Source: Dioscorea cayenensis subsp. rotundata | Lineage: Eukaryota; Streptophyta; Magnoliopsida; Dioscoreales; Dioscoreaceae | Length of the DNA stretch: 64,000 nt | Direction of reading: 5' to 3' | Assembly: GCF_009730915.1 (NCBI RefSeq) | Contig: NC_052483.1 | Span: 744,001-808,000, forward strand | In this document: piece by piece, positions 1-64,000 of the stretch | Position numbering within the stretch: the first letter of the stretch is position 1 | How the letters are laid out: every line of letters starts with the position of its first letter | Notes under the pieces: model-generated | Database searches by the model: none | What the model was told of the DNA's origin: nothing | The model's input: only the letters and a program-made list of their open reading frames with translations | Translations under genes and position numbers: made by a program

Positions 1-1009
1 GCTGACAACTTTGACTTGTAAACAGATGCTCAATTTTAATATAATAATCTTTTTAGATTTATATCTGTTGTTGAAAAATGGCGAAGTTTGTCATGAAAAC
101 GACAAAGTACCCCACCCCAATATGGAAAAATCTAGTTGAAACATTTTATTGTGCTCTTCCCAGGTGAGCAGAACACGTTTTCAGAATAGTCCAAGGATGT
201 TGTTGCCTTGGGAGTAATGTACCTTTGTTCAAAGATAATGCGAATATAGTAAAAATTGTCTGAAGAAACTAGAAAGTGAGCCAATCCTTATGGTACAAAA
301 TTGCCAAAGTCAATTATGAAGGCTAATAAGGCGAATGAAACCTCGAAAGAGTCAAAAAAACATGAATGTCAATCACCAAGAGAAAAGTTTCTAACAATCT
401 AGTTACCAATTTAGTTCTTTGGCATAGAATCAGAAGGTGGTGGCCATTACACAACTAACTGATCACGGTTACACTACAGAGTAGTGAAGCAATATGCAGA
501 TATTGCCAGCACGTTTTATACATCCATTATTATTACAGCCTTAGACACAGAACACGCAGAATGCTAATGCTCCATTGCTGGATGAATTAGTGTATAATAA
601 GAAATAGACCTTTCTTTGTCTTTGAAGCCTTGACAAACAAAACAGTGATAACCATAACAAACCATCAGTATTTATTCTCATAAATTATGGTATCGTTAGC
701 TCGGATGCCATAAAAGCCACAACCCGCAAGTACTCTTCCAGAGTGGAAGGCACAGAACTCAACAGGGTTGGTGATAGGTCCAACAGGCCTGAACATACTC
801 TAAAAATTATGCACAGATTCTTTTAGCACATCATATACAAAAATGAAAGTGACTACTCAATGAGCATATCATTTTCCCCCAAACTATCTACTAAAATCTT
901 GATGGCGCACTTTCAGAGGAGAATGACAACTTAGAAACACCAGGAAAGCTCATTCGCTCAGTAGCCATTACTGGTCCAAGTCAAAGCTGTACAGTTGCAA
1001 ATGCTGTGA
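1..1009. other. 3' flank of the RBR ligase gene
   Basis: No open reading frame with family character was found here. Because the RBR ligase is read on the minus strand and stops at 1010, at least the part nearest 1010 should be its 3' untranslated region. The rest is AT-rich and not recognised. Confidence 0.4.
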
Positions 1010-4000
1010 CTAATATCGGCTGTTGTCAATCACTTCAGGTGGCATGTTGAGATCAAAAGGTGCAGCAGCTCCAGCAACATCTCTTCTAGGCCTTTTCCGT
1101 GTGGACGAGCATCCACTCTCATCAGAACTAGAAGAGCCAGGAAATTGACTACCGGAATGCCTGCCTGTTCCAGTTGTTCCTATTTAACATGTTGACATTG
1201 TTTGTGTCAGCAATTTAGAGTCATGTTCTTAGTCGCATCAAATTTTAAAATTAAAAAAAATTGCAAGAGAAAAGAATGTGTTAGATGTATGTTTTTTGAT
1301 AAGGACTTGGAGAGGAAAACAAAAAGAAATGGAAGGTGGAAGATCAAATAGTGGTGTGATAATTTTAGTACCGATTCCATTCACAGCCAAATCCCATCTT
1401 GCACAGCTCCCTTCATTATTGTTTTTCGTGCTCCTAAGACTTTGATCAGAATCCCAGCAAACGGAGAGTTCAGTCGCTCTCTCGAGGCCTTTTGATTTGT
1501 ATGGGGCAATATTGTGGGTTGCACGTTGGAGAGGATAAAGTAGTTCATTCTCAATGCATTGGTACCTGCAGAATAATATTTTCACAACCAATGATACCAA
1601 CAAAGTTATAGATGAAAGAAACACCGACTTCTTATTAGGGTTGACTTGTACCCATTATTGATGATCCTTTCACTCAAACAAAAGTAAGAAAGAAGGAACA
1701 GAAAAGAAAAGAGTGAGAGATAGAACTCACATTTGCTTGCATAGTTTATCAACAACGTTGGACAAATTAATCACATGACTCATTGTGTCCAATACCTCAT
1801 CGTCACTGAAAGTCTGAAACTCCTTCTCTAAAAACATGGAAAGTTTCTCTACATTGGCCTCTAACTGTTGTTGCTGGTCCTCAAATAGGTTTTGCTTCAT
1901 ATCCCTTTCTTGAGGTGTCATCTCATCCTTGAAGAGCTCATCACCAAACATGTAAAATGCGAATGGATATGAATAAGAGAGCACACGCCTTGATCTGAAG
2001 AGCCGGTTCAACCCATTCATCACCCAACTATAATCTTTAATTTTGGATTGCTTACTTTCTGATACAGCTATTTTTTCCTGGATACTTTCCTTGAGATTGC
2101 TTTCTTGGTTAAGAGAATCTGTATGGGCCTTGTATCGGTTGTGATAATGCATATATCGATAGAGATCACGCCTAGCCCGTTCTGTCCTCTTAGCAATATC
2201 CTCTTTGAAGCGTCCACAACTGTGTCCAGCAATGCTCGACCAGGTATGGTCTCGTCCAGTAGCACCGCCACATAACCAACTGCATGGTGGAAATAAAATT
2301 TAAGTAATTGATCTTACTAGTTATGCTAGGCATACTGAAGGTAAACAAAAATATAAACAATTTAAGAATAGCCACTGATAGCTAAAACAGTGAATCCACA
2401 TCATAATTGAATTCAAGTGACGGAACCTTTTTTTCTACCACGGTTAAAAATTTAGAAAGCAATTGAAGTGAAGGATCAGTGAAGTGGGTGCCGTAGAGCT
2501 TTTTGATCACTCAACATAAGTCTGGCCACCAACTCCCAAAAGAAAAAGGTGCAGGAATGCAAAAAAGAAAGAAGTACATTTAGTGTCAATAACATCAAGT
2601 ATGGATGGTGTCATTGAGCACAAACAGAAAATATCGCTGGGATCATTGCAAGCAGCTTCGTGCAGGAATTCCAAGTGAAAATTTTTCCTTAGTTTGCAGA
2701 CCACTAAGATGAACAGCTTTTCAAGAAAATGAACACGACAAAAATAGGAAAATCATGACAACAACTGATCAAGAAAGAAGTATATATGACAAACAGCATC
2801 CAGTAACCCACAAATCCTCCAAGTAAACAAAACCGCAACAGCATCTATAGTTCTAACCGACAAAAAAGTCTCAAAGATTCAAGAATACTCACCAAAAAGC
2901 TTGTCCACATATACATGCGACTAGATTGCAACCACCATTCTTTTCAACAGGCTTGTGACACTTGGGGCATGGCTTTGTGTTAACTGTCATCCAATTTACT
3001 GTTTCAGACTCATCCTGACATTTTCTTGTCCAAAGCTCCCACATCTGGCATGAACAAGGTGAGTGTGCTTCGGATAAGCAACTGAAACAAAATTGAATGC
3101 CACATGTACATTCCACCTCACAACAAATATCACCCTCGACACGTATTGCATTTCCACAATGCGGTATGCTGGGGCACCATTTGACTTTATTGTTGTCCTC
3201 AATATATGATTCAAGAAGAAACCGGTCAAAGCGATCTGCAATATCTGGATGTCTAGCACTGACTAGAGTTCGGACAATGGCTTCATCGCAAACAGCAGTG
3301 CATTTGGGAGCCATGCATCTAATTCGGCGACTTTGCCCATCATTTATTTTGACAATAAAATGTTCTGTCCAACCTGAACGTAAAGTGAACTAACATAAGC
3401 AGAACCACATATACACAAATGGTGATAAGAATGACAAGGCTCAAGTTTGCCAAGAAAATATACTATGTGTCATAATATTTAGAGCTGGAAAGCTGTAAAA
3501 TGGACAAAATCGAAACTTACAATCGTTACAATAGGAGTGCCCACAATCCATCTCTGTCACTGAATTTTGTGTAACATCCTCAAAACAGATACTACAGTTT
3601 ACTGTCTGCGATGAATTTAACAAGCCAATGACATTACTCTTGTCAATGATAGTCACTCCAGCCTCTGAAAACAATTTCTCTTTCCCCCTCTGCTCCAACA
3701 ACTCAAATATCCTCTCCACATCCCAACGATAATAAATTAGGAGAGTTCGGGCATGCTGCTCGCTAAGAGCCAACAACTCCATCACCTTTCTCAAATCCTC
3801 TTTCTATACAACTCAACCAGTACCAATTTAAATACAAAACTCAGAAGTAGCACAATTAAACGATTTCCCCCAATTTCTCAAAACAAAATTTAAAAATAAA
3901 ACCATTGGAAAAGATCACCTGTGCAGCCAAAAGAGACTCTTTCGTGATAACCTGAAAAAAATTCATGTGCCAGGTCAAATGCTAGAGTTCTCCCGCCGAT

Positions 4001-4419
4001 TAACACAGAAATTGTAGAAATTATAGAACTTTTCAACATCAGAGATGAACAACCGAGCACAAGTGATCATATTGACAAAGAAATAAAAAACGAGATTTTA
4101 TTTTTATCTTGTCTGATAGGGCAATTATTTGAGATTATAGATGATCAATCCATCGAGAAAACAGTTAATCATGAAAACAAAAAAAGAAATCAACACCAAA
4201 CTCATTCGTAAAGATGAAACCATTAATTGAAAGGGAGAAAATGATCGAGAAGGCGCGTACCGAGGAGACGGACCAGTGGCAATCCTCCTCGTGCTGGGAT
4301 TCGAGTCCCTGAAGGACGGTCTCCTCCAGAACGTCTTCCTCTCGATCGCTGAGATAGAAGCCGGACATGTCCTCTTCCTCCATATCGCTGGACGAGGCGT
4401 AGTCCTCCTCCTCCGCCAT
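1010..4419 (-). CDS. Ariadne-type RBR E3 ubiquitin ligase (ARI1/ARI2-like)
   Basis: RING-between-RING E3 ligase that would accept ubiquitin from an E2 on a catalytic cysteine and pass it to substrate. Seven exons join in frame on the minus strand: 4261-4419, 3919-3951, 3521-3803, 2893-3373, 1731-2279, 1372-1565 and 1010-1179, giving 622 residues, close to plant ARI proteins. The N-terminus is acidic (MAEEEDY). RING1 has C134, C137, C151, H153, C156 and C159. The IBR follows, with the CGIQFCFSC segment. RING2 runs from C294/C297 (PCPKC) through the expected catalytic C307 in GGCNLVA to CWLCGG. The Ariadne helical region contains RYMHYHNRYKAH. The tail (STRKRPRRD, APFDLNMPP) is Ser-rich with a basic stretch. 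All junctions are GT-AG and no frame break is needed. The start is the first ATG before the acidic domain. Function is by family; the exact paralogue is not settled. Confidence 0.93.
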
Positions 4420-4636
4420 CCCTAGATCGGCCTAATGGAATCCAATCAGCAAAGGATGAGGCTTTGTAGCTCGATCGTGGCTGCGATCCTTGTAGCCAAG
4501 GGAGTCTGGGAAGTCTTGGGAGAGAAGGAACGACGGGACAACAAGAAGAAGAGGCGATAGAGATGAAGCTTTGGGTAGAGACGATGAACTCACTCTTTCT
4601 TCGTCTCTTTCTTTCCTTTTCTTTTTTTACCTCCTC

Positions 4637-4752
4637 GTATATATATATATATATACTTATTTATTTATGTATATATATCGAATTCTTATATATATATATA
4701 TATTTATTTATGTATATATATCGATTTCTTATATATATATATATATATTGAA
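4637..4752. repeat. Duplicated TA-rich block just upstream of the RBR gene
   Basis: A (TA)n run followed by a TTATTTATG / TATATATCGA unit occurs twice with a period of about 50 bp. It lies some 220 bp upstream of the ligase start codon, so it sits in or near that promoter and is probably length-variable. Confidence 0.7.
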
Positions 4753-7444
4753 GGATTTGCATAAAAATCCTTGTTCCTTTGCCATATTTACAAACACTGT
4801 TTGGGCGTCCAGTGCATTTAGAGCCCAGCCCAACGGACCAATTTGGCAATTTCTAAGAATTGCATTTACTTCCCTTTATATAATTTACCATCTGATGACT
4901 TTGATCATCATAAAAATACCGAAAATACGCTCTATAATATTGTACCACATCATAAACACTAAAAAATATAGTGATTATATAAACAAAACAATCATTGGAT
5001 AATGATTCAAACGGTTTTAAATCAAACATCCCTAAAAAAATAATAATTTAAGAACTTTAACTATATTACATTTTGCCTTATGCATATTATACATGTGTAA
5101 AACGCTGTCCAACCATGAACAAAAAGTCATATATATTGTTTTTGGTGTTTATAACTTTTGAATTGAAAAAGAAAATATAATACATTTCTAAAGCTTGCCG
5201 ATTTGTCAAGCATAGTCTCGAATTCTTGCTAGTAAAAACACTCTCCAATCAGGGTTCTTGCTAGACTCATCACCAATTCTGGACAACGTCAACCTGGAAG
5301 CAGCTTCATCTCAATCTACTTTCATCTTGTCTCTTTATCTTAGTTGTTGGTAGTTATTTTTATTAGTTCTTCTTCCTCACAACCAATGCCATCTATCTTA
5401 TAATCTCTCTTACTTTTCTTTTTTTTAATTTCATGCTTTTTATTTTAACTTAATATATATGTACTGAGGTTCGTCCTCAGTCCAGTACATTTCTTTCTAT
5501 TTCTTTTTAATACAAGATTAGATATTTGACATATGTCATATATATTTTAACGGTCAAAATTTAAATTTCACCAAAATCCTGTTATTTCAAGTTAAAATTC
5601 TCTTTTTAAACTTGGTTTAGATAAAAAAAATAGTCTTCCTAAATTTTTTATTAAAGCATTAATCTTTGAATATGTTTCAACTACCTCTTTTTATGAATAT
5701 ATATATATATATATATATAAAAAGAAAAGATGATAGAAATTTGGTATCTTAAAAAATATAATTTGTTGCATACCATAAAAATAATAAATTTTGTTTTTAA
5801 AATTAAAAAAATAATAATAAACACCTAAAAGTCTGTTTATATATATATAACAAGAACTTAATATCTAGATTGGATTTTGGTAGAATTTTAATACTAGATT
5901 TCCAAAAAATCAAGAGTAAAATAGAGCTAAAACAAACACTGTAAAAATAAAAATTTAGTGAAGTTTGAATTATGGCCATTGAAAGCATATATATATATAA
6001 CACATGTTAAACATCTAAATTTGTATTAAAAAAAACTAGAAGAAAATATACGGATTGTAGCTTAATAAGCTATGTACTTTTATCCATTTTATCAAAAATA
6101 AATACATAAATACTTATTGTAAATTTTTTAAAAAAAATATTTGGCAGGTGAAGAGTATGTCCTTTGCTTTATTCAGTGCTATGTTAATTAGAGAATAACC
6201 AGCTCGTGATCTCTTCGTTTAACAAAGGTATGTTTCATCCACTTTTATTTATATACGTATATATATATATACACACACATATATTATATCATAGTTTCAT
6301 ATGATAAAAAATATCCACTTTTATCCACGTTTTGTTTAATTTTTGGATTTTTTTTTCTTGTAAACCAATTACTAAGTGCATAAACGGTAACTTGCTTTAA
6401 TGACTATGTTCTGGATATTTGTTTATATTTTTTTACAAATAATTGTTATTTTTTTAATAATTTTTAGGACGAAAAAAATTAATTGAATATTCTTATAAAA
6501 AAATTGAGATCGAAATTCACTCTTCTTTCTATTCATCCATTTTATTAAGGTTAATAATATATTATTATTATTAATGTATTTAAGTTGGGATTTTTAATTG
6601 GTAATTAAGAGAAGAGTACATTAACAACTTTCCATAATTATAATGAGTATATTTTTCTCATATTTTTTTATTGACTCACTCATTGATGATTATCAAAAAT
6701 ATATATATAAAGTAATATGAAAAGATTATCTTCTCTTTTGGTGTGAGTCTTTGTTTAGTCATTCCGTTATTATTATTTGTCGTTTCGTATTTATCATTTT
6801 TATTTTTATTAATAAATTTTTAGTTTATTCATCTGTTTAAATAATAATAATAAGTGACAACTTAAATCCTAAAAATAATTTGCCTCGTAGTGGTTTATTC
6901 ATTTTTAAAAGAAAACAAAAAAATAAATAAATAATTTGGCAAAGTGCATACATGTCACACAATTTGGAAGCCGCCATAATTTGAGGAGTGAAGGTAGTAA
7001 ATCCGAATTGGACAATGGAAGAGACGTGCTTGAATTTATTATGGTAAATGTAATCCAAAGCAAATATTTCTATCCTTAGATAGATTACTATTCATGAAAA
7101 TAAAATAATTTTACTTGGGCCTTAAGTTTCAAAATCTTTAAAGTAATTTCTCCTATTCATACCATAAAAAAGGCTAGCCTATTATTGTGGTTTCATCTTT
7201 CATGATGACTTTCCTTAACAAAAACAAAATCTCTTAATTTTGTCAATAATTTGTAATCACAAAAATATATATTTATTCCAAGTTTCCTTCTTTTTTTTTT
7301 CCTTAAAAATTTCTCCATCATTTATGTTTCATATATTATATAGCAATATACATGTTTAGGTCCTGCCATATATATAATTAAACACATTATATATAGCCAT
7401 AGGAATATATTGTTTTTCATGCATAGCAAACAAACATTGAGTGC
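4753..7444. other. AT-rich intergenic spacer
   Basis: Very AT-rich DNA with several (TA)n runs (for example near 5698-5720 and 6255-6275). No family-like coding region, tRNA or bounded repeat was recognised. The last few hundred bases should hold the promoter of the MADS gene. Confidence 0.5.
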
Positions 7445-7781
7445 ATGCAAGGTGAAGAAGGCATGATGGAGGCAAAGATGGATATGAAACAGAACCAGAA
7501 GCAGAAGCAGAAGCAGAAGCAGAAGCAGAAGCAAAATCAAGGACGGCAGAAGGTCCCAATAAAAAGAATAGAGAAGGACACAGCCCGGCAGGCCACCTTC
7601 TCTAAGCGCCGGAAAGGGTTCTTCAAGAAAGCCAATGAACTCGCCGTGCTGTGCGGTGTTCAAGTGACTGCACTCGCCTTCTCTCCTGCTGGCAAACTCT
7701 ACAGCTTCACCGCCAACACGTCCCTTGATGAACTCATGCATCGCTGTATAGCAAATGCCGGACCTTCTGATCTTCATTATC

Positions 7782-7828
<47 letters not shown>

Positions 7829-8044
7829 GAGCAGCAGCAGCAACAACAAGAGCAGCAGCAGCCCTGGGACATGGTGGGCATGAATATGGATGATCATCTG
7901 GGACAGGTGGAGATGATTAATTATGATGATGAGTTTTGGAATAATTGGTTAAACGAACTCATGACTGATGAAACTCTCAACCTTCCTCCTCTTCCTGATC
8001 TTCTTCTCGATCCTCCAACTGGCTCTTCGTCTCACCATCTTTGA
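7445..8044 (+). CDS. Type I (M-type) MADS-box transcription factor
   Basis: Intronless 199-residue DNA-binding protein. The MADS domain is at about residues 33-92, with GRQKVPIKRIE, the FSKRRKGFFKKANELAVLCG core and ALAFSPAGKLYSF. Absence of a K-box, a single exon and short length fit type I (M-alpha-like) genes, which in characterised plants act in female gametophyte and endosperm. A lysine-glutamine alternation (residues 15-30) precedes the domain, and a long glutamine run broken by Glu (residues 113-138) follows it. The C-terminus is acidic and ends with a proline/leucine-rich stretch (LPPLPDLLLDPP). The first ATG at 7445 gives the listed frame; a later Met (residue 7 or 8) is possible. 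The 1000-N gap starts 343 bp downstream. Role is inferred from the class only. Confidence 0.9.
7781..7861 (+). repeat. CAA/CAG trinucleotide tract coding polyglutamine
   Basis: About 27 near-contiguous CAA/CAG codons with two GAG interruptions inside the MADS gene. The 5' half is pure CAA and the 3' half mixes CAG and CAA. A shorter hexamer run (AAGCAG) at about 7497-7530 codes the Lys-Gln repeat upstream of the MADS domain. Confidence 0.95.
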
Positions 8045-8387
8045 TTCATTCATTGATCTCTCTTTCATATTGATCGTTTTAGTTATATATATATATATAT
8101 ATATATATATCTACACACACACATGACATATGGAACCCCTTTTCATAGGTTATTGTTTGGTTTAGGACGCATAGCTTCATAAATATGTTTGCTTTTAATT
8201 ATTAGAACTGATTCTCATGCATGGAACAAAATTTCATATTCATGAGTACTGATTAATGCTAGTGTTATCTATATGAAGCTTATAAATTTTTATAAGTGTG
8301 TAATATGCATCCTTTCACCTTCATTAATAAGATTTATTTAATTACTTATTATCTGTCTTTTTTTAATTTGAGTGGGTATAACGTCAC

Positions 8388-9387
8388 NNNNNNNNNNNNN
8401 NNNNNNNNNNNNNNNNNNNNNNNNNNNNNNNNNNNNNNNNNNNNNNNNNNNNNNNNNNNNNNNNNNNNNNNNNNNNNNNNNNNNNNNNNNNNNNNNNNNN
8501 NNNNNNNNNNNNNNNNNNNNNNNNNNNNNNNNNNNNNNNNNNNNNNNNNNNNNNNNNNNNNNNNNNNNNNNNNNNNNNNNNNNNNNNNNNNNNNNNNNNN
8601 NNNNNNNNNNNNNNNNNNNNNNNNNNNNNNNNNNNNNNNNNNNNNNNNNNNNNNNNNNNNNNNNNNNNNNNNNNNNNNNNNNNNNNNNNNNNNNNNNNNN
8701 NNNNNNNNNNNNNNNNNNNNNNNNNNNNNNNNNNNNNNNNNNNNNNNNNNNNNNNNNNNNNNNNNNNNNNNNNNNNNNNNNNNNNNNNNNNNNNNNNNNN
8801 NNNNNNNNNNNNNNNNNNNNNNNNNNNNNNNNNNNNNNNNNNNNNNNNNNNNNNNNNNNNNNNNNNNNNNNNNNNNNNNNNNNNNNNNNNNNNNNNNNNN
8901 NNNNNNNNNNNNNNNNNNNNNNNNNNNNNNNNNNNNNNNNNNNNNNNNNNNNNNNNNNNNNNNNNNNNNNNNNNNNNNNNNNNNNNNNNNNNNNNNNNNN
9001 NNNNNNNNNNNNNNNNNNNNNNNNNNNNNNNNNNNNNNNNNNNNNNNNNNNNNNNNNNNNNNNNNNNNNNNNNNNNNNNNNNNNNNNNNNNNNNNNNNNN
9101 NNNNNNNNNNNNNNNNNNNNNNNNNNNNNNNNNNNNNNNNNNNNNNNNNNNNNNNNNNNNNNNNNNNNNNNNNNNNNNNNNNNNNNNNNNNNNNNNNNNN
9201 NNNNNNNNNNNNNNNNNNNNNNNNNNNNNNNNNNNNNNNNNNNNNNNNNNNNNNNNNNNNNNNNNNNNNNNNNNNNNNNNNNNNNNNNNNNNNNNNNNNN
9301 NNNNNNNNNNNNNNNNNNNNNNNNNNNNNNNNNNNNNNNNNNNNNNNNNNNNNNNNNNNNNNNNNNNNNNNNNNNNNNNNNNNNNNN
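8388..9387. other. Assembly gap of 1000 N
   Basis: Exactly 1000 undetermined bases, a conventional placeholder for a gap of unknown size. Reading frames that cross it are meaningless. Confidence 1.
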
Positions 9388-11635
9388 ATATATACATATA
9401 GCCACTTTGTCTTCTTGTTTAGTTGTATATATATATATATACCCAAGCGAGGATCAGCTTCGTGATGAATATTGTGTTTTGTTAAGGTGGTAGGAACCTA
9501 TAGGCCAGTCCCAGAGGCAGTGGAAGAAAGTTGGTGAAGGAGGGAGATGAGGGAGGCTTGATGAGGAGGACCTTTGAGTGCTCACGATTGACTATATTTA
9601 CACCCAAGGCAGAAGCCTTTAGGGTTTCATTAGGATTTATATATATCTTGTATTTTAGTGTTAATTTATTTGTTGGTGATGTGATTACATATAATAATAT
9701 CATCTGAGACTATCACTATATATATGTTCACTGAACATGAACGATATAGTTATATATGTCTGAACATACTGCAATTTTTCCTTCTTGTTTGTGTGTGTGT
9801 GTGTCTAGCATATATATATATAGTTGTATTTTTGTAATGTGTTGGTTGTATGTGTATGTATATATACGAGGAATGAGATTATGTATTATCAGTCATGAAC
9901 ACATTGGATTTATGGATGACTTAAGATTATGGTCAAACATTAGTCTTAGTACTGTCTTATATTTGCATCAGAGATGGTGAGAGTTTGTTGAGCTTTGCTT
10001 TTAATTTCCCTGCAAGGAATAACCCCAAAAATGAGATCATGAAGTCAAAAACCACATCATCATCCAGCTAAAAAGTAGTAGAAGAAACAACGATCATGCG
10101 AAGGGTGGTAAAAGACAGATAGATTATGGCCATTAGCATCCTCTTAGTAATGCTAAGTTGGACTGTGGGTTTGCTAAATTTTGGTTCATATATGCTGTCC
10201 GGAGTTTTCCTTGATGTCATAAATGTGCCTCTAGGAATAACAAGCTGCAGTTTCTAGGGTAACTCTTTCATCATACTATTTGAAACTATGTCATGATAAA
10301 TTTATAATCTTTAAAATGAAAAGTATGTCTATAAACAGTGTTTTGCATTCTCATGTCTAAGTAGTCTCTCTGAGTCAATCTTTGTCGTTCAAATAAAACG
10401 GCTGGTATTTAATTGTTCCCAAGCTGTACAGAATCAGACACCACATCCAATAGAAAAGCCACTAGTGTGCATACATATATAACCATTGATATTGAATTTT
10501 ATTAAACTCTTTTAATTAAATTTCTACTATAGAGAAGTGAAAGAGAGAAGAAAAGGAGATAAAAGAGAGAAGAACACATATATGTAGCTTAAAAATTGGT
10601 TTGACGATATATTTGATTATGATGATATAATTTTAAGGGTACTTTTAAAAAGAAAGATAAAAGAGCTTAGAAAATTTTATTGTACTTCAAAACCAATGTT
10701 CTTAGTGTTTCCACACAGGAAAAGAGACACACAGAGAGATGGAATTAATGGAGTCTTGTGATACATCATTGATCCGTGATGAACCGACGAAAAAGGACAA
10801 AGATATATAGTACTCCATATATAAAGATATAAATACTATATATATATATATATATATATATAATAAATAGTGGTTTTAGTAAAAAACATGAATGATGATA
10901 TTTTTAAAAGAGAGTTTGGAGGGTCCCAATTGATTGGATTGGATTGTATTTGATGGAGAAAAAGCAACTACTGAGAGATGCTAGTGGATGGAAACAAGAA
11001 GATGAAAACATTTTCTTTCATAATCATTGTGAATGCATGCATGGTGTTCACATGTTAAGTTTCATTGTTTAATTGAGAGCTCTCTTGATCAATGGTGACA
11101 AACTTTCCAATTTATATGTGGGTCATCCTTTTTCTGTTTATAATTTATTACGTGCAGGATTTCAATTTTCTAAGTTTGTATGTTTGATCACTGTTTTACT
11201 TTGTCCTTTGATGGTTGTGAACGTCCATACTTTTTCTTATTTCATTGTTGGTTTTTGTTTTTAATAAAATGAAAAAAATCACAGCATCATTAGAATAAAG
11301 TAAGAGAAAGAGGAAATAAATGTTAATTATGACAAATGGTGATATCCTATAAAAATGACACAATAAAAGAAAAACAAACCAAATATGACCATACAAATGC
11401 TAAGGCACAAAGAGAGCATAACTAATTTGACAAAAAACAAATATAACAAAACAAAGAGGAAACGATAATAAATGGAGAGGAAGACCAAGTTTATTTTGAT
11501 GATGTTAGGTGTATGGGGAAAAATGGATAAACAACATGTATTAATGTTATACGTAGAGAAGTGAAATTAAACTATCTTTCCCTTGATTAGTATGAATGCT
11601 CAATTAGACTTAGGATTCTATCAATGTCTAGTTTT
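9388..11635. other. Intergenic spacer after the gap
   Basis: AT-rich, with a (TA)n run at about 10838-10861 and GA-rich patches. A short open frame on the minus strand at 9482-9703 has no recognisable domain. Nothing else is supported. Confidence 0.4.
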
Positions 11636-13113
11636 GTTGGTTCTGGGGCTCTTCAGTTCAATTGAAGGTGATGGTGAAGACTAACATATATGATTAATAA
11701 TTATGCAATATTATCTTCCCCACTTTGGGGGCCAGTGATCATATTGAAGACTTTTTAGGCAATGCCTTTATCTCCATATATCCCTTTCTAGCTTCCCCAT
11801 AATGCAAGATGATATGGATTCATTCATTGAGTCAATGTATACCACTACAGTAGTGAAAAGTAAAGGACCAGATGAAATGGTTAAGGCTCTAGTGTTTGTG
11901 AAAATGACAGCACTTTGTAGTCTGGTGAGCAAATCAGAGTGTATTAAAACAGTGGTGTGGTTGATAGCTGGAACACTCTATAACACACCACTAGTAAAGC
12001 TTCATCTTCATTATCTTGAGCTATATATTTATATATATATGGCTCTTGTATTAATGTGATTGTGATGCCACCCTAAAAGTTTAGAATGACATAATTAGGC
12101 TGATGGAGGGACTAACATCTTTAATAATCTGGAGTTGTTTATGTCTTACAAGTTATAAGATATAGATATGTTCAACCAAATCCACAAACAGAATGATTAA
12201 CTTCAAGAGCACTTCATTCAAACAAATACAATATCAAAGTTAATGTGATATGATGTTGAACAATTAATGGATAAAACTGAATAAAGTTAGTTCAGTTTGA
12301 TTAAGTAATTTTCATAACATGATGAGTAGTAATTGGATTGAATTTCTTCAGTGAAGGAGTTCCACTACAGTGACACCAATAAGCCTGCAATGACACAACA
12401 ATTCATTGTGCCAAACTTACCACAAGAACACCATTTTATGCACACATGATATCAAGAAACAACAACATTATCTGAATGCCGGTTTCACTAAAATGAATAT
12501 GATATAATGAATATGAAGGAACTAAGTTTTTGATAAGGCCATGAATATGCTCATTATCACAGCAAATAGAACAGAGCATTCAATATAAAGTATATGTTTC
12601 TATCAAAAACACAATTGACAACTTATTTCATTAGGACACTTGAATCATACAGCATATACTTTGTAAATGTACATCACCACCACATACATATCTCAATAAT
12701 AAATCTGAATTGCCAAAACAAGACAAAAATACAGGAGGTTACTCTGTAATGCAAGGCAACAGAAAACATAAAGATAGTTTTTAAACAGTCAGTGAGAAAC
12801 TACAGTAGGAAATTGTGAGACAAAAAGTTAAAAGTAAAGATAGCAACATCAAATTATGAGGTTTAATTTCTATTATAGTACTCAGCTTTATATCAGAACC
12901 ATGCAAAAGACCAATCTCTATATATGAAATTTAACAATTCATGATGATCTGATGCCTAGATGAAATTTATAGAATCAGTTATTATTCAGAATTCAAACAA
13001 TAACTAGAATTTAACAACAAAAAACAGACTCGACATTGTTCTTATGGCATATCACATCCTGCTCTTTCATATTGATCCATGCATTATACCATCTTCAGTG
13101 TCCTGTTCATTTA
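11636..13113. repeat. Diverged direct repeat, copy A
   Basis: Many blocks match copy B at 18551-20453 in the same order and orientation. Examples are the shared start around TTGAAGGTGATGG, the block GTAAAGCTTCATCTTC, the block GGAGTTCC...ATAAGCCT, the block TTTTGATAAGG.CATGAATATG and the end TTTCATATTGATC. Copy A is about 1.5 kb and copy B about 1.9 kb, the difference coming largely from microsatellite and small insertions in B. No conserved open frame spans the blocks, so it may be an old segmental duplication of spacer or non-coding RNA sequence, or two copies of an unrecognised element. Confidence 0.8.
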
Positions 13114-14787
13114 CATACTTGAGCCCACTGAAAAGGATGACTGTTGCACCTACTAATCCAATTGATGGAAATGGATCAACAGGAACCAAGGATTTAGTGC
13201 CTTCTCAACTCAATTTACTTGTCAAACTTAACATAATACGGAATGATATGGCATGCTTTCTCTCACACAGAGTAGAGATCAAATAAGCTTTGATGATGCA
13301 AATGAAAGGTGCATAAGAGAGACTCCATTAACAGCTCAAGTTTGTCCATGGAAATTCTTGGGATAATTGTTTGGGCCGGGCCAGAAAAAAATAAAATAAA
13401 TAAACTTTCTTCTTTCACAACTGATAATAAAATCCAACATTATCTATCTTCTTTGGTATAAGGCTCACCATACTCATTATATTTGTAGGCATCCCAAAAA
13501 TAATATCTTTAAAAATTTAAACAATGACTCGATGGCCACTCTATTAATTATTATATCACTCAACCCATTTTTATTTCTCTATATTTATCATATGTATTAT
13601 CTCTTTGTTTAGGAAAACCTTACAAAAGTTGTGAAGACAACCTTCCCAACATAATAAACATGTGAGTTCTTCATTCATCATGAGTTTTAAATTACTTGCA
13701 CTTATAAAAACCTTCGTTCTTTAGAAAACTTAAACAATTATTTAGGATGCTATATATTTTATTTTTTGGAAAAAGTAAATAATATGAGAAGTTGGAGTGA
13801 ACTAAACTTCCCTTGTGTACTCGTGCATTTGTTTTTTAATGTATTGTGGTTCATCCACTTTTTCAAAAAAAAAATATATATCAATAATGGTAATGTTTCT
13901 TTTTGCCATATAATTAAAATTTTGGAAAGGTCTAAATAAATAAAAATAATTTATAGGAATATTTCAGTAAGTACAATTATACAGTATAAGACAAGGGACA
14001 ACAAGTTGAATTGCAGGCATTGTGTAAGGCAAAAAGTAGAAAACGAAAGTTCAGGAGATGCATTAGTTCCGGTGACTCACATACCATTATCATGTAACCT
14101 GGACGAGAGAGAAAAAATGTTCTTCATACAAAAAACCTCGAGAATTGTTGATTTGAAAGGCTCGAACTTAAAATCTTTTAAACTCAATACTAGTGATATT
14201 GGTGAAGATGTTATAATTGATTCGATAAATTTGTTTTAATTAACATGAGTGAAAATTAATAATTTAATATAATTAATATTAGTCCTATTAATGTTTGATA
14301 AATTTAATAACATGATTATTTTTTAAAATATAAAATAATGCTTAATTTATATCATGCCATTGAAAATGAGGGCCAGAGAGATCCAAGCTGAGATTAGGAT
14401 TGTCTTTTAAGGGATTTAAAAAATTTTAATTACTTGAAAATATCTATAATTAAAGAGTAAAATTTATTTAATTTATTTAAATTAAAGATAAGTATAATAT
14501 AATTAAATGGCAAATATAATATAATATAATATAATATAATCACTCATCAGTTTATTTATGCACATCCAAATACAACCATTATATATTATTTTAGACAAAC
14601 TCTGATGGAGGGGTTAGATGTAATTTTGGAAAGTTGGGGTGGTAAACCATAATTTCAAACTTTTGAAAGGAGTAACAGACAAAATAAACCTAGGTTGCAA
14701 AACCAAATAAAGCTCCAACCTTTGGCTTCTCACCGCCTCTCATCTACTCCGGCGCCGGCGAAGCTCTCTGGTCTCCATCCGGCCACC
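13114..14787. other. Intergenic spacer and UTP11 promoter
   Basis: AT-rich DNA without a recognised gene. A 77-codon open frame at 14006-14239 shows no family motif. The last 100 bp become GC-rich (GGCGCCGGCG at about 14751-14760), as expected for the 5' leader of UTP11. Confidence 0.4.
14511..14541. repeat. ATAAT pentanucleotide microsatellite
   Basis: About six copies of a five-base unit in tandem, upstream of UTP11. Confidence 0.85.
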
Positions 14788-17700
14788 ATGTCTTCCCTGA
14801 GGAACGCCATCAGTCGAAGGGCTCACAAGGAGCGAGCTCAGCCGTAAGTCCATCTACTAAAACCATGCTTTCTCTTCTAGGGTTAGGTGCTTTGCTCGAT
14901 TGATGAGTAATATCTTGTTTTTCATGCTTTCCTTGAAACAATCTTTCCAGGCATAATCGCAAAAAGTTTGGTATTCTTGAAAAGCACAAGGACTATGTTG
15001 TGAGAGCTAAATCATTCCATCAGAAAGAGGGGACTTTGAAGGTACTTTCTTTTTTGCCTTCTTAGGGTTCAGGAAGAGTCTAATTATGCTCGGAGTATAG
15101 AAATTGAGGGAGAAGGCAGCGTTCAAAAACCCAGATGAGTTCTCTTTTGCCATGATCAACACTAGGATGGTTGATGGAGTTCATAGACCCAAGTATGCGT
15201 TTGTTTGATTTTGTGCTGTTAATGTGTGTATTTATGTGATAGATTTCTTTACTTTCATAATAGTGTTCTGTTATTGTGTGTATTTATGTGATTGAGTTCT
15301 TTTACTTTCATGGTGGTGCATTTGTTTTTAGGAGTGAGACTAAGTATACACAAGAGGAACTTCTGGTGATGAAAACACAAGATATTGGTTATGTTCTTCA
15401 AAAGCTTCAAAGTGAGAAGAAGGTCAACAAGTGTTTGTGTCATGATTGGTTTTTTGCGACTTAGATGATGTGTCTATGGTTCTTGATTGAGTATAATGTT
15501 AGTTTTAACTTCTTTTTTTTTTTGTTATAGAAAAATTGATCTACTGAGTTCTGCACTTCATCTTTTGGATAATCAACCCCCAAACAAACATGTTCACTTT
15601 GCTGAAGACAGGTCTGTTGTAGTCTTCATCTGACGATTAATATAGTTTTTCTTAAACAATTTGATAATGTTTTTTTTTTGTTTTTCTAGTTTAGTTTTAT
15701 GATTTCATTAAAAAGACATCAACACTTGTTGATATTGACCATAGTTTTTTCCTTAATTACTCTTAAAAAAAAGGTTGGGAAGCAATCAGTTGATTTTCCT
15801 TGACAATGCAAATATGATAATGGATTTCTTTTATTTGATTAGGGCATTAATCAAATTACTGGTGATCCTATTTCACCATTATTCTATTCTATGCTGTTGG
15901 TTGCAAGTGAACATTTACTTTCCATTGAACATTTTGATATGTCTTCTTTTATTGTTAGCTCCTACATGATGCTATTATTCTGTGCTACATCAGGGAGGAA
16001 GCTAGAGAAATTAAGTCGAGGCCATCACAAAATAGCAAGCCTGTTTTTGAAGATGTTCCAAAACGGATTAAAAAGTGAGTTTATTTTTGCTTTGTGATCT
16101 TATCTTACATTAAATGGTGAAAAAAAATAAAGGGTGCTTTTAAGGATTACTTTCTATTATATGTGCGAACATTATGTCTTTGTTGATATGTTGTTTCTTC
16201 ATTTATACTTTGAAGGTTAATAATCATCTATGCTGCTTTTTTTAATGGTTGGTTTAGTTTAACTTAGTGTCAACTAGTCATCTATGAAACCATTTTTCAT
16301 TTCATCTTTTCCCAATAAAATTTCTGCAATGAGAACTTTTGATTGGTTATTCTCATCCTATTTAACTTACTAAATGAGTCGCACAAACAATTCTTTTATC
16401 TTAATAGCTGCTATTTATGGAGTTTGTTTTAGAATAGTGGGCTATTAGCTGGATGTTTGGGAATAGGAGATTACTTATCTGCGATTTGTGATGATGATGA
16501 GGTAGTGTGTTTGTTGATGTAAGTATGAGCAATTGTTATATTTTTGGATGTGATGGTTAGATATGGAATTAATCTACATGCACCATTTTTATGTAAGTTT
16601 CTTTCTTTTTGGTGGTGGTATTTTCCCTAGCTTCCTGGGAAATGGGAAGATAGTCTCAAATGCAGGAAATGGTGTAGCTATGGCCTGAAAAACCTGATTA
16701 TGTGATTTGTAGAGAAGGAAATAAACTATATTTCACTTAATGTTGCTTCTTTCAAATTTTCTATTGGGAGTGTATGGTTGAATTATGGTTTTATGTGTTC
16801 AAATAGACCAGGTGTTGGAGTTGTATGTGTTCAAATATACCAGGTTTTGGGAATATGATTGATGACCTATACATGACCCCTGGAATATTTGGATACGCAA
16901 TGTAGGTGAGATGAGGTAAATTTGGGGACCTCAGATAATGAGATTTCCCTCAATCCTGTTTTGAGGAGAGTCATACTCTTCCTACAATGATTGTTTGTTA
17001 GAGAATTGCAAGTGTGAGCAATGTTTTTTCCCGAATTATCATGGTACATAATGAAGAAAGATACAAAACCCATGGAGTTTAAAGCATCATTTGTTCGAGA
17101 ATTAATTTGGTCTAATGTTTGTATTTCTTTATTGTCATCTATAAGGAGCATTTGACCGTGTGTAGAACTTTTATGTGGAACCAAGCCTTACATATTGATA
17201 TTATGATGATGTGGAATGAACCCAAATGAAGATGTATTTGAAACCAGGCGGATGATTTTATTCCAAATTCAATTTTTCCTTCAAAATCACTAGGCATTCG
17301 TGAAGTTATGAAACTTTGGTGTTCATTGCCGCTTTGGGGCCATGCAAGTGTTAATAATGTAATTGCCTATTTGATTGATCCATTGGTGGTTTCGTGGATA
17401 TTAACCAGTGGGCACTGGTTAATGAACTATTTTCTTTCTAATTTCACTTTAGCTCTTTAGGTTTATTCATGTTATAATGCGAACAAGCCAACCAAATTCC
17501 TCCTCAACAATTCCTTAGTGTGTGTGTGTATATATTTTTCATTCTAGGTTTTTGAAATAATTTTGTTGTCCTGAATATTGTAGAATATTTTTTTCTGACA
17601 CTTTTTCTCTTTGTAGGAAAAATGGCTGCTTCTTACAAAGAGCTTGAAGAAAGGGAAGAAAAGGGTTCAAGAATTGGAAAAAAATTGTATAATGACATGT

Positions 17701-17963
17701 CTTTGCAGAAGGAATTGCAGGTAATTTATAGGATGGTTTATGCAAGTCAAATAAACTGGCCCACACCCTGTCTTTTGCTTTTATGCTTAAAAAGCTCATA
17801 ATTTCTTTTGGATCAGAAGTATTGACACCTAGTTACTAATTTGCACGAGTCATGATTTCTTTTCTATCAGAAACCTGGACGGAAACGCAAACTCCGTGAA
17901 GATGAGGTACTTGATCCTTCTTCCAGGCCAGTATATAAATGGCGTGCTGAACGTAAACGATAA
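14788..17963 (+). CDS. UTP11: U3 snoRNP / SSU processome protein UTP11
   Basis: Nucleolar protein of the small-subunit processome needed for 18S pre-rRNA processing. Exons by splice sites and family match are 14788-14843, 14951-15041, 15101-15192, 15332 to 15422 or 15430, 15531-15611, 15994-16074, 17617-17720 and 17871-17963; the sixth intron is 1.5 kb. Signatures in order are MSSLRNAISRRAHKERAQP, HNRKKFGILEKHKDYV, KNPDEFSFAMINTR, HVHFAEDR, a basic PKRIKK patch, MAASYKELEER, KLYNDMSLQKELQ and KPGRKRKLREDE, ending WRAERKR. The frame is disturbed in A/G runs: exon 5 starts with five A where four are expected (15531-15535), exon 7 likewise (17618-17622), and inside exon 7 one extra G near 17653-17655 and one missing A in 17678-17684 offset each other, replacing an expected KKRVQELE-like segment. 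An alternative donor at 15431 would rescue exon 4-5 by adding three residues. Identity is firm; sequence accuracy is doubtful. Confidence 0.9.
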
Positions 17964-18550
17964 AAATTATGCAGAGACTTTCACTGCTTGATCTGGTGAG
18001 AAATTAACTCACCCCTTTGGAAACATGGACTGGGACCTTAAGTACATTTTTGAATCAAGATGCAATTGAAGATGGAGGAGATCAAGCTCCAATATTCTGC
18101 CTGCTTAAAGTAGATTATATTGTTGTGTTTTTTCCCTGGTTACAAATCAAAACATATGGTTGCCAAATCAAACATATGTTGTTATCGACTATCAAAGTAT
18201 TTAACTCTGTACTAGTTCCATGATTTCACATGCGATATTTATAGACTTAAAAACAATAAACTAAAAAAATAGTCACCAATTTGGTTGCATGTTCATTCCA
18301 ATCCTACCGGATGACTCTGAAGGGATCCCTCTATGCGACATCCAACAAAATATACTGTGCTTGATTTGCTTCATCATTAATGTGGTCGTTGCGTAATATC
18401 TTGTTCAGCAGGAATCAAAAATATAAATTCAAAGCATTATTAAGTAGGTGAAAGTGCAGTTGAAAGAGAAGCGAACCGAAGTTAAGTTGAAGTTAATGCT
18501 ATTGCTGTATGCAATGTATTTTCCACCTAATTATTAAGAATGTATCATTG
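17964..18550. other. UTP11 3' UTR and spacer
   Basis: Follows the UTP11 stop codon; no further coding or repeat signal was recognised before copy B of the direct repeat. Confidence 0.4.
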
Positions 18551-20453
18551 TCTGGTTCTCACCCTTTAATTGAAGGTGATGGTGGAGACTAATCTATATG
18601 ATTAACAGTTATGCAATGTCATCTTCTCCATTTTAGGTGTCTGTGACATTCAAGATTTTTGAAGCACTGCCGTTGTCCCCACTTTCCATTTTAGATTCCC
18701 TACAATGCAAGGGAATCTGGATTCATTGAGTCAATAAAGATAAAGCAAGCACCTGATGAATGCTAATGGAGATAATGGATAATATATTATGGGTTGAAAT
18801 GGAGAGGGGAACACTCTTAAAGACCACCAGTAAAGCTTCATCTTCTTTTATCTTAAGCTATGGCTCTTTGTATTAATGTGGATAAGTTGTCACACCAAAG
18901 GCTAATGAATGAAACAATAAGGCTAATGGAGGGGGCAAACAATTCTGATCAGGAATTGTTTTTTATTCAACAGCAGTTCATGCAACTGACATAAATCTAA
19001 TGCAAGACATTGTTATTTATTCAAACAAATGAAATATCTATATTTTTACTGCGTTAAAAAAAAGGGGAAAAAAGTAAACTCAATCAGATTCAGCAATTTC
19101 ACGACATGATGAATAGTTGGAGGATCTGAAGTTTTTCAATGAGGAGTTCCATTATAGTGACATAATAAGCCTACAATGGCCAGAACAATTCATTTTGGCA
19201 AAGTTACTAGTTTATCAATAACCATGAGAAGCAGCATTTTATGCACACATGGCTAATTGCCACACACATATCAAGGGATGCACATAACAACATTATCCCC
19301 GATATTTTAAGCAGAAACAAAACATTATCTCCAATATCACCAAAATGTATACCATACAATTAATTAATATGAAGCCAGTTTTTGATAAGGTCATGAATAT
19401 GATCAAAACAATTAGAACAAAATATTTCGGAAGAGCACAATAGCTTCAAATTTGTAAAGCTTAGACTTCTCCAGAAAGCGCAAGCAACAATTTATTTCAT
19501 AATGAATCATACAACATAATTTCAAAAATACACATCACCTCAAACATATCTAAAATAAACCTGAGTTGGAAAGAACATTGTTATATGTTATATGTACAGC
19601 ATACACACATATATACACATGTACTTATATGAAATATATATATACTATATATATGTATATATATATATATATATATATGGTGTTTATACATATATATATC
19701 ATATACATATATGTATATATACACACATATATATGCATGATTCTTCCAATTACAGACGGCAAACTTTCAAACAAACACATAAATTTATATAACATGCCAA
19801 AGAATTTCACATCTAACCAAACACAAGATCACCCAAGACCGATTAAAACCAAGATTTAATTACATCAGAATTAAATCCATCGCATTTTAATTCCTCACAT
19901 CCAAACTTAAACTACTTAATCGAAACAAGAAATCAGGATCCAGAAGAAGAAAAAATCTTCTTAAATGCCCAATTTTTCTGATTTCCCAAGACCAAAAATA
20001 CAAAGTTCTCTGTCAAGCCAGACCAAAGAAAAACATGGATAGAGTTTTTTTAAACAGTCTGATAAAAAAAGAAACGGTACACAAGGTCATGAAATGAAAA
20101 ATTAAAGTAAAAACAGCAACATCAAACTGTGACTTTGAAGACTTATTTGTGATACTCAGCTTCATGTCAGAACCTTGCAAAGAACCAAGTTCTAGATGTG
20201 AAATTTTAGAGTTCCTTAAGAATACATGACCAGCTGAAATTTATAGAACCAGACATTATTCAGAATTTCCAATAACAACAACTACAATTTGACAATAAAA
20301 GACATCTTTACTACATATGTAAGGACACAGTTTCTCTCCATTAGTTCAAAGGAAAAATTATAGTACTTGGAATCAACATGTTCTGTGACATATCAATCCT
20401 GCCGTTTCATATTGATCTACATACAATACCATAGTCAGTGATCTCTTCATTTA
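18551..20453. repeat. Diverged direct repeat, copy B
   Basis: Partner of copy A (11636-13113), about 6.9 kb further on and in the same orientation, so that the two copies flank UTP11. It contains a (TA)n/(CATA)n block at about 19604-19736 that is absent from A. No coding content was recognised. Confidence 0.8.
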
Positions 20454-21012
20454 GAAAGGGCCCAGCCTTCAAATCAACTAAACAGCTAAGAAAATGTGAA
20501 ATTCTACCTCCATGGAACTTTCGCTTTAAAATATAAACCCCTTTATCATTTGATATACCAGGATGAAGTTACTTGGCATAGGCAGTATGCCAACTGCAGT
20601 AGATGAAGCAGAATATAAACCCAATATTAACCACATATTTCATGATATTTAATCAATACTCAAAATTAGTACAGTAAAGAGAACAGGGGCAAGCAAATGA
20701 AAAGAAGCACATTATCTCACACCACAGCCAACTCCAACAATTATATATATATATATATATAAAAAATCAAACTCCAATAAAAGTTTGAGATTTCTATACA
20801 GACAAAAGTGAAAATAAAAGATCAAACATTTTCCATAAATTTGGTGAGAGGTTGAGGGATGCTTTAGTAAATATATATGCATCCTTCCTCTATTCCGTTC
20901 TCCTAGTCTATGCGACAGTGCAATCTATATTGATTATCAGCAAACTAAGAAATGGAATCCTTACATGTTTTTCATGGAATAAAGGAACTAGGCAAGAAGA
21001 GATGATAACCTG
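20454..21012. other. Spacer downstream of the PP2-A10-like gene
   Basis: Probably includes that gene's 3' UTR on the minus strand. A short (TA)n run lies at about 20742-20760. Confidence 0.4.
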
Positions 21013-22191
21013 CTATGCTGGTATCAGAAGCTTTGCTCCGACCAATAAGTGCATGCACAATGTAATGCATATGGTCACAATTGTCATAGACCTGGCACAA
21101 ATATACTTCATCAATTGCAAGACCTCCTCATGAACAACATTGACACCTCTCTTCGCACCATCATACAACTTCCGCATCACAAAATCAAGGAAAGACTTCA
21201 CCGTCTCGAATGTCACCCTCCCAGTAACATCCAGAACAAATTTCCTATTTCTTGGAACAGCCAGTGTTGATGAAACCTTATCCACCCAACCACCACCAGC
21301 CTCACCATTCTCAAACACTGAATTTCTCTTATATGGAACATCATCCTCTGCTTTAAATCCTTCAGGTTTACTGACAGAGGAGCTCGAATTTGAAGTGGTG
21401 ATGACTTGATGCGAAGTTTTAACTAAGGTTTCCACAGCGCCATTGCAGACCGAGACCAAGAGGTCCTTCAACTTTGGTTCATGCCTGGAATTTGTGAGCC
21501 CGGAGAACAGCTCGTCGTAAGTATTTATCTCCATCGTCTTATCAAGATAAACCGTGACGGCAGTGCTCACAAACCTCTGGATGCAATCGGCGATGAGATT
21601 TCTAAACTTATCTCCACAAATCAAATGAACCCACTCCGGCACCGCCTCCAGCCTTGAATCTCCGGCTATCTTATTACCTGATTCACTCGAATAGAAACCC
21701 AGCACAAGATTCCTCGCAAAGCTCCCGACGACCACCGAAGCGAACCCCTTTCCGGAGTCGGAGAAGAGCTTATCCACCACCCGATCCGAAAAATTCGGCC
21801 CGTCTGCCGAACCCGGAGAGGCTTTTCGAGAATCCTCGAACCACCCCGACGGTCACCGCCTCGGAGATGCGGGAAACGGAGGTCGAGACCTCGTCAGAGC
21901 AGACTATCTTGGAGAGCTGAACCAACGAAGGGGGAAGGGGAGGTCACCGGAGTCGGAGCGAAGGAAGAGGTTGATCTCAGAGGAGACCAAAGCTAAGGTC
22001 TCGGCGGATGATCCAACCGCGTTGACAAGTGCAACGAGGGTGCGAACAAGGGCAATGAACTTGCGCCGGCGGCGAGCCACGGATGGGAGGTGGTAAGCGC
22101 GGTATACGGCGTATCCAGCCACGGCGGCGAGGATCCAACGGCGGCGACGGTGAGAGAAATCCATGGCCGCCTCAGCGAGTCGCATGGCCAT
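21013..22191 (-). CDS. Protein PHLOEM PROTEIN 2-LIKE A10-like
   Basis: Single-exon plant protein of the family annotated PHLOEM PROTEIN 2-LIKE A10; its biochemical role is not established. The start is the Met at 22191 (MAMRLAEAAMDFSH), followed by RRRRWILAAVAGYAVYRAYHLPS, an N-terminal hydrophobic segment that may anchor it in a membrane. Conserved pieces then follow: SSAETLALVSSEINLFL, LSKIVCSDEVSTSVSRISEAV, VGVVRGFSKSLSG, ADGPNFSDRVVDKLFSDSGKG, VPEWVHLICGDKFRNLIADC and FVLDVTGRVTFETVKSFLDF, ending in a hydrophobic tail (TICITLCMHLLVGAKLL). The segment from about 21825 to 21918 lies in another frame than the parts before and after it. The first shift is near a TT (about 21918) and the second at a GGG (about 21824), and they cancel. 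That pattern suggests two consensus errors, but real damage cannot be excluded. It is divergently oriented to the RsmE gene, 2.6 kb away. Confidence 0.8.
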
Positions 22192-24276
22192 GAGCGGGCG
22201 GCGATCAATCTCTAGGGTTTGGGATCGTGGACTTCGTGGTCGTCGGAAGGGAAGGGCTAGAAGAAGGGATTGGGTGGGGTCCAGGTATTTATAGGAAACG
22301 TCTGGGTCCCACCTGGCAACAGATCTGTTACGGAAGTTCCCGGGAAAAGATAGAATGCCTGATATGATGACCTTCGGTTCATTATAAGCGTTACTCGATT
22401 CACTATAGACGGAGGGGTGGTATCGATCAAGGTAACCAGTATCTTGGTTCGTTGGATTTGGATCTAAAGGTGTAGATGAGTTGGTATGGGTTAAGATTAT
22501 TGGGTGTTGGGGAGTGTAGTGTACCGTTCTGGAGCTTTGAAATTCGGAAAATATCCTGATCTTTTTGCTTTTAATTCCGTGTGCGTGTAGGAGTAGGAGT
22601 AGGAGTATGGGCATGGGTGGTGATAACTTCGGCCCTTTGTACACGATGATTGGACCATTATAATGTTTTTATGTGAATCTTGAATCCTTTAATGGTACCT
22701 CAAATGAATCTAACCTGCCAATAATGTCTAATAAATTTTCTTATTGAAAATTGAAAAATATTACCTTTATTAATAATTTTCAAAAAGAAAATTATATTAA
22801 AAAAAAATTAAATGAAAAAAATTAACTGATTATATCATTAAAAGATAATATACTTCGTATTTCATTCCCATGCTTAATAGAACATCGGAAGTTCAGTGTC
22901 TTGTGATTCATATTTTCAAAAAAATAATAATAATAAATAAATAAAAATAATTTATTAATATGGTGATAATCATATTTTCAGGAATCAAGACATAACTTGG
23001 TGGTTTTCTACTTTACTTGTGTTTGAATTTAAAATCTCTCCAGCATAATATAAAAATAAAATAAAAAGGCGATTAACGCTAATTTGTCAAAATAATAATA
23101 ATAACCATACTCTCCATTAATCAGTTAGCATTTAAGAAATTCATCATTTTTGGGGTTTTTTTTCAAGCGTATCAATCAATGTTTGATATATATATATATA
23201 TATATATATATCAAAAGACTATAAGGTAGTGTGACATTAACAGCTTGTTTGGATCAGCTTATAGTTGATCCAAAAACACTTATTTCATAAGTTAAGTGCT
23301 TATGATAGTTTATTGGTGTTTGGATCAGCTCTTTAGGATAAGTTGAAACTGTAAAATAAGTCCAAAAAGCAAACTTTATTTTTATAAAGTTTCTGACAAA
23401 GACCAAAATTTTTTATAATCGACTTAAACTTTACTCAAAAGATCTTTTTCCCAAAAGTCTTCTACGAAAAGACAAAAACACTTTTTTTATAAAGTTCTCA
23501 TCCAAATGTGTCCCCAAGAGTGATATCTACTTATACATAAGCAATGCCATTATATTTAAAAAGATGTTGTTTATGTGTTTTTATAACTTTGAATCATTTT
23601 TAATCCTGTTTTTTTATTTGGCAAAAATAATTTGTTTTTTAGCAAAAAAATGAAGTACTAACTTTTTTTGGTTGGTTTTTAATACTTTTTATTACATATC
23701 ATATTAGGCCGAGAAATGGATTCATAAATAGCTCATGCACCTTTATTTATTACCTAGTTGATTTGGCAAAGTTGTAATTCATATTCAAATTAATTCCATT
23801 AGGAGGCATTTTTCTCATTTTATTCATTATAAAAAATAAAATCCACAATTGGTATTTTGAGGTTTTAATAAATATCTATTTATTTTTTTAACTATATAAA
23901 AATGTGGTCTTTTCTTGGAGCTCGTACGGTGATATTTTATCTAACTAACTAAAATATTATTTTGATTCAATCAAAATACGAAATGAATAAATTTAGATGT
24001 GTGTTGTTCTTGTAATTTTGACATATACCATTATATTTTTTTAATATTAAAAATCAAAAACGGATTTTTAGTAATAATTCATAAATAAAATTTCATAGGC
24101 ATAATGTATATAAGATATATGAAATAAAAATATATATTATAATCATCACCATTTAACCTAATTTAACTCTAAACTATTATATATATATATATATATATGA
24201 CAATCGGTAATTTGAGACGTCCCAGAAAAATATATTGTGTATATATATATATATATATGAAATATAGAAGAATAAA
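22192..24276. other. Divergent intergenic region between PP2-A10-like and RsmE genes
   Basis: The first 400 bp should contain the promoter of the PP2-A10-like gene. Beyond 22650 it is AT-rich, with (TA)n at about 23188-23210, 24180-24198 and 24241-24258, and one possible MITE at 23241-23515. Confidence 0.5.
23241..23515. mobile_element. Possible hAT/PIF-type MITE
   Basis: About 275 bp with GCTTGTTTGGATCAG at the left and CATCCAAATGTGTCCCC at the right. The ends are imperfect inverted repeats of the GTTTGGAT type common in plant MITEs. The interior has short stem-forming stretches. A clean target duplication was not found, so family and exact ends are uncertain. Confidence 0.4.
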
Positions 24277-24627
24277 GGTATAATCACTAAAATAGTCACT
24301 GTATTTTTTTCTCTCTTCCCTTTTATCATCTCACTCGGAAATGCTCCCGATTAGTCCCTCTACTTTGAAAAACGTGTCCGACTTGGTTAAAAAAGTCTCC
24401 CGATTAGTCCCTCTACTTTTAAAAAGTGTTCACTCTACTTTTAAAAACGTCGTCCCACCCGGAGGACTAGGGTGAGCAGCGTTCAAAAGTAGAGGGACCA
24501 GTTGAGGGCATTTTTAACCAGTGGACAGCATTTTCAAAAGTAGAGGGACTAGTCGGGAGCGTTTACGAGTAGAGGGACTCAAAAGGTAGAGAGAGAAAAG
24601 TAGAGGGACCAACTAGGGTATTATACT
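24277..24627. mobile_element. Mutator-like MITE with 9-bp target duplication
   Basis: A 351-bp nearly palindromic element. The ends pair imperfectly (GGTATAATCAC at the left; complement of GGTATTATACT at the right), and GTCCCTCTACTTT motifs recur in both arms. It is flanked by a perfect 9-bp direct repeat AAGAATAAA at 24268-24276 and 24628-24636. Nine-base duplications and long inverted ends are the mark of Mutator-like elements. It has no coding capacity and lies 137 bp upstream of the RsmE start codon, so it may contribute to that promoter. Confidence 0.88.
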
Positions 24628-24763
24628 AAGAATAAATAATAATAATAATAATTTTAAATTAACTGAATGTTTTTTATCCAAGCAAAATGCGAGTCATTGC
24701 GACAGTGGGAAGCTCCCGCCGCGAGGCTCAATCACAATCACTGAGCTTTGTTCATCGTTGAGG

Positions 24764-27700
24764 ATGCGAACCCTAGCTCTCAGATCCCCTCTTCCGGCCA
24801 TCTTCCGGGGTCCATGGCGGACATTCTCTACGACCACCGCCGTTCGCGCTCTATCCACTGAAGTCCCTACACAACCAGTCCCGCGGCGGCCTTCCTCGCT
24901 TCCATTCCCCGTCTCTTCCTTCTTCCAAGGTACTCATCATTGTCTCTATCCAAATTCGATCTATAGAGCTGAAACTTAGCTTTCTCGACGTCGTGTGCCG
25001 AGACAGGGAAGCATTGTCCAGGTGCAGGGCGATGAGTTCTGGCACATGACCAAGGTCCTTCGTCTGCGTGTTGGTGATAGGTCTTCCTCAACTATGTTCA
25101 CTGATTGTGAATGAATTTTTATCTTTCTGTTTAAAATCTTTGTTGTTTGGTTCACGATTGAAGGAATTTGTGCAGAGTGGAGCTGTTTGATGGAGCAGGA
25201 GGTCTTGTTGAAGGTTGCATACACAATGTGCATAGGAGTTGGTTGGATGTTATCTCGGTTGAGGACACAAAAAAATTGTTCCTTTGAAGGGAGTTCAATG
25301 GCATGTATATGCAGCTTTTGGTGAGTTTATGGCTTTTTGTGTGGTTCAAAGTATTGCTAGTTTAATTGGCATTACAGGGATTTTAAAGCTGTGAGTGGCT
25401 TTGTTTTTTTCACCGATTTAGGTACTTTGAAAGGTGGCCGAGCTGATTGGCTTGTGGAGAAGTGTACTGTATGTTGTGCTCTGTACATCTGGAACATTTA
25501 TCTTGTTTCGCTGTGTTTTGCTGGTTGGCAATGGCTTACCTTACCCACTTTTGTGATTTAAGGAACTGGGAGCTAGCAGTGTAACGCCTCTGTTGACTGA
25601 GCGATCTCCTTCAATTTCAGAAAATAGGGTAGACAGGTTGGAAAGAGTTGTTCTAGCTGCTGTCAAACAATGTAATCTATTAATGCTATTTTCTTTGAAA
25701 ATTCTCTTCTTTATCTTTAATTTGTGTCTTTTGGGCATATTCTAGTTGCGTAGAAACAGTCCAGATGCATTAGATTTTTAGAATTTAGATACAAAATCGG
25801 AACAATTTTATGCAGTTTTGCTTACTTGTATGGTTTCCTCTTTGTACAGGTCAAAGATTACATGAGATGGTGTTGAACCCTCCTATGACATTTAAGAGCT
25901 TTTTGCCTATTGTAAGTTCTCCCTCACATATAGGCCACTGGCAGTTGATATTGCTCAACAAAGGCATTTTCAAAGTCACATCCTTCTTTGTTTTGAATTA
26001 ATGTTTATCATAGGTTAGTTGAAGGTTAGATGCCATAATTTGAATTTAAGGCCATCTTAGGCTATCATATAGCTTGTTTTTAACAACTGATCATGACCCT
26101 GAGCGAACATTTAGTATTGTAGTCTATAACATGAACTGTGTTTGCAAGGATAAGAAACTTTTGGTATAGCTCTTCTTCCTCACACATTGTGCTGATGATT
26201 CCTATGCTTCCTTTGATTATAGGTTGCTCAATCAGAATTCTCATTTTTGGCGGCAGCAGAAGCTGCTCCTGTTATGAAGGTCCTATCTTTGTCTAATGTG
26301 GAGGCTGTTGGACTAATGGTTGTTGGACCTGAAGGAGGTAACATCCTCCACTCGTTATTCCAATTTTCTTCGAGCCTGGGCACATTCAAAAATGGATATA
26401 CTTCTTGGCACAGTATGGCACCCACACACATGTGAATGTCTGTATTAGCCAAGTATATATTTATCTTGACCATAGCATTATGTGAGTTCAATAGGTGCTC
26501 GTGTGCATATGCTGGAACATGGGCAATTGAAATTTTGATAACATAGTAGATAACTTGAATGAAGGAATATTTTGATGATTGATTGTTTAAGACATTGTAT
26601 AGAACATAGAATTTAGTTTGGATTTTACATTTTGAGTATTTTGAAGACCTAACTGCTATTTCACCGGCTTGCCTAGTTTAAATAGGTTTTGTACTTCTAC
26701 TCTAAAAACTCAAACTAATGAAGAGTTGAGAAGATCAAATTAGTCATGCTAACCTTGAATCAAATACAATACAGAATCTATGGCTAATCTTTGTAAATTT
26801 TGAGAAAGCAAATCATGAAGTGCACTTAATTACTTTTTTTGCCCTTAAAGTGAGATGCTTTTTAGTTGTTGAAGGTACCATGATCAATTCTGTTAAACGC
26901 AAAAGTTCAAAATATAGTTGGGATAAAAAAAGCAATTTTTGAGTTCTATTAAATGCATTGAAGCTAGTTTTTAAAACCCTGGTGTGTAGCACTACAAAAA
27001 TGCACACTGAGGACTATTGTCATTTATGTTATATCTATGAGTAGGGTAGAATTATTAAATTAGAGATATTCTAATTTTTTCTAGATAAGAGTATTTCTCC
27101 ATAATTTCAATTATAGCCGTAAATTGACTACTATTTTCAGGGAATACAAAAAGGAAACTAAGATTTTTGCTCCAAATTATTTTTTTAAGAAATATGTCAC
27201 CATAAATGGAACATGTGGGTGAAATGAGACATGTTCCTATTGATGTTATGTCTGATTTATGCTTTTGAATTGCGGGACCTAGAGGGGATAAGCTTAACTC
27301 TCAAAGAACTAAAGAATGCCTATAAAGATCAAGCTCGAGAGAGAGTGAAAATGCGGTGCCTCACCATGATGAGTTACAAGCAAACACAAATAAGGGGTGG
27401 CTGAGAATTTAAAATTATTCATTTCTTATATGCTACAAATAGTTCTCCACGTAAATGTGAAATTTGGCCACTCCTAAAGAACCAGAATAGACATATTTTA
27501 CCTGTTCTTCGATGTAGTTTAATGTGCAGCTCAGACCTTCCTGTTTTCATCATCCATCATGTAATCTTCTCAAATCTGCAATGGCACTTCTAGTAAATGG
27601 TAGGGTATTATTGCTTGAATCGATTCCTTTTGTTTGCACAACTTTCTTAACTCTCCTACCATTTCAAGTTTGTATGTTTCAAGCCTGGTCAGGCAACTCT

Positions 27701-28107
27701 CAACCTGAACTTTGATATAACTGGTTAAATACTGTGAGCATCTCTGGTTAATAAATAAAAATCATTACCAAGTTAGAGCAAGTAACTTGCTATGGAAAAG
27801 AAAATAGTTTCTCTCATCAAGTCATGGGCTGCGGACTTTTTATATAGATTGACATGGTGTTGTGACTGGTATCAATCTTAGGGTGTGAAACTTACTATCA
27901 TCATGTTTTTGCTTTCTCTTAGACTTCACTGAGGAGGAGGTGAACCTGATGAAAGGAGCAGGCGCTAAACCTGTTGGGCTTGGCCCTTGCAGACTGCGGG
28001 TGGAAACGGCAACTATCGCCCTCCTGTCAACGCTAATGCTCTGGTCTGATGCCCATAATAAACATGCTACTGAAGGAAATTTGGATCTAGGAAAATGCAC
28101 AAGATGA
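24764..28107 (+). CDS. rsmE: RsmE-type 16S rRNA (uracil-N3)-methyltransferase, probably organellar
   Basis: SPOUT-class methyltransferase that in bacteria methylates U1498 of 16S rRNA; a plant nuclear copy with an N-terminal Ser/Thr/Arg-rich leader probably acts in plastid or mitochondrial ribosomes. Exons are 24764-24929, 25007-25080, 25176-25320, 25422-25468, 25563-25671, 25850-25911, 26223-26337 and 27923-28107; the last intron is 1.6 kb. Family signatures are RGGLPRFHSPSLPSSK, VQGDEFWHMTKVLRLRVGD, VELFDGAGGLVEG, RADWLVEKCTELG, the trefoil-knot part LMVVGPEGDFTEEE and LGPCRLRVETATIALLSTLM. Two frame breaks are apparent. In exon 1 the leader frame and the GGLPRF frame differ by one base, probably in the CC of ACAACCAG. 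In exon 3 a run of seven A (25269-25275) stands where eight are expected. Splice phases fit the family frame, not the broken one. Identity is secure. Confidence 0.9.
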
Positions 28108-28336
28108 CAAGAAAACAAATTTACTTTCAGGATAAATGCTCAAAATTAAGTCCTCAAGAGAAAGGTACTCATTGGTATTATTCTTTATTGTCCTTGCAAG
28201 GGATTCTTTTTTTAAAGAATAAGCTACATTTATTAACATAGAAAAGTATGGCAAAGTGGCGTGTGTAGAAATAAGAATTAAAGAACTATCAAGAGAAATA
28301 AATGATTCAATGATCTGATCAAATTAGAATATTAGT

Positions 28337-28495
28337 ATGGTTCGAGAGGAAATAGCAGAATCCACTCGAACACTACAGTGGAAGTGTGTTGAATCACGAA
28401 TAGACAGTAAGCGTCTTTATTATGGACGTTTCATTCTGTCCCCGCTTATGAAAGGACAGGCTGATACTATAGGTATCTCCATGCGAAGGGCTTTA
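28337..28495 (+). pseudogene. rpoA: Nuclear insertion of plastid DNA: 5' end of rpoA
   Basis: Codes for the first 53 residues of the plastid RNA polymerase alpha subunit: [20 protein letters not shown], then [13 protein letters not shown] and [15 protein letters not shown], after which similarity stops at once. The bases just before the ATG resemble the rps11-rpoA spacer of plastomes, so the insert may begin near 28285. It is far too short for function. No stop has arisen in this stretch, although a few substitutions relative to the usual plastid protein (for example Met in SPLMKG) are seen. It lies 230 bp after the RsmE stop codon. Confidence 0.88.
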
Positions 28496-30447
28496 AATTA
28501 AGATATTGTATGGGAGTATAATTCCTTATAAATTATTTTTTTTTGGGAATGTAAGAAAAGATTTTAAATTTGGGAAAGTTAGGAGAAAAATGGATTATTT
28601 GACTTTTCTTTTGTTTCACTTCTTAGGAGAAGGAAAATAAGCAAATTAATAGTAGTATTCTCCTCTTCTACAGGGTTGTATGGGATAGGGATTTATCATT
28701 TGGGGGTTATGTTACATGGGAAAGAATTATCATTATGGGGTCATGGTTTCTAATATATCATCTTTAGCGCACGTGACATGCATTCATTGACCCGTATGTT
28801 AACTCGCCTCACATGGTGCATCTATATGGGGTCGTTAAATCACCTGCAGTGGTGCACCTCCTTACCTATCTATCTCTTTAACAACGTTTGTCATCTATGT
28901 CACAAAAAAGCTCATGAGTCCATTATTGATTAGCAACAAATGTAGGTAAGAAAGACAAAAACCCACCAACCATGGAACATATAAAAAAACAACTACACTC
29001 CATAACTAAAACAAAAAAACACCCTTCTAGAGTGTGAGGGACCTCCAGGGGGGCTCACCCCAACTACACTCTAAATATGAAGTGAGGAATAGAAACAGGA
29101 ATGAGTTAATTTCTTGCTAAGAAAACAAACTGAGAAGGTGGGATGTGAATTCTGAGTCAACCTCTAGAAGATGGAATCTGTTATCTTTATCAAAAAATCA
29201 TCAACGGATTGCAAGTGAATATGTGCTGGAAGGAAAGAAATTCTTCCTGGTAATTATTGAGATTACGAGAAATTGTTATTCATCAAGTCATCTTCATCGA
29301 CTTGATTGCACTTTCCCAGTTGCATGCATGCTGGATTAACTTTAGTGCTCTTGTGATCTCTCTTTTCGGCTAAGTTGTATATATATATATTCCCTGAGAA
29401 TTTAAGTTTTATAGAGATTTTAGCCTTGATTATTGGGACATTACGGGTGATGTGAAATCTCCACCTGCCCAATTGGGAAATATATTAGAGACAAGGCAGG
29501 AGTGGCTAAAAGTACATGTAGATAAGTGGTTAACTAAATCAAAATGGCTGTTGAAGGTAATGCGTAAGAAAGTTCATATCCAAATGGCACCAAGGACACT
29601 AATTAATTAGGATTAGGAGCAGTAATCAGTGATGATGACAACGCACTCACTTCTTTTGTGTTTGAGATGAGGCCTTGAAGGCACCTTGGCTACATTGCGT
29701 GGTTCAGTCGCATAGACTGCTTTCCGACATTGCAAGGGCATGACCACGTAGCAGTAACTACCGAACTAATTTGATTTGCTTCTTGCTCTTGTGTGCCACT
29801 GTATGAGTGCTAAAGTACACGCACACTCTTGTTCACTACTGTGATTTTTTGGATAGTGGTCATCTAATTCCACTAGCCATATGCCACTTGACTAAAGTGC
29901 AGTCTGCTATTGTTGCACTAAGCACTTGGCGGGCTGCTGTTGGGTGACCCCTTACAATTTGTTTGAAATTTTGTGTTATCTTTATAAATTCCATTCACTT
30001 TGCGTAGAGCTTTATCTAGTTCTTCATTTTTAGTTTTAATTTTTAAAAACCCTTCGGAGTATTCACATACTTTGTGGGTTAGATATCCATCATCCAGCCA
30101 AAATATTAATTGACAATTTTCTTCTACGTTCTTGGCTTTATATTTACAAACTAAATCATCAGATTATTTCTTTAAAGTTCCAGCCTCCCTAATTTTTTGT
30201 CGTATTCTGAATGGCATATCTGGCAGATAATTTTCTTATATTGCTTACAATTTAATCTGGCAGGACATTAGCCATGCCTTCCTATTATGCAAAACCAGCC
30301 TGCCAGGGAGCCAAAAACACAATCTCTAGTGGATGGTGAGTGCAAACTGCAAAGCAAGCAGTGGTAAACAGTAAGCACATCACATGCGTTGGCCCCCAGT
30401 AATAATCAATTGTCCATACCTTCGCCGATGATGGCGCAACCCACTAC
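28496..30447. other. Spacer between the rpoA fragment and the Gly/Cys-rich gene
   Basis: Mixed-composition DNA without a recognised gene. A palindromic patch lies at about 29026-29072. The last 200 bp should contain the promoter of the secreted Gly-rich gene. Confidence 0.4.
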
Positions 30448-30454
30448 TATAAAT
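30448..30454 (+). promoter_or_regulatory. TATA box of the Gly/Cys-rich gene
   Basis: TATAAAT, 121 bp before the start codon and followed by a C-rich stretch where transcription could begin. Confidence 0.6.
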
Positions 30455-30574
30455 TCCCCATTCCTGACATCCACAAAGGCAGCAAGCAAGATTCCATACT
30501 ACAAAAAAAGAAAGGTGGAGTATCAGTTATCAAATAGGTATACTGTTTGAAAGAGAGAGGTGAAAACACTAACC

Positions 30575-31072
30575 ATGATGAACACTATCAGCAGCTTTTT
30601 GATAGCTGCTCTGTTAGCTGCTGCCATGCTGCCCTACAGCTCTTCTCGGGAGCTGAACAAGAAACTCAGGTACTCCGAAGAATCCACCACCCCTGACAGC
30701 CAGGGCTGGCCTGGGTCTGCCTACATTCCGGACCCTCGCTCATTCTACAAACCTGGCAACAACTTGGGGGGCAACTATGGTGGTGGTTATGGTGGTGGAT
30801 ATGGTGGACCGAACGGGGGATACAACAAGGGTGGTGGTGGTGGTGGTGGATACGGTGGTGGATATGGTGGACCGAACGGGGGATACAGCAAGGGTGGTGT
30901 TGTTATTCCGAGTGTGGTGTGCTCGGAGCCAGGACCTTGTTACAAGAAAAGGTTGGCCTGCCCAGCAAAATGCTTTAGCTACTACAGTAGGTCTGGGAGG
31001 AACTATGGCGGTGGCGGAGGTGGTGGTGGCTGCACTATTGATTGTGAGAAGAACTGTGTGGCCTACTGTTAA
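30575..31072 (+). CDS. Secreted glycine-rich protein with eight-cysteine C-terminus
   Basis: Predicted 165-residue cell-wall or secreted protein. The start is the ATG at 30575 (MMNTISS); it is followed by a hydrophobic signal peptide (FLIAALLAAAMLPY) that would be cut near SSS-RELN. Next come a short charged and proline-containing region (WPGSAYIPDPRSFYKPGNN) and a glycine-rich part in which a roughly 20-residue unit (GYGGGYGGPNGGY) occurs twice. The C-terminus has eight cysteines in the pattern C-x5-C-x6-C-x3-C-(Gly-rich loop)-C-x3-C-x3-C-x3-C (VCSEPGPCYKKR; CPAKCF; CTIDCEKNCVAYC), compatible with four disulphides. The frame is complete, intronless and undamaged. The family is known in plants without a firm function; a structural wall or defence role is inference. 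Confidence 0.85.
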   Translation: MMNTISSFLIAALLAAAMLPYSSSRELNKKLRYSEESTTPDSQGWPGSAYIPDPRSFYKPGNNLGGNYGGGYGGGYGGPNGGYNKGGGGGGGYGGGYGGPNGGYSKGGVVIPSVVCSEPGPCYKKRLACPAKCFSYYSRSGRNYGGGGGGGGCTIDCEKNCVAYC

Positions 31073-31438
31073 GGCATTTATAATTATAAGCATGCACTGA
31101 TATTGTGCTGATCCCAGATGCTATAATTAACTTATCTACTACTTGTGTGTTTGCTCTTATGACACAGCTGTTTGTTCTCTCCCTCTGTTTCATCTTCTAT
31201 TATATATATGAATGATCATATGATGTTTTAAGCTATACTTCTGTCTGTAGTTTCTATTAAGCTGCAGACCTTGTGTCTTTCTTTCTTCTCTGCTTGTTTG
31301 ATGAGTATCTTTATCATTTATTGAACTTTTGGTCATGTTTTTTTCTGGATAATTAATTTGTGGAAACTCTATTTCTCTACTACAGGAAAAGCTGTTTAAT
31401 ATTTATCATGCAAATATATATATATATCAATTGAAGAC

Positions 31439-34057
31439 TGCCACGCCCAACCCAGCTTTTTATTAATCGGACATGCATAAACTACCGTCAGACACCTACA
31501 AGTCAAAAACCAAGAGTACAAGGCGCCTCAAACTCGATCCAAAAATGTAATCAAACGAATCAAACTCAGTGGATCAGTAATAAAAATATAAAACTTATTC
31601 AAATAAAAACCCTAGCTACACAACAATCTGGGACTTATTATAAGCTAAATAAAACAGGGCTGGCCCAACGATCCTCATGTCTATCCGCCACCCGACCTCT
31701 ACTCCCCGATCCGAAAAATATCAACAAAAATTTATGAGCTGATACCTAGAAGCACCCACTAAAAATATTGGGATCATTTTACACAAAATCATAATTTATC
31801 AAAATGAGAAAATCGTAAACCGTAATTATTTCAAATAAACAAAGATGTCAAAACCCGAGCATATAGGGCCCCCAAACAACTATCGCCAAAACAAAATCAC
31901 AAAATTCATATATTTACCCGTGAATCCCGAAACAAAAATTTATCAAAACCATATTTTTACCCCTCATTACACGTAGCCAAAAATTATCAAAGCCGATATT
32001 CTTCACCGACGGTAAGCAGTGGAAACTATAGTTTCTATAACAAAATACGGTCGACGCCTGGCCGTTGTTTAACCCCCATGCGACAGTGGTTATCATGACT
32101 TAATTGGACTAGCTTTCTACGTCAAAATACTGCATATTCACAAAACAATAAACTAACAAAATTTGCATCGCAAGATAATACGTAATAATTTCGCACAAAC
32201 AAAAATTTTTATCACTGATGATCCCATTCTATCATAGCAAAATAAACTAGCATTATGAATCCAAACATGAACGTATAATTTAAAATAATAATAATAATAA
32301 TAATTAATCGAAATTAACTAAGACATATCCTAAATTCATAATTGAATAATACATATTTAGATAAACTATATAAAACTCTAGAAATTAAATAATCCGAATT
32401 TAAAAATAAATATTTAAACCTTTCGTGACAATCTCTAATCCAAAAATAAAATATCATTAACTCAAAAATTTCAAATAATTTAAGTAATTCCAAAATAATA
32501 ATAAAATAACTAATTCAAAATATATATGTCAAAAATAATCATTAATTTTCTTTAAAAACCCAAAAGTTCACTAAAAACTTGAATTTTCAAGTATATATAT
32601 ACATATAATAGGATTTATATGTGATACTTACTCGATTAACGCTAAAAATACTCCCAAACCTTACACTTTTGAGATGTCCTATATTTCGTAAGAGATCCTA
32701 TTAAACTTTTAAATAACAAAATCGAGGCTAACAAATGTCGATAAGATATATATATATATATAAAGATTTTTGGATGGTACAAATGCAAAAATTTCAAACT
32801 ATTATTCTACACTCCCTAAATATTGATTATCGTGAGTGTACAAATAAAGCACTACCCACTCTAAAAAGTTCATATCAATAATTCCAATACGATCAATGAG
32901 TACTAAAACCCTCATAACTTCACTCACACTTTTCCAAATCACAAATTTCAAAAATTCTGGGAATAATAGACACCTAACACTACTGTACATAGCTGAAATT
33001 CACATAATTTAGTAGTATTACTCAATTTATAACATTCAATTGAATCTCTAACTATTTCATCAAAATTATAATTCAGACATATACCATTAAAAATATGTAT
33101 ATCTCTTTAACCTACAACTCCAAACTTAATGAAATTTTACTGACAATCAGACAACTCAAAAATGAACGACTTTCTTATTTTTCACCTTATCTAATTCAAT
33201 CTCCTGATCATCGTAACTCGCTATGATTCTTCAAGTTCTGACAGTAAATATCATGCAGACAATTATACTCAATGACGCTTATATCTCACAACTCATAGAT
33301 GGATAAAATCTGAAATTTTGCAATTATTTAGATAACATAAAAATCTACAAATTTCATATTTTACTCCCTCCAAATTCTTCCTCTAAGACCTCTAAAAATC
33401 GAGAGGATTTCTGCCATCGTCAAAAACGAAAAATCAAACCCTCTCAAATTAAATCAATTCTAACAATTCTTTTCTCACTGACGAAAGATTATACCTCAAT
33501 CAACTATACTTCACATTACATCAAATATATCATGCAAAATCTCATCCTTGAGACGTGATTAAATCCATAAAAGCCTCATGATCAAGATCCTAAGAGTACG
33601 CTTAGGTGCATACATCAAAAAGAGAAACAAAACTCCTTCAAACTACAATCGAACTGCCCTAAAACTCAGGGCCGCCTAAATTTAAAGTTTTAAAGCTGAA
33701 TCACAAATATGAACAAAATTTTAGGGGTTTCAGAAGAAATAAATCTAGAGCTAACCTAAGATCATATAATAATCATTAATTATGCAATGTGCCTCAAAGA
33801 TCCTACACTCAAAGGTAAGCAAAACAACACTCGATCAAGACATCCACTGCTCTCATCACTGCATACACCACGTAAGAAAGCGAAAAGAGCGCTAGGGTTT
33901 ATAAGAGGTCGATGGCGGAACCGCAAATCGCGGATATTTTCGTAGAATCATGAAAAGAGCAAGAGTAAAGTGTTTTAAAAATCTTATAAATCAACTGCAT
34001 TTCTGATCGAAAAGCTCGTATCGACGGCCAGTGATCTAATTTAAGGTGGGGCTCACA
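31439..34057 (-). mobile_element. Solo LTR of an LTR retrotransposon (probably Ty3/Gypsy)
   Basis: A 2619-bp unit beginning TGCCACGCCC and ending GGGGCTCACA on the plus strand, that is TG...CA on either strand. It is flanked by a perfect 5-bp target duplication AAGAC (31434-31438 and 34058-34062). Read on the minus strand it starts TGTGAGCCCC, has a TATA-like box near the start (about 33895-33905) and ends GGGCGTGGCA. No internal domain or second LTR was seen, so it is the relic of recombination between two LTRs. The long, AT-rich LTR and its ends suggest a Gypsy chromovirus. Age cannot be measured from one LTR; an intact duplication argues against great age. Confidence 0.85.
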
Positions 34058-34062
34058 AAGAC

Positions 34063-34345
34063 AATGTGAAAATGCTTTTTTTCTTCTAAAAATTTTTCCG
34101 CAAGTGATGGTAAATCAGATTACTGAACAAGTAGGGTAATAGCAAACTGATAGACTTTTTCTTTTACAGTGCACAGGAATCACACGGTAACTGGAAACCT
34201 CTCCAATCAATTTGAAAGCGTAGCTGTAAAACATCTCTGTTCTGGACTCTATAAAACTCATTCTGCTAATTAAATTAATTGGGTTTTAAATTAAAATTTT
34301 CAAACTGAATAAGTCAAGCAGCAATTATAGTGCTTTTCAGCTCAT

Positions 34346-34380
<35 letters not shown>

Positions 34381-37300
34381 TGTGTGTTTTTTAAACCAAA
34401 AAAATCCTAGCCACAATTATGGCACCTTTTGGCTCCACTAGAAGAGACAGCTAGTTCTTGAAGTCAAAAAGTCAAGTCGAAATTATGGCTTTTTTCCTCG
34501 TCAATTCTCCCTTGCCGTCCATACTTGATTGTGTCATGTCTCTGCTGCTCCGCATTCTAATTTTTAGTACCCATAATGAAAAAAATCTCTTAATATGATT
34601 TTTTTAAATTGTTTATCTCATTTTTATGTATTATCCTTTTCCTTTTTTATCTTATTTTTCTGTATGGAAGTTTTTCTTTTTAATTTATCGACATGTACAA
34701 CCTTGTTTAATGCAATCATGGTGTTTTTGTCACGTTCCAGTGGCATCAACGGTCTTATTTTTCCATTTTTATTTTAATGCAATCATAACTCAATTAATTA
34801 TTTAATTAATTGTAATTATTAAAATATAATTGTTTGACAAAAAAAATTATTCAAAAACGGCAGCTGATTTTAAAAAAAAATTATTTAAAAACTAATAATA
34901 GATTTCCAAGAAAAAAATTTTCAAATCATTATTATACAAAAACAATAAACGCTCGATACTAGCCCTCAATCGAAGGTAGTGGTTTTGGGTGTGATCCCAA
35001 GTCATAATCGACGATCCATTATAATTATCGCTCCACGTAGCTTATGAACTCAAGACATTTTGAATATCTCACCCTTATTTTTTCATAATAAAATTAAATA
35101 TCACAATAATATATAAACTCTAGTTATTTTTTCATTAAAAAAAAATTAATTAGAAGTTTTTATTCCCAATTTTTCAAAATTTGCCTTTTTGTTTCAACCA
35201 CTAACCTGTAATTTTCATTTGTTCTCACTTCTTTTAATCGTAATTGTTTTTTTGTTTTTAATAATATATGATAAAGCGCTTTTTATTTATATAAATCAAG
35301 ATCTAAACAATCATCGAAACCCCGATTATACAATATATATATAGATAAAAATAATATAAAAAAATCCTGATGTAATGACAGATAAACAAGACGTAAAAAA
35401 CAAGATCGCGAGAGAGATTTGAGTCTCGTAACCTTCTCCTTTATATTTTGGTGATCATATTTAATGTAATTGTGATTTATTTATTTTATAAAAAAATAAA
35501 TAATTAATTAAAAAAAAAGGTCCTGTTTGTTGAGCAGCAATCGCAGCAGACTGATGTTCATATACTCAAACATCAATAAATCACAGATTCCAAATAGCAC
35601 CTGACGTGGAATCCATGCCGGTAGCTAGGTTTATCACTTCCAACCTTGTGTTTTTCTCTTATGCTATTTGGTTACTATATCTCTCTCTCTCTCTCTTGAT
35701 TTTTAGAAAATATATCTGTCCATGTATTTCATGACGCCAAATCATTGTCGCATCAAAAAGCTGTCTCACCTGAGGCTTTATCATAACACAGGAGTTATAT
35801 TTCAAATCATAGACTTTAGGATCTAGATGCTAAATACTTCTGTTCATCAAAAACTTTTATTTTAGGTTTTTTAAAAATAGTAAAAAGCAAATGAAAAATG
35901 TGAAATAAACCGAATAACATGTGTTGTGTGCGGCCATCAACATCCTTTTGGTTTATTAGCATGGAGCTCTTTTATGATGTTTACATGCTATTGAAAAGAG
36001 GGCGGGATAAGAGTATATGTTAAGAAAGTTACTCCATATAACATGTTTCATGCCACCTCTATTTTGTAAATTGTGAAGCATTTGTTTTAAAAAAGTGATT
36101 TTTTTGGGTGATAGATTTTTATTTTTTTTCAAAATAAGCGGGTAGACTTCTTAAAAAAAGAAAAACAGGGACATGCACTCGAGTTTATCATGAAATAAAA
36201 TCCCACTCTCTTTCTTTGAGGTTCTTAAGAATGTCATGCTGATGATTTGACACTTGAATCAATAGCAGTCATTGTTTCAACGAAATTTTTCTTACCGATT
36301 GTCACCTTATTGAATGCAAACCTGCCAACAACTTAAATATTTGGTTTTTTTTTATATATAAGATTAAGATGAATAGCAAAAATCAACGGAGTAAATAGAG
36401 ACGGAACCCACACATATGGAAGTTGAGATCACCTCTACACAATCACTCCCACACTCCCAGAAATATACTTCCACTTGTGAAGGGTTTTAATCAAAAGCAG
36501 ATCTACCATAAAGCACTACACTTGATCATTGGTGATAAAATCTATTTCTAAAATAATAGGTTTTTTAATCATGATTGGTGCACAAACAAACCCTTTGCAT
36601 ATATATATATATATATACATTAAGAGGGAGATATTTTGTAAGAGGGAGATATTTTTCAGAATCTAGTATAATTTGCAAAAGAAATTAATTAAGCTTAATC
36701 GGATAACGTTTAAAAAAATTTTTGTGATCAAAATGGTATTTATTTTTCTCAATCTTTAACTAATTAAGAAATTATCTTATTGAAATTTTTTTATCAAAAG
36801 TTACTTGTAGTGATTATTAATTATTATTTCACAATGTATTAACATTTTAGAAACGTATTTTTAGATTAACGGAAAATTAAACTCCTTAGAATTATAAAAA
36901 GAAAAAAACAAAAAAACAAAAAAACAAAAAGATAGATTTTTAATTCACCATTATCAAAATTGAAATTTTATTTAATTAATAGAAATTTTTAATAAATTAA
37001 CAAAATTAAGCAGTGGGTTATTTGTTTTTATTAAAAAATATATATATAAAAATTGTCTTTTTAAGAAAAATTTAAAACTACACTTGAAAACAATTGTTTT
37101 GTTGTTTTTTATAAAATAGACAAAAACAATCATCTCAATCAATAATGCTAGGAGAAGAAGTTTGATCTCTCAACCTCTTTTGTTTGACAAATGAAAGTAA
37201 TTTCACGGTGAAATGGAGCTATGGTTGAAATATCATCTTCATTTTTAAATCACTTCAAGAACATGTGGCTTGAAGCCAATGTTTGAAATGTTGTCTTTAT

Positions 37301-39692
37301 TTGCACATCAATTTCATAACATGTGGCATGCACCTATGTAAACCTTAAACCAAAAAAATCAAAGTTTTTAAACCATAACTCTGTTAAAATACCCAAAACA
37401 AAGGCTTTTACTGCAAAGTAGATAACATATAGAAGTAAAAAAAAACACAAAATAGGCAATTGAATGAGGAAGGAGAAAAAAATTACTTTGAAACATATCA
37501 ATCACAATCACATGCATATCAAAGGTAACTTTGCAAATTTTATTTTTCTTAGTTTTTTTCTAAATTACCTAGTTTACTTCAATATTTTTTTTAAGAATAA
37601 ATACTGTTAATTCATAAAAATTGAACTCTCAATAAACCATCAATTCTTAATATGAGAAGAGGATGAAATATCTAACTCTTCTTGTTAGGAAGGTGACAAT
37701 TATAGTTGAAGATCAAGTCACTTGAATTGCTCTTCTAATTATTCACTTTTCTCTTTCATAAGTGAGTTTTCATTGAGTCCCTGCGTGCTAGAATGAAGTT
37801 CCTTACCAGATAGAGCCCCACAAAAGGTGATAAAGAGAGATAGAAAAGTAATTTTAGTGGATTGAATGATGTCATGCTTATGAACATCTTTTGCTTCCCT
37901 TCAACTGTAAAATTTGGTTTCTTTAGCTTGATGCTTTTGCTTACATATCATCACCTCAAACATCAGACACATATTGTTGTAGTATGGTCACTATCCACTT
38001 TTCTCATTGAAAGTCATCACACTGTTGTCGGTCTTCCCCTTTATTTGTTACTTACTTTAAGTTTTTAATCATTTAAAAAGCAGTTGGGGTTGTCTAAGTT
38101 TTCATTGTTTTTGTTTTCAATCTGCTTCAGTAAATTTATATGCATGTTTTTTTCAGTAAATCACTTAATTATTTTCCAGATATATACCTATCTGCTTTGT
38201 TGGGATTACATAAAGAACTTTACACACATTGAATTCAGTGCTTCATCTTTGCTTAGTTAATTGAAATTCAACACTATCACTAAAAGCCAATGTGCTCTTT
38301 AAACTTCTCACTTTATTGATTTATTTTTTCATCTCTTTCTGTGCTTTGACATGTTACAATGCCATAAAGTATCTCTTTTGTGTCTTATAGTTCCTTGGGA
38401 ATGTATATTTGATTATTTTCAGCAACTATGCTATTTTTTTACTCACTTCAAATGTTTAATATTATCTATATGTCAATTCCGACTTATTATTTATTTTCAC
38501 CTCTTATCTAATTAAAAATACTATTGTTTGTCAGTAATGTCTGCCATCAACATAAACAAAAACAATTGACATGATCATATATGCCCCACTGAAAAAATAA
38601 AATAGAATCATGGGACCAATTGATACTATGTATCAATGTTACTTCCACTAAATAAAGAATTGTGTTGAAAAGTTAATCCAAAAACCATCAGTAAAAGTGC
38701 AAATTGAATGCATCTATCATTTTGATTTTTTTTTTTACTAAATAAATAAACCTATTTATTCGAAAACAAAGCAGTTACATATTAAGGTGATAACACAACG
38801 CCAACAATAACGCAAGCCAGCAAAAACTAAAATAACCAAACAAAAGCAAAATAAGGAGCAGAGTCTACTAGAAGTGGAACAACAGAGAGAACAACAAAAC
38901 ATAAAAAGAAAAAAAAGTTTTTTTAAAAAAAAAAATGGGAGATTTAGGAGACTTAAAGGGAAGCACTCTTTGCGAATCTAGCCCGCGCTAAGCTTAATCA
39001 TATGGGACTATTTGGCTCATCCTATTTGAGTCTGCAAGTTCCAGACTTCTCTTGGACTTTTTCGTGTTATAACTGATGATCTGTATTTTTGTTGTCCAAT
39101 TTTTCCCACAATGTCATGATTAGAGATCAAGGCAGTAAGCATGCTTGCTCCACAATGTAGGTACCGCAATCTCTTCTTTGAATCAATTCAGTAACCTGTG
39201 GTTGCTGTCTTATTAAATTATAATAAATTGAAGAGATGGTTACAAGTCAATCATGCATCTAATCCTGAAAAAAAGGTAAGGTTTTCCACACACTCAATCC
39301 CTCATCAGGTATTGATAGTCATGGATAATCTTATTACAAATATTAAAGATGGTCAAGGATAGGTTTTTTGTTTACATTTGCAAGCTGCTCTGCCCTGCCA
39401 ACGGATATGAATGCCAACAACTACTACTAATAATAATATCCAATATATAATAAATTGACTAATAATGGATAATTAAAATAAAAAGTGAATATTGCAAATA
39501 AAGAAAAGTGAGACGTTAGAAAAACCTGACAAGTTCATTGCAGTTAATTAATTTGCATTTGCATTTGCAATTGCAATTGCTTGGTTAGTGCTAAATAATT
39601 TAATTAGACTTTTAAGGTGCAATGTTCTTTAATTTAGAGATAAAATAATCTGTTTAACTTTGTGTCATTAGAGATTAGATTTATCCTTGAGG
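34063..39692. other. AT-rich gene desert
   Basis: About 5.6 kb with no gene of recognisable family on either strand. Short microsatellites and A/T runs are frequent. The stretch 38730-38900 (A-rich, reads like the reverse complement of a LINE tail) may be an old retroposon end, but this is not firm. Confidence 0.45.
34349..34386. repeat. Compound (AG)n-(TG)n microsatellite
   Basis: About 15 AG units followed directly by four TG units. Confidence 0.9.
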
Positions 39693-39708
39693 AAATTGAT
39701 CTTGTACT

Positions 39709-39905
39709 ATGACACCAAAGTATAAGGGGGAGGTTATGGCTTCAAATCCCTCCCCCGGCAGTACTATTCATCGTACTGTTTATATACTATTCATCCGGGA
39801 TTCTTATACTATTTTCATACTGTATATACTGTACATCCAGGTTCCAGTACTGTTTAGTACTGTTTATATTTATATAACGCTCGTCGTCTATTATTCAAAA
39901 AAAAA
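39709..39905 (+). mobile_element. SINE with 16-bp target-site duplication
   Basis: An element of about 197 bp between two identical 16-bp repeats (AAATTGATCTTGTACT at 39693-39708 and 39906-39921; the second overlaps the A-tail). It ends in a run of A. The head contains GGCTTCAAATCCC, close to a tRNA-type B box (GWTCRANNC), with an A-box-like GTATAAGGGGG region upstream. The body has repeated TACTGTTTA / TACTATTCAT motifs. It encodes no protein, so it needed a LINE partner to move. A perfect long duplication suggests recent insertion. Confidence 0.85.
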
Positions 39906-39921
39906 AAATTGATCTTGTACT

Positions 39922-40644
39922 TTCGTTCTTTCTTCTCTCTTAAGAATATCAAGATATGAGAAAAATAAATAAATAAATAAGTAAACATGGCTAAATTTTT
40001 AAAGGAATTATTACAAAATACAATATTAAGTTAAATAAATAAAAATAATAATTACAAATAGTGGTCTTCTAATTGAGATTTATTGCTTACTTTGATTTCA
40101 AGAGAAAAAAAAAGAGCACATTCAATGATCATTTAAATAAACATGTCAATGTCAATGTCAATATCAATGTCAATGCTAATCTTAAAATAAAAACCAAAAC
40201 AACATGTTTTAATTTAAAGAACTGAATTTAATACCCATTTCAAAACCGAATAATGGTCTTGAACATTTAAAATTTAAAACAAAAGCATGAAAAATTAATA
40301 AATAAATTTCAAACACATTATATAAAACGACAAGAAAAGATTTTGAGAAGTACCAAATGCCGACATATGCGATGTACCTTATTTATAATGAAACATATTG
40401 AAAACTCATGTGATAAAATAAAAAAAATAAATAACAAATGAAAATAATAAGATGAAATTGACACTTTGCATTATATTTGATGATTTATATGTACTTTATA
40501 TAATTTACGTTCTACCCTTTCCACATAAGATATCTTCTCTTCTCTTCAATCCAATGATTAACTTGGATGACTACCAAATTGAACGGTGGAGATTGCTTCT
40601 TGAATACCCTAACTGGGGGAGAAAATTAGCACCCCGTCAACGCA
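39922..40644. other. Spacer upstream of the ACR promoter
   Basis: AT-rich; contains a GTCAAT hexamer repeat at about 40145-40177 and otherwise nothing recognised. Confidence 0.45.
40145..40177. repeat. GTCAAT hexanucleotide repeat
   Basis: Five to six copies of a six-base unit, one with a base change. Confidence 0.8.
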
Positions 40645-40724
40645 CACGTGTCCGGGTCTCTAGGCACCGAGCCGCCGCACTTAGTGGGCCCATGGCACGT
40701 GTCGTGCTACCATGCCTACGTGGC
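40645..40724 (+). promoter_or_regulatory. Cluster of three ACGT-core (G-box/ABRE-like) motifs
   Basis: CACGTG at 40645-40650 and again at 40696-40701, and TACGTGGC at 40717-40724, within 80 bp in a locally GC-rich block. They lie 50-130 bp upstream of a TATA-like box of the ACR gene. Such clusters are bound by bZIP (ABF/GBF) and bHLH factors and often give abscisic-acid or light response; that response is inferred. Confidence 0.6.
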
Positions 40725-40776
40725 GCTTGTTGCCATGTATGACACCTTCCTTCTCTGTCTCTCAATCAATGGTTAT

Positions 40777-40782
40777 TATAAG
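40777..40782 (+). promoter_or_regulatory. TATA-like box of the ACR gene
   Basis: TATAAG in a suitable position before a CT-rich leader (about 40818-40855). A 5' UTR intron probably runs from a donor near 40858 to the acceptor at 41029, just before the start codon. Confidence 0.45.
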
Positions 40783-41031
40783 TAGCGCTACCTCATTGCC
40801 TTTGTGTATTCACGGACCTCATCTTCATCTTCATCTTCTTCTTCATCTCTTTACAAGGTCAGTGTTTCAAGGTTTTTCTTTTTTTTTTCTTGCATTTATG
40901 GTGTAGATATTCCTTGATTTGCTGTTTAATATCACACAAGATTTGTTTTTAAAGAAGGGGAAAATTTTTTATGTTTGTTTCTAAAGAAAGGAAGTTTGGT
41001 TATTTATAATATTTTGGTAATGTTAACAGGG

Positions 41032-41281
41032 ATGAGGATGACGCTGGGGGATGGATTTGGTGGTGCTGGTGCTGGTGGAGCATACTTTGACCCGGATTTT
41101 GATTCTCTTATTGAACGCATTCAATCACCCAGGTTTTTATTTTCAGAACCAACTCTGTCTTTTTGTGCTGCTTAATTTCATGATGTATATGACTATGTCA
41201 GGGTGTGTATAGACAACGAGACTCGCCATGATTGCACTCTTGTCAAGGTTTTTTTCTTTTTCTCTATTTCTCTCTTTTTGT

Positions 41282-41318
<37 letters not shown>

Positions 41319-43052
41319 TGATGGGGGTTTGTGAATGTATGAATGAAGGTGGACAGTGCAAATAGGCCTGGGATACTTCTGGAGATGGTGCAGGTGCTCA
41401 CTGACCTGGATCTTGTGATTTCAAAGTCCTACATCTCCTCTGATGGTGGATGGCTCATGGATGGCAAGTCCTTTTTCTTATTATTATTTTTAATTTGTTT
41501 TTGAATGCGCATAAATAAATAAACACTTGTTATATTTGATGGTGATGTTGATGGTGATGGGCATGGTTGATAATACAGTGTTCCACGTGACGGACCACCA
41601 AGGGAAAAAGCTGACCGACCAATCACTCATCCTTTATATCCAACAGGTCAGTCCATTTCCAATTTTTATTTTTATTTTATTTTTTTATAATATATACAAG
41701 TATCATCATTGTTATTTGTTATTTGAAACTGAAAAAAGGTTTAGATGTAATGCAGTCGCTGGTTGTTGGGAGGAAAGAGAGTGCCAGAGAGGTCAGGACT
41801 TGTTTAGGGGAGGCTGGTGGGCCCAGGACACCTGGCGGCAGAACACACTGTCTTGGAGTTCACGGCGGCGGACCGGCCAGGGCTCTTGTCGGAGGTCTCC
41901 GCCGTGCTCGTCGAGCTAGATTGTCACGTGCTGTCCACCCAGGCATGGACACACAACTCACGTGCCGCTTGCATCATGACTCTTGTGGACACCCCTTCCG
42001 CCCGGCCCATTGTAAGCCGTGAACGTTTGGGCTATGTGGAGGAACAGGTTGGGAGTGTAGTGGGGGCCCATCGTGGGCCTGGTGAGAAAATGCATGTTAG
42101 TTTAAGTGGGCCCACTCCCTGGTCGAGTCCATAGTGAGCGAAGGTTGCACCAGTTGATGCTGGAGGATGGGGACTATGAGGAAAGTCCTTTGCCGTTGCC
42201 GGTTGAAGGGGACCAGTTTGCAAAGGTGAACATTGAGGAGAGAAAGAAGGAGTCAATGGGGTTTGGATCAGGTGCGGCGAGGATGGTGACACAAGTGTCA
42301 GTGGATAGTTGGAAGGAGAGGGGGTATTCGGTTGTTAATGTTAGGAGTAGAGACAGACCCAAGTTGTTGTTTGATACTGTGTGTGCATTGACGGACATGC
42401 AGTATGCTGTGTTTCATGCTGCTGTTAGCTCTCATGGACCGGTTGCTTTGCAGGAGTATTACATCCGGCGAGTAGATGGGTGTACATTGGATGCGGAGGT
42501 GGAGAGACGACGAGTTACTCGGTGTTTGGTTGCAGCGATTGAACGCAGGGTATCTCATGTGAGTTTAAGTTTTGTCATTGGATTATTTATGTATTGATTG
42601 TTTTCTTTTTTTTTTTTGGTAGTTTGATTATTGATGTGTTAATGTGTATGTAGGGAATGAGGTTGGATGTTTGCATGAGAGATAGGGTAGGATTGATAGC
42701 AGAGATCACAAGAGCAGTACGAGAGAATGGGTTGTCTTTGGCAAGGGTAGAGTGTAGATTGCAGAGGCAGATGATGGTAGGGTCATTTTTATGTGACCGA
42801 TGCGTCGGGAGGGGAGTGGTCGATGAAAGGAGGGTGGAGGCGTTGCGAGAGCAGATTGGTGCCGGTGTTGATCTGGAGGTGAAGGGCTTATCGCCAATGC
42901 AGTCTCGTCGTATCAGCACTAACAACAACCTAGCCTCGTCGAACCATGGTGATGGTAGCAGTGCTAGCAGTGAAGAGAAGCCGAGACTATCTTTAGGGAG
43001 TCTGCTCTGGTATCACATTGAGCGTCTCTCCAACTTTGGGTCCATTAGATAA
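41032..43052 (+). CDS. ACT domain-repeat protein (plant ACR family)
   Basis: Soluble protein with four ACT domains, the fold that senses amino acids; plant ACRs are homologous to bacterial GlnD sensors, and their ligands are mostly unproven. Exons are 41032-41132, 41202-41247, 41349-41463, 41579-41646, 41756-42558 and 42654-43052. Order: [35 protein letters not shown]1 ([33 protein letters not shown]); ACT2 ([32 protein letters not shown]); [13 protein letters not shown]3 ([34 protein letters not shown]); ACT4 ([20 protein letters not shown]). Intron 3 has a GC donor (GATG|GCAAGT). Exon 5 carries two single-base frame offsets: an apparent extra G in GGGG at 41807-41810, and one more in the GGG/CCC runs around 42108-42118. 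Flanking frames match the family exactly, so these look like sequence errors rather than loss of function. It is convergent with the BSD gene. Confidence 0.88.
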
Positions 43053-43467
43053 TGAGACAAGAGCATGGTTGTGCAGGCTCGGAAGGCTTACAAAGAGAAC
43101 AACTTTTCTTTTATTTGGCAATAGTATGTAAACAGTTATGTGAATATTAAAGGCAGGCTAGCGAAATAGACCTTTCTTATGCTCCTTTATATTGTAAATA
43201 CCATCTGTTATGTAAATCCTGTGGCAATCTCATTCATCGATCCACCTGGAGCATGCCATAGATTGTTTTGCCTAAATTTTGGGCCACTGATCACTGCCTC
43301 CAAGCAACCAGGGAGCGTTTCAGAAGCACAAGTATTTCAACTAAGAGAAGAACACTGTCAGCCCTTTGCACCCATGTCCTGCACACTGGTCAGGATGTGC
43401 TTGCTTTGCTAGAATATAAGAGTAGCCCATGGGGGAAACTGTACATAGATATCTTCACTAAATGTCA
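43053..43467. other. Convergent 3' UTR region between ACR and BSD genes
   Basis: 415 bp between two stop codons on opposite strands. It must hold both 3' UTRs and poly(A) sites, so the transcripts may overlap. Confidence 0.5.
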
Positions 43468-46400
43468 CTAAGTATCATCCTCATCCTCAAGATCACTGAA
43501 GGAGACATCTTCAATTCCTAAGGTAATAGTCCTAGAACGTGAGTTGTTCCATTCCCCAGTCTCCTCTTCTAGCCACTCATCATCATCATCATCATCATCA
43601 TCATGGATAGAGTTTTCGGAAGCACTCCAAGGAAGGCATTTATTTCCAGTTCGGACTTGTGACTGTTTCATAATCACCGACTTATCAATACTATTATTTA
43701 TCCCCATGATCTCGGTTGGGTGTTTTTCAGACACAAAGTCAGTGATAGGTAAACTGGAGGCTTTTCCAAATTCAGGCAACAAGGGTCTTTGTGCATAAAG
43801 AGTGCTTGATGATCCTTGTGTTGACAATTTTTCTTCAGGTGAAAATGAACCGAAACCCTCATTTTTGAAAGCTAAACCTTTACTGGTTCTCAATAATTCT
43901 GGCCTTGCCTGATTTTGCAATTCTTGCAACCATCTTGCTCGGGCTTCCACAACCTGTGCAAGTTACAGGAGACTTTAAACACTAAATGACATGTAAAACA
44001 AAAACTATGAAATGTCTTTCATTTGAGCAGAAGTAGATTGCCTGGATTCTTAATTCAAACGGCAGTTAAATTAATACAGTCAATCTCTAACCAGATGACT
44101 GGATTACACAACGAGCATGTCACAAATATAACCTACATGGCATAATGTTGAATGCACTTTGCTTGACTAGTAAAGTGGTCAGCTAGGTAATATTAATAAA
44201 TTCTCATCCCTTCCGCTCAAGAGCCCAGGTGGACGAAAAAGAAAATGTTTGACAAGATCAAATTTCGATGTTTGATATTTACAATCAAGATATATGTTTC
44301 AGGATATGTAGAGAAATAAAAAGCTTGACCAAAAATGTTTTACAACTTCACCGAGGTCTAACATCTACAAACATTTACAAGGAGCAACAAAATGACACAA
44401 GTTCACCATAGTTATCAAATCATCAGATAAGCTGCTAATATCTGAACAACCGAATAACATGGGATTGGTTTTGGTTAGAATTTATATTGTATGGATTATG
44501 GATATGAACGAGTAACAAGCCCACATACCTGACGTGTTGATAGAAGTTCAGCATCATGCTTACTAAGTCTGGAATGCAAAAGCAGAAAATAGATTTTCCA
44601 AAAGCATCCCTCGCTCATATGGGTTGGGCAAAGCTCAATTTTCAGAGCGGCCAGCCTTGGTTCATGATGCTGAACAACCAAGGCATGCTCTTCTTGGGCA
44701 TCAGACATGTCAAAAATCTGCAAGAACAAGGAATACTAAGTAAATTTCATAACCAACACCAAAAACAAAGCTGTAATGATGCTCTAAGCATTTGTCTGCT
44801 TCTTTCTAGTATAATACTAGTTGATCATTCATCTCAATCTCAAACCACTCCCAATAGATGTTGCAAGGGATAGTTATTCCTTCAAAACTTACCAAACTAT
44901 AGCCAAGGAACTTGGGTTTACTTAAATTTGAACAAATCCTAACTTAATTCATACTTTAGATTTTGCAATGAATATATAAAGGGGAGAATGTGACATGTAA
45001 ATAGGAACCATCGAAGCTATGCCAATCGCTAAGCTAAGGTTGGGGGTGTCAAAATCAAGTATTACTAAACCTATTTCAAGAAACATTCAGTGCATGCCAA
45101 ATCAGAATATAAGGCCTTAAAGCAAGCATCAGAATAAAACACAAAGTACCAATTCATATTGTAAAAATTAACTCCGATTTAGATGCATCCCCTTACTAAA
45201 TTCTCTAAAGCATATGGCTTAAGGCCAGTTAAAGGTTTAAAATAAAACTAACCCAAATTATCTCTATTTTGAATTCCATCTTTCACCTTCTTTCAAGACT
45301 GTGCAGTCTTAAAGTGGTCTCAACCCATCAAACTAAAGAACTAATATAATTTCCCACTCAATACTTTTGAAGGACTATGTAATACTTCAAAGTTAAACTT
45401 CACATCTAATTGTAAAAATCAATTACTCAGTACAAATAATCAGGGTAAAGTGACTGTGTGCAAGGCCAATAGAACCTCGAATAAACTAGAATCTCCCATA
45501 TCCACCATTTACCATTTTACTTTTACCATGAAATCCAAAACACGACTTAATACTTTAACATGGAATCTCATTATCAATAATACCACAAATTCTAGTTCTG
45601 GGACATCCAACCAACACTTAAATTTCAATGATATACAATAATAATTATAAACAAATCATTTAAATAAATTATTAACCACGCTATCCTCAAATAACTAAGG
45701 AAATACAATAAACCAAAATAAAGACAAAAAGATCAAAACACAACCTTTTCAAAAAATAAACCAGAGCAGTGTATAACACTGGAGAAATTCCCAGCAATCC
45801 AAACACCACTAATTAACTCAAACTAATGCCAGTACTTTAATGCAATGAATGCAATTGAATCAGAAATTTACTAAAAACTATCACCATTCAAAAGAAAAAG
45901 CTAATAAATTTGATTCACTGGTATGAACAAAAGCCAACAAATAAATAAATAAATACTAAAAAGGAGGAAAACAAGAGCAAACCATCGGGTTCTTCTTCAT
46001 CCTCGTACAAAGGGAAATCCAGCCATGTCTCCGGATGCATCGCAATGTTCCTGGCGAACGCAAGCACCTCAGCAGTAACCCCAATCGCCCAGCCTCCCTC
46101 ACTCGTTCCAAGCTCGTCCTCTGAATCATCGGAGCCAAAGGGCAGAAAACTAGATGCGATCTTCGATATCTCAGTGACTGCCTTGTTACTGGAGATCCTA
46201 GAGATCCCGCTCCTAAACCTCCCGCTGATCTCCGCGAAATCGCTCCGGATCCCGGCGATTCGCTGTGACTCTGAGACCTCAGCTGGGTCCGAATGGCAGG
46301 AGGGCATTGAAACGGCGGAGGTATAGGAAGGCGGCGGTGCGAGGAAGGAGGCGACGCCCCAGAACTGGTGCGATAGGGCTTTGGTGAGCTCCGAGAGGTC

Positions 46401-46559
46401 CTCTTTGACTCCACGGGTGGAGCACTCCGATCCTTCTTCTCCTCCTCGTTTCTCAAGGTTTGTGTCGTAGCTCTCATGGTGGCCGGCCATGGCTTCAGGA
46501 TCGTCGTCGGCGGCGGCCATGGTGGCGGCGGAAAGGGACCTCGCCAACCACGCCATCAT
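43468..46559 (-). CDS. BSD domain-containing protein
   Basis: Plant protein of the BSD-domain family (named after BTF2-like transcription factors, synapse-associated and DOS2-like proteins); its role in plants is not well defined. Exons on the minus strand are 45983-46559, 44529-44717 and 43468-43953. The start is MMAWLARSLS at 46559. The N-terminal part holds LSELTKALSHQFWGVASFL and an FLPF segment. The BSD motif is split around the first intron (AMHPETWLDFPLYED; SDAQEEHALVVQHHEPRLAALKIELCPTHMSEGCFWKIYF; LLHSRLSKHDAELLSTRQ). The C-terminus is Ser-rich and ends in an eight-Asp run and DLEDEDDT. Phase 1 splicing into exon 2 needs AT-TTT-GAC, but the exon starts with A and five T (plus-strand A run 44712-44716), one too many. 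Otherwise the gene is intact. The acidic repeat is coded by an ATC/GAT microsatellite (about 43579-43605). Confidence 0.87.
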
Positions 46560-46633
46560 GCGATTTCCGGCGAAGGGGACGTGCTTCTATAAATCCGAAA
46601 CCAAGCTGGGCCCCACTTTAGATTGAAAATGTT

Positions 46634-46796
46634 GTACACGTGTCATTTAGTGAATGGTTAAATATTCTGGCCTGTGATCTAAAATGAGCCCATGGTGTGC
46701 ATGAACGCTGCCAAAGCCCAAACGCTGGAAGCTAGCCGCCTAAAATACAATCCACTCTTTTTAATTTTATATGTACACGTGTCTCTTGCTGAATGG
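46634..46796. promoter_or_regulatory. Duplicated G-box-containing motif upstream of the BSD gene
   Basis: A unit of about 24 bp beginning GTACACGTGTC and ending TGAATGG occurs at 46634-46657 and at 46773-46796, each with a perfect CACGTG core. Both lie within 240 bp of the BSD start codon, so they are candidate bHLH/bZIP sites. Confidence 0.5.
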
Positions 46797-46974
46797 ATGT
46801 CATTTGTGGGGAGTTTTTTAGATGGGTCCTCAACTGTGCTCCTGGCCTGCTGAGTTAATAAAAAAAAAAATTAATAATATTTCATAATTTAGCTCCCATG
46901 GCCATGAGGTTGTGTTTGGATGAGGGGATTGAGCACTGTTGGCATGGGATTGATTGCTAATAGAAATATATATA

Positions 46975-47692
46975 GGTGCCGTTTGTTTGCAAGGAATGGA
47001 ATTGAGTAGGAATGAGATAGAAATGAGAATAAGGGGGAATAGATTAGGAATGGAAGAAAAAGCCCATGTTTGGTTGGAGGGAGTATAGGAGAGTAATTCA
47101 TTGGGAATGGAAAAAGTAAAAAGAAGAAATATGTGAGAAATGTCTCTTGTGCCCTTATTAAATAAATAATAAATAAATAAATAAATATATTAGTTAATAA
47201 TATTGTTTTATTTATAATATGTTATTATTATTATTTAAATCTTTTTTATTTTTTATAATTAATTTTTACAATTAATCTTCATTATTATTATTGTTATTTT
47301 TTTACAATGTTATCATTTTATTTTTTTGTTATTTTTATAATTAATTAATTTTTGTTATTATTATTATTTTTTTATAGTATTATTTTATTTATAATATGGT
47401 ATTTTTATTATGTTTTTTACAATGTTCTTAACATTTTTTCTAAATATAATATATATATAAAAGAAAAGGACAAAAACATGATGGAAAAACAATTGAAATT
47501 AAGGGTAAAAATGGACATTTTTCAAATCCGGATCGGGCAATCCTCAAGAAAAATGAGAGGAATCCTAATAAGGGTTCTCCCTCATCTCATTCCTCAAAGA
47601 CTCCTCCCTCATTCCTATGCCTTCCAACCAAACAAGGGATTGGACTCATTCCCAATCCAATCCCACTCCACTCCTTGCAAACAAACAACACC
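46975..47692. mobile_element. Non-autonomous DNA element with GTTTGTTTGCAAGGA inverted ends
   Basis: 718 bp. The left end GGTGCCGTTTGTTTGCAAGG pairs with the complement of the right end (GGTGTTGTTTGTTTGCAAGG) over more than 20 bp with two mismatches, and GGAATG-rich sequence follows on both arms. The interior is AT-rich without coding. A convincing target duplication was not found, so the superfamily (hAT or PIF/Harbinger) is open. Confidence 0.65.
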
Positions 47693-48650
47693 ATACTTAT
47701 GTTTGGATAATTTACTATTAGTTTAGTAATGAGTACTATAGATAATTGTATGGTGCATAGTAAAAGAATTGAATATCTCAAATTTGGGGGGCATGGAGGG
47801 AATAAACACTATTGATAGTAAAATGACATTTTTACCCATACTTAAGACTTAATTAAATAATAACAATTAATTTAAATAACTAATTATAATAATTAAATTA
47901 AATTATAATAAACATAAACTGAGTCATTTAAATATTATAATAATCAAAGTGAAATGACAGTTTCTCAATTACATAGATTTAATTAAATAAAATAATTAAT
48001 AAAAGTATTTAATAATTATAAGTAAAGTGAAATGACATTTTTGCTCCTACTTAAGACTTAATTAAATAATAACAATTAATTTAAATAACTAATTATAATA
48101 ATTAAATTAAATTATAATAAACATAAACTGAGTCATTTAAATATTATAATAATTAAAGTGAAATGACAGTTTTGCCATTACATAGATTTAATTAAATAAA
48201 ATAATTAACAAAAGTATATAATAATTATAACTAAAGTGAAATGACATTTTTGCCCATACTTAAGACTTAATTAAATAATAATAATTAATTTAAATAAATA
48301 ATTATAATAATTAAATTAAATTATAATAAACATAAATTGAGTCATTTAAATATTATAATTAAATTAAATTGGTTAATGATAAAAAATTATTTATTCTAAA
48401 TATTTAATTATAATAATTATAGAGACTAAATATTTATTTATATGTAATTATTTTATATATTAATTTATCGTTACTTATATTAAGGGCATTAAAGTAATTT
48501 ACATACAAACTCTATGTCACTTTTTCCATTCCCAATATTTATTCCTTTCAACCAAACATCTTTTTCATTACCATTAACAGTACTTTTCTCATTCTCATTA
48601 CCATTACCATTCCTATTCCGTGATCCAAACGGACTCAAGTGTTCAGAGAA
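47693..48650. other. Degenerate MITE-like block holding a tandem array
   Basis: The left part (TATGTTTGGATAATTTAC) and the right part (GTGATCCAAACGGACTCAAG) resemble opposite ends of a GTTTGGAT-type element, with GGTAATGAGTAC-like motifs inside both arms. The interior is the 209-bp tandem repeat. Ends and target duplication are uncertain. Confidence 0.4.
47821..48360. repeat. Tandem repeat, 209-bp period, about 2.6 copies
   Basis: The phrase AAATGACATTTTT recurs at 47821, 48030 and 48239, exactly 209 bp apart, each followed by the same 130 bp ending GAGTCATTTAAATATTATAA. A sub-motif AAATGACAGTTT sits 131 bp into the first two units, which suggests an older internal duplication. Copies differ by few bases, so the expansion is fairly recent. 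Confidence 0.9.
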
Positions 48651-48727
48651 TTCAAAGAGTATCCTGTTTTACTATATTATACTTGTGTGTTTTTCGTTAT
48701 ATTTATGTTTATTAAATTTGCTCCAAG

Positions 48728-49054
48728 GGTTGGTTTGGTTCGTGGTAATGACATATTACCACATAACGAGATTATAATAATAATATGGGTGTAAATGTTA
48801 TATAATTAAAAATATTGTGATAATTTGAAATAACTATATTTGGTTGGAACTCTTACTACTATGAATAGTTCATTACTGTGTTATGCGATTACCACATATT
48901 TGACTATCCAATATAGATACCAAATTTAGTGGTAATAGAATTATCAACTATCTTGGTAATATTCTCATATTGATAATGTGATATTATCATCCAAATTACC
49001 ACTAGTGTAATATTAAGCGTGGTAATATTTCTACATTATCGCGAACCAAATGAC
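48728..49054. mobile_element. Small MITE with TTTGGTTCG inverted ends
   Basis: About 327 bp. The left end GGTTGGTTTGGTTCGTGGTAAT pairs with the complement of the right end (GTCATTTGGTTCGCGATAAT) and pairing goes on through ATATTACCAC. It has no coding. No target duplication was settled. Confidence 0.6.
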
Positions 49055-49113
49055 TTTTAATAGTGAAGTCTTTGTAGTCATTTTTTAGCCCATGTTTAAG
49101 CATGCATTGAAAG

Positions 49114-49963
49114 CAGGGCTGTAAACGAGCCGAGCGGAGCCGAGCTGAGCCGAGCTTTGCCTTGTTCAAGCTTGGCTCGGTACTATTCAATCAAGCTTGA
49201 ACTTGAGCCGAGCTTTCTTCGAGCTTCATTTTTTATGTTCAAGCTTGGCTCGTTACTATTTAAACCGAGCTCGAGCTCTAATCGAGCTTCTTTCGAGCTT
49301 CATGCTCAAGCTCAACTTGTTAAGAAAAAAATTCGAAGCTTAGACTTAGCTAGCTAACTTGATTAAGGCTTGACTATTTTTTTTTATATTTTATTTTTTT
49401 ATTTAGTAAACTTATTTAATGAATCATTATCAAGTGTGACTCAACTCGATTTGAGTTTGATTATATTAATGATTGTTACAAATAAAATTGTAAATGATAC
49501 TATAAACGAGCTTTTAATTATACAATAAACAAGTTCTTCACAAGATTTAATGAGCCGAGTTTGGTGGTGTTCAAGCTTGGCTCGTTTATTTTATGAGCAC
49601 ATTTAACTTAATGAACTAGTTGACCTGAGCTTTAAATGAGCTTAGCCTTCGAATAGTAGTTTATAGCCCTATATGTGTAACTCAAATTGACAACAATGAG
49701 ATAGTCACATATACATCTTAATATATATATATATATATATAAAACGAGCTCACAATCGAGCTTATAAACGAGTTTGTTCATGAGCTTGGTCACGAGCCAA
49801 AACGAGCCGAGCTTTTGGCTGCTCAAGCTTGGCTCGTTTATTAATCGAGCTTGAAAATGATGTTCAAGCTTGGCTCGTTTACAATATGAGCTAAACACGA
49901 ACGAGCCTTTATCGAGCCGAACACCGAGCTACTCACGAACGGCTTGGCTCAAATACACCCCTA
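49114..49963. mobile_element. Non-autonomous hAT element with 8-bp target duplication
   Basis: 850 bp, starting CAGGGCTGTAAACGAGCC and ending GGCTCAAATACACCCCTA. The ends are inverted repeats of the CAGGG/TAGGG hAT type, flanked by a perfect 8-bp duplication ATTGAAAG (49106-49113 and 49964-49971). The arms are built from variants of GAGCCGAGC and CAAGCTTGGCTCG in both orientations, so much of it can fold. A (TA)n run lies near 49723-49741. It encodes no transposase. Confidence 0.9.
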
Positions 49964-49971
49964 ATTGAAAG

Positions 49972-50610
49972 GCATGATAATGGATTGAGGGGCACAGTGT
50001 ATGCCCCTCAAACCCTTTATTGTCATACTCATCTCCCCTCATTTTGGGGGATTTAGTATGCCTTGATATGTTATTTACCTTTATACCCCTTACAAATAAA
50101 GAAATGACATTCGGGGAAAATTTAGCATTTTTATGTGATTTTTTTAATTTTTGAATAATGTTTTGAATAAAAATTAAAAATCTCATTGTTGTTTGTATTC
50201 ATTTTTAAAATATTAGATTTATTAAAATTTTAGAGATTTAAAAATAATTAATTTTGAACATTTGTTTATTTTTAAATTAAAAATAATTAAATTTTATTCA
50301 TCAATTAAAATATATAAATTAAAAATTTTATTTAGAAAATAAATACATCAACAACTTATTTAAACAAATTATAGAAATTAGAATTATTTAATAATTGTTA
50401 CCTTTATAATTAATATATATTATTTAATTAAAATATTAGAGGGTACAAAAGCAATTTTACTAAAATTTTCCTCTATACTCTCTTTTATTTCTATCTATAT
50501 TCCCTCCAACCAAACATTACTTTTGCTGCCAACCCCTAATCGCCCTTCTCTATTTCTATCTCCATTCCCATATTCCCATCACATCCAACCAAACGAACCC
50601 TTAATGTTTA
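49972..50610. other. Remnant of a further MITE-like element
   Basis: The right edge (CATCACATCCAACCAAACGAACCC) looks like the end of a GTTTGGTTGGA-type element and the interior is AT-rich. The matching left end may have been separated by the insertions at 46975-49963. Weakly supported. Confidence 0.35.
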
Positions 50611-51914
50611 CTTCTATAGGATTGTGTTCAATTAATTTCTTTTATTATAGTTGCTTCGTTATGCTGTATTTTTGTTTTCCTTTAACGAAAGGGTGTGGTT
50701 TATCCCTTTTGTTAATAAAATCTCCGACTATAATTATTTTATATATTTATTTATTATTATTGTTTGTAGTTCATTGTTTTTCTTTTGTGGTTTATAATTG
50801 TATAACCTGGTTAAATTTGAATGTTAGTCGTTATCAATTATGACCAAAATTTTTGACTGATTTGGATGTAATTAATTGTGACTTTATTTCTTCTATGATT
50901 TTACAACTGATTTTCTGCTTTTAAGTTGGCCCTGATCCCATTTGATTTGCTGTGAAGCATTTAATCTTTTTGAAGTTTGTTTGGTCTTTTACTCATCTAT
51001 TCATCAATATTTAATATTTTTTACGCAGATTTGAAGTTTGAATATATCTTGGTAAAAATAAAATAAACATGCAACATAACTGTAAGATAGATTAATTATA
51101 CATTAAAAATAAAAACAATCTTGACGTCCTTGACAATAAACATTAAAACAACACGGTAAAATAGAAGAAATTCAAATCTATTAATTAAAAATTAAGAATT
51201 GGAGTATAATTAAGAGTTATATAACAATTATGTGGGCAAGAAATAATGACATTCTAGACAAAGATTGTGACATAAAAAATTAAAAACTTAAACCTAATAA
51301 GAAAAACTTTTAAATGTATGTCTTGTAGTAGATTATAATATATAAAAATCCCTTTTGACTTGATCTTCAACACTAAAATCATCTTGGAATGGAGACAGCT
51401 GTTACAAGAGAAAATTCTCCTAATTATTCTCCATCTTCTCTGGTTTTCAAACTAAATATATATATATTTTTATGTGCGTCAACGAGGTAACATGTGCACA
51501 CTAGCACATACTTCACAGTTCACACTTGCAACCAAACAAAACTCAAATGGGTAACTGAATCATTATGACTTTTCTTACATGAAAACTTTGACAATGCATC
51601 ATTCTCTTTATCCTTTTTCATTGCGACAAGTGGTTAGTTAGAGTGCACGATTTGAATTCTCATCAAGCCCATACAATTAGAATCACGTACGTACAATATA
51701 TAATTAATCCTTTATTACCTCTGAGACATTTCATTAATTACATGCACGTACGTAGTTTAGCAATATTACAATTTTATTTATAATAAAACAACATTAGCAA
51801 TGTAATAATACATGTAATCCTAACTTCCTATCTAAACAGGAAGCTGGTCATTAATTAGCAGAATACAATAAATAAACACCGGTGAATGCTAATTAAGTAT
51901 ATATATATATATCC
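50611..51914. other. Spacer downstream of the VQ gene
   Basis: AT-rich. The part next to 51915 is likely the VQ 3' UTR; nothing else was recognised. Confidence 0.4.
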
Positions 51915-52391
51915 TCAAAGCACAGGGCTGCTGCCATGGTCCAAAGCAGACAAAGTTCCAGGGCTGAGTAATGGAGACAAACACCAGCCAGAATAAAACG
52001 GCTGAGAGATATTGAACCCCATGAAGCCATTGTTATCTAGCAAAGGACCAGGACCAAGCTCAACTTGGCTCTGAACAGGCTGTGGCAAAGGTCTGGGTGC
52101 CAACTCAAGTGGAGCCGGCATCGGTGCAGTGTCTCTAAGAGGCCGTGACCCAGCCTGTTTTGGTGGTGCGCCGGTGAGTCGTTGCACTAGTTTACGGAAT
52201 CCACGTGGCTCAACACGGTAAACTCTTGGAGGTGGCTGCTCCGACCGGCGCCAAGACTTCACCGGCGGCTTCTTAATGGAATGAAGTGTTGAACTGAAGT
52301 GTGGCTGTGGTTGTGCTGGTGGTGGTGGTGGTTGTGAGTGTGTTTCCGGTGTGTAAAGGTGAAGAGAGAGTGGAGGGAAAGAAGAGTCCAT
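51915..52391 (-). CDS. VQ motif-containing protein
   Basis: Intronless 158-residue plant cofactor of WRKY transcription factors, expected in the nucleus. The diagnostic motif F-x3-V-Q-x2-T-G is complete at residues 65-74 (FRKLVQRLTG). Before it are a proline-rich stretch with five consecutive Pro and a basic patch (KKPPVKSWRRSE, RVYRVEPRG). After it come proline/leucine-rich segments and a C-terminus with GFMGFNISQPFYSGW and LSPLLSPGTLSALDHG, typical of the VQ family. The start is the first ATG, 80 bp downstream of a TATA box. No damage is seen. Upstream motifs include a W-box, so feedback by WRKY factors is possible. Subgroup is not assigned. Confidence 0.92.
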   Translation of the reverse strand: MDSSFPPLSLHLYTPETHSQPPPPPAQPQPHFSSTLHSIKKPPVKSWRRSEQPPPRVYRVEPRGFRKLVQRLTGAPPKQAGSRPLRDTAPMPAPLELAPRPLPQPVQSQVELGPGPLLDNNGFMGFNISQPFYSGWCLSPLLSPGTLSALDHGSSPVL

Positions 52392-52469
52392 TTGGGTTTT
52401 GGGTTTGGGTTCAGAGCTTGGAGTTAGTTTGGTGAGACAGTTGGGAAGGATATGTGAGGGTGTTTGTTA

Positions 52470-52479
52470 GTTTATATAG
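52470..52479 (-). promoter_or_regulatory. TATA box of the VQ gene
   Basis: CTATATAAA on the minus strand, about 80 bp before the start codon, in a clean single-copy context. Confidence 0.75.
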
Positions 52480-52489
52480 GGTTGTGATT

Positions 52490-52538
52490 TGACGTCAGCG
52501 TGGCGGCTAGGGCGTCGCCCACGTGGCTAAATGGTCAA
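52490..52538 (-). promoter_or_regulatory. TGACGTCA, G-box and W-box cluster upstream of the VQ gene
   Basis: TGACGTCA (52490-52497, a TGA/bZIP palindrome), CACGTG inside CCACGTGG (52520-52525) and TTGACC read on the minus strand (52533-52538, W-box core) occur within 50 bp directly upstream of the TATA box. The set fits a stress or defence-regulated VQ gene; response is inferred. Confidence 0.6.
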
Positions 52539-55500
52539 AATAAGTGGGCTATTTATATGGCCCCGCCGCCCGTCGTCATTTCTCAACTGTGTCTGTAGCT
52601 TGTACTTTAACATCAAAGATTGGACTCTGATTAAGGAGATAATTAGATTAGGGGATGATTAATGCTTTTGGTTAGTGGTCTAATGATTTAATTATGGGTT
52701 TTGAATTATTGAGTTGAAATTTGTTCATTTGTGTGGGGTAATGTCACTGAAAGCTATGTTTCTCTCAATGAAAAGGATCGATGTTGGACATTGTTGTTTT
52801 GATTATGTATATAAAGTTTATGAGCTTTAGCCATACACTGTCAAGCGCAATGGAACAAGTGAGTTTAGAGGTGGAAATTGATTTTATCACATCAATACTG
52901 TAGCATTAATACTATGTAATTTTTGTAGAAATATTGTATATTTACCATTTATTGGTTTGTTGTGTGAGTAGGGGAAAAATCATGAGAGATCATCCATCAG
53001 CTCCGTCAAAACTATCCTCCGATCCGAAAGAGGGTATTTGAATAATATGGGGTTTTTTTTTTTATTTAGACTGATGTGATAATGATTAATGTAGGTGTTC
53101 TGAATATAAAATATGGGTGTATTTGAATGGTTAGTGGGTATGGTTTAAAATCTTGCTATATGTTAGTGTGGATGTTCAAAACTTGCTTATGACCTTTGTT
53201 TTTAAATTCCATTTTTTTATGTTAAAAATTATAGAAATTTTAATAAAAATTAAAAATTACATGTTAATTTAAAGAATTAGTAATTAAAAAAAAAATTAAT
53301 ACCGCTAAACAATATTCCTATCTCACGGTACATGATATTTGACGGGCGGACTGTTACATTATATTTTAGCTTTTTAGCTGTTCATGAGATGCCATGTCAA
53401 ATATACAACAGTATTTTATAAATAAATTATAGTTTGGTTGCCTAAGATGGATCAATTTTAGTTTTTTCAGAAAATTCAAAACCAGGAGATGCAAGTTTTT
53501 TTTTTTTACTTATAAATCTCATACATTTAGCACCAACAATGGCAATAGTTCAAATTATGGTTTTTATATAAATATAATATTTTATATTATTTTTATTGGA
53601 AATAATTGTTTTGTTTGATAGTTTTTTTTATGTTTTGTTTTTTAGCCCCTACCAAATAGTTCTGGTTCCGCCACTCTGTGTGAGGAATTTTATTCTCCAT
53701 CTTTTCAACATTATTAGATTGGGAAAATTTTCTATTATAGGGTTATAGTGCCTCATATATTATTTTTGGCACACATGCAAATCATTGCTATAACACATTA
53801 ACACCAATTAGTCCACCTCATAAGGTAATCTCTAAGATGTTGTTAAGATGCTATAACTTGAAGACAATTGTATATATTTGTCTCCTGAACGACTCTTGTA
53901 TAAAATGGAGTCTGACACCATTGTAAAAAAAAATTATGGGCTTTTAGGTGTTATGATGTAAATATAATTATTGAATATTAGTAGTTATTATATATATAAT
54001 ATGATAAAAAGTAAAATGAAGCACCGGTAATTTAAGAGAATAGATGCATGATTTTAATTTTATTATTAATGATTTACAGAACCCATATGAATCTGTAATA
54101 AGCAAAAAAATTTAATGAAAACTTTTTGAAAAATAGGTGATGCACTGGAGGACGTCATGGATAAATTTTGATTCGGCCTCCATTGGATTAGTACTCAAAT
54201 AAAAGATTTTTTATTTTTTTTTTATAAAGAGAAAAGGACTTTTTTAAATGTTTCATGGGACCTAAGTTCAACTAAAACATTATCAGATGGTGGATGAACA
54301 CGTCCTTTTTTTTGGCCAGGTTGTAATTTAATTATATATATATATATAAATGTATAATTATGAATATAAAACCAACGTAAAAGTCTAATAAGACTGATAT
54401 CTTGAACGGTGACCAGAACAATACTGAAGGTTTGACCATTTAGGAACAATCAACATCATCAACAAAGGCTGGTCTGAAAAATAATAATAATAATGCCGCC
54501 TTGTTTGTTTTAAAGATCCATATGTTGGGACTCTCCCAGTGATCAAAATTGGCTGAAAATTTTACTAACCAATTTCGTGAATTGTCTTTTTTATTAATTT
54601 GAAGTTATGGTTTAGTAGCTTGTGGTCTAATTTGTAATATCAAAATGCTTTCATACGTACGTGGTATAAAAATAGACATGAAATTTTTTTATACTCTTTT
54701 TTACATTAGTAAAATATATATTGGTAAAAACCAATTATATTTTTTTGTATATTAATTTAAAACCATTAAAGTTATAATTAGGGGTAGATTTGAATGGTTC
54801 TTAATGGTTCTTAATTTATACATATTTTTAATAAATTGAATAACAGTAAAAAAATAAATTTAATTTTAAATTAAAGAAATTAAACGTTTTGGCACTATTT
54901 TTAAAAATAAATGGTACTAAAATGTTATAACTCAAATTGCTCAAATTAATAAAAAGACAAATTCAAATATATGTATATATATATGGACTCTAATTGCTCT
55001 TCGACATCTTTATTTTGTATTTGTCTCCCCGTTTGACACATCTCCTTTGCTCTATATTTGTCCCATTAAGGAAGTCATTAGTTATCTTTATAATGCTATT
55101 GCAAATAGCATTAGGTTTTTTTAGAAATCATTAATTTTCTCTTCCATATATTAAAAGTGTGTATGTGTATATAAATTTTTTTTATCTAGACAAATCGCAT
55201 AGCATGATAAAGATCTAATTTTATTATTTTGGAAGCACGGAGAATTACAAAGGAAAAATTACAATGAAAATCCTAATTTATAAAAGATTTTATAGAAAAA
55301 AATTCAAATGAAATAATAGTAAAATTTTTTGTTATCACACATGCATACAATTAGAAATTATATTGCTCCACATGTTTTTACAATAATTAGATCAACTACA
55401 TTATAAAAAATATATAATAAATTATTTAAATGACATCTGATTAGTGAATGTATAGAGTCCAAATCTTAGACCTTTCATATAAATTTATCACATTTTTAAA

Positions 55501-56978
55501 CTTTCGCTACCATTCACCTATTGTTGTGGTGGTACTGGTTGAGTGTTTTTTTAAAAAAAAAATAGATAAATCTTATACATTAAAATAAAAAAAACAGTAC
55601 AAAGTAGGTAAACAATAGGGGACAAAGACACCGGAAGAAATACAAAGAAATAAAAAAAAAATCCACTAACAGTTTATGGTTAAGTTTTTTTGAAAAAAAT
55701 ATTTAATAAATAAAATATTTTTTTTGGCCACAAGGCCCATGACTTGTTGACATTCTCAAAAACAAAAAAACATTGATTGCTATTTCACATGTATGTTAGG
55801 TCTCTTCTTCAAAGCAATTCATGGAGTACATTGGAAAGCAAGATGGCTGTTTACATGAGTTCATGTTGCCGTGTTATAACTGAGAAAAATCTTAAACTTA
55901 AGGTCATAGACAATGGAGCTTTAATCAAGTTTTGAAATTGGAAAGGCAAGAGTTTGGAAACAATATATACACATATACATACACAAATATATTTCAGCGG
56001 AAACATTAATGTTCTTGCATCAAATATTTCTCACCAAATTGAATGTCAAGAGAGAAAGATATGGGTCTAAATTTTGCTGATTGTATCCTGTTAGATTTAT
56101 GCATTGAGACAAGAATACTTGTTCACTGTGCTGCTTGCTGTTGCAGAAGTTGTCTTGTCAGTTGCCAAAATGTTGTCAGTTTTGTTGTTTGACATCGCAC
56201 ACACGCTAATGTTGGTCTGGGAATAGATTGAATAAGTTTTCTATAAACACAATAAATAGATGATTACTTATTTTAAAAGTTCAGGAAAGAGAAGAAGTGC
56301 GTGTAGTAGTGAAGGGAGCCTCTAATTATTAGAAAAAAAAAATACACCGCATGTATTAATTAGTGGTGGAAAAATCATCTCACCCTAATTTAACTCCCAT
56401 GCATATATGCATAATATTAAAAAGTTTGACTCTTTTCTAATACAGAAAAACATAAAAATAAAAAAATTGTGGCAATGTGGGAATTCTAAAGCTTAGATAG
56501 AACTTCATCATTTATTAAGCCACAACTAAATTAACAAACCAAATACCGAATAGGTTGTAAATAACTTATCTCCATTGATCATCTGACTGGCATTTACAAT
56601 GTACTTGTCGATATATCATATTTCTTCACTTAATTAATTACTTACCTCCCTTGCTTTACCTGTAACATATATTACTAATGCTATCGTTTAGTGAAATGCA
56701 ATCTCTCAGGTGATGGGAAACTTTGGATTCTTGCCATTAGTGTTTCTCATATGATATGTTCTTGTTAATAATTTTCTCATGATAGAGACATTAGATCTCC
56801 CTTCTCAAAAATTAAGATCTCCAATTTATTCACCATCCATGCATGATGTGATGCTTACTTTTGAAGATTTTAGGAAATGACATTCATTGATTAAAATCAC
56901 ATCATTATTTTGTTGATTTTGGATGCATCACTTACTCACATCTACTCATTACTTATCCATATACATTAATTTCATTCT
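52539..56978. other. AT-rich intergenic region
   Basis: About 4.4 kb with no recognised gene on either strand, only short microsatellites and A/T tracts. A (TA)n run is at about 54334-54348. Confidence 0.45.
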
Positions 56979-57625
56979 CAGCCACTCAGAAGGGCGGATC
57001 ACCTCCTCGTTACATGCCCGGTTTTTGCACGTATATGGGCAAATTATGGGGCAATTTTCAATATTGCAATGCCTTTCAACACCCTTCTTATGATTTGGTC
57101 CAACTGGGTACTCAAGGGAAATCTTAGCCCTAAGTCATTGGCAAACCTCTTTATCCGTGCTGTATGTTGGGTCGTTTGGCATGAACGCAACAATCACGTT
57201 TTTAATTTCATTGCCTTAGATTTTCCCCCTTTAATTTGCAAAATTAACCAACTACTTCTTTCTTGGATTCATGCAACCCTGGACCCGATCAAAATCTCTT
57301 TGGAAGAGGCTATTCGAAAAATCAAAAGGAGCCTCACTTTCGCAGGCATCTAACCCTTTCTGGATAGTAGCCCGACGAATCACTCATTTAATGGCGAGAT
57401 GTTGTGATATTTATCATGCTAGAAATCTTTTGAGCTCCAACAACCCCAACTCTATTCCCTTTATCAGCTTTTTTTGTCCTTCGTTTCCCGTCTGGTGGTA
57501 GGACATATTTACTTTTGGTGATTGTCCCATTTCTTCTCCTCCCCCTCGGTCTTTATATTGTAATCCTCCCAGTTTGCCCTATAATCTTTCTTTAATAAAA
57601 CGTGGTTTATCCACTAAAAAAAAAA
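56979..57625 (+). mobile_element. 5'-truncated LINE (L1-type) 3' end
   Basis: An open frame from about 56979 to 57353 encodes the C-terminal zinc-binding region found after reverse transcriptase in plant LINEs: ADHLLVTCPVFARIW, then AVCWVVWHERNNHVFN. It is followed by about 250 bp of T-rich 3' UTR, the phrase TTTAATAAAACGTGGTTTATCC and a ten-base A tail (57616-57625). Everything 5' of this domain is missing, as usual for LINE copies. The frame is still open to FAGI. No target duplication was identified. Confidence 0.85.
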
Positions 57626-59637
57626 CTTTGGTGTCTATGATGATATTTGGCTTCTAATTCATGAGAACATTTGGTTTGAAGGATCATAGATTTCTTAATT
57701 ACTAAACTCAAACACATCTTAACTTAATATTTTAGACATTAAATTTCAATCACCCAAATGTCAAAACAAGAAGAATTTAAGTATTTTATTCAAATATATG
57801 TATATATATGTATACTCTTTTATGATCATATCCAGTAGGAATCGGAGAGGATCAGGTATTTCGTATACTTGTCCAAAATTGTGATGGCTCAAGTCATTTA
57901 TATGCTGCAACATGTCTCACGCCCCCCTTCTGATTCTATTCAAAACATCTCCTTTCAACATTCAGTGTATTTCGTCGTCATATACATGTACCAGGTCTGT
58001 CACATTTTTTTTTTTAGACATATGATAAGTGCATATATAACTAAACATGTATATATGTAAGTCAAACACATATATATGTAAGGTCTGGAATTGAATATCT
58101 GGCTATGTGCTCTTATTGACGATATGGGTTTTGGTTACAATTCCGCATCCACAACTTTAGATCGGTTATCACCACTGTATTCAATAGATTTTGAATTTAG
58201 ACAATAAAATTTTCACACTGGTGATTGTCACTAAATTAAAGACCCATTAATTTGCTTTAATCAAGCTTTTATAAAATTAAATAAACATGTAATTAACTAT
58301 AAGTCCCTCTATAGTTTGCAGATGCATTAAAAATCAATTGAAGTTTGCTTATTCGTTAGAGGTTCCTTCTTTTCAAAATAATTCTCATCAAATCCGGAAG
58401 GCGCTAATGAGTGTTAAGGTCTAATTAACTGGCCATAGAAATGTCATTTTTGTCCTTTGTTAAAATTCCAAAATCCAAAGGCAAGGAAATGACGAAAATA
58501 CCTTGAACTGGCATTAGAAACAGCTCAATGGTTGGAAACCCACCACCCGTAACTGCCTAGGCGGCTCTTGGTCTTATACTTATATGCGTTGTCGCAGTGA
58601 AAACCATTCTTCTTCTTCGTTCGCCTATGACTTTCTTCTTTTTGTTCATTCGCCGATGACCTTGTTCTTCTCTTCGCACTCTCGTCTTTCGACCGAAGTT
58701 CTCACAAACTCATGAGCCTTCTTGCAAACCAAAACACTAGCAAAAAGGTAAAGAGAAGTTGGCCGACTTGCTGCATATTGGTATTGTGTGCTTTTCTTGT
58801 GTATTTTTTTAGGTTTCCTGTGTAGAATCCGACTTTCGGCTGTGTGGGTTTCAGGCATTCGTGTGTATTATTTTGGGTTTTTGAGTTTTTGTGTAATATA
58901 CATTTCTTCCTGTGTAAAATATCCTCATGCTATTTAAAATCTGATGATTTTGTGTAATTTCAATTGAATACAAAAATGGCTTGCACTCTAGTCAATGCTA
59001 AGTGTTACCTGGCCCTTGTCGTGGAGACAACAGAGACCGTGAATTGTAGTAGCCATCCTTCGCCTTTGAAATGAGCCATAGCACAAAATGCCTCTATAAT
59101 GACTAATAACTGCATAAACATTGGAGAAATCCATAGGTTAAAAAAAACATAAGAAGGATGTAACCGAAACTAAACTGCACCACCGACAAAACTGAATGAT
59201 CTGAATGGAGATGTTGCTTACTTGAATGACAGAAAGAATGAGGCAATGAAGAAGAACAACGACAATGAGAAAAAGAACAAGAAACAGAGGATGAAGATGA
59301 AGATGAAGTAAGTAAAAAAGGATGAAGATGAAGTCTTCTGCCATTACCTACCAAAAGATTGATGTGATTGGGAGGGAGGCAAAAAAAATCGGCATTTCTG
59401 TTATTAGAGTGAGAAGCCTCTAATGGGTGTCATAGAAAGTAGTAAAAAAGAAGCTACAGAAAAGTATGAATTATATGTTATTTTGAAATATGAGAGGGAC
59501 TGCAGAGAAAAAATGAAATTCATAAGGATTTTGAAATAATTTTTCCTTAATAAACCATGTTGCATAGAAATTAAAAAAAGAAAAATCATATCTAGTGTAT
59601 ATGTATAAAAATAAAAAAGATAATAGGAGAAATGTAG
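57626..59637. other. Intergenic region left of the Pack-MULE
   Basis: No family-like gene. At about 58606-58664 a CGTTCGCCTATGAC-like phrase is nearly duplicated, and GATGAAGAT repeats lie at about 59290-59335. Confidence 0.4.
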
Positions 59638-59646
59638 AAAAGTTAA

Positions 59647-59892
59647 GGGTTAATTTTTCAGTTAGTCACCTAACTATAACTAATTATCACTTCGGTCACC
59701 CAACTTCAAAACGTATCAAAATGGTCACTCAACTAATAATGTCTTTCACCAGTCAGTCACCAAAGAGATTCTGGCAAATAAAATCCTACGTAGTAGCCGG
59801 AATAGCTGAGTTAGTATTATTTAACCATGTCAACAGTCTAATTTGGCTTGTCCACGTCAGAGAAACTTGCTAACTCGGCTTAAGACCCTCCA
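59647..59892 (+). repeat. Left terminal inverted repeat of the Pack-MULE
   Basis: Pairs with 61082-61327 in reverse complement, with scattered substitutions and few or no gaps. Confidence 0.9.
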
Positions 59893-59948
59893 CATCATCA
59901 TCTTTCTTCTTCGTTCTTCGTCCTCAATTCAGAAGGAGCGAGGGGACG

Positions 59949-61078
59949 ATGTCTTGTGCGGAATATACCGTAGTTTTCGGTGATGGCGAAGTCGTGGAGG
60001 AAGGATGGCTCACGAACGGAGAAGATGGGAACGTCAGCGAGCTTGTTGCCATCCTTGTCGAACCGAAAGTAGGTGACGAATGGAGGGATGGGGCCGTAAA
60101 GGAAGGCGAAGAGCTCGCCGGTGGTAGGATCTTTCTTGGGATGAGCGGTCATGCCCATGAAGAGTTTGCCGGAGAAGTCTTCACGGCCGAGAATGGAGAT
60201 GTCGCCATCGGTGGTGGAAAGGTGGAGGGAGTAAGGTGTTGGAGAATGATTTGATCTGGAAATTAGCAACAGTTTCAGAGACATAAAGCTGAATACAGTG
60301 AAGCATGGGAAATGCAAAAGTTTGATCAGTCTTTATTTTGCCTGTCTTTGGAACTAGTTAATTGATGTTTTTGTTGTTTATGTTTGATGTTTAAGTATGT
60401 CTAAATGATGTTGTATGAACTCTATATATTCTAAATTATGTTATGGTATGAAGCATCAAGTAATTAATATCAATGTGTTCTTCATTCACTGAAACATCTG
60501 AGTTCTTGTGCCTTGTTCTTCTTCTGATATTTATCTTGAGTGTGTTTTAGATCCTATCATAAGGGAGGTCTGACTCACTGAGAGCGTAGAGACAGCCGGT
60601 GAAGAAGCTTAGATTGGTGTTAGCTAAGCCCGGGCTCCCTCGAGTCACGCTCATTTGACCCAGATGAGGAAGTCAGGGCAGTAGTGACGAGCACTGCGCA
60701 GCAACTCGGCATAGCTGTGGAAGCTGGAGAAGACGTTGGGAAGGACAGAAGCGTAGGTGCGGACAAAGCGGGAGAAGAGAAGAGATGGCGAAGAGGAGGA
60801 GGAGGGAGTGGAGCATGCCGTCACCGTCAAGAAATGGTGAGGACTGCAAGGGAGATATTAAGGGTTGGGGCCATTGCGGATGTAGACGTCGTCGGCGAGA
60901 CAAGTTGGTATATGGCCGTGAATGATGGGGCATGGGGTCGGGGGGAGCTCGGAGACCGGGGCGAAGTTGTCGGAAAGGATGTTGCGGGGATCGACGGAGG
61001 GCCGGAGGAGAGGTGGGTCAATGAAGTTGTTTATGATATCATCCAAAGCGTTGCAAAAGGTGGCGGCCAGTGAAGGGG
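59949..61078 (-). pseudogene. CCD4: Captured fragment of carotenoid cleavage dioxygenase 4
   Basis: On the minus strand an N-terminal piece (61078 down to about 60583) reads DDIINNFIDPP, RPSVDPRNILSDNFAPV, ELPPTPCPIIHGHIP, YIRNGPNP, then DGDGMLHS and LANTNLSFF...LYAL. After about 330 bp of intron-like AT-rich DNA (60560-60253) a second piece (about 60252-59955) reads TDGDISILGREDFSGKLF, MTAHPKKDP, TYFRFDKDGNKLADVPIFSV and SFLHDFAIT. The order is that of CCD4, which cleaves carotenoids in plastids. Only two of the four iron-binding histidines are covered (in MTAHP and FLHDF). The frame changes between YIRNGPNP and DGDGMLHS, and both gene ends are absent, so no enzyme can result. The DNA is GC-rich, unlike its surroundings. 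Confidence 0.9.
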
Positions 61079-61081
61079 ATG

Positions 61082-61327
61082 TGGACGTTCTTAACCCTAG
61101 TCAGCAAGTTTCTCTAACGTGGACAAGCTAAGTTAGACTGCTGACATGGTTAAATAATGCTGACTCAGCTATTCCGGCTGCCACACAGGATTTTATTTGC
61201 CGGAATCTCTTTCGTGATTGACCGGTGAAAGACATTATTAATTGGATGACCATTTTGATATGTTTTGAAGTTGGGTGACCGAAGTGATAATTAGTTATAG
61301 TTGGGTGACTAAGTGAAAAATAAACCC
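61082..61327 (-). repeat. Right terminal inverted repeat of the Pack-MULE
   Basis: Complement of the left repeat. It ends AAATAAACCC directly before the 9-bp duplication. Confidence 0.9.
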
Positions 61328-61336
61328 AAAAGTTAA

Positions 61337-63758
61337 TGTGGCCTTCTGATAAGATCCTAAGGCTATCTCTTGCTCTGTTGGGCTGTACCGCCAATGAGTG
61401 GATGTGACTGCTCTTTTTTTGAAAGAAAGTCAGGCTTCTCTTACCAAGGGAGTCAGTTCACGCGAGTGTGTATCAAACTGGGAATGTATTAAGATAACCA
61501 ATATGTGAGGAATGAATTTTAAGTAAACAGTCCGCTTATTTTGAAAAATATTAATTTCTATTTGTTTTAAGCTGGGTGCTTTTTGAAAAATATATTAAAA
61601 CAATGAATTAACTTAGGTACTTTCCTGTAGTAACTTAGTTTAGGTTTTGTTAACAAAAATAAAACTTACAAATTTTGATCTAATCTTTAATGATATTGTA
61701 TTGACTGCTCATGCTTGTATTTTAAAGCTTGATCGATTGTTTTTGTTTTGGTTCGCAGTCATCCCAGTGGGTTTGAAAGAGAAGTTGCAAGACTCCATAG
61801 TCACTGTTAGGTGTAGTTTGGAGTTCATTAGGTCTCGTGCTGGGGAAACTATTGTAGTTCTCACGATCGAAGAAGATCTATATAGGGTGACAGGATAATT
61901 GTTTTTAGCGTCCTTTGGGCTTTGAGGAGGCCCGTTGTTTCTTTTTTTTGGGTATATTTTATTATTGCTCCACAGCTAGTGAACTATGTTCTTTGTTTTG
62001 TAACTCTAAGTTTGTTTTAATTTAAAGTGACTTATTTATTTTTTTCAAAAACAAAAAATTTCAAAAAGAGATTATATACCGATAGGAAGTCAAATTATGT
62101 GCTCAATTTACTATAAAATCAAATATACAAACTCCATTACACTGCAGTAACTTACTTTTCTTCTAATTAAATATGGAACGCATCCTACAATCACCTCTAA
62201 ACTAGAAGAATTAGTAATTTATTTTTTTAAAGTAAAAGTTTAAACTAACAAGTGGCTGTGCAAGTGAACTCTACCTAATTTACTAGTTATTATTAATAAT
62301 ATGGAAGAATGAGAGCAAAACTATAAGGGGAGAAATGTGTGGAATGGATCCAATAAAAGGCAGAATGGGAGCACTATGCAGCGTTGTTGGTTGCGGGAAC
62401 AAGCACAGGTGGAATGGAGGACCCATGTCCTGCAAAACCAAGTCCTTGTATGTATATAAGAAGATGGTGGAACCCAGTACAGGTCCATTCACAAACAAAA
62501 ACAGCGCCAAGACAAGACCATTAAAATGGCCTACGACATGAATTTTCCAGTCACCATCAAAATAAAAATAAAATGAAATAAAATTAAAATGTTTTCAACT
62601 TTTGAATTGCTCACAAACAATTGCTTCAAATTTGTTGGTTATAAATGCACACCAAGGATAAAAATGATGAACCATGCATTATCCTCTGTTGGTCTTACCA
62701 GTTACCACAGTGTTTCTTTCCATCTCAGAAAAGAGTTAAATAATTAGTGATGATCAATCATTCATTGAATAGAGATTGAGATTGAGATTGAGATAGAGAG
62801 CTGGAGACTGTCAGAAGCGATGGGATGAGTCACAGCCACCAAATGTACTGGAGGTCCACCAATACAAAGACCCATTTGATCATTTGATCAGCACCACCAG
62901 TGCACCTAGCACAAGCACCCATCTTTTCTCTTTTGTATATATCTTCTCAGATGGCAATATCTAGTCAAGCAAACCAGCCAGCCAGCCAGCCCACCTTTTT
63001 CTCTTTTTCTTTCTTTTTAGCCATCTCATTATCTTACCCACATGAATGGTTTTGGTCTTGTCAACAGATCTCCTCTAAAATAAAGCCTCAATGGGAGTAT
63101 TCATGACTGACTTTAGTCAATGGTGACCACTGACCACCCCAAAAGTAGCAATTACTATACATCACCACAATCTCACTTTTCATATAAGCAAAAGATTTAG
63201 TAGCAAAACAATACAAGCACAAGCAACTTCCACTCCCCACTCACTCTGGATTCTGGATGTTAAGGGATTTGGGAAATCAATTAAATTTGGAAAAACCAAA
63301 AGAGCAATTGTAATTCTCTGATTCTCCCTCCTGTTCAAACAAAAATTCACTATGGAAATTTATGAAATACATGGAAAAAAAGAAAAGATGTACATGCCCC
63401 CAAATTCAGAAGATGAAACCCCACTGGAAATTTTTGTTTTGACACAACCAAAAATGGCTACCAAATCCTCTGTTTTCCTTTCCTCACAATGCTTATTGAA
63501 ACAGCAGCTTAAGCAGCAGCAGCAGCAGCATTCCCACATTTCCTGGGTATCTATCACCCACAACCAATTCACCATATAATCATCATCTTCTTCTTCATTG
63601 CTTCTTCTTCTTCTTCATTGAATGGTGAAATAGTGAAATAGTGAAATAGTGAAATGGTGAGGTGAGTATTCATTCAGTAATCAGTATACACAACAAGAAG
63701 AGCCCAAAACACTCAAGCCAGCAACACAATGTTATGTAGTTTTTATGTACCCAGTTGA
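61337..63758. other. Intergenic region right of the Pack-MULE
   Basis: An open frame at about 61758-61898 (VPVGLKEKLQDS-like reading) follows an acceptor-like CAG but fits no family I know. A second at 62335-62541 (GALCSVVGCGNKHRW) is equally unassigned. The final 500 bp or so may be 3' UTR of the PUB gene on the minus strand. A GTGAAATA octamer repeat lies at 63624-63658. Confidence 0.4.
63624..63658. repeat. GTGAAATA octamer repeat
   Basis: Four tandem copies of an eight-base unit, the last with one change, next to a CTT microsatellite. Confidence 0.85.
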
Positions 63759-64000
63759 TCACTGAATGGTTCTGGTGAGCTTGCATTTGGAGATGAAAAG
63801 AGTGGCAGTGTAATTGAGACTACAAAGCTTCAACAACTCAGCGGCGCGCTGCTTTCAGCGCCGGATTACAACCACTCTGTAAAACTAGCAAGAGTTTGGC
63901 AGCCAACCCGGCTTCGACGGCGAGAGACGCGCACTCGTCCGGGGCAAGCTTGCACACCGCCCACAATATCGACAACGAGGACTGCGTACAAGCTTCAGAA
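63759..64000 (-). CDS. U-box/armadillo E3 ubiquitin ligase (PUB), C-terminal part
   Basis: The last 80 or so residues of a PUB-ARM ubiquitin ligase, running off the window end. The armadillo-like segment reads CTQSSLSILWAVCKLAPDEC, SLAVEAGLAAKLLLVLQSGC and NPALK, followed in the neighbouring frame by QRAELLKLCSLNY and the terminal FISKCKLTRTIQ before the TGA at 63759-63761. The ending is characteristic of one PUB-ARM subgroup with a Cys- and Lys-containing tail. The change of frame coincides with a TTT (63853-63855 on the plus strand; AAA on the coding strand) where AA is expected, so it is probably a one-base sequence error. The U-box lies beyond the window, hence no exact gene name. Confidence 0.8.

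Follow-up and report, generated by a model that had tools for sequence, protein, structure and literature searches.

The locus considered here raises the question of how a stretch of carotenoid cleavage dioxygenase (CCD4) coding sequence came to lie in two pieces inside a small yam transposon, and whether the DNA that separates the pieces is an intron, as a preliminary description had proposed. We analysed the window, that is the whole stretch of 64,000 nucleotides, which was placed at C13:744001-808000 of the searched assembly (584 Mb, 2249 contigs). We conclude, with a probability of about 0.93, that a Pack-MULE captured part of a CCD4-type gene, that a Copia solo LTR is nested in the captured sequence and that the element was amplified to seven sites. 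The parts of the element in the window are as follows, L029 being the sequence fetched for the donor gene.

59638..59646, no strand: left target-site duplication (TSD), AAAAGTTAA, exact 9-bp match
59647..59896, plus strand: left terminal inverted repeat (TIR), 250 bp, from the inverted-repeat alignment
59897..59962, plus strand: remaining MULE arm, matched up to element position 316 by L032, L033 and L034
Last three bases of this arm: GGA, common to MULE and donor, possible microhomology at the capture breakpoint
59960..60236, minus strand: CCD4 piece 2, 277 bp, 267/277 identical to donor L029:4321-4597
60232..60236, no strand: TAAGG, left copy of the LTR-insertion duplication
60237..60559, plus strand: Copia solo LTR, 323 bp, TGTTGG...CCTATCA, the supposed intron of the preliminary description
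60560..60564, no strand: TAAGG, right copy of the LTR-insertion duplication
60560..61081, minus strand: CCD4 piece 1, donor L029 about 3763-4325, 82-83% identical, gapped
61078..61327, minus strand: right TIR, 250 bp, from the inverted-repeat alignment
61078..61081: CATC on the minus strand, common to MULE and donor, at the other breakpoint
61328..61336, no strand: right TSD, AAAAGTTAA, exact 9-bp match

The complete MULE covers window positions 59647-61327 (1681 bp) and occurs once within the window. Its inverted ends, previously estimated at about 245 bp, align over 250 nt with 89.6% identity, or over 257 nt with 89% identity in a second alignment. The perfect 9-bp duplication that had been noted directly abuts both ends, and random sampling of the window gave identical 9-mers at the same spacing in 10 of 200,000 cases. 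Plant Pack-MULEs are reported to have TIRs of typically 100-500 bp, TSDs of 9-11 bp, no transposase and a GC-rich cargo (PMC3310237, PMC4858842). The TIRs and the TSD of the yam element fall within these ranges, it contains a host gene fragment, and all 1681 bp of the window copy can be assigned to TIRs, arm, CCD4 or LTR, with transposase absent. In addition, its ends are related to those of an element with a MULE transposase domain (L038), and the donor is not flanked by this MULE, as its 8.5-kb sequence matches the element only in the two CCD4 pieces. By every defining feature tested, the element is a Pack-MULE with multiple copies, and the earlier assignment to this class is borne out. No hits were obtained when the window was scanned against Rfam and for tRNAs.

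On the minus strand, each of the two interior pieces matches the carotenoid oxygenase profile RPE65 (PF03055), with E values of 2.1e-15 and 4.5e-20, and the Pfam profile order is kept across them (1-128, then 126-215). Among solved structures, the cargo matches VP14 from maize as well as a plant CCD1. When aligned with tolerance for frame changes, it is 58-59% identical to Arabidopsis CCD4 versus 43-48% to a VP14/CCD1 composite, a comparison that serves as a lead only. It is likely that the cargo gene is properly named CCD4 rather than after another carotenoid dioxygenase, a name that leans in part on this comparison. The genome search for the parental gene, suggested in the preliminary description together with an alignment to its exon-intron structure, led to one gene on contig C4 (G000:C4), in which the two pieces lie back to back with an overlap of 5 nt and without an exon-intron break. 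This gene consists of one open frame of 614 codons (L029:3511-5355), which covers positions 1-468 of the 469 of the RPE65 profile. The best candidate for the donor would be this intact, uninterrupted CCD4-type gene, and the proposed CCD4 capture is upheld by the profile matches and by the presence of this collinear gene in the same genome. As plant CCD4 genes are reported to have few introns (PMC4884571; CCD gene structure is also the subject of PMC13386687), an intron-free donor fits CCD4, although other intron-poor members of the family would fit as well.

The two pieces are not equally close to the donor, with identities of 96% for piece 2 versus 82-83% for piece 1. We considered two different donors and rejected this idea, as gaps and private changes explain much of the difference; substitutions found in the majority of copies amount to 10/272 and 28/513, respectively, relative to the donor. 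Piece 1 of the window copy is broken by deletions at two places that are common to all copies as well as by private frameshifts and one private stop codon. The longest frames starting with ATG reach up to 150 amino acids and are not common to all eight copies. A coding function was likewise rejected, since every copy is partial, gapped at the two places (8/8) and carries an LTR between the pieces.

According to the preliminary description, the interior was almost wholly CCD4 in the right order, with pieces at 60253-61078 and 59949-60252 and a probable intron at the expected position. The order is supported by both the profile and the donor, but the 323-bp spacer is an LTR and positions 59897-59962 belong to the MULE arm. 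The former limits also have to be redrawn, as the first of these pieces joins LTR and CCD4 sequence; the actual pieces are 59960-60236 and 60560-61081. A Pack-MULE that took up two CCD4 exons plus their intron from genomic DNA would account for an AT-rich spacer (31% GC versus 55-57% in the pieces) between collinear coding pieces. However, the donor reads ...ESDLPYSLHLSTTDGD... unbroken at the position of the spacer, and the one paralog found, located on C8 (L058), is also a single uninterrupted frame, of 573 codons. By eye, no GT is present at the expected splice donor (TATGATAGG), and at the other junction the donor homology resumes 19 nt after the nearest AG. With such a donor and paralog, and with a spacer that has the ends, duplication and relatives of an LTR, we rejected a spliceosomal intron of CCD4 and regard the capture of exons plus intron as having next to no chance of being correct. 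The missing splice sites had also suggested two separate captures, which we rejected because the donor pieces lie back to back with the overlap of 5 nt.

The properties of the spacer are those of a retrotransposon end. It has TG...CA termini, starting with TGTTGG and finishing with CCTATCA, and is flanked on both sides by TAAGG in 8/8 copies. Its first ~195 bp are about 83% identical to both members of two direct-repeat pairs (L030 and L031), with which its far end also aligns. The LTRs of L030 are 294 bp long, 99.3% identical to each other, 4.6 kb apart end to end and flanked by an ACTGG duplication; those of L031 are 293 bp long, 95.6% identical, 5.1 kb apart end to end and flanked by ACCTC. 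A profile scan of the interior, carried out for L030 only, identified Copia gag, integrase and RVT_2 reverse transcriptase domains, and the first LTR of L030 is followed by TGGTATCAGAG, which we take to be the usual initiator-methionine primer-binding site. Judged by these sequence features, the spacer at 60237-60559 is a Copia solo LTR, against which counts that its overall identity to the two sampled LTR pairs is only 70-71%. Neither the intron nor the conclusion drawn from it, that genomic DNA and not cDNA was captured, can be upheld, given a donor that is intron-free at this position and a spacer consisting of a solo LTR bounded by its own TAAGG duplication. As the donor sequence taken up is coding throughout, capture from DNA would look the same as capture from cDNA. 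More generally, an LTR nested inside captured coding sequence can mimic an intron.

The preliminary description had also called for a search for further copies. When the assembly was searched with the window copy (40/289 first-look candidates scored, so that shorter derivatives could have been overlooked), eight full-length copies were found, of which the other seven are 89-94% identical to the copy in the window, as were elements with related ends. The flanks of the copies L025 and L027 are 97.0-98.6% identical, and these two thus represent one insertion, which gives eight copies at seven sites. One of the two lies on an unplaced 80-kb contig and the other on C10, and the difference between them is larger in the element than in its flanks, suggesting an unmerged haplotype together with repeat errors. 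TSDs of 9-10 bp are located directly at both ends of L021, L022, L023, L024 and L028. For L025, a AATTATTCTC duplication reaches the changed first base of the element, and L027 has the same duplication with one extra base on the left. When these two are counted, TSDs of 9-10 bp are present in 7/8 copies. No target duplication was detected at the element ends of L026, which speaks against the proposed history. Within a few hundred bp of the copy on C4 (L043, G000:C4:1703000-1712900) are frames that resemble a malate-transporter gene on visual inspection, with a similar frame further on.

The deletions in piece 1 are also shared. The first gap relative to the donor measures 14 nt in five copies, 13 nt in L027, 20 nt in L021 and 23 nt in L026, and the second 27 nt in six copies and 24 nt in L022 and L025. 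In the tree of the copies, the inner branches are short and the outer ones longer. Given this tree, and as the LTR and the two gap places are common to all eight copies, the LTR was inserted before the element spread, and most simply the two CCD4 deletions would have preceded the amplification as well. Between L025 and L027, the difference amounts to 5.6% within the element and to 2.7% and 1.2% in the flanks. This discrepancy points to assembly or polishing errors in repeats, and the frameshifts and identities of individual copies are for this reason unreliable and probably inflated by error. The shared LTR, its duplication, the breakpoints and the two deletion places are independent of such errors.

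A search with the donor stretch, for which 13/13 candidates were scored, returned the intact donor, all eight copies in two pieces split at donor-query positions 276/280, the C8 paralog (68%) and three short matches (41-48 bp). No copy without the LTR was found among these candidates. A CCD4 copy or allele might thus already have contained the LTR at the time of the capture, with the MULE taking up both together. Since 8/8 copies carry the LTR, the copies themselves do not fix the order of the two events. However, the only close CCD4-type gene found is without an LTR, and a donor that was lost or is unassembled would be needed; we consider an LTR that came first unlikely.

We therefore propose the following order of events, starting with a non-autonomous MULE. 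This element would have taken up about 0.84 kb from the CCD4-type gene on contig C4, all of it continuous coding sequence, probably by gap filling with template switching. The boundaries of the capture are directly visible, as the element keeps its left arm to 59962 and its right arm to 61078, with GGA and CATC as the shared letters at the breakpoints. These 3 and 4 nt may represent microhomology, although chance matches are possible at such lengths. A Copia retrotransposon would then have inserted into the CCD4 piece, presumably after the capture, and generated the 5-bp TAAGG duplication, and recombination between its two LTRs would have left the solo LTR. Finally, the element with its LTR and the two CCD4 deletions would have moved to seven sites, including the one in the window, with the transposase of its TIR family probably acting in trans. 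The donor, the copies and a transposase-bearing relative are all present in one assembly, and the capture, the insertion of the retrotransposon, its reduction to a solo LTR and the amplification can be read as ordered events in one small family.

With regard to the source of the transposase, nine loci with related ends but without CCD4 were fetched. Eight of these have inverted ends of 196-395 bp, and no inverted match between the ends was found for L035. The MULE transposase domain PF10551 (E = 1.5e-08) and a SWIM domain are located between the related ends of L038; SWIM alone was detected in L033 and, barely above the cut-off, in L036. These domain matches are fragments and no intact transposase frame is among the frames listed for the relatives, which likewise speaks against the proposed history. 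L040 (G000:C976:388999-391156), with inverted ends of 196 bp, contains a PORR gene fragment (PF11955, 6.2e-15) in the frame 1097-1474 on the minus strand. L040 is probably another Pack-MULE, and this TIR family has thus probably captured at least one other gene.

In the long TIRs, the TSD, the transposase-free gene fragment and the GC-rich cargo, the yam element resembles plant Pack-MULEs as described in the papers cited above; it differs from them in having CCD4 as its cargo and a nested solo LTR in 8/8 copies. A literature search returned no paper containing both 'Pack-MULE' and 'carotenoid cleavage dioxygenase'. For rice MULEs, a nested Os0548 MITE has been described in 107 elements, derived from one insertion (PMC3903597). 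A nested passenger in an amplified MULE therefore has a precedent, and in both plants a nested transposon was carried and amplified with its host MULE. In rice, the passenger is a MITE and the host MULE contains transposase sequence, whereas the yam element carries a Copia solo LTR in captured host coding sequence. The tomato PM-ZIBP Pack-MULEs are also multicopy elements with AT-rich duplications of 9-10 bp (PMC3310237). They carry a different cargo and are smaller, with 944-1372 bp given in five rows, and some have tandem TIRs, which were not detected in the window copy. Animal Pack-TIRs show short microhomology at their breakpoints, with a median of 2 bp (PMC8277862), similar to the 3 and 4 nt seen here, although the element described here is a plant MULE.

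Does the family act on its parental gene? The window copy has 131 exact 21-mers in common with the donor frame, the eight copies have between 76 and 212, and taken together they contain 318/1825 donor 21-mers. With these shared exact 21-mers, CCD4 is a conceivable target of small RNAs from the family, and silencing of the parental gene in trans, which had been suggested for transcripts of this copy, is possible on these sequence grounds. When the full-length transcript of the window copy was folded, TIR paired with TIR in 233-234 base pairs and no perfect helix above 12 bp was found in the CCD4 part. A simple hairpin would thus yield small RNAs from the TIRs and not from CCD4, for which transcription of both strands would be required. 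The LTR is oriented along the plus strand, and any transcription that it still initiated would run antisense to CCD4 piece 1. Promoters in the TIRs or the LTR at the seven sites might produce transcripts that give rise to small RNAs, which would now silence the C4 gene. Despite the shared 21-mers and the orientation of the LTR, this appears improbable in view of the TIR pairing and the lack of a longer CCD4 helix in the fold. Even more doubtful is a further step, in which the nested LTR would drive antisense CCD4 RNA from up to seven sites and lead to a copy-number-dependent, naturally varying repression of CCD4 and carotenoid colour. If CCD4 were a target of such small RNAs, the carotenoid level would be tied to the number of transposon copies. 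Most likely, the element presently behaves as an ordinary silenced transposon.

The remainder of the window contains ordinary plant gene frames, with Ariadne and IBR matches at 1727-3389 (minus strand), an ACT match below the cut-off at 42106-42597 (plus strand) and a VQ match at 51915-52466 (minus strand). A MADS-box frame at 7427-8041 (plus strand; SRF-TF, 4.6e-24) has long glutamine runs and lies near a block of 1000 N at 8388-9387. At 47817-48368, a unit of 209 bp is repeated in tandem (2.6 copies, 94% matches). At the right edge of the window, about 2.5 kb from the element, a frame that is U-box-like by eye occupies 63841-64000 and extends beyond it (L041:6842-7999, minus strand).
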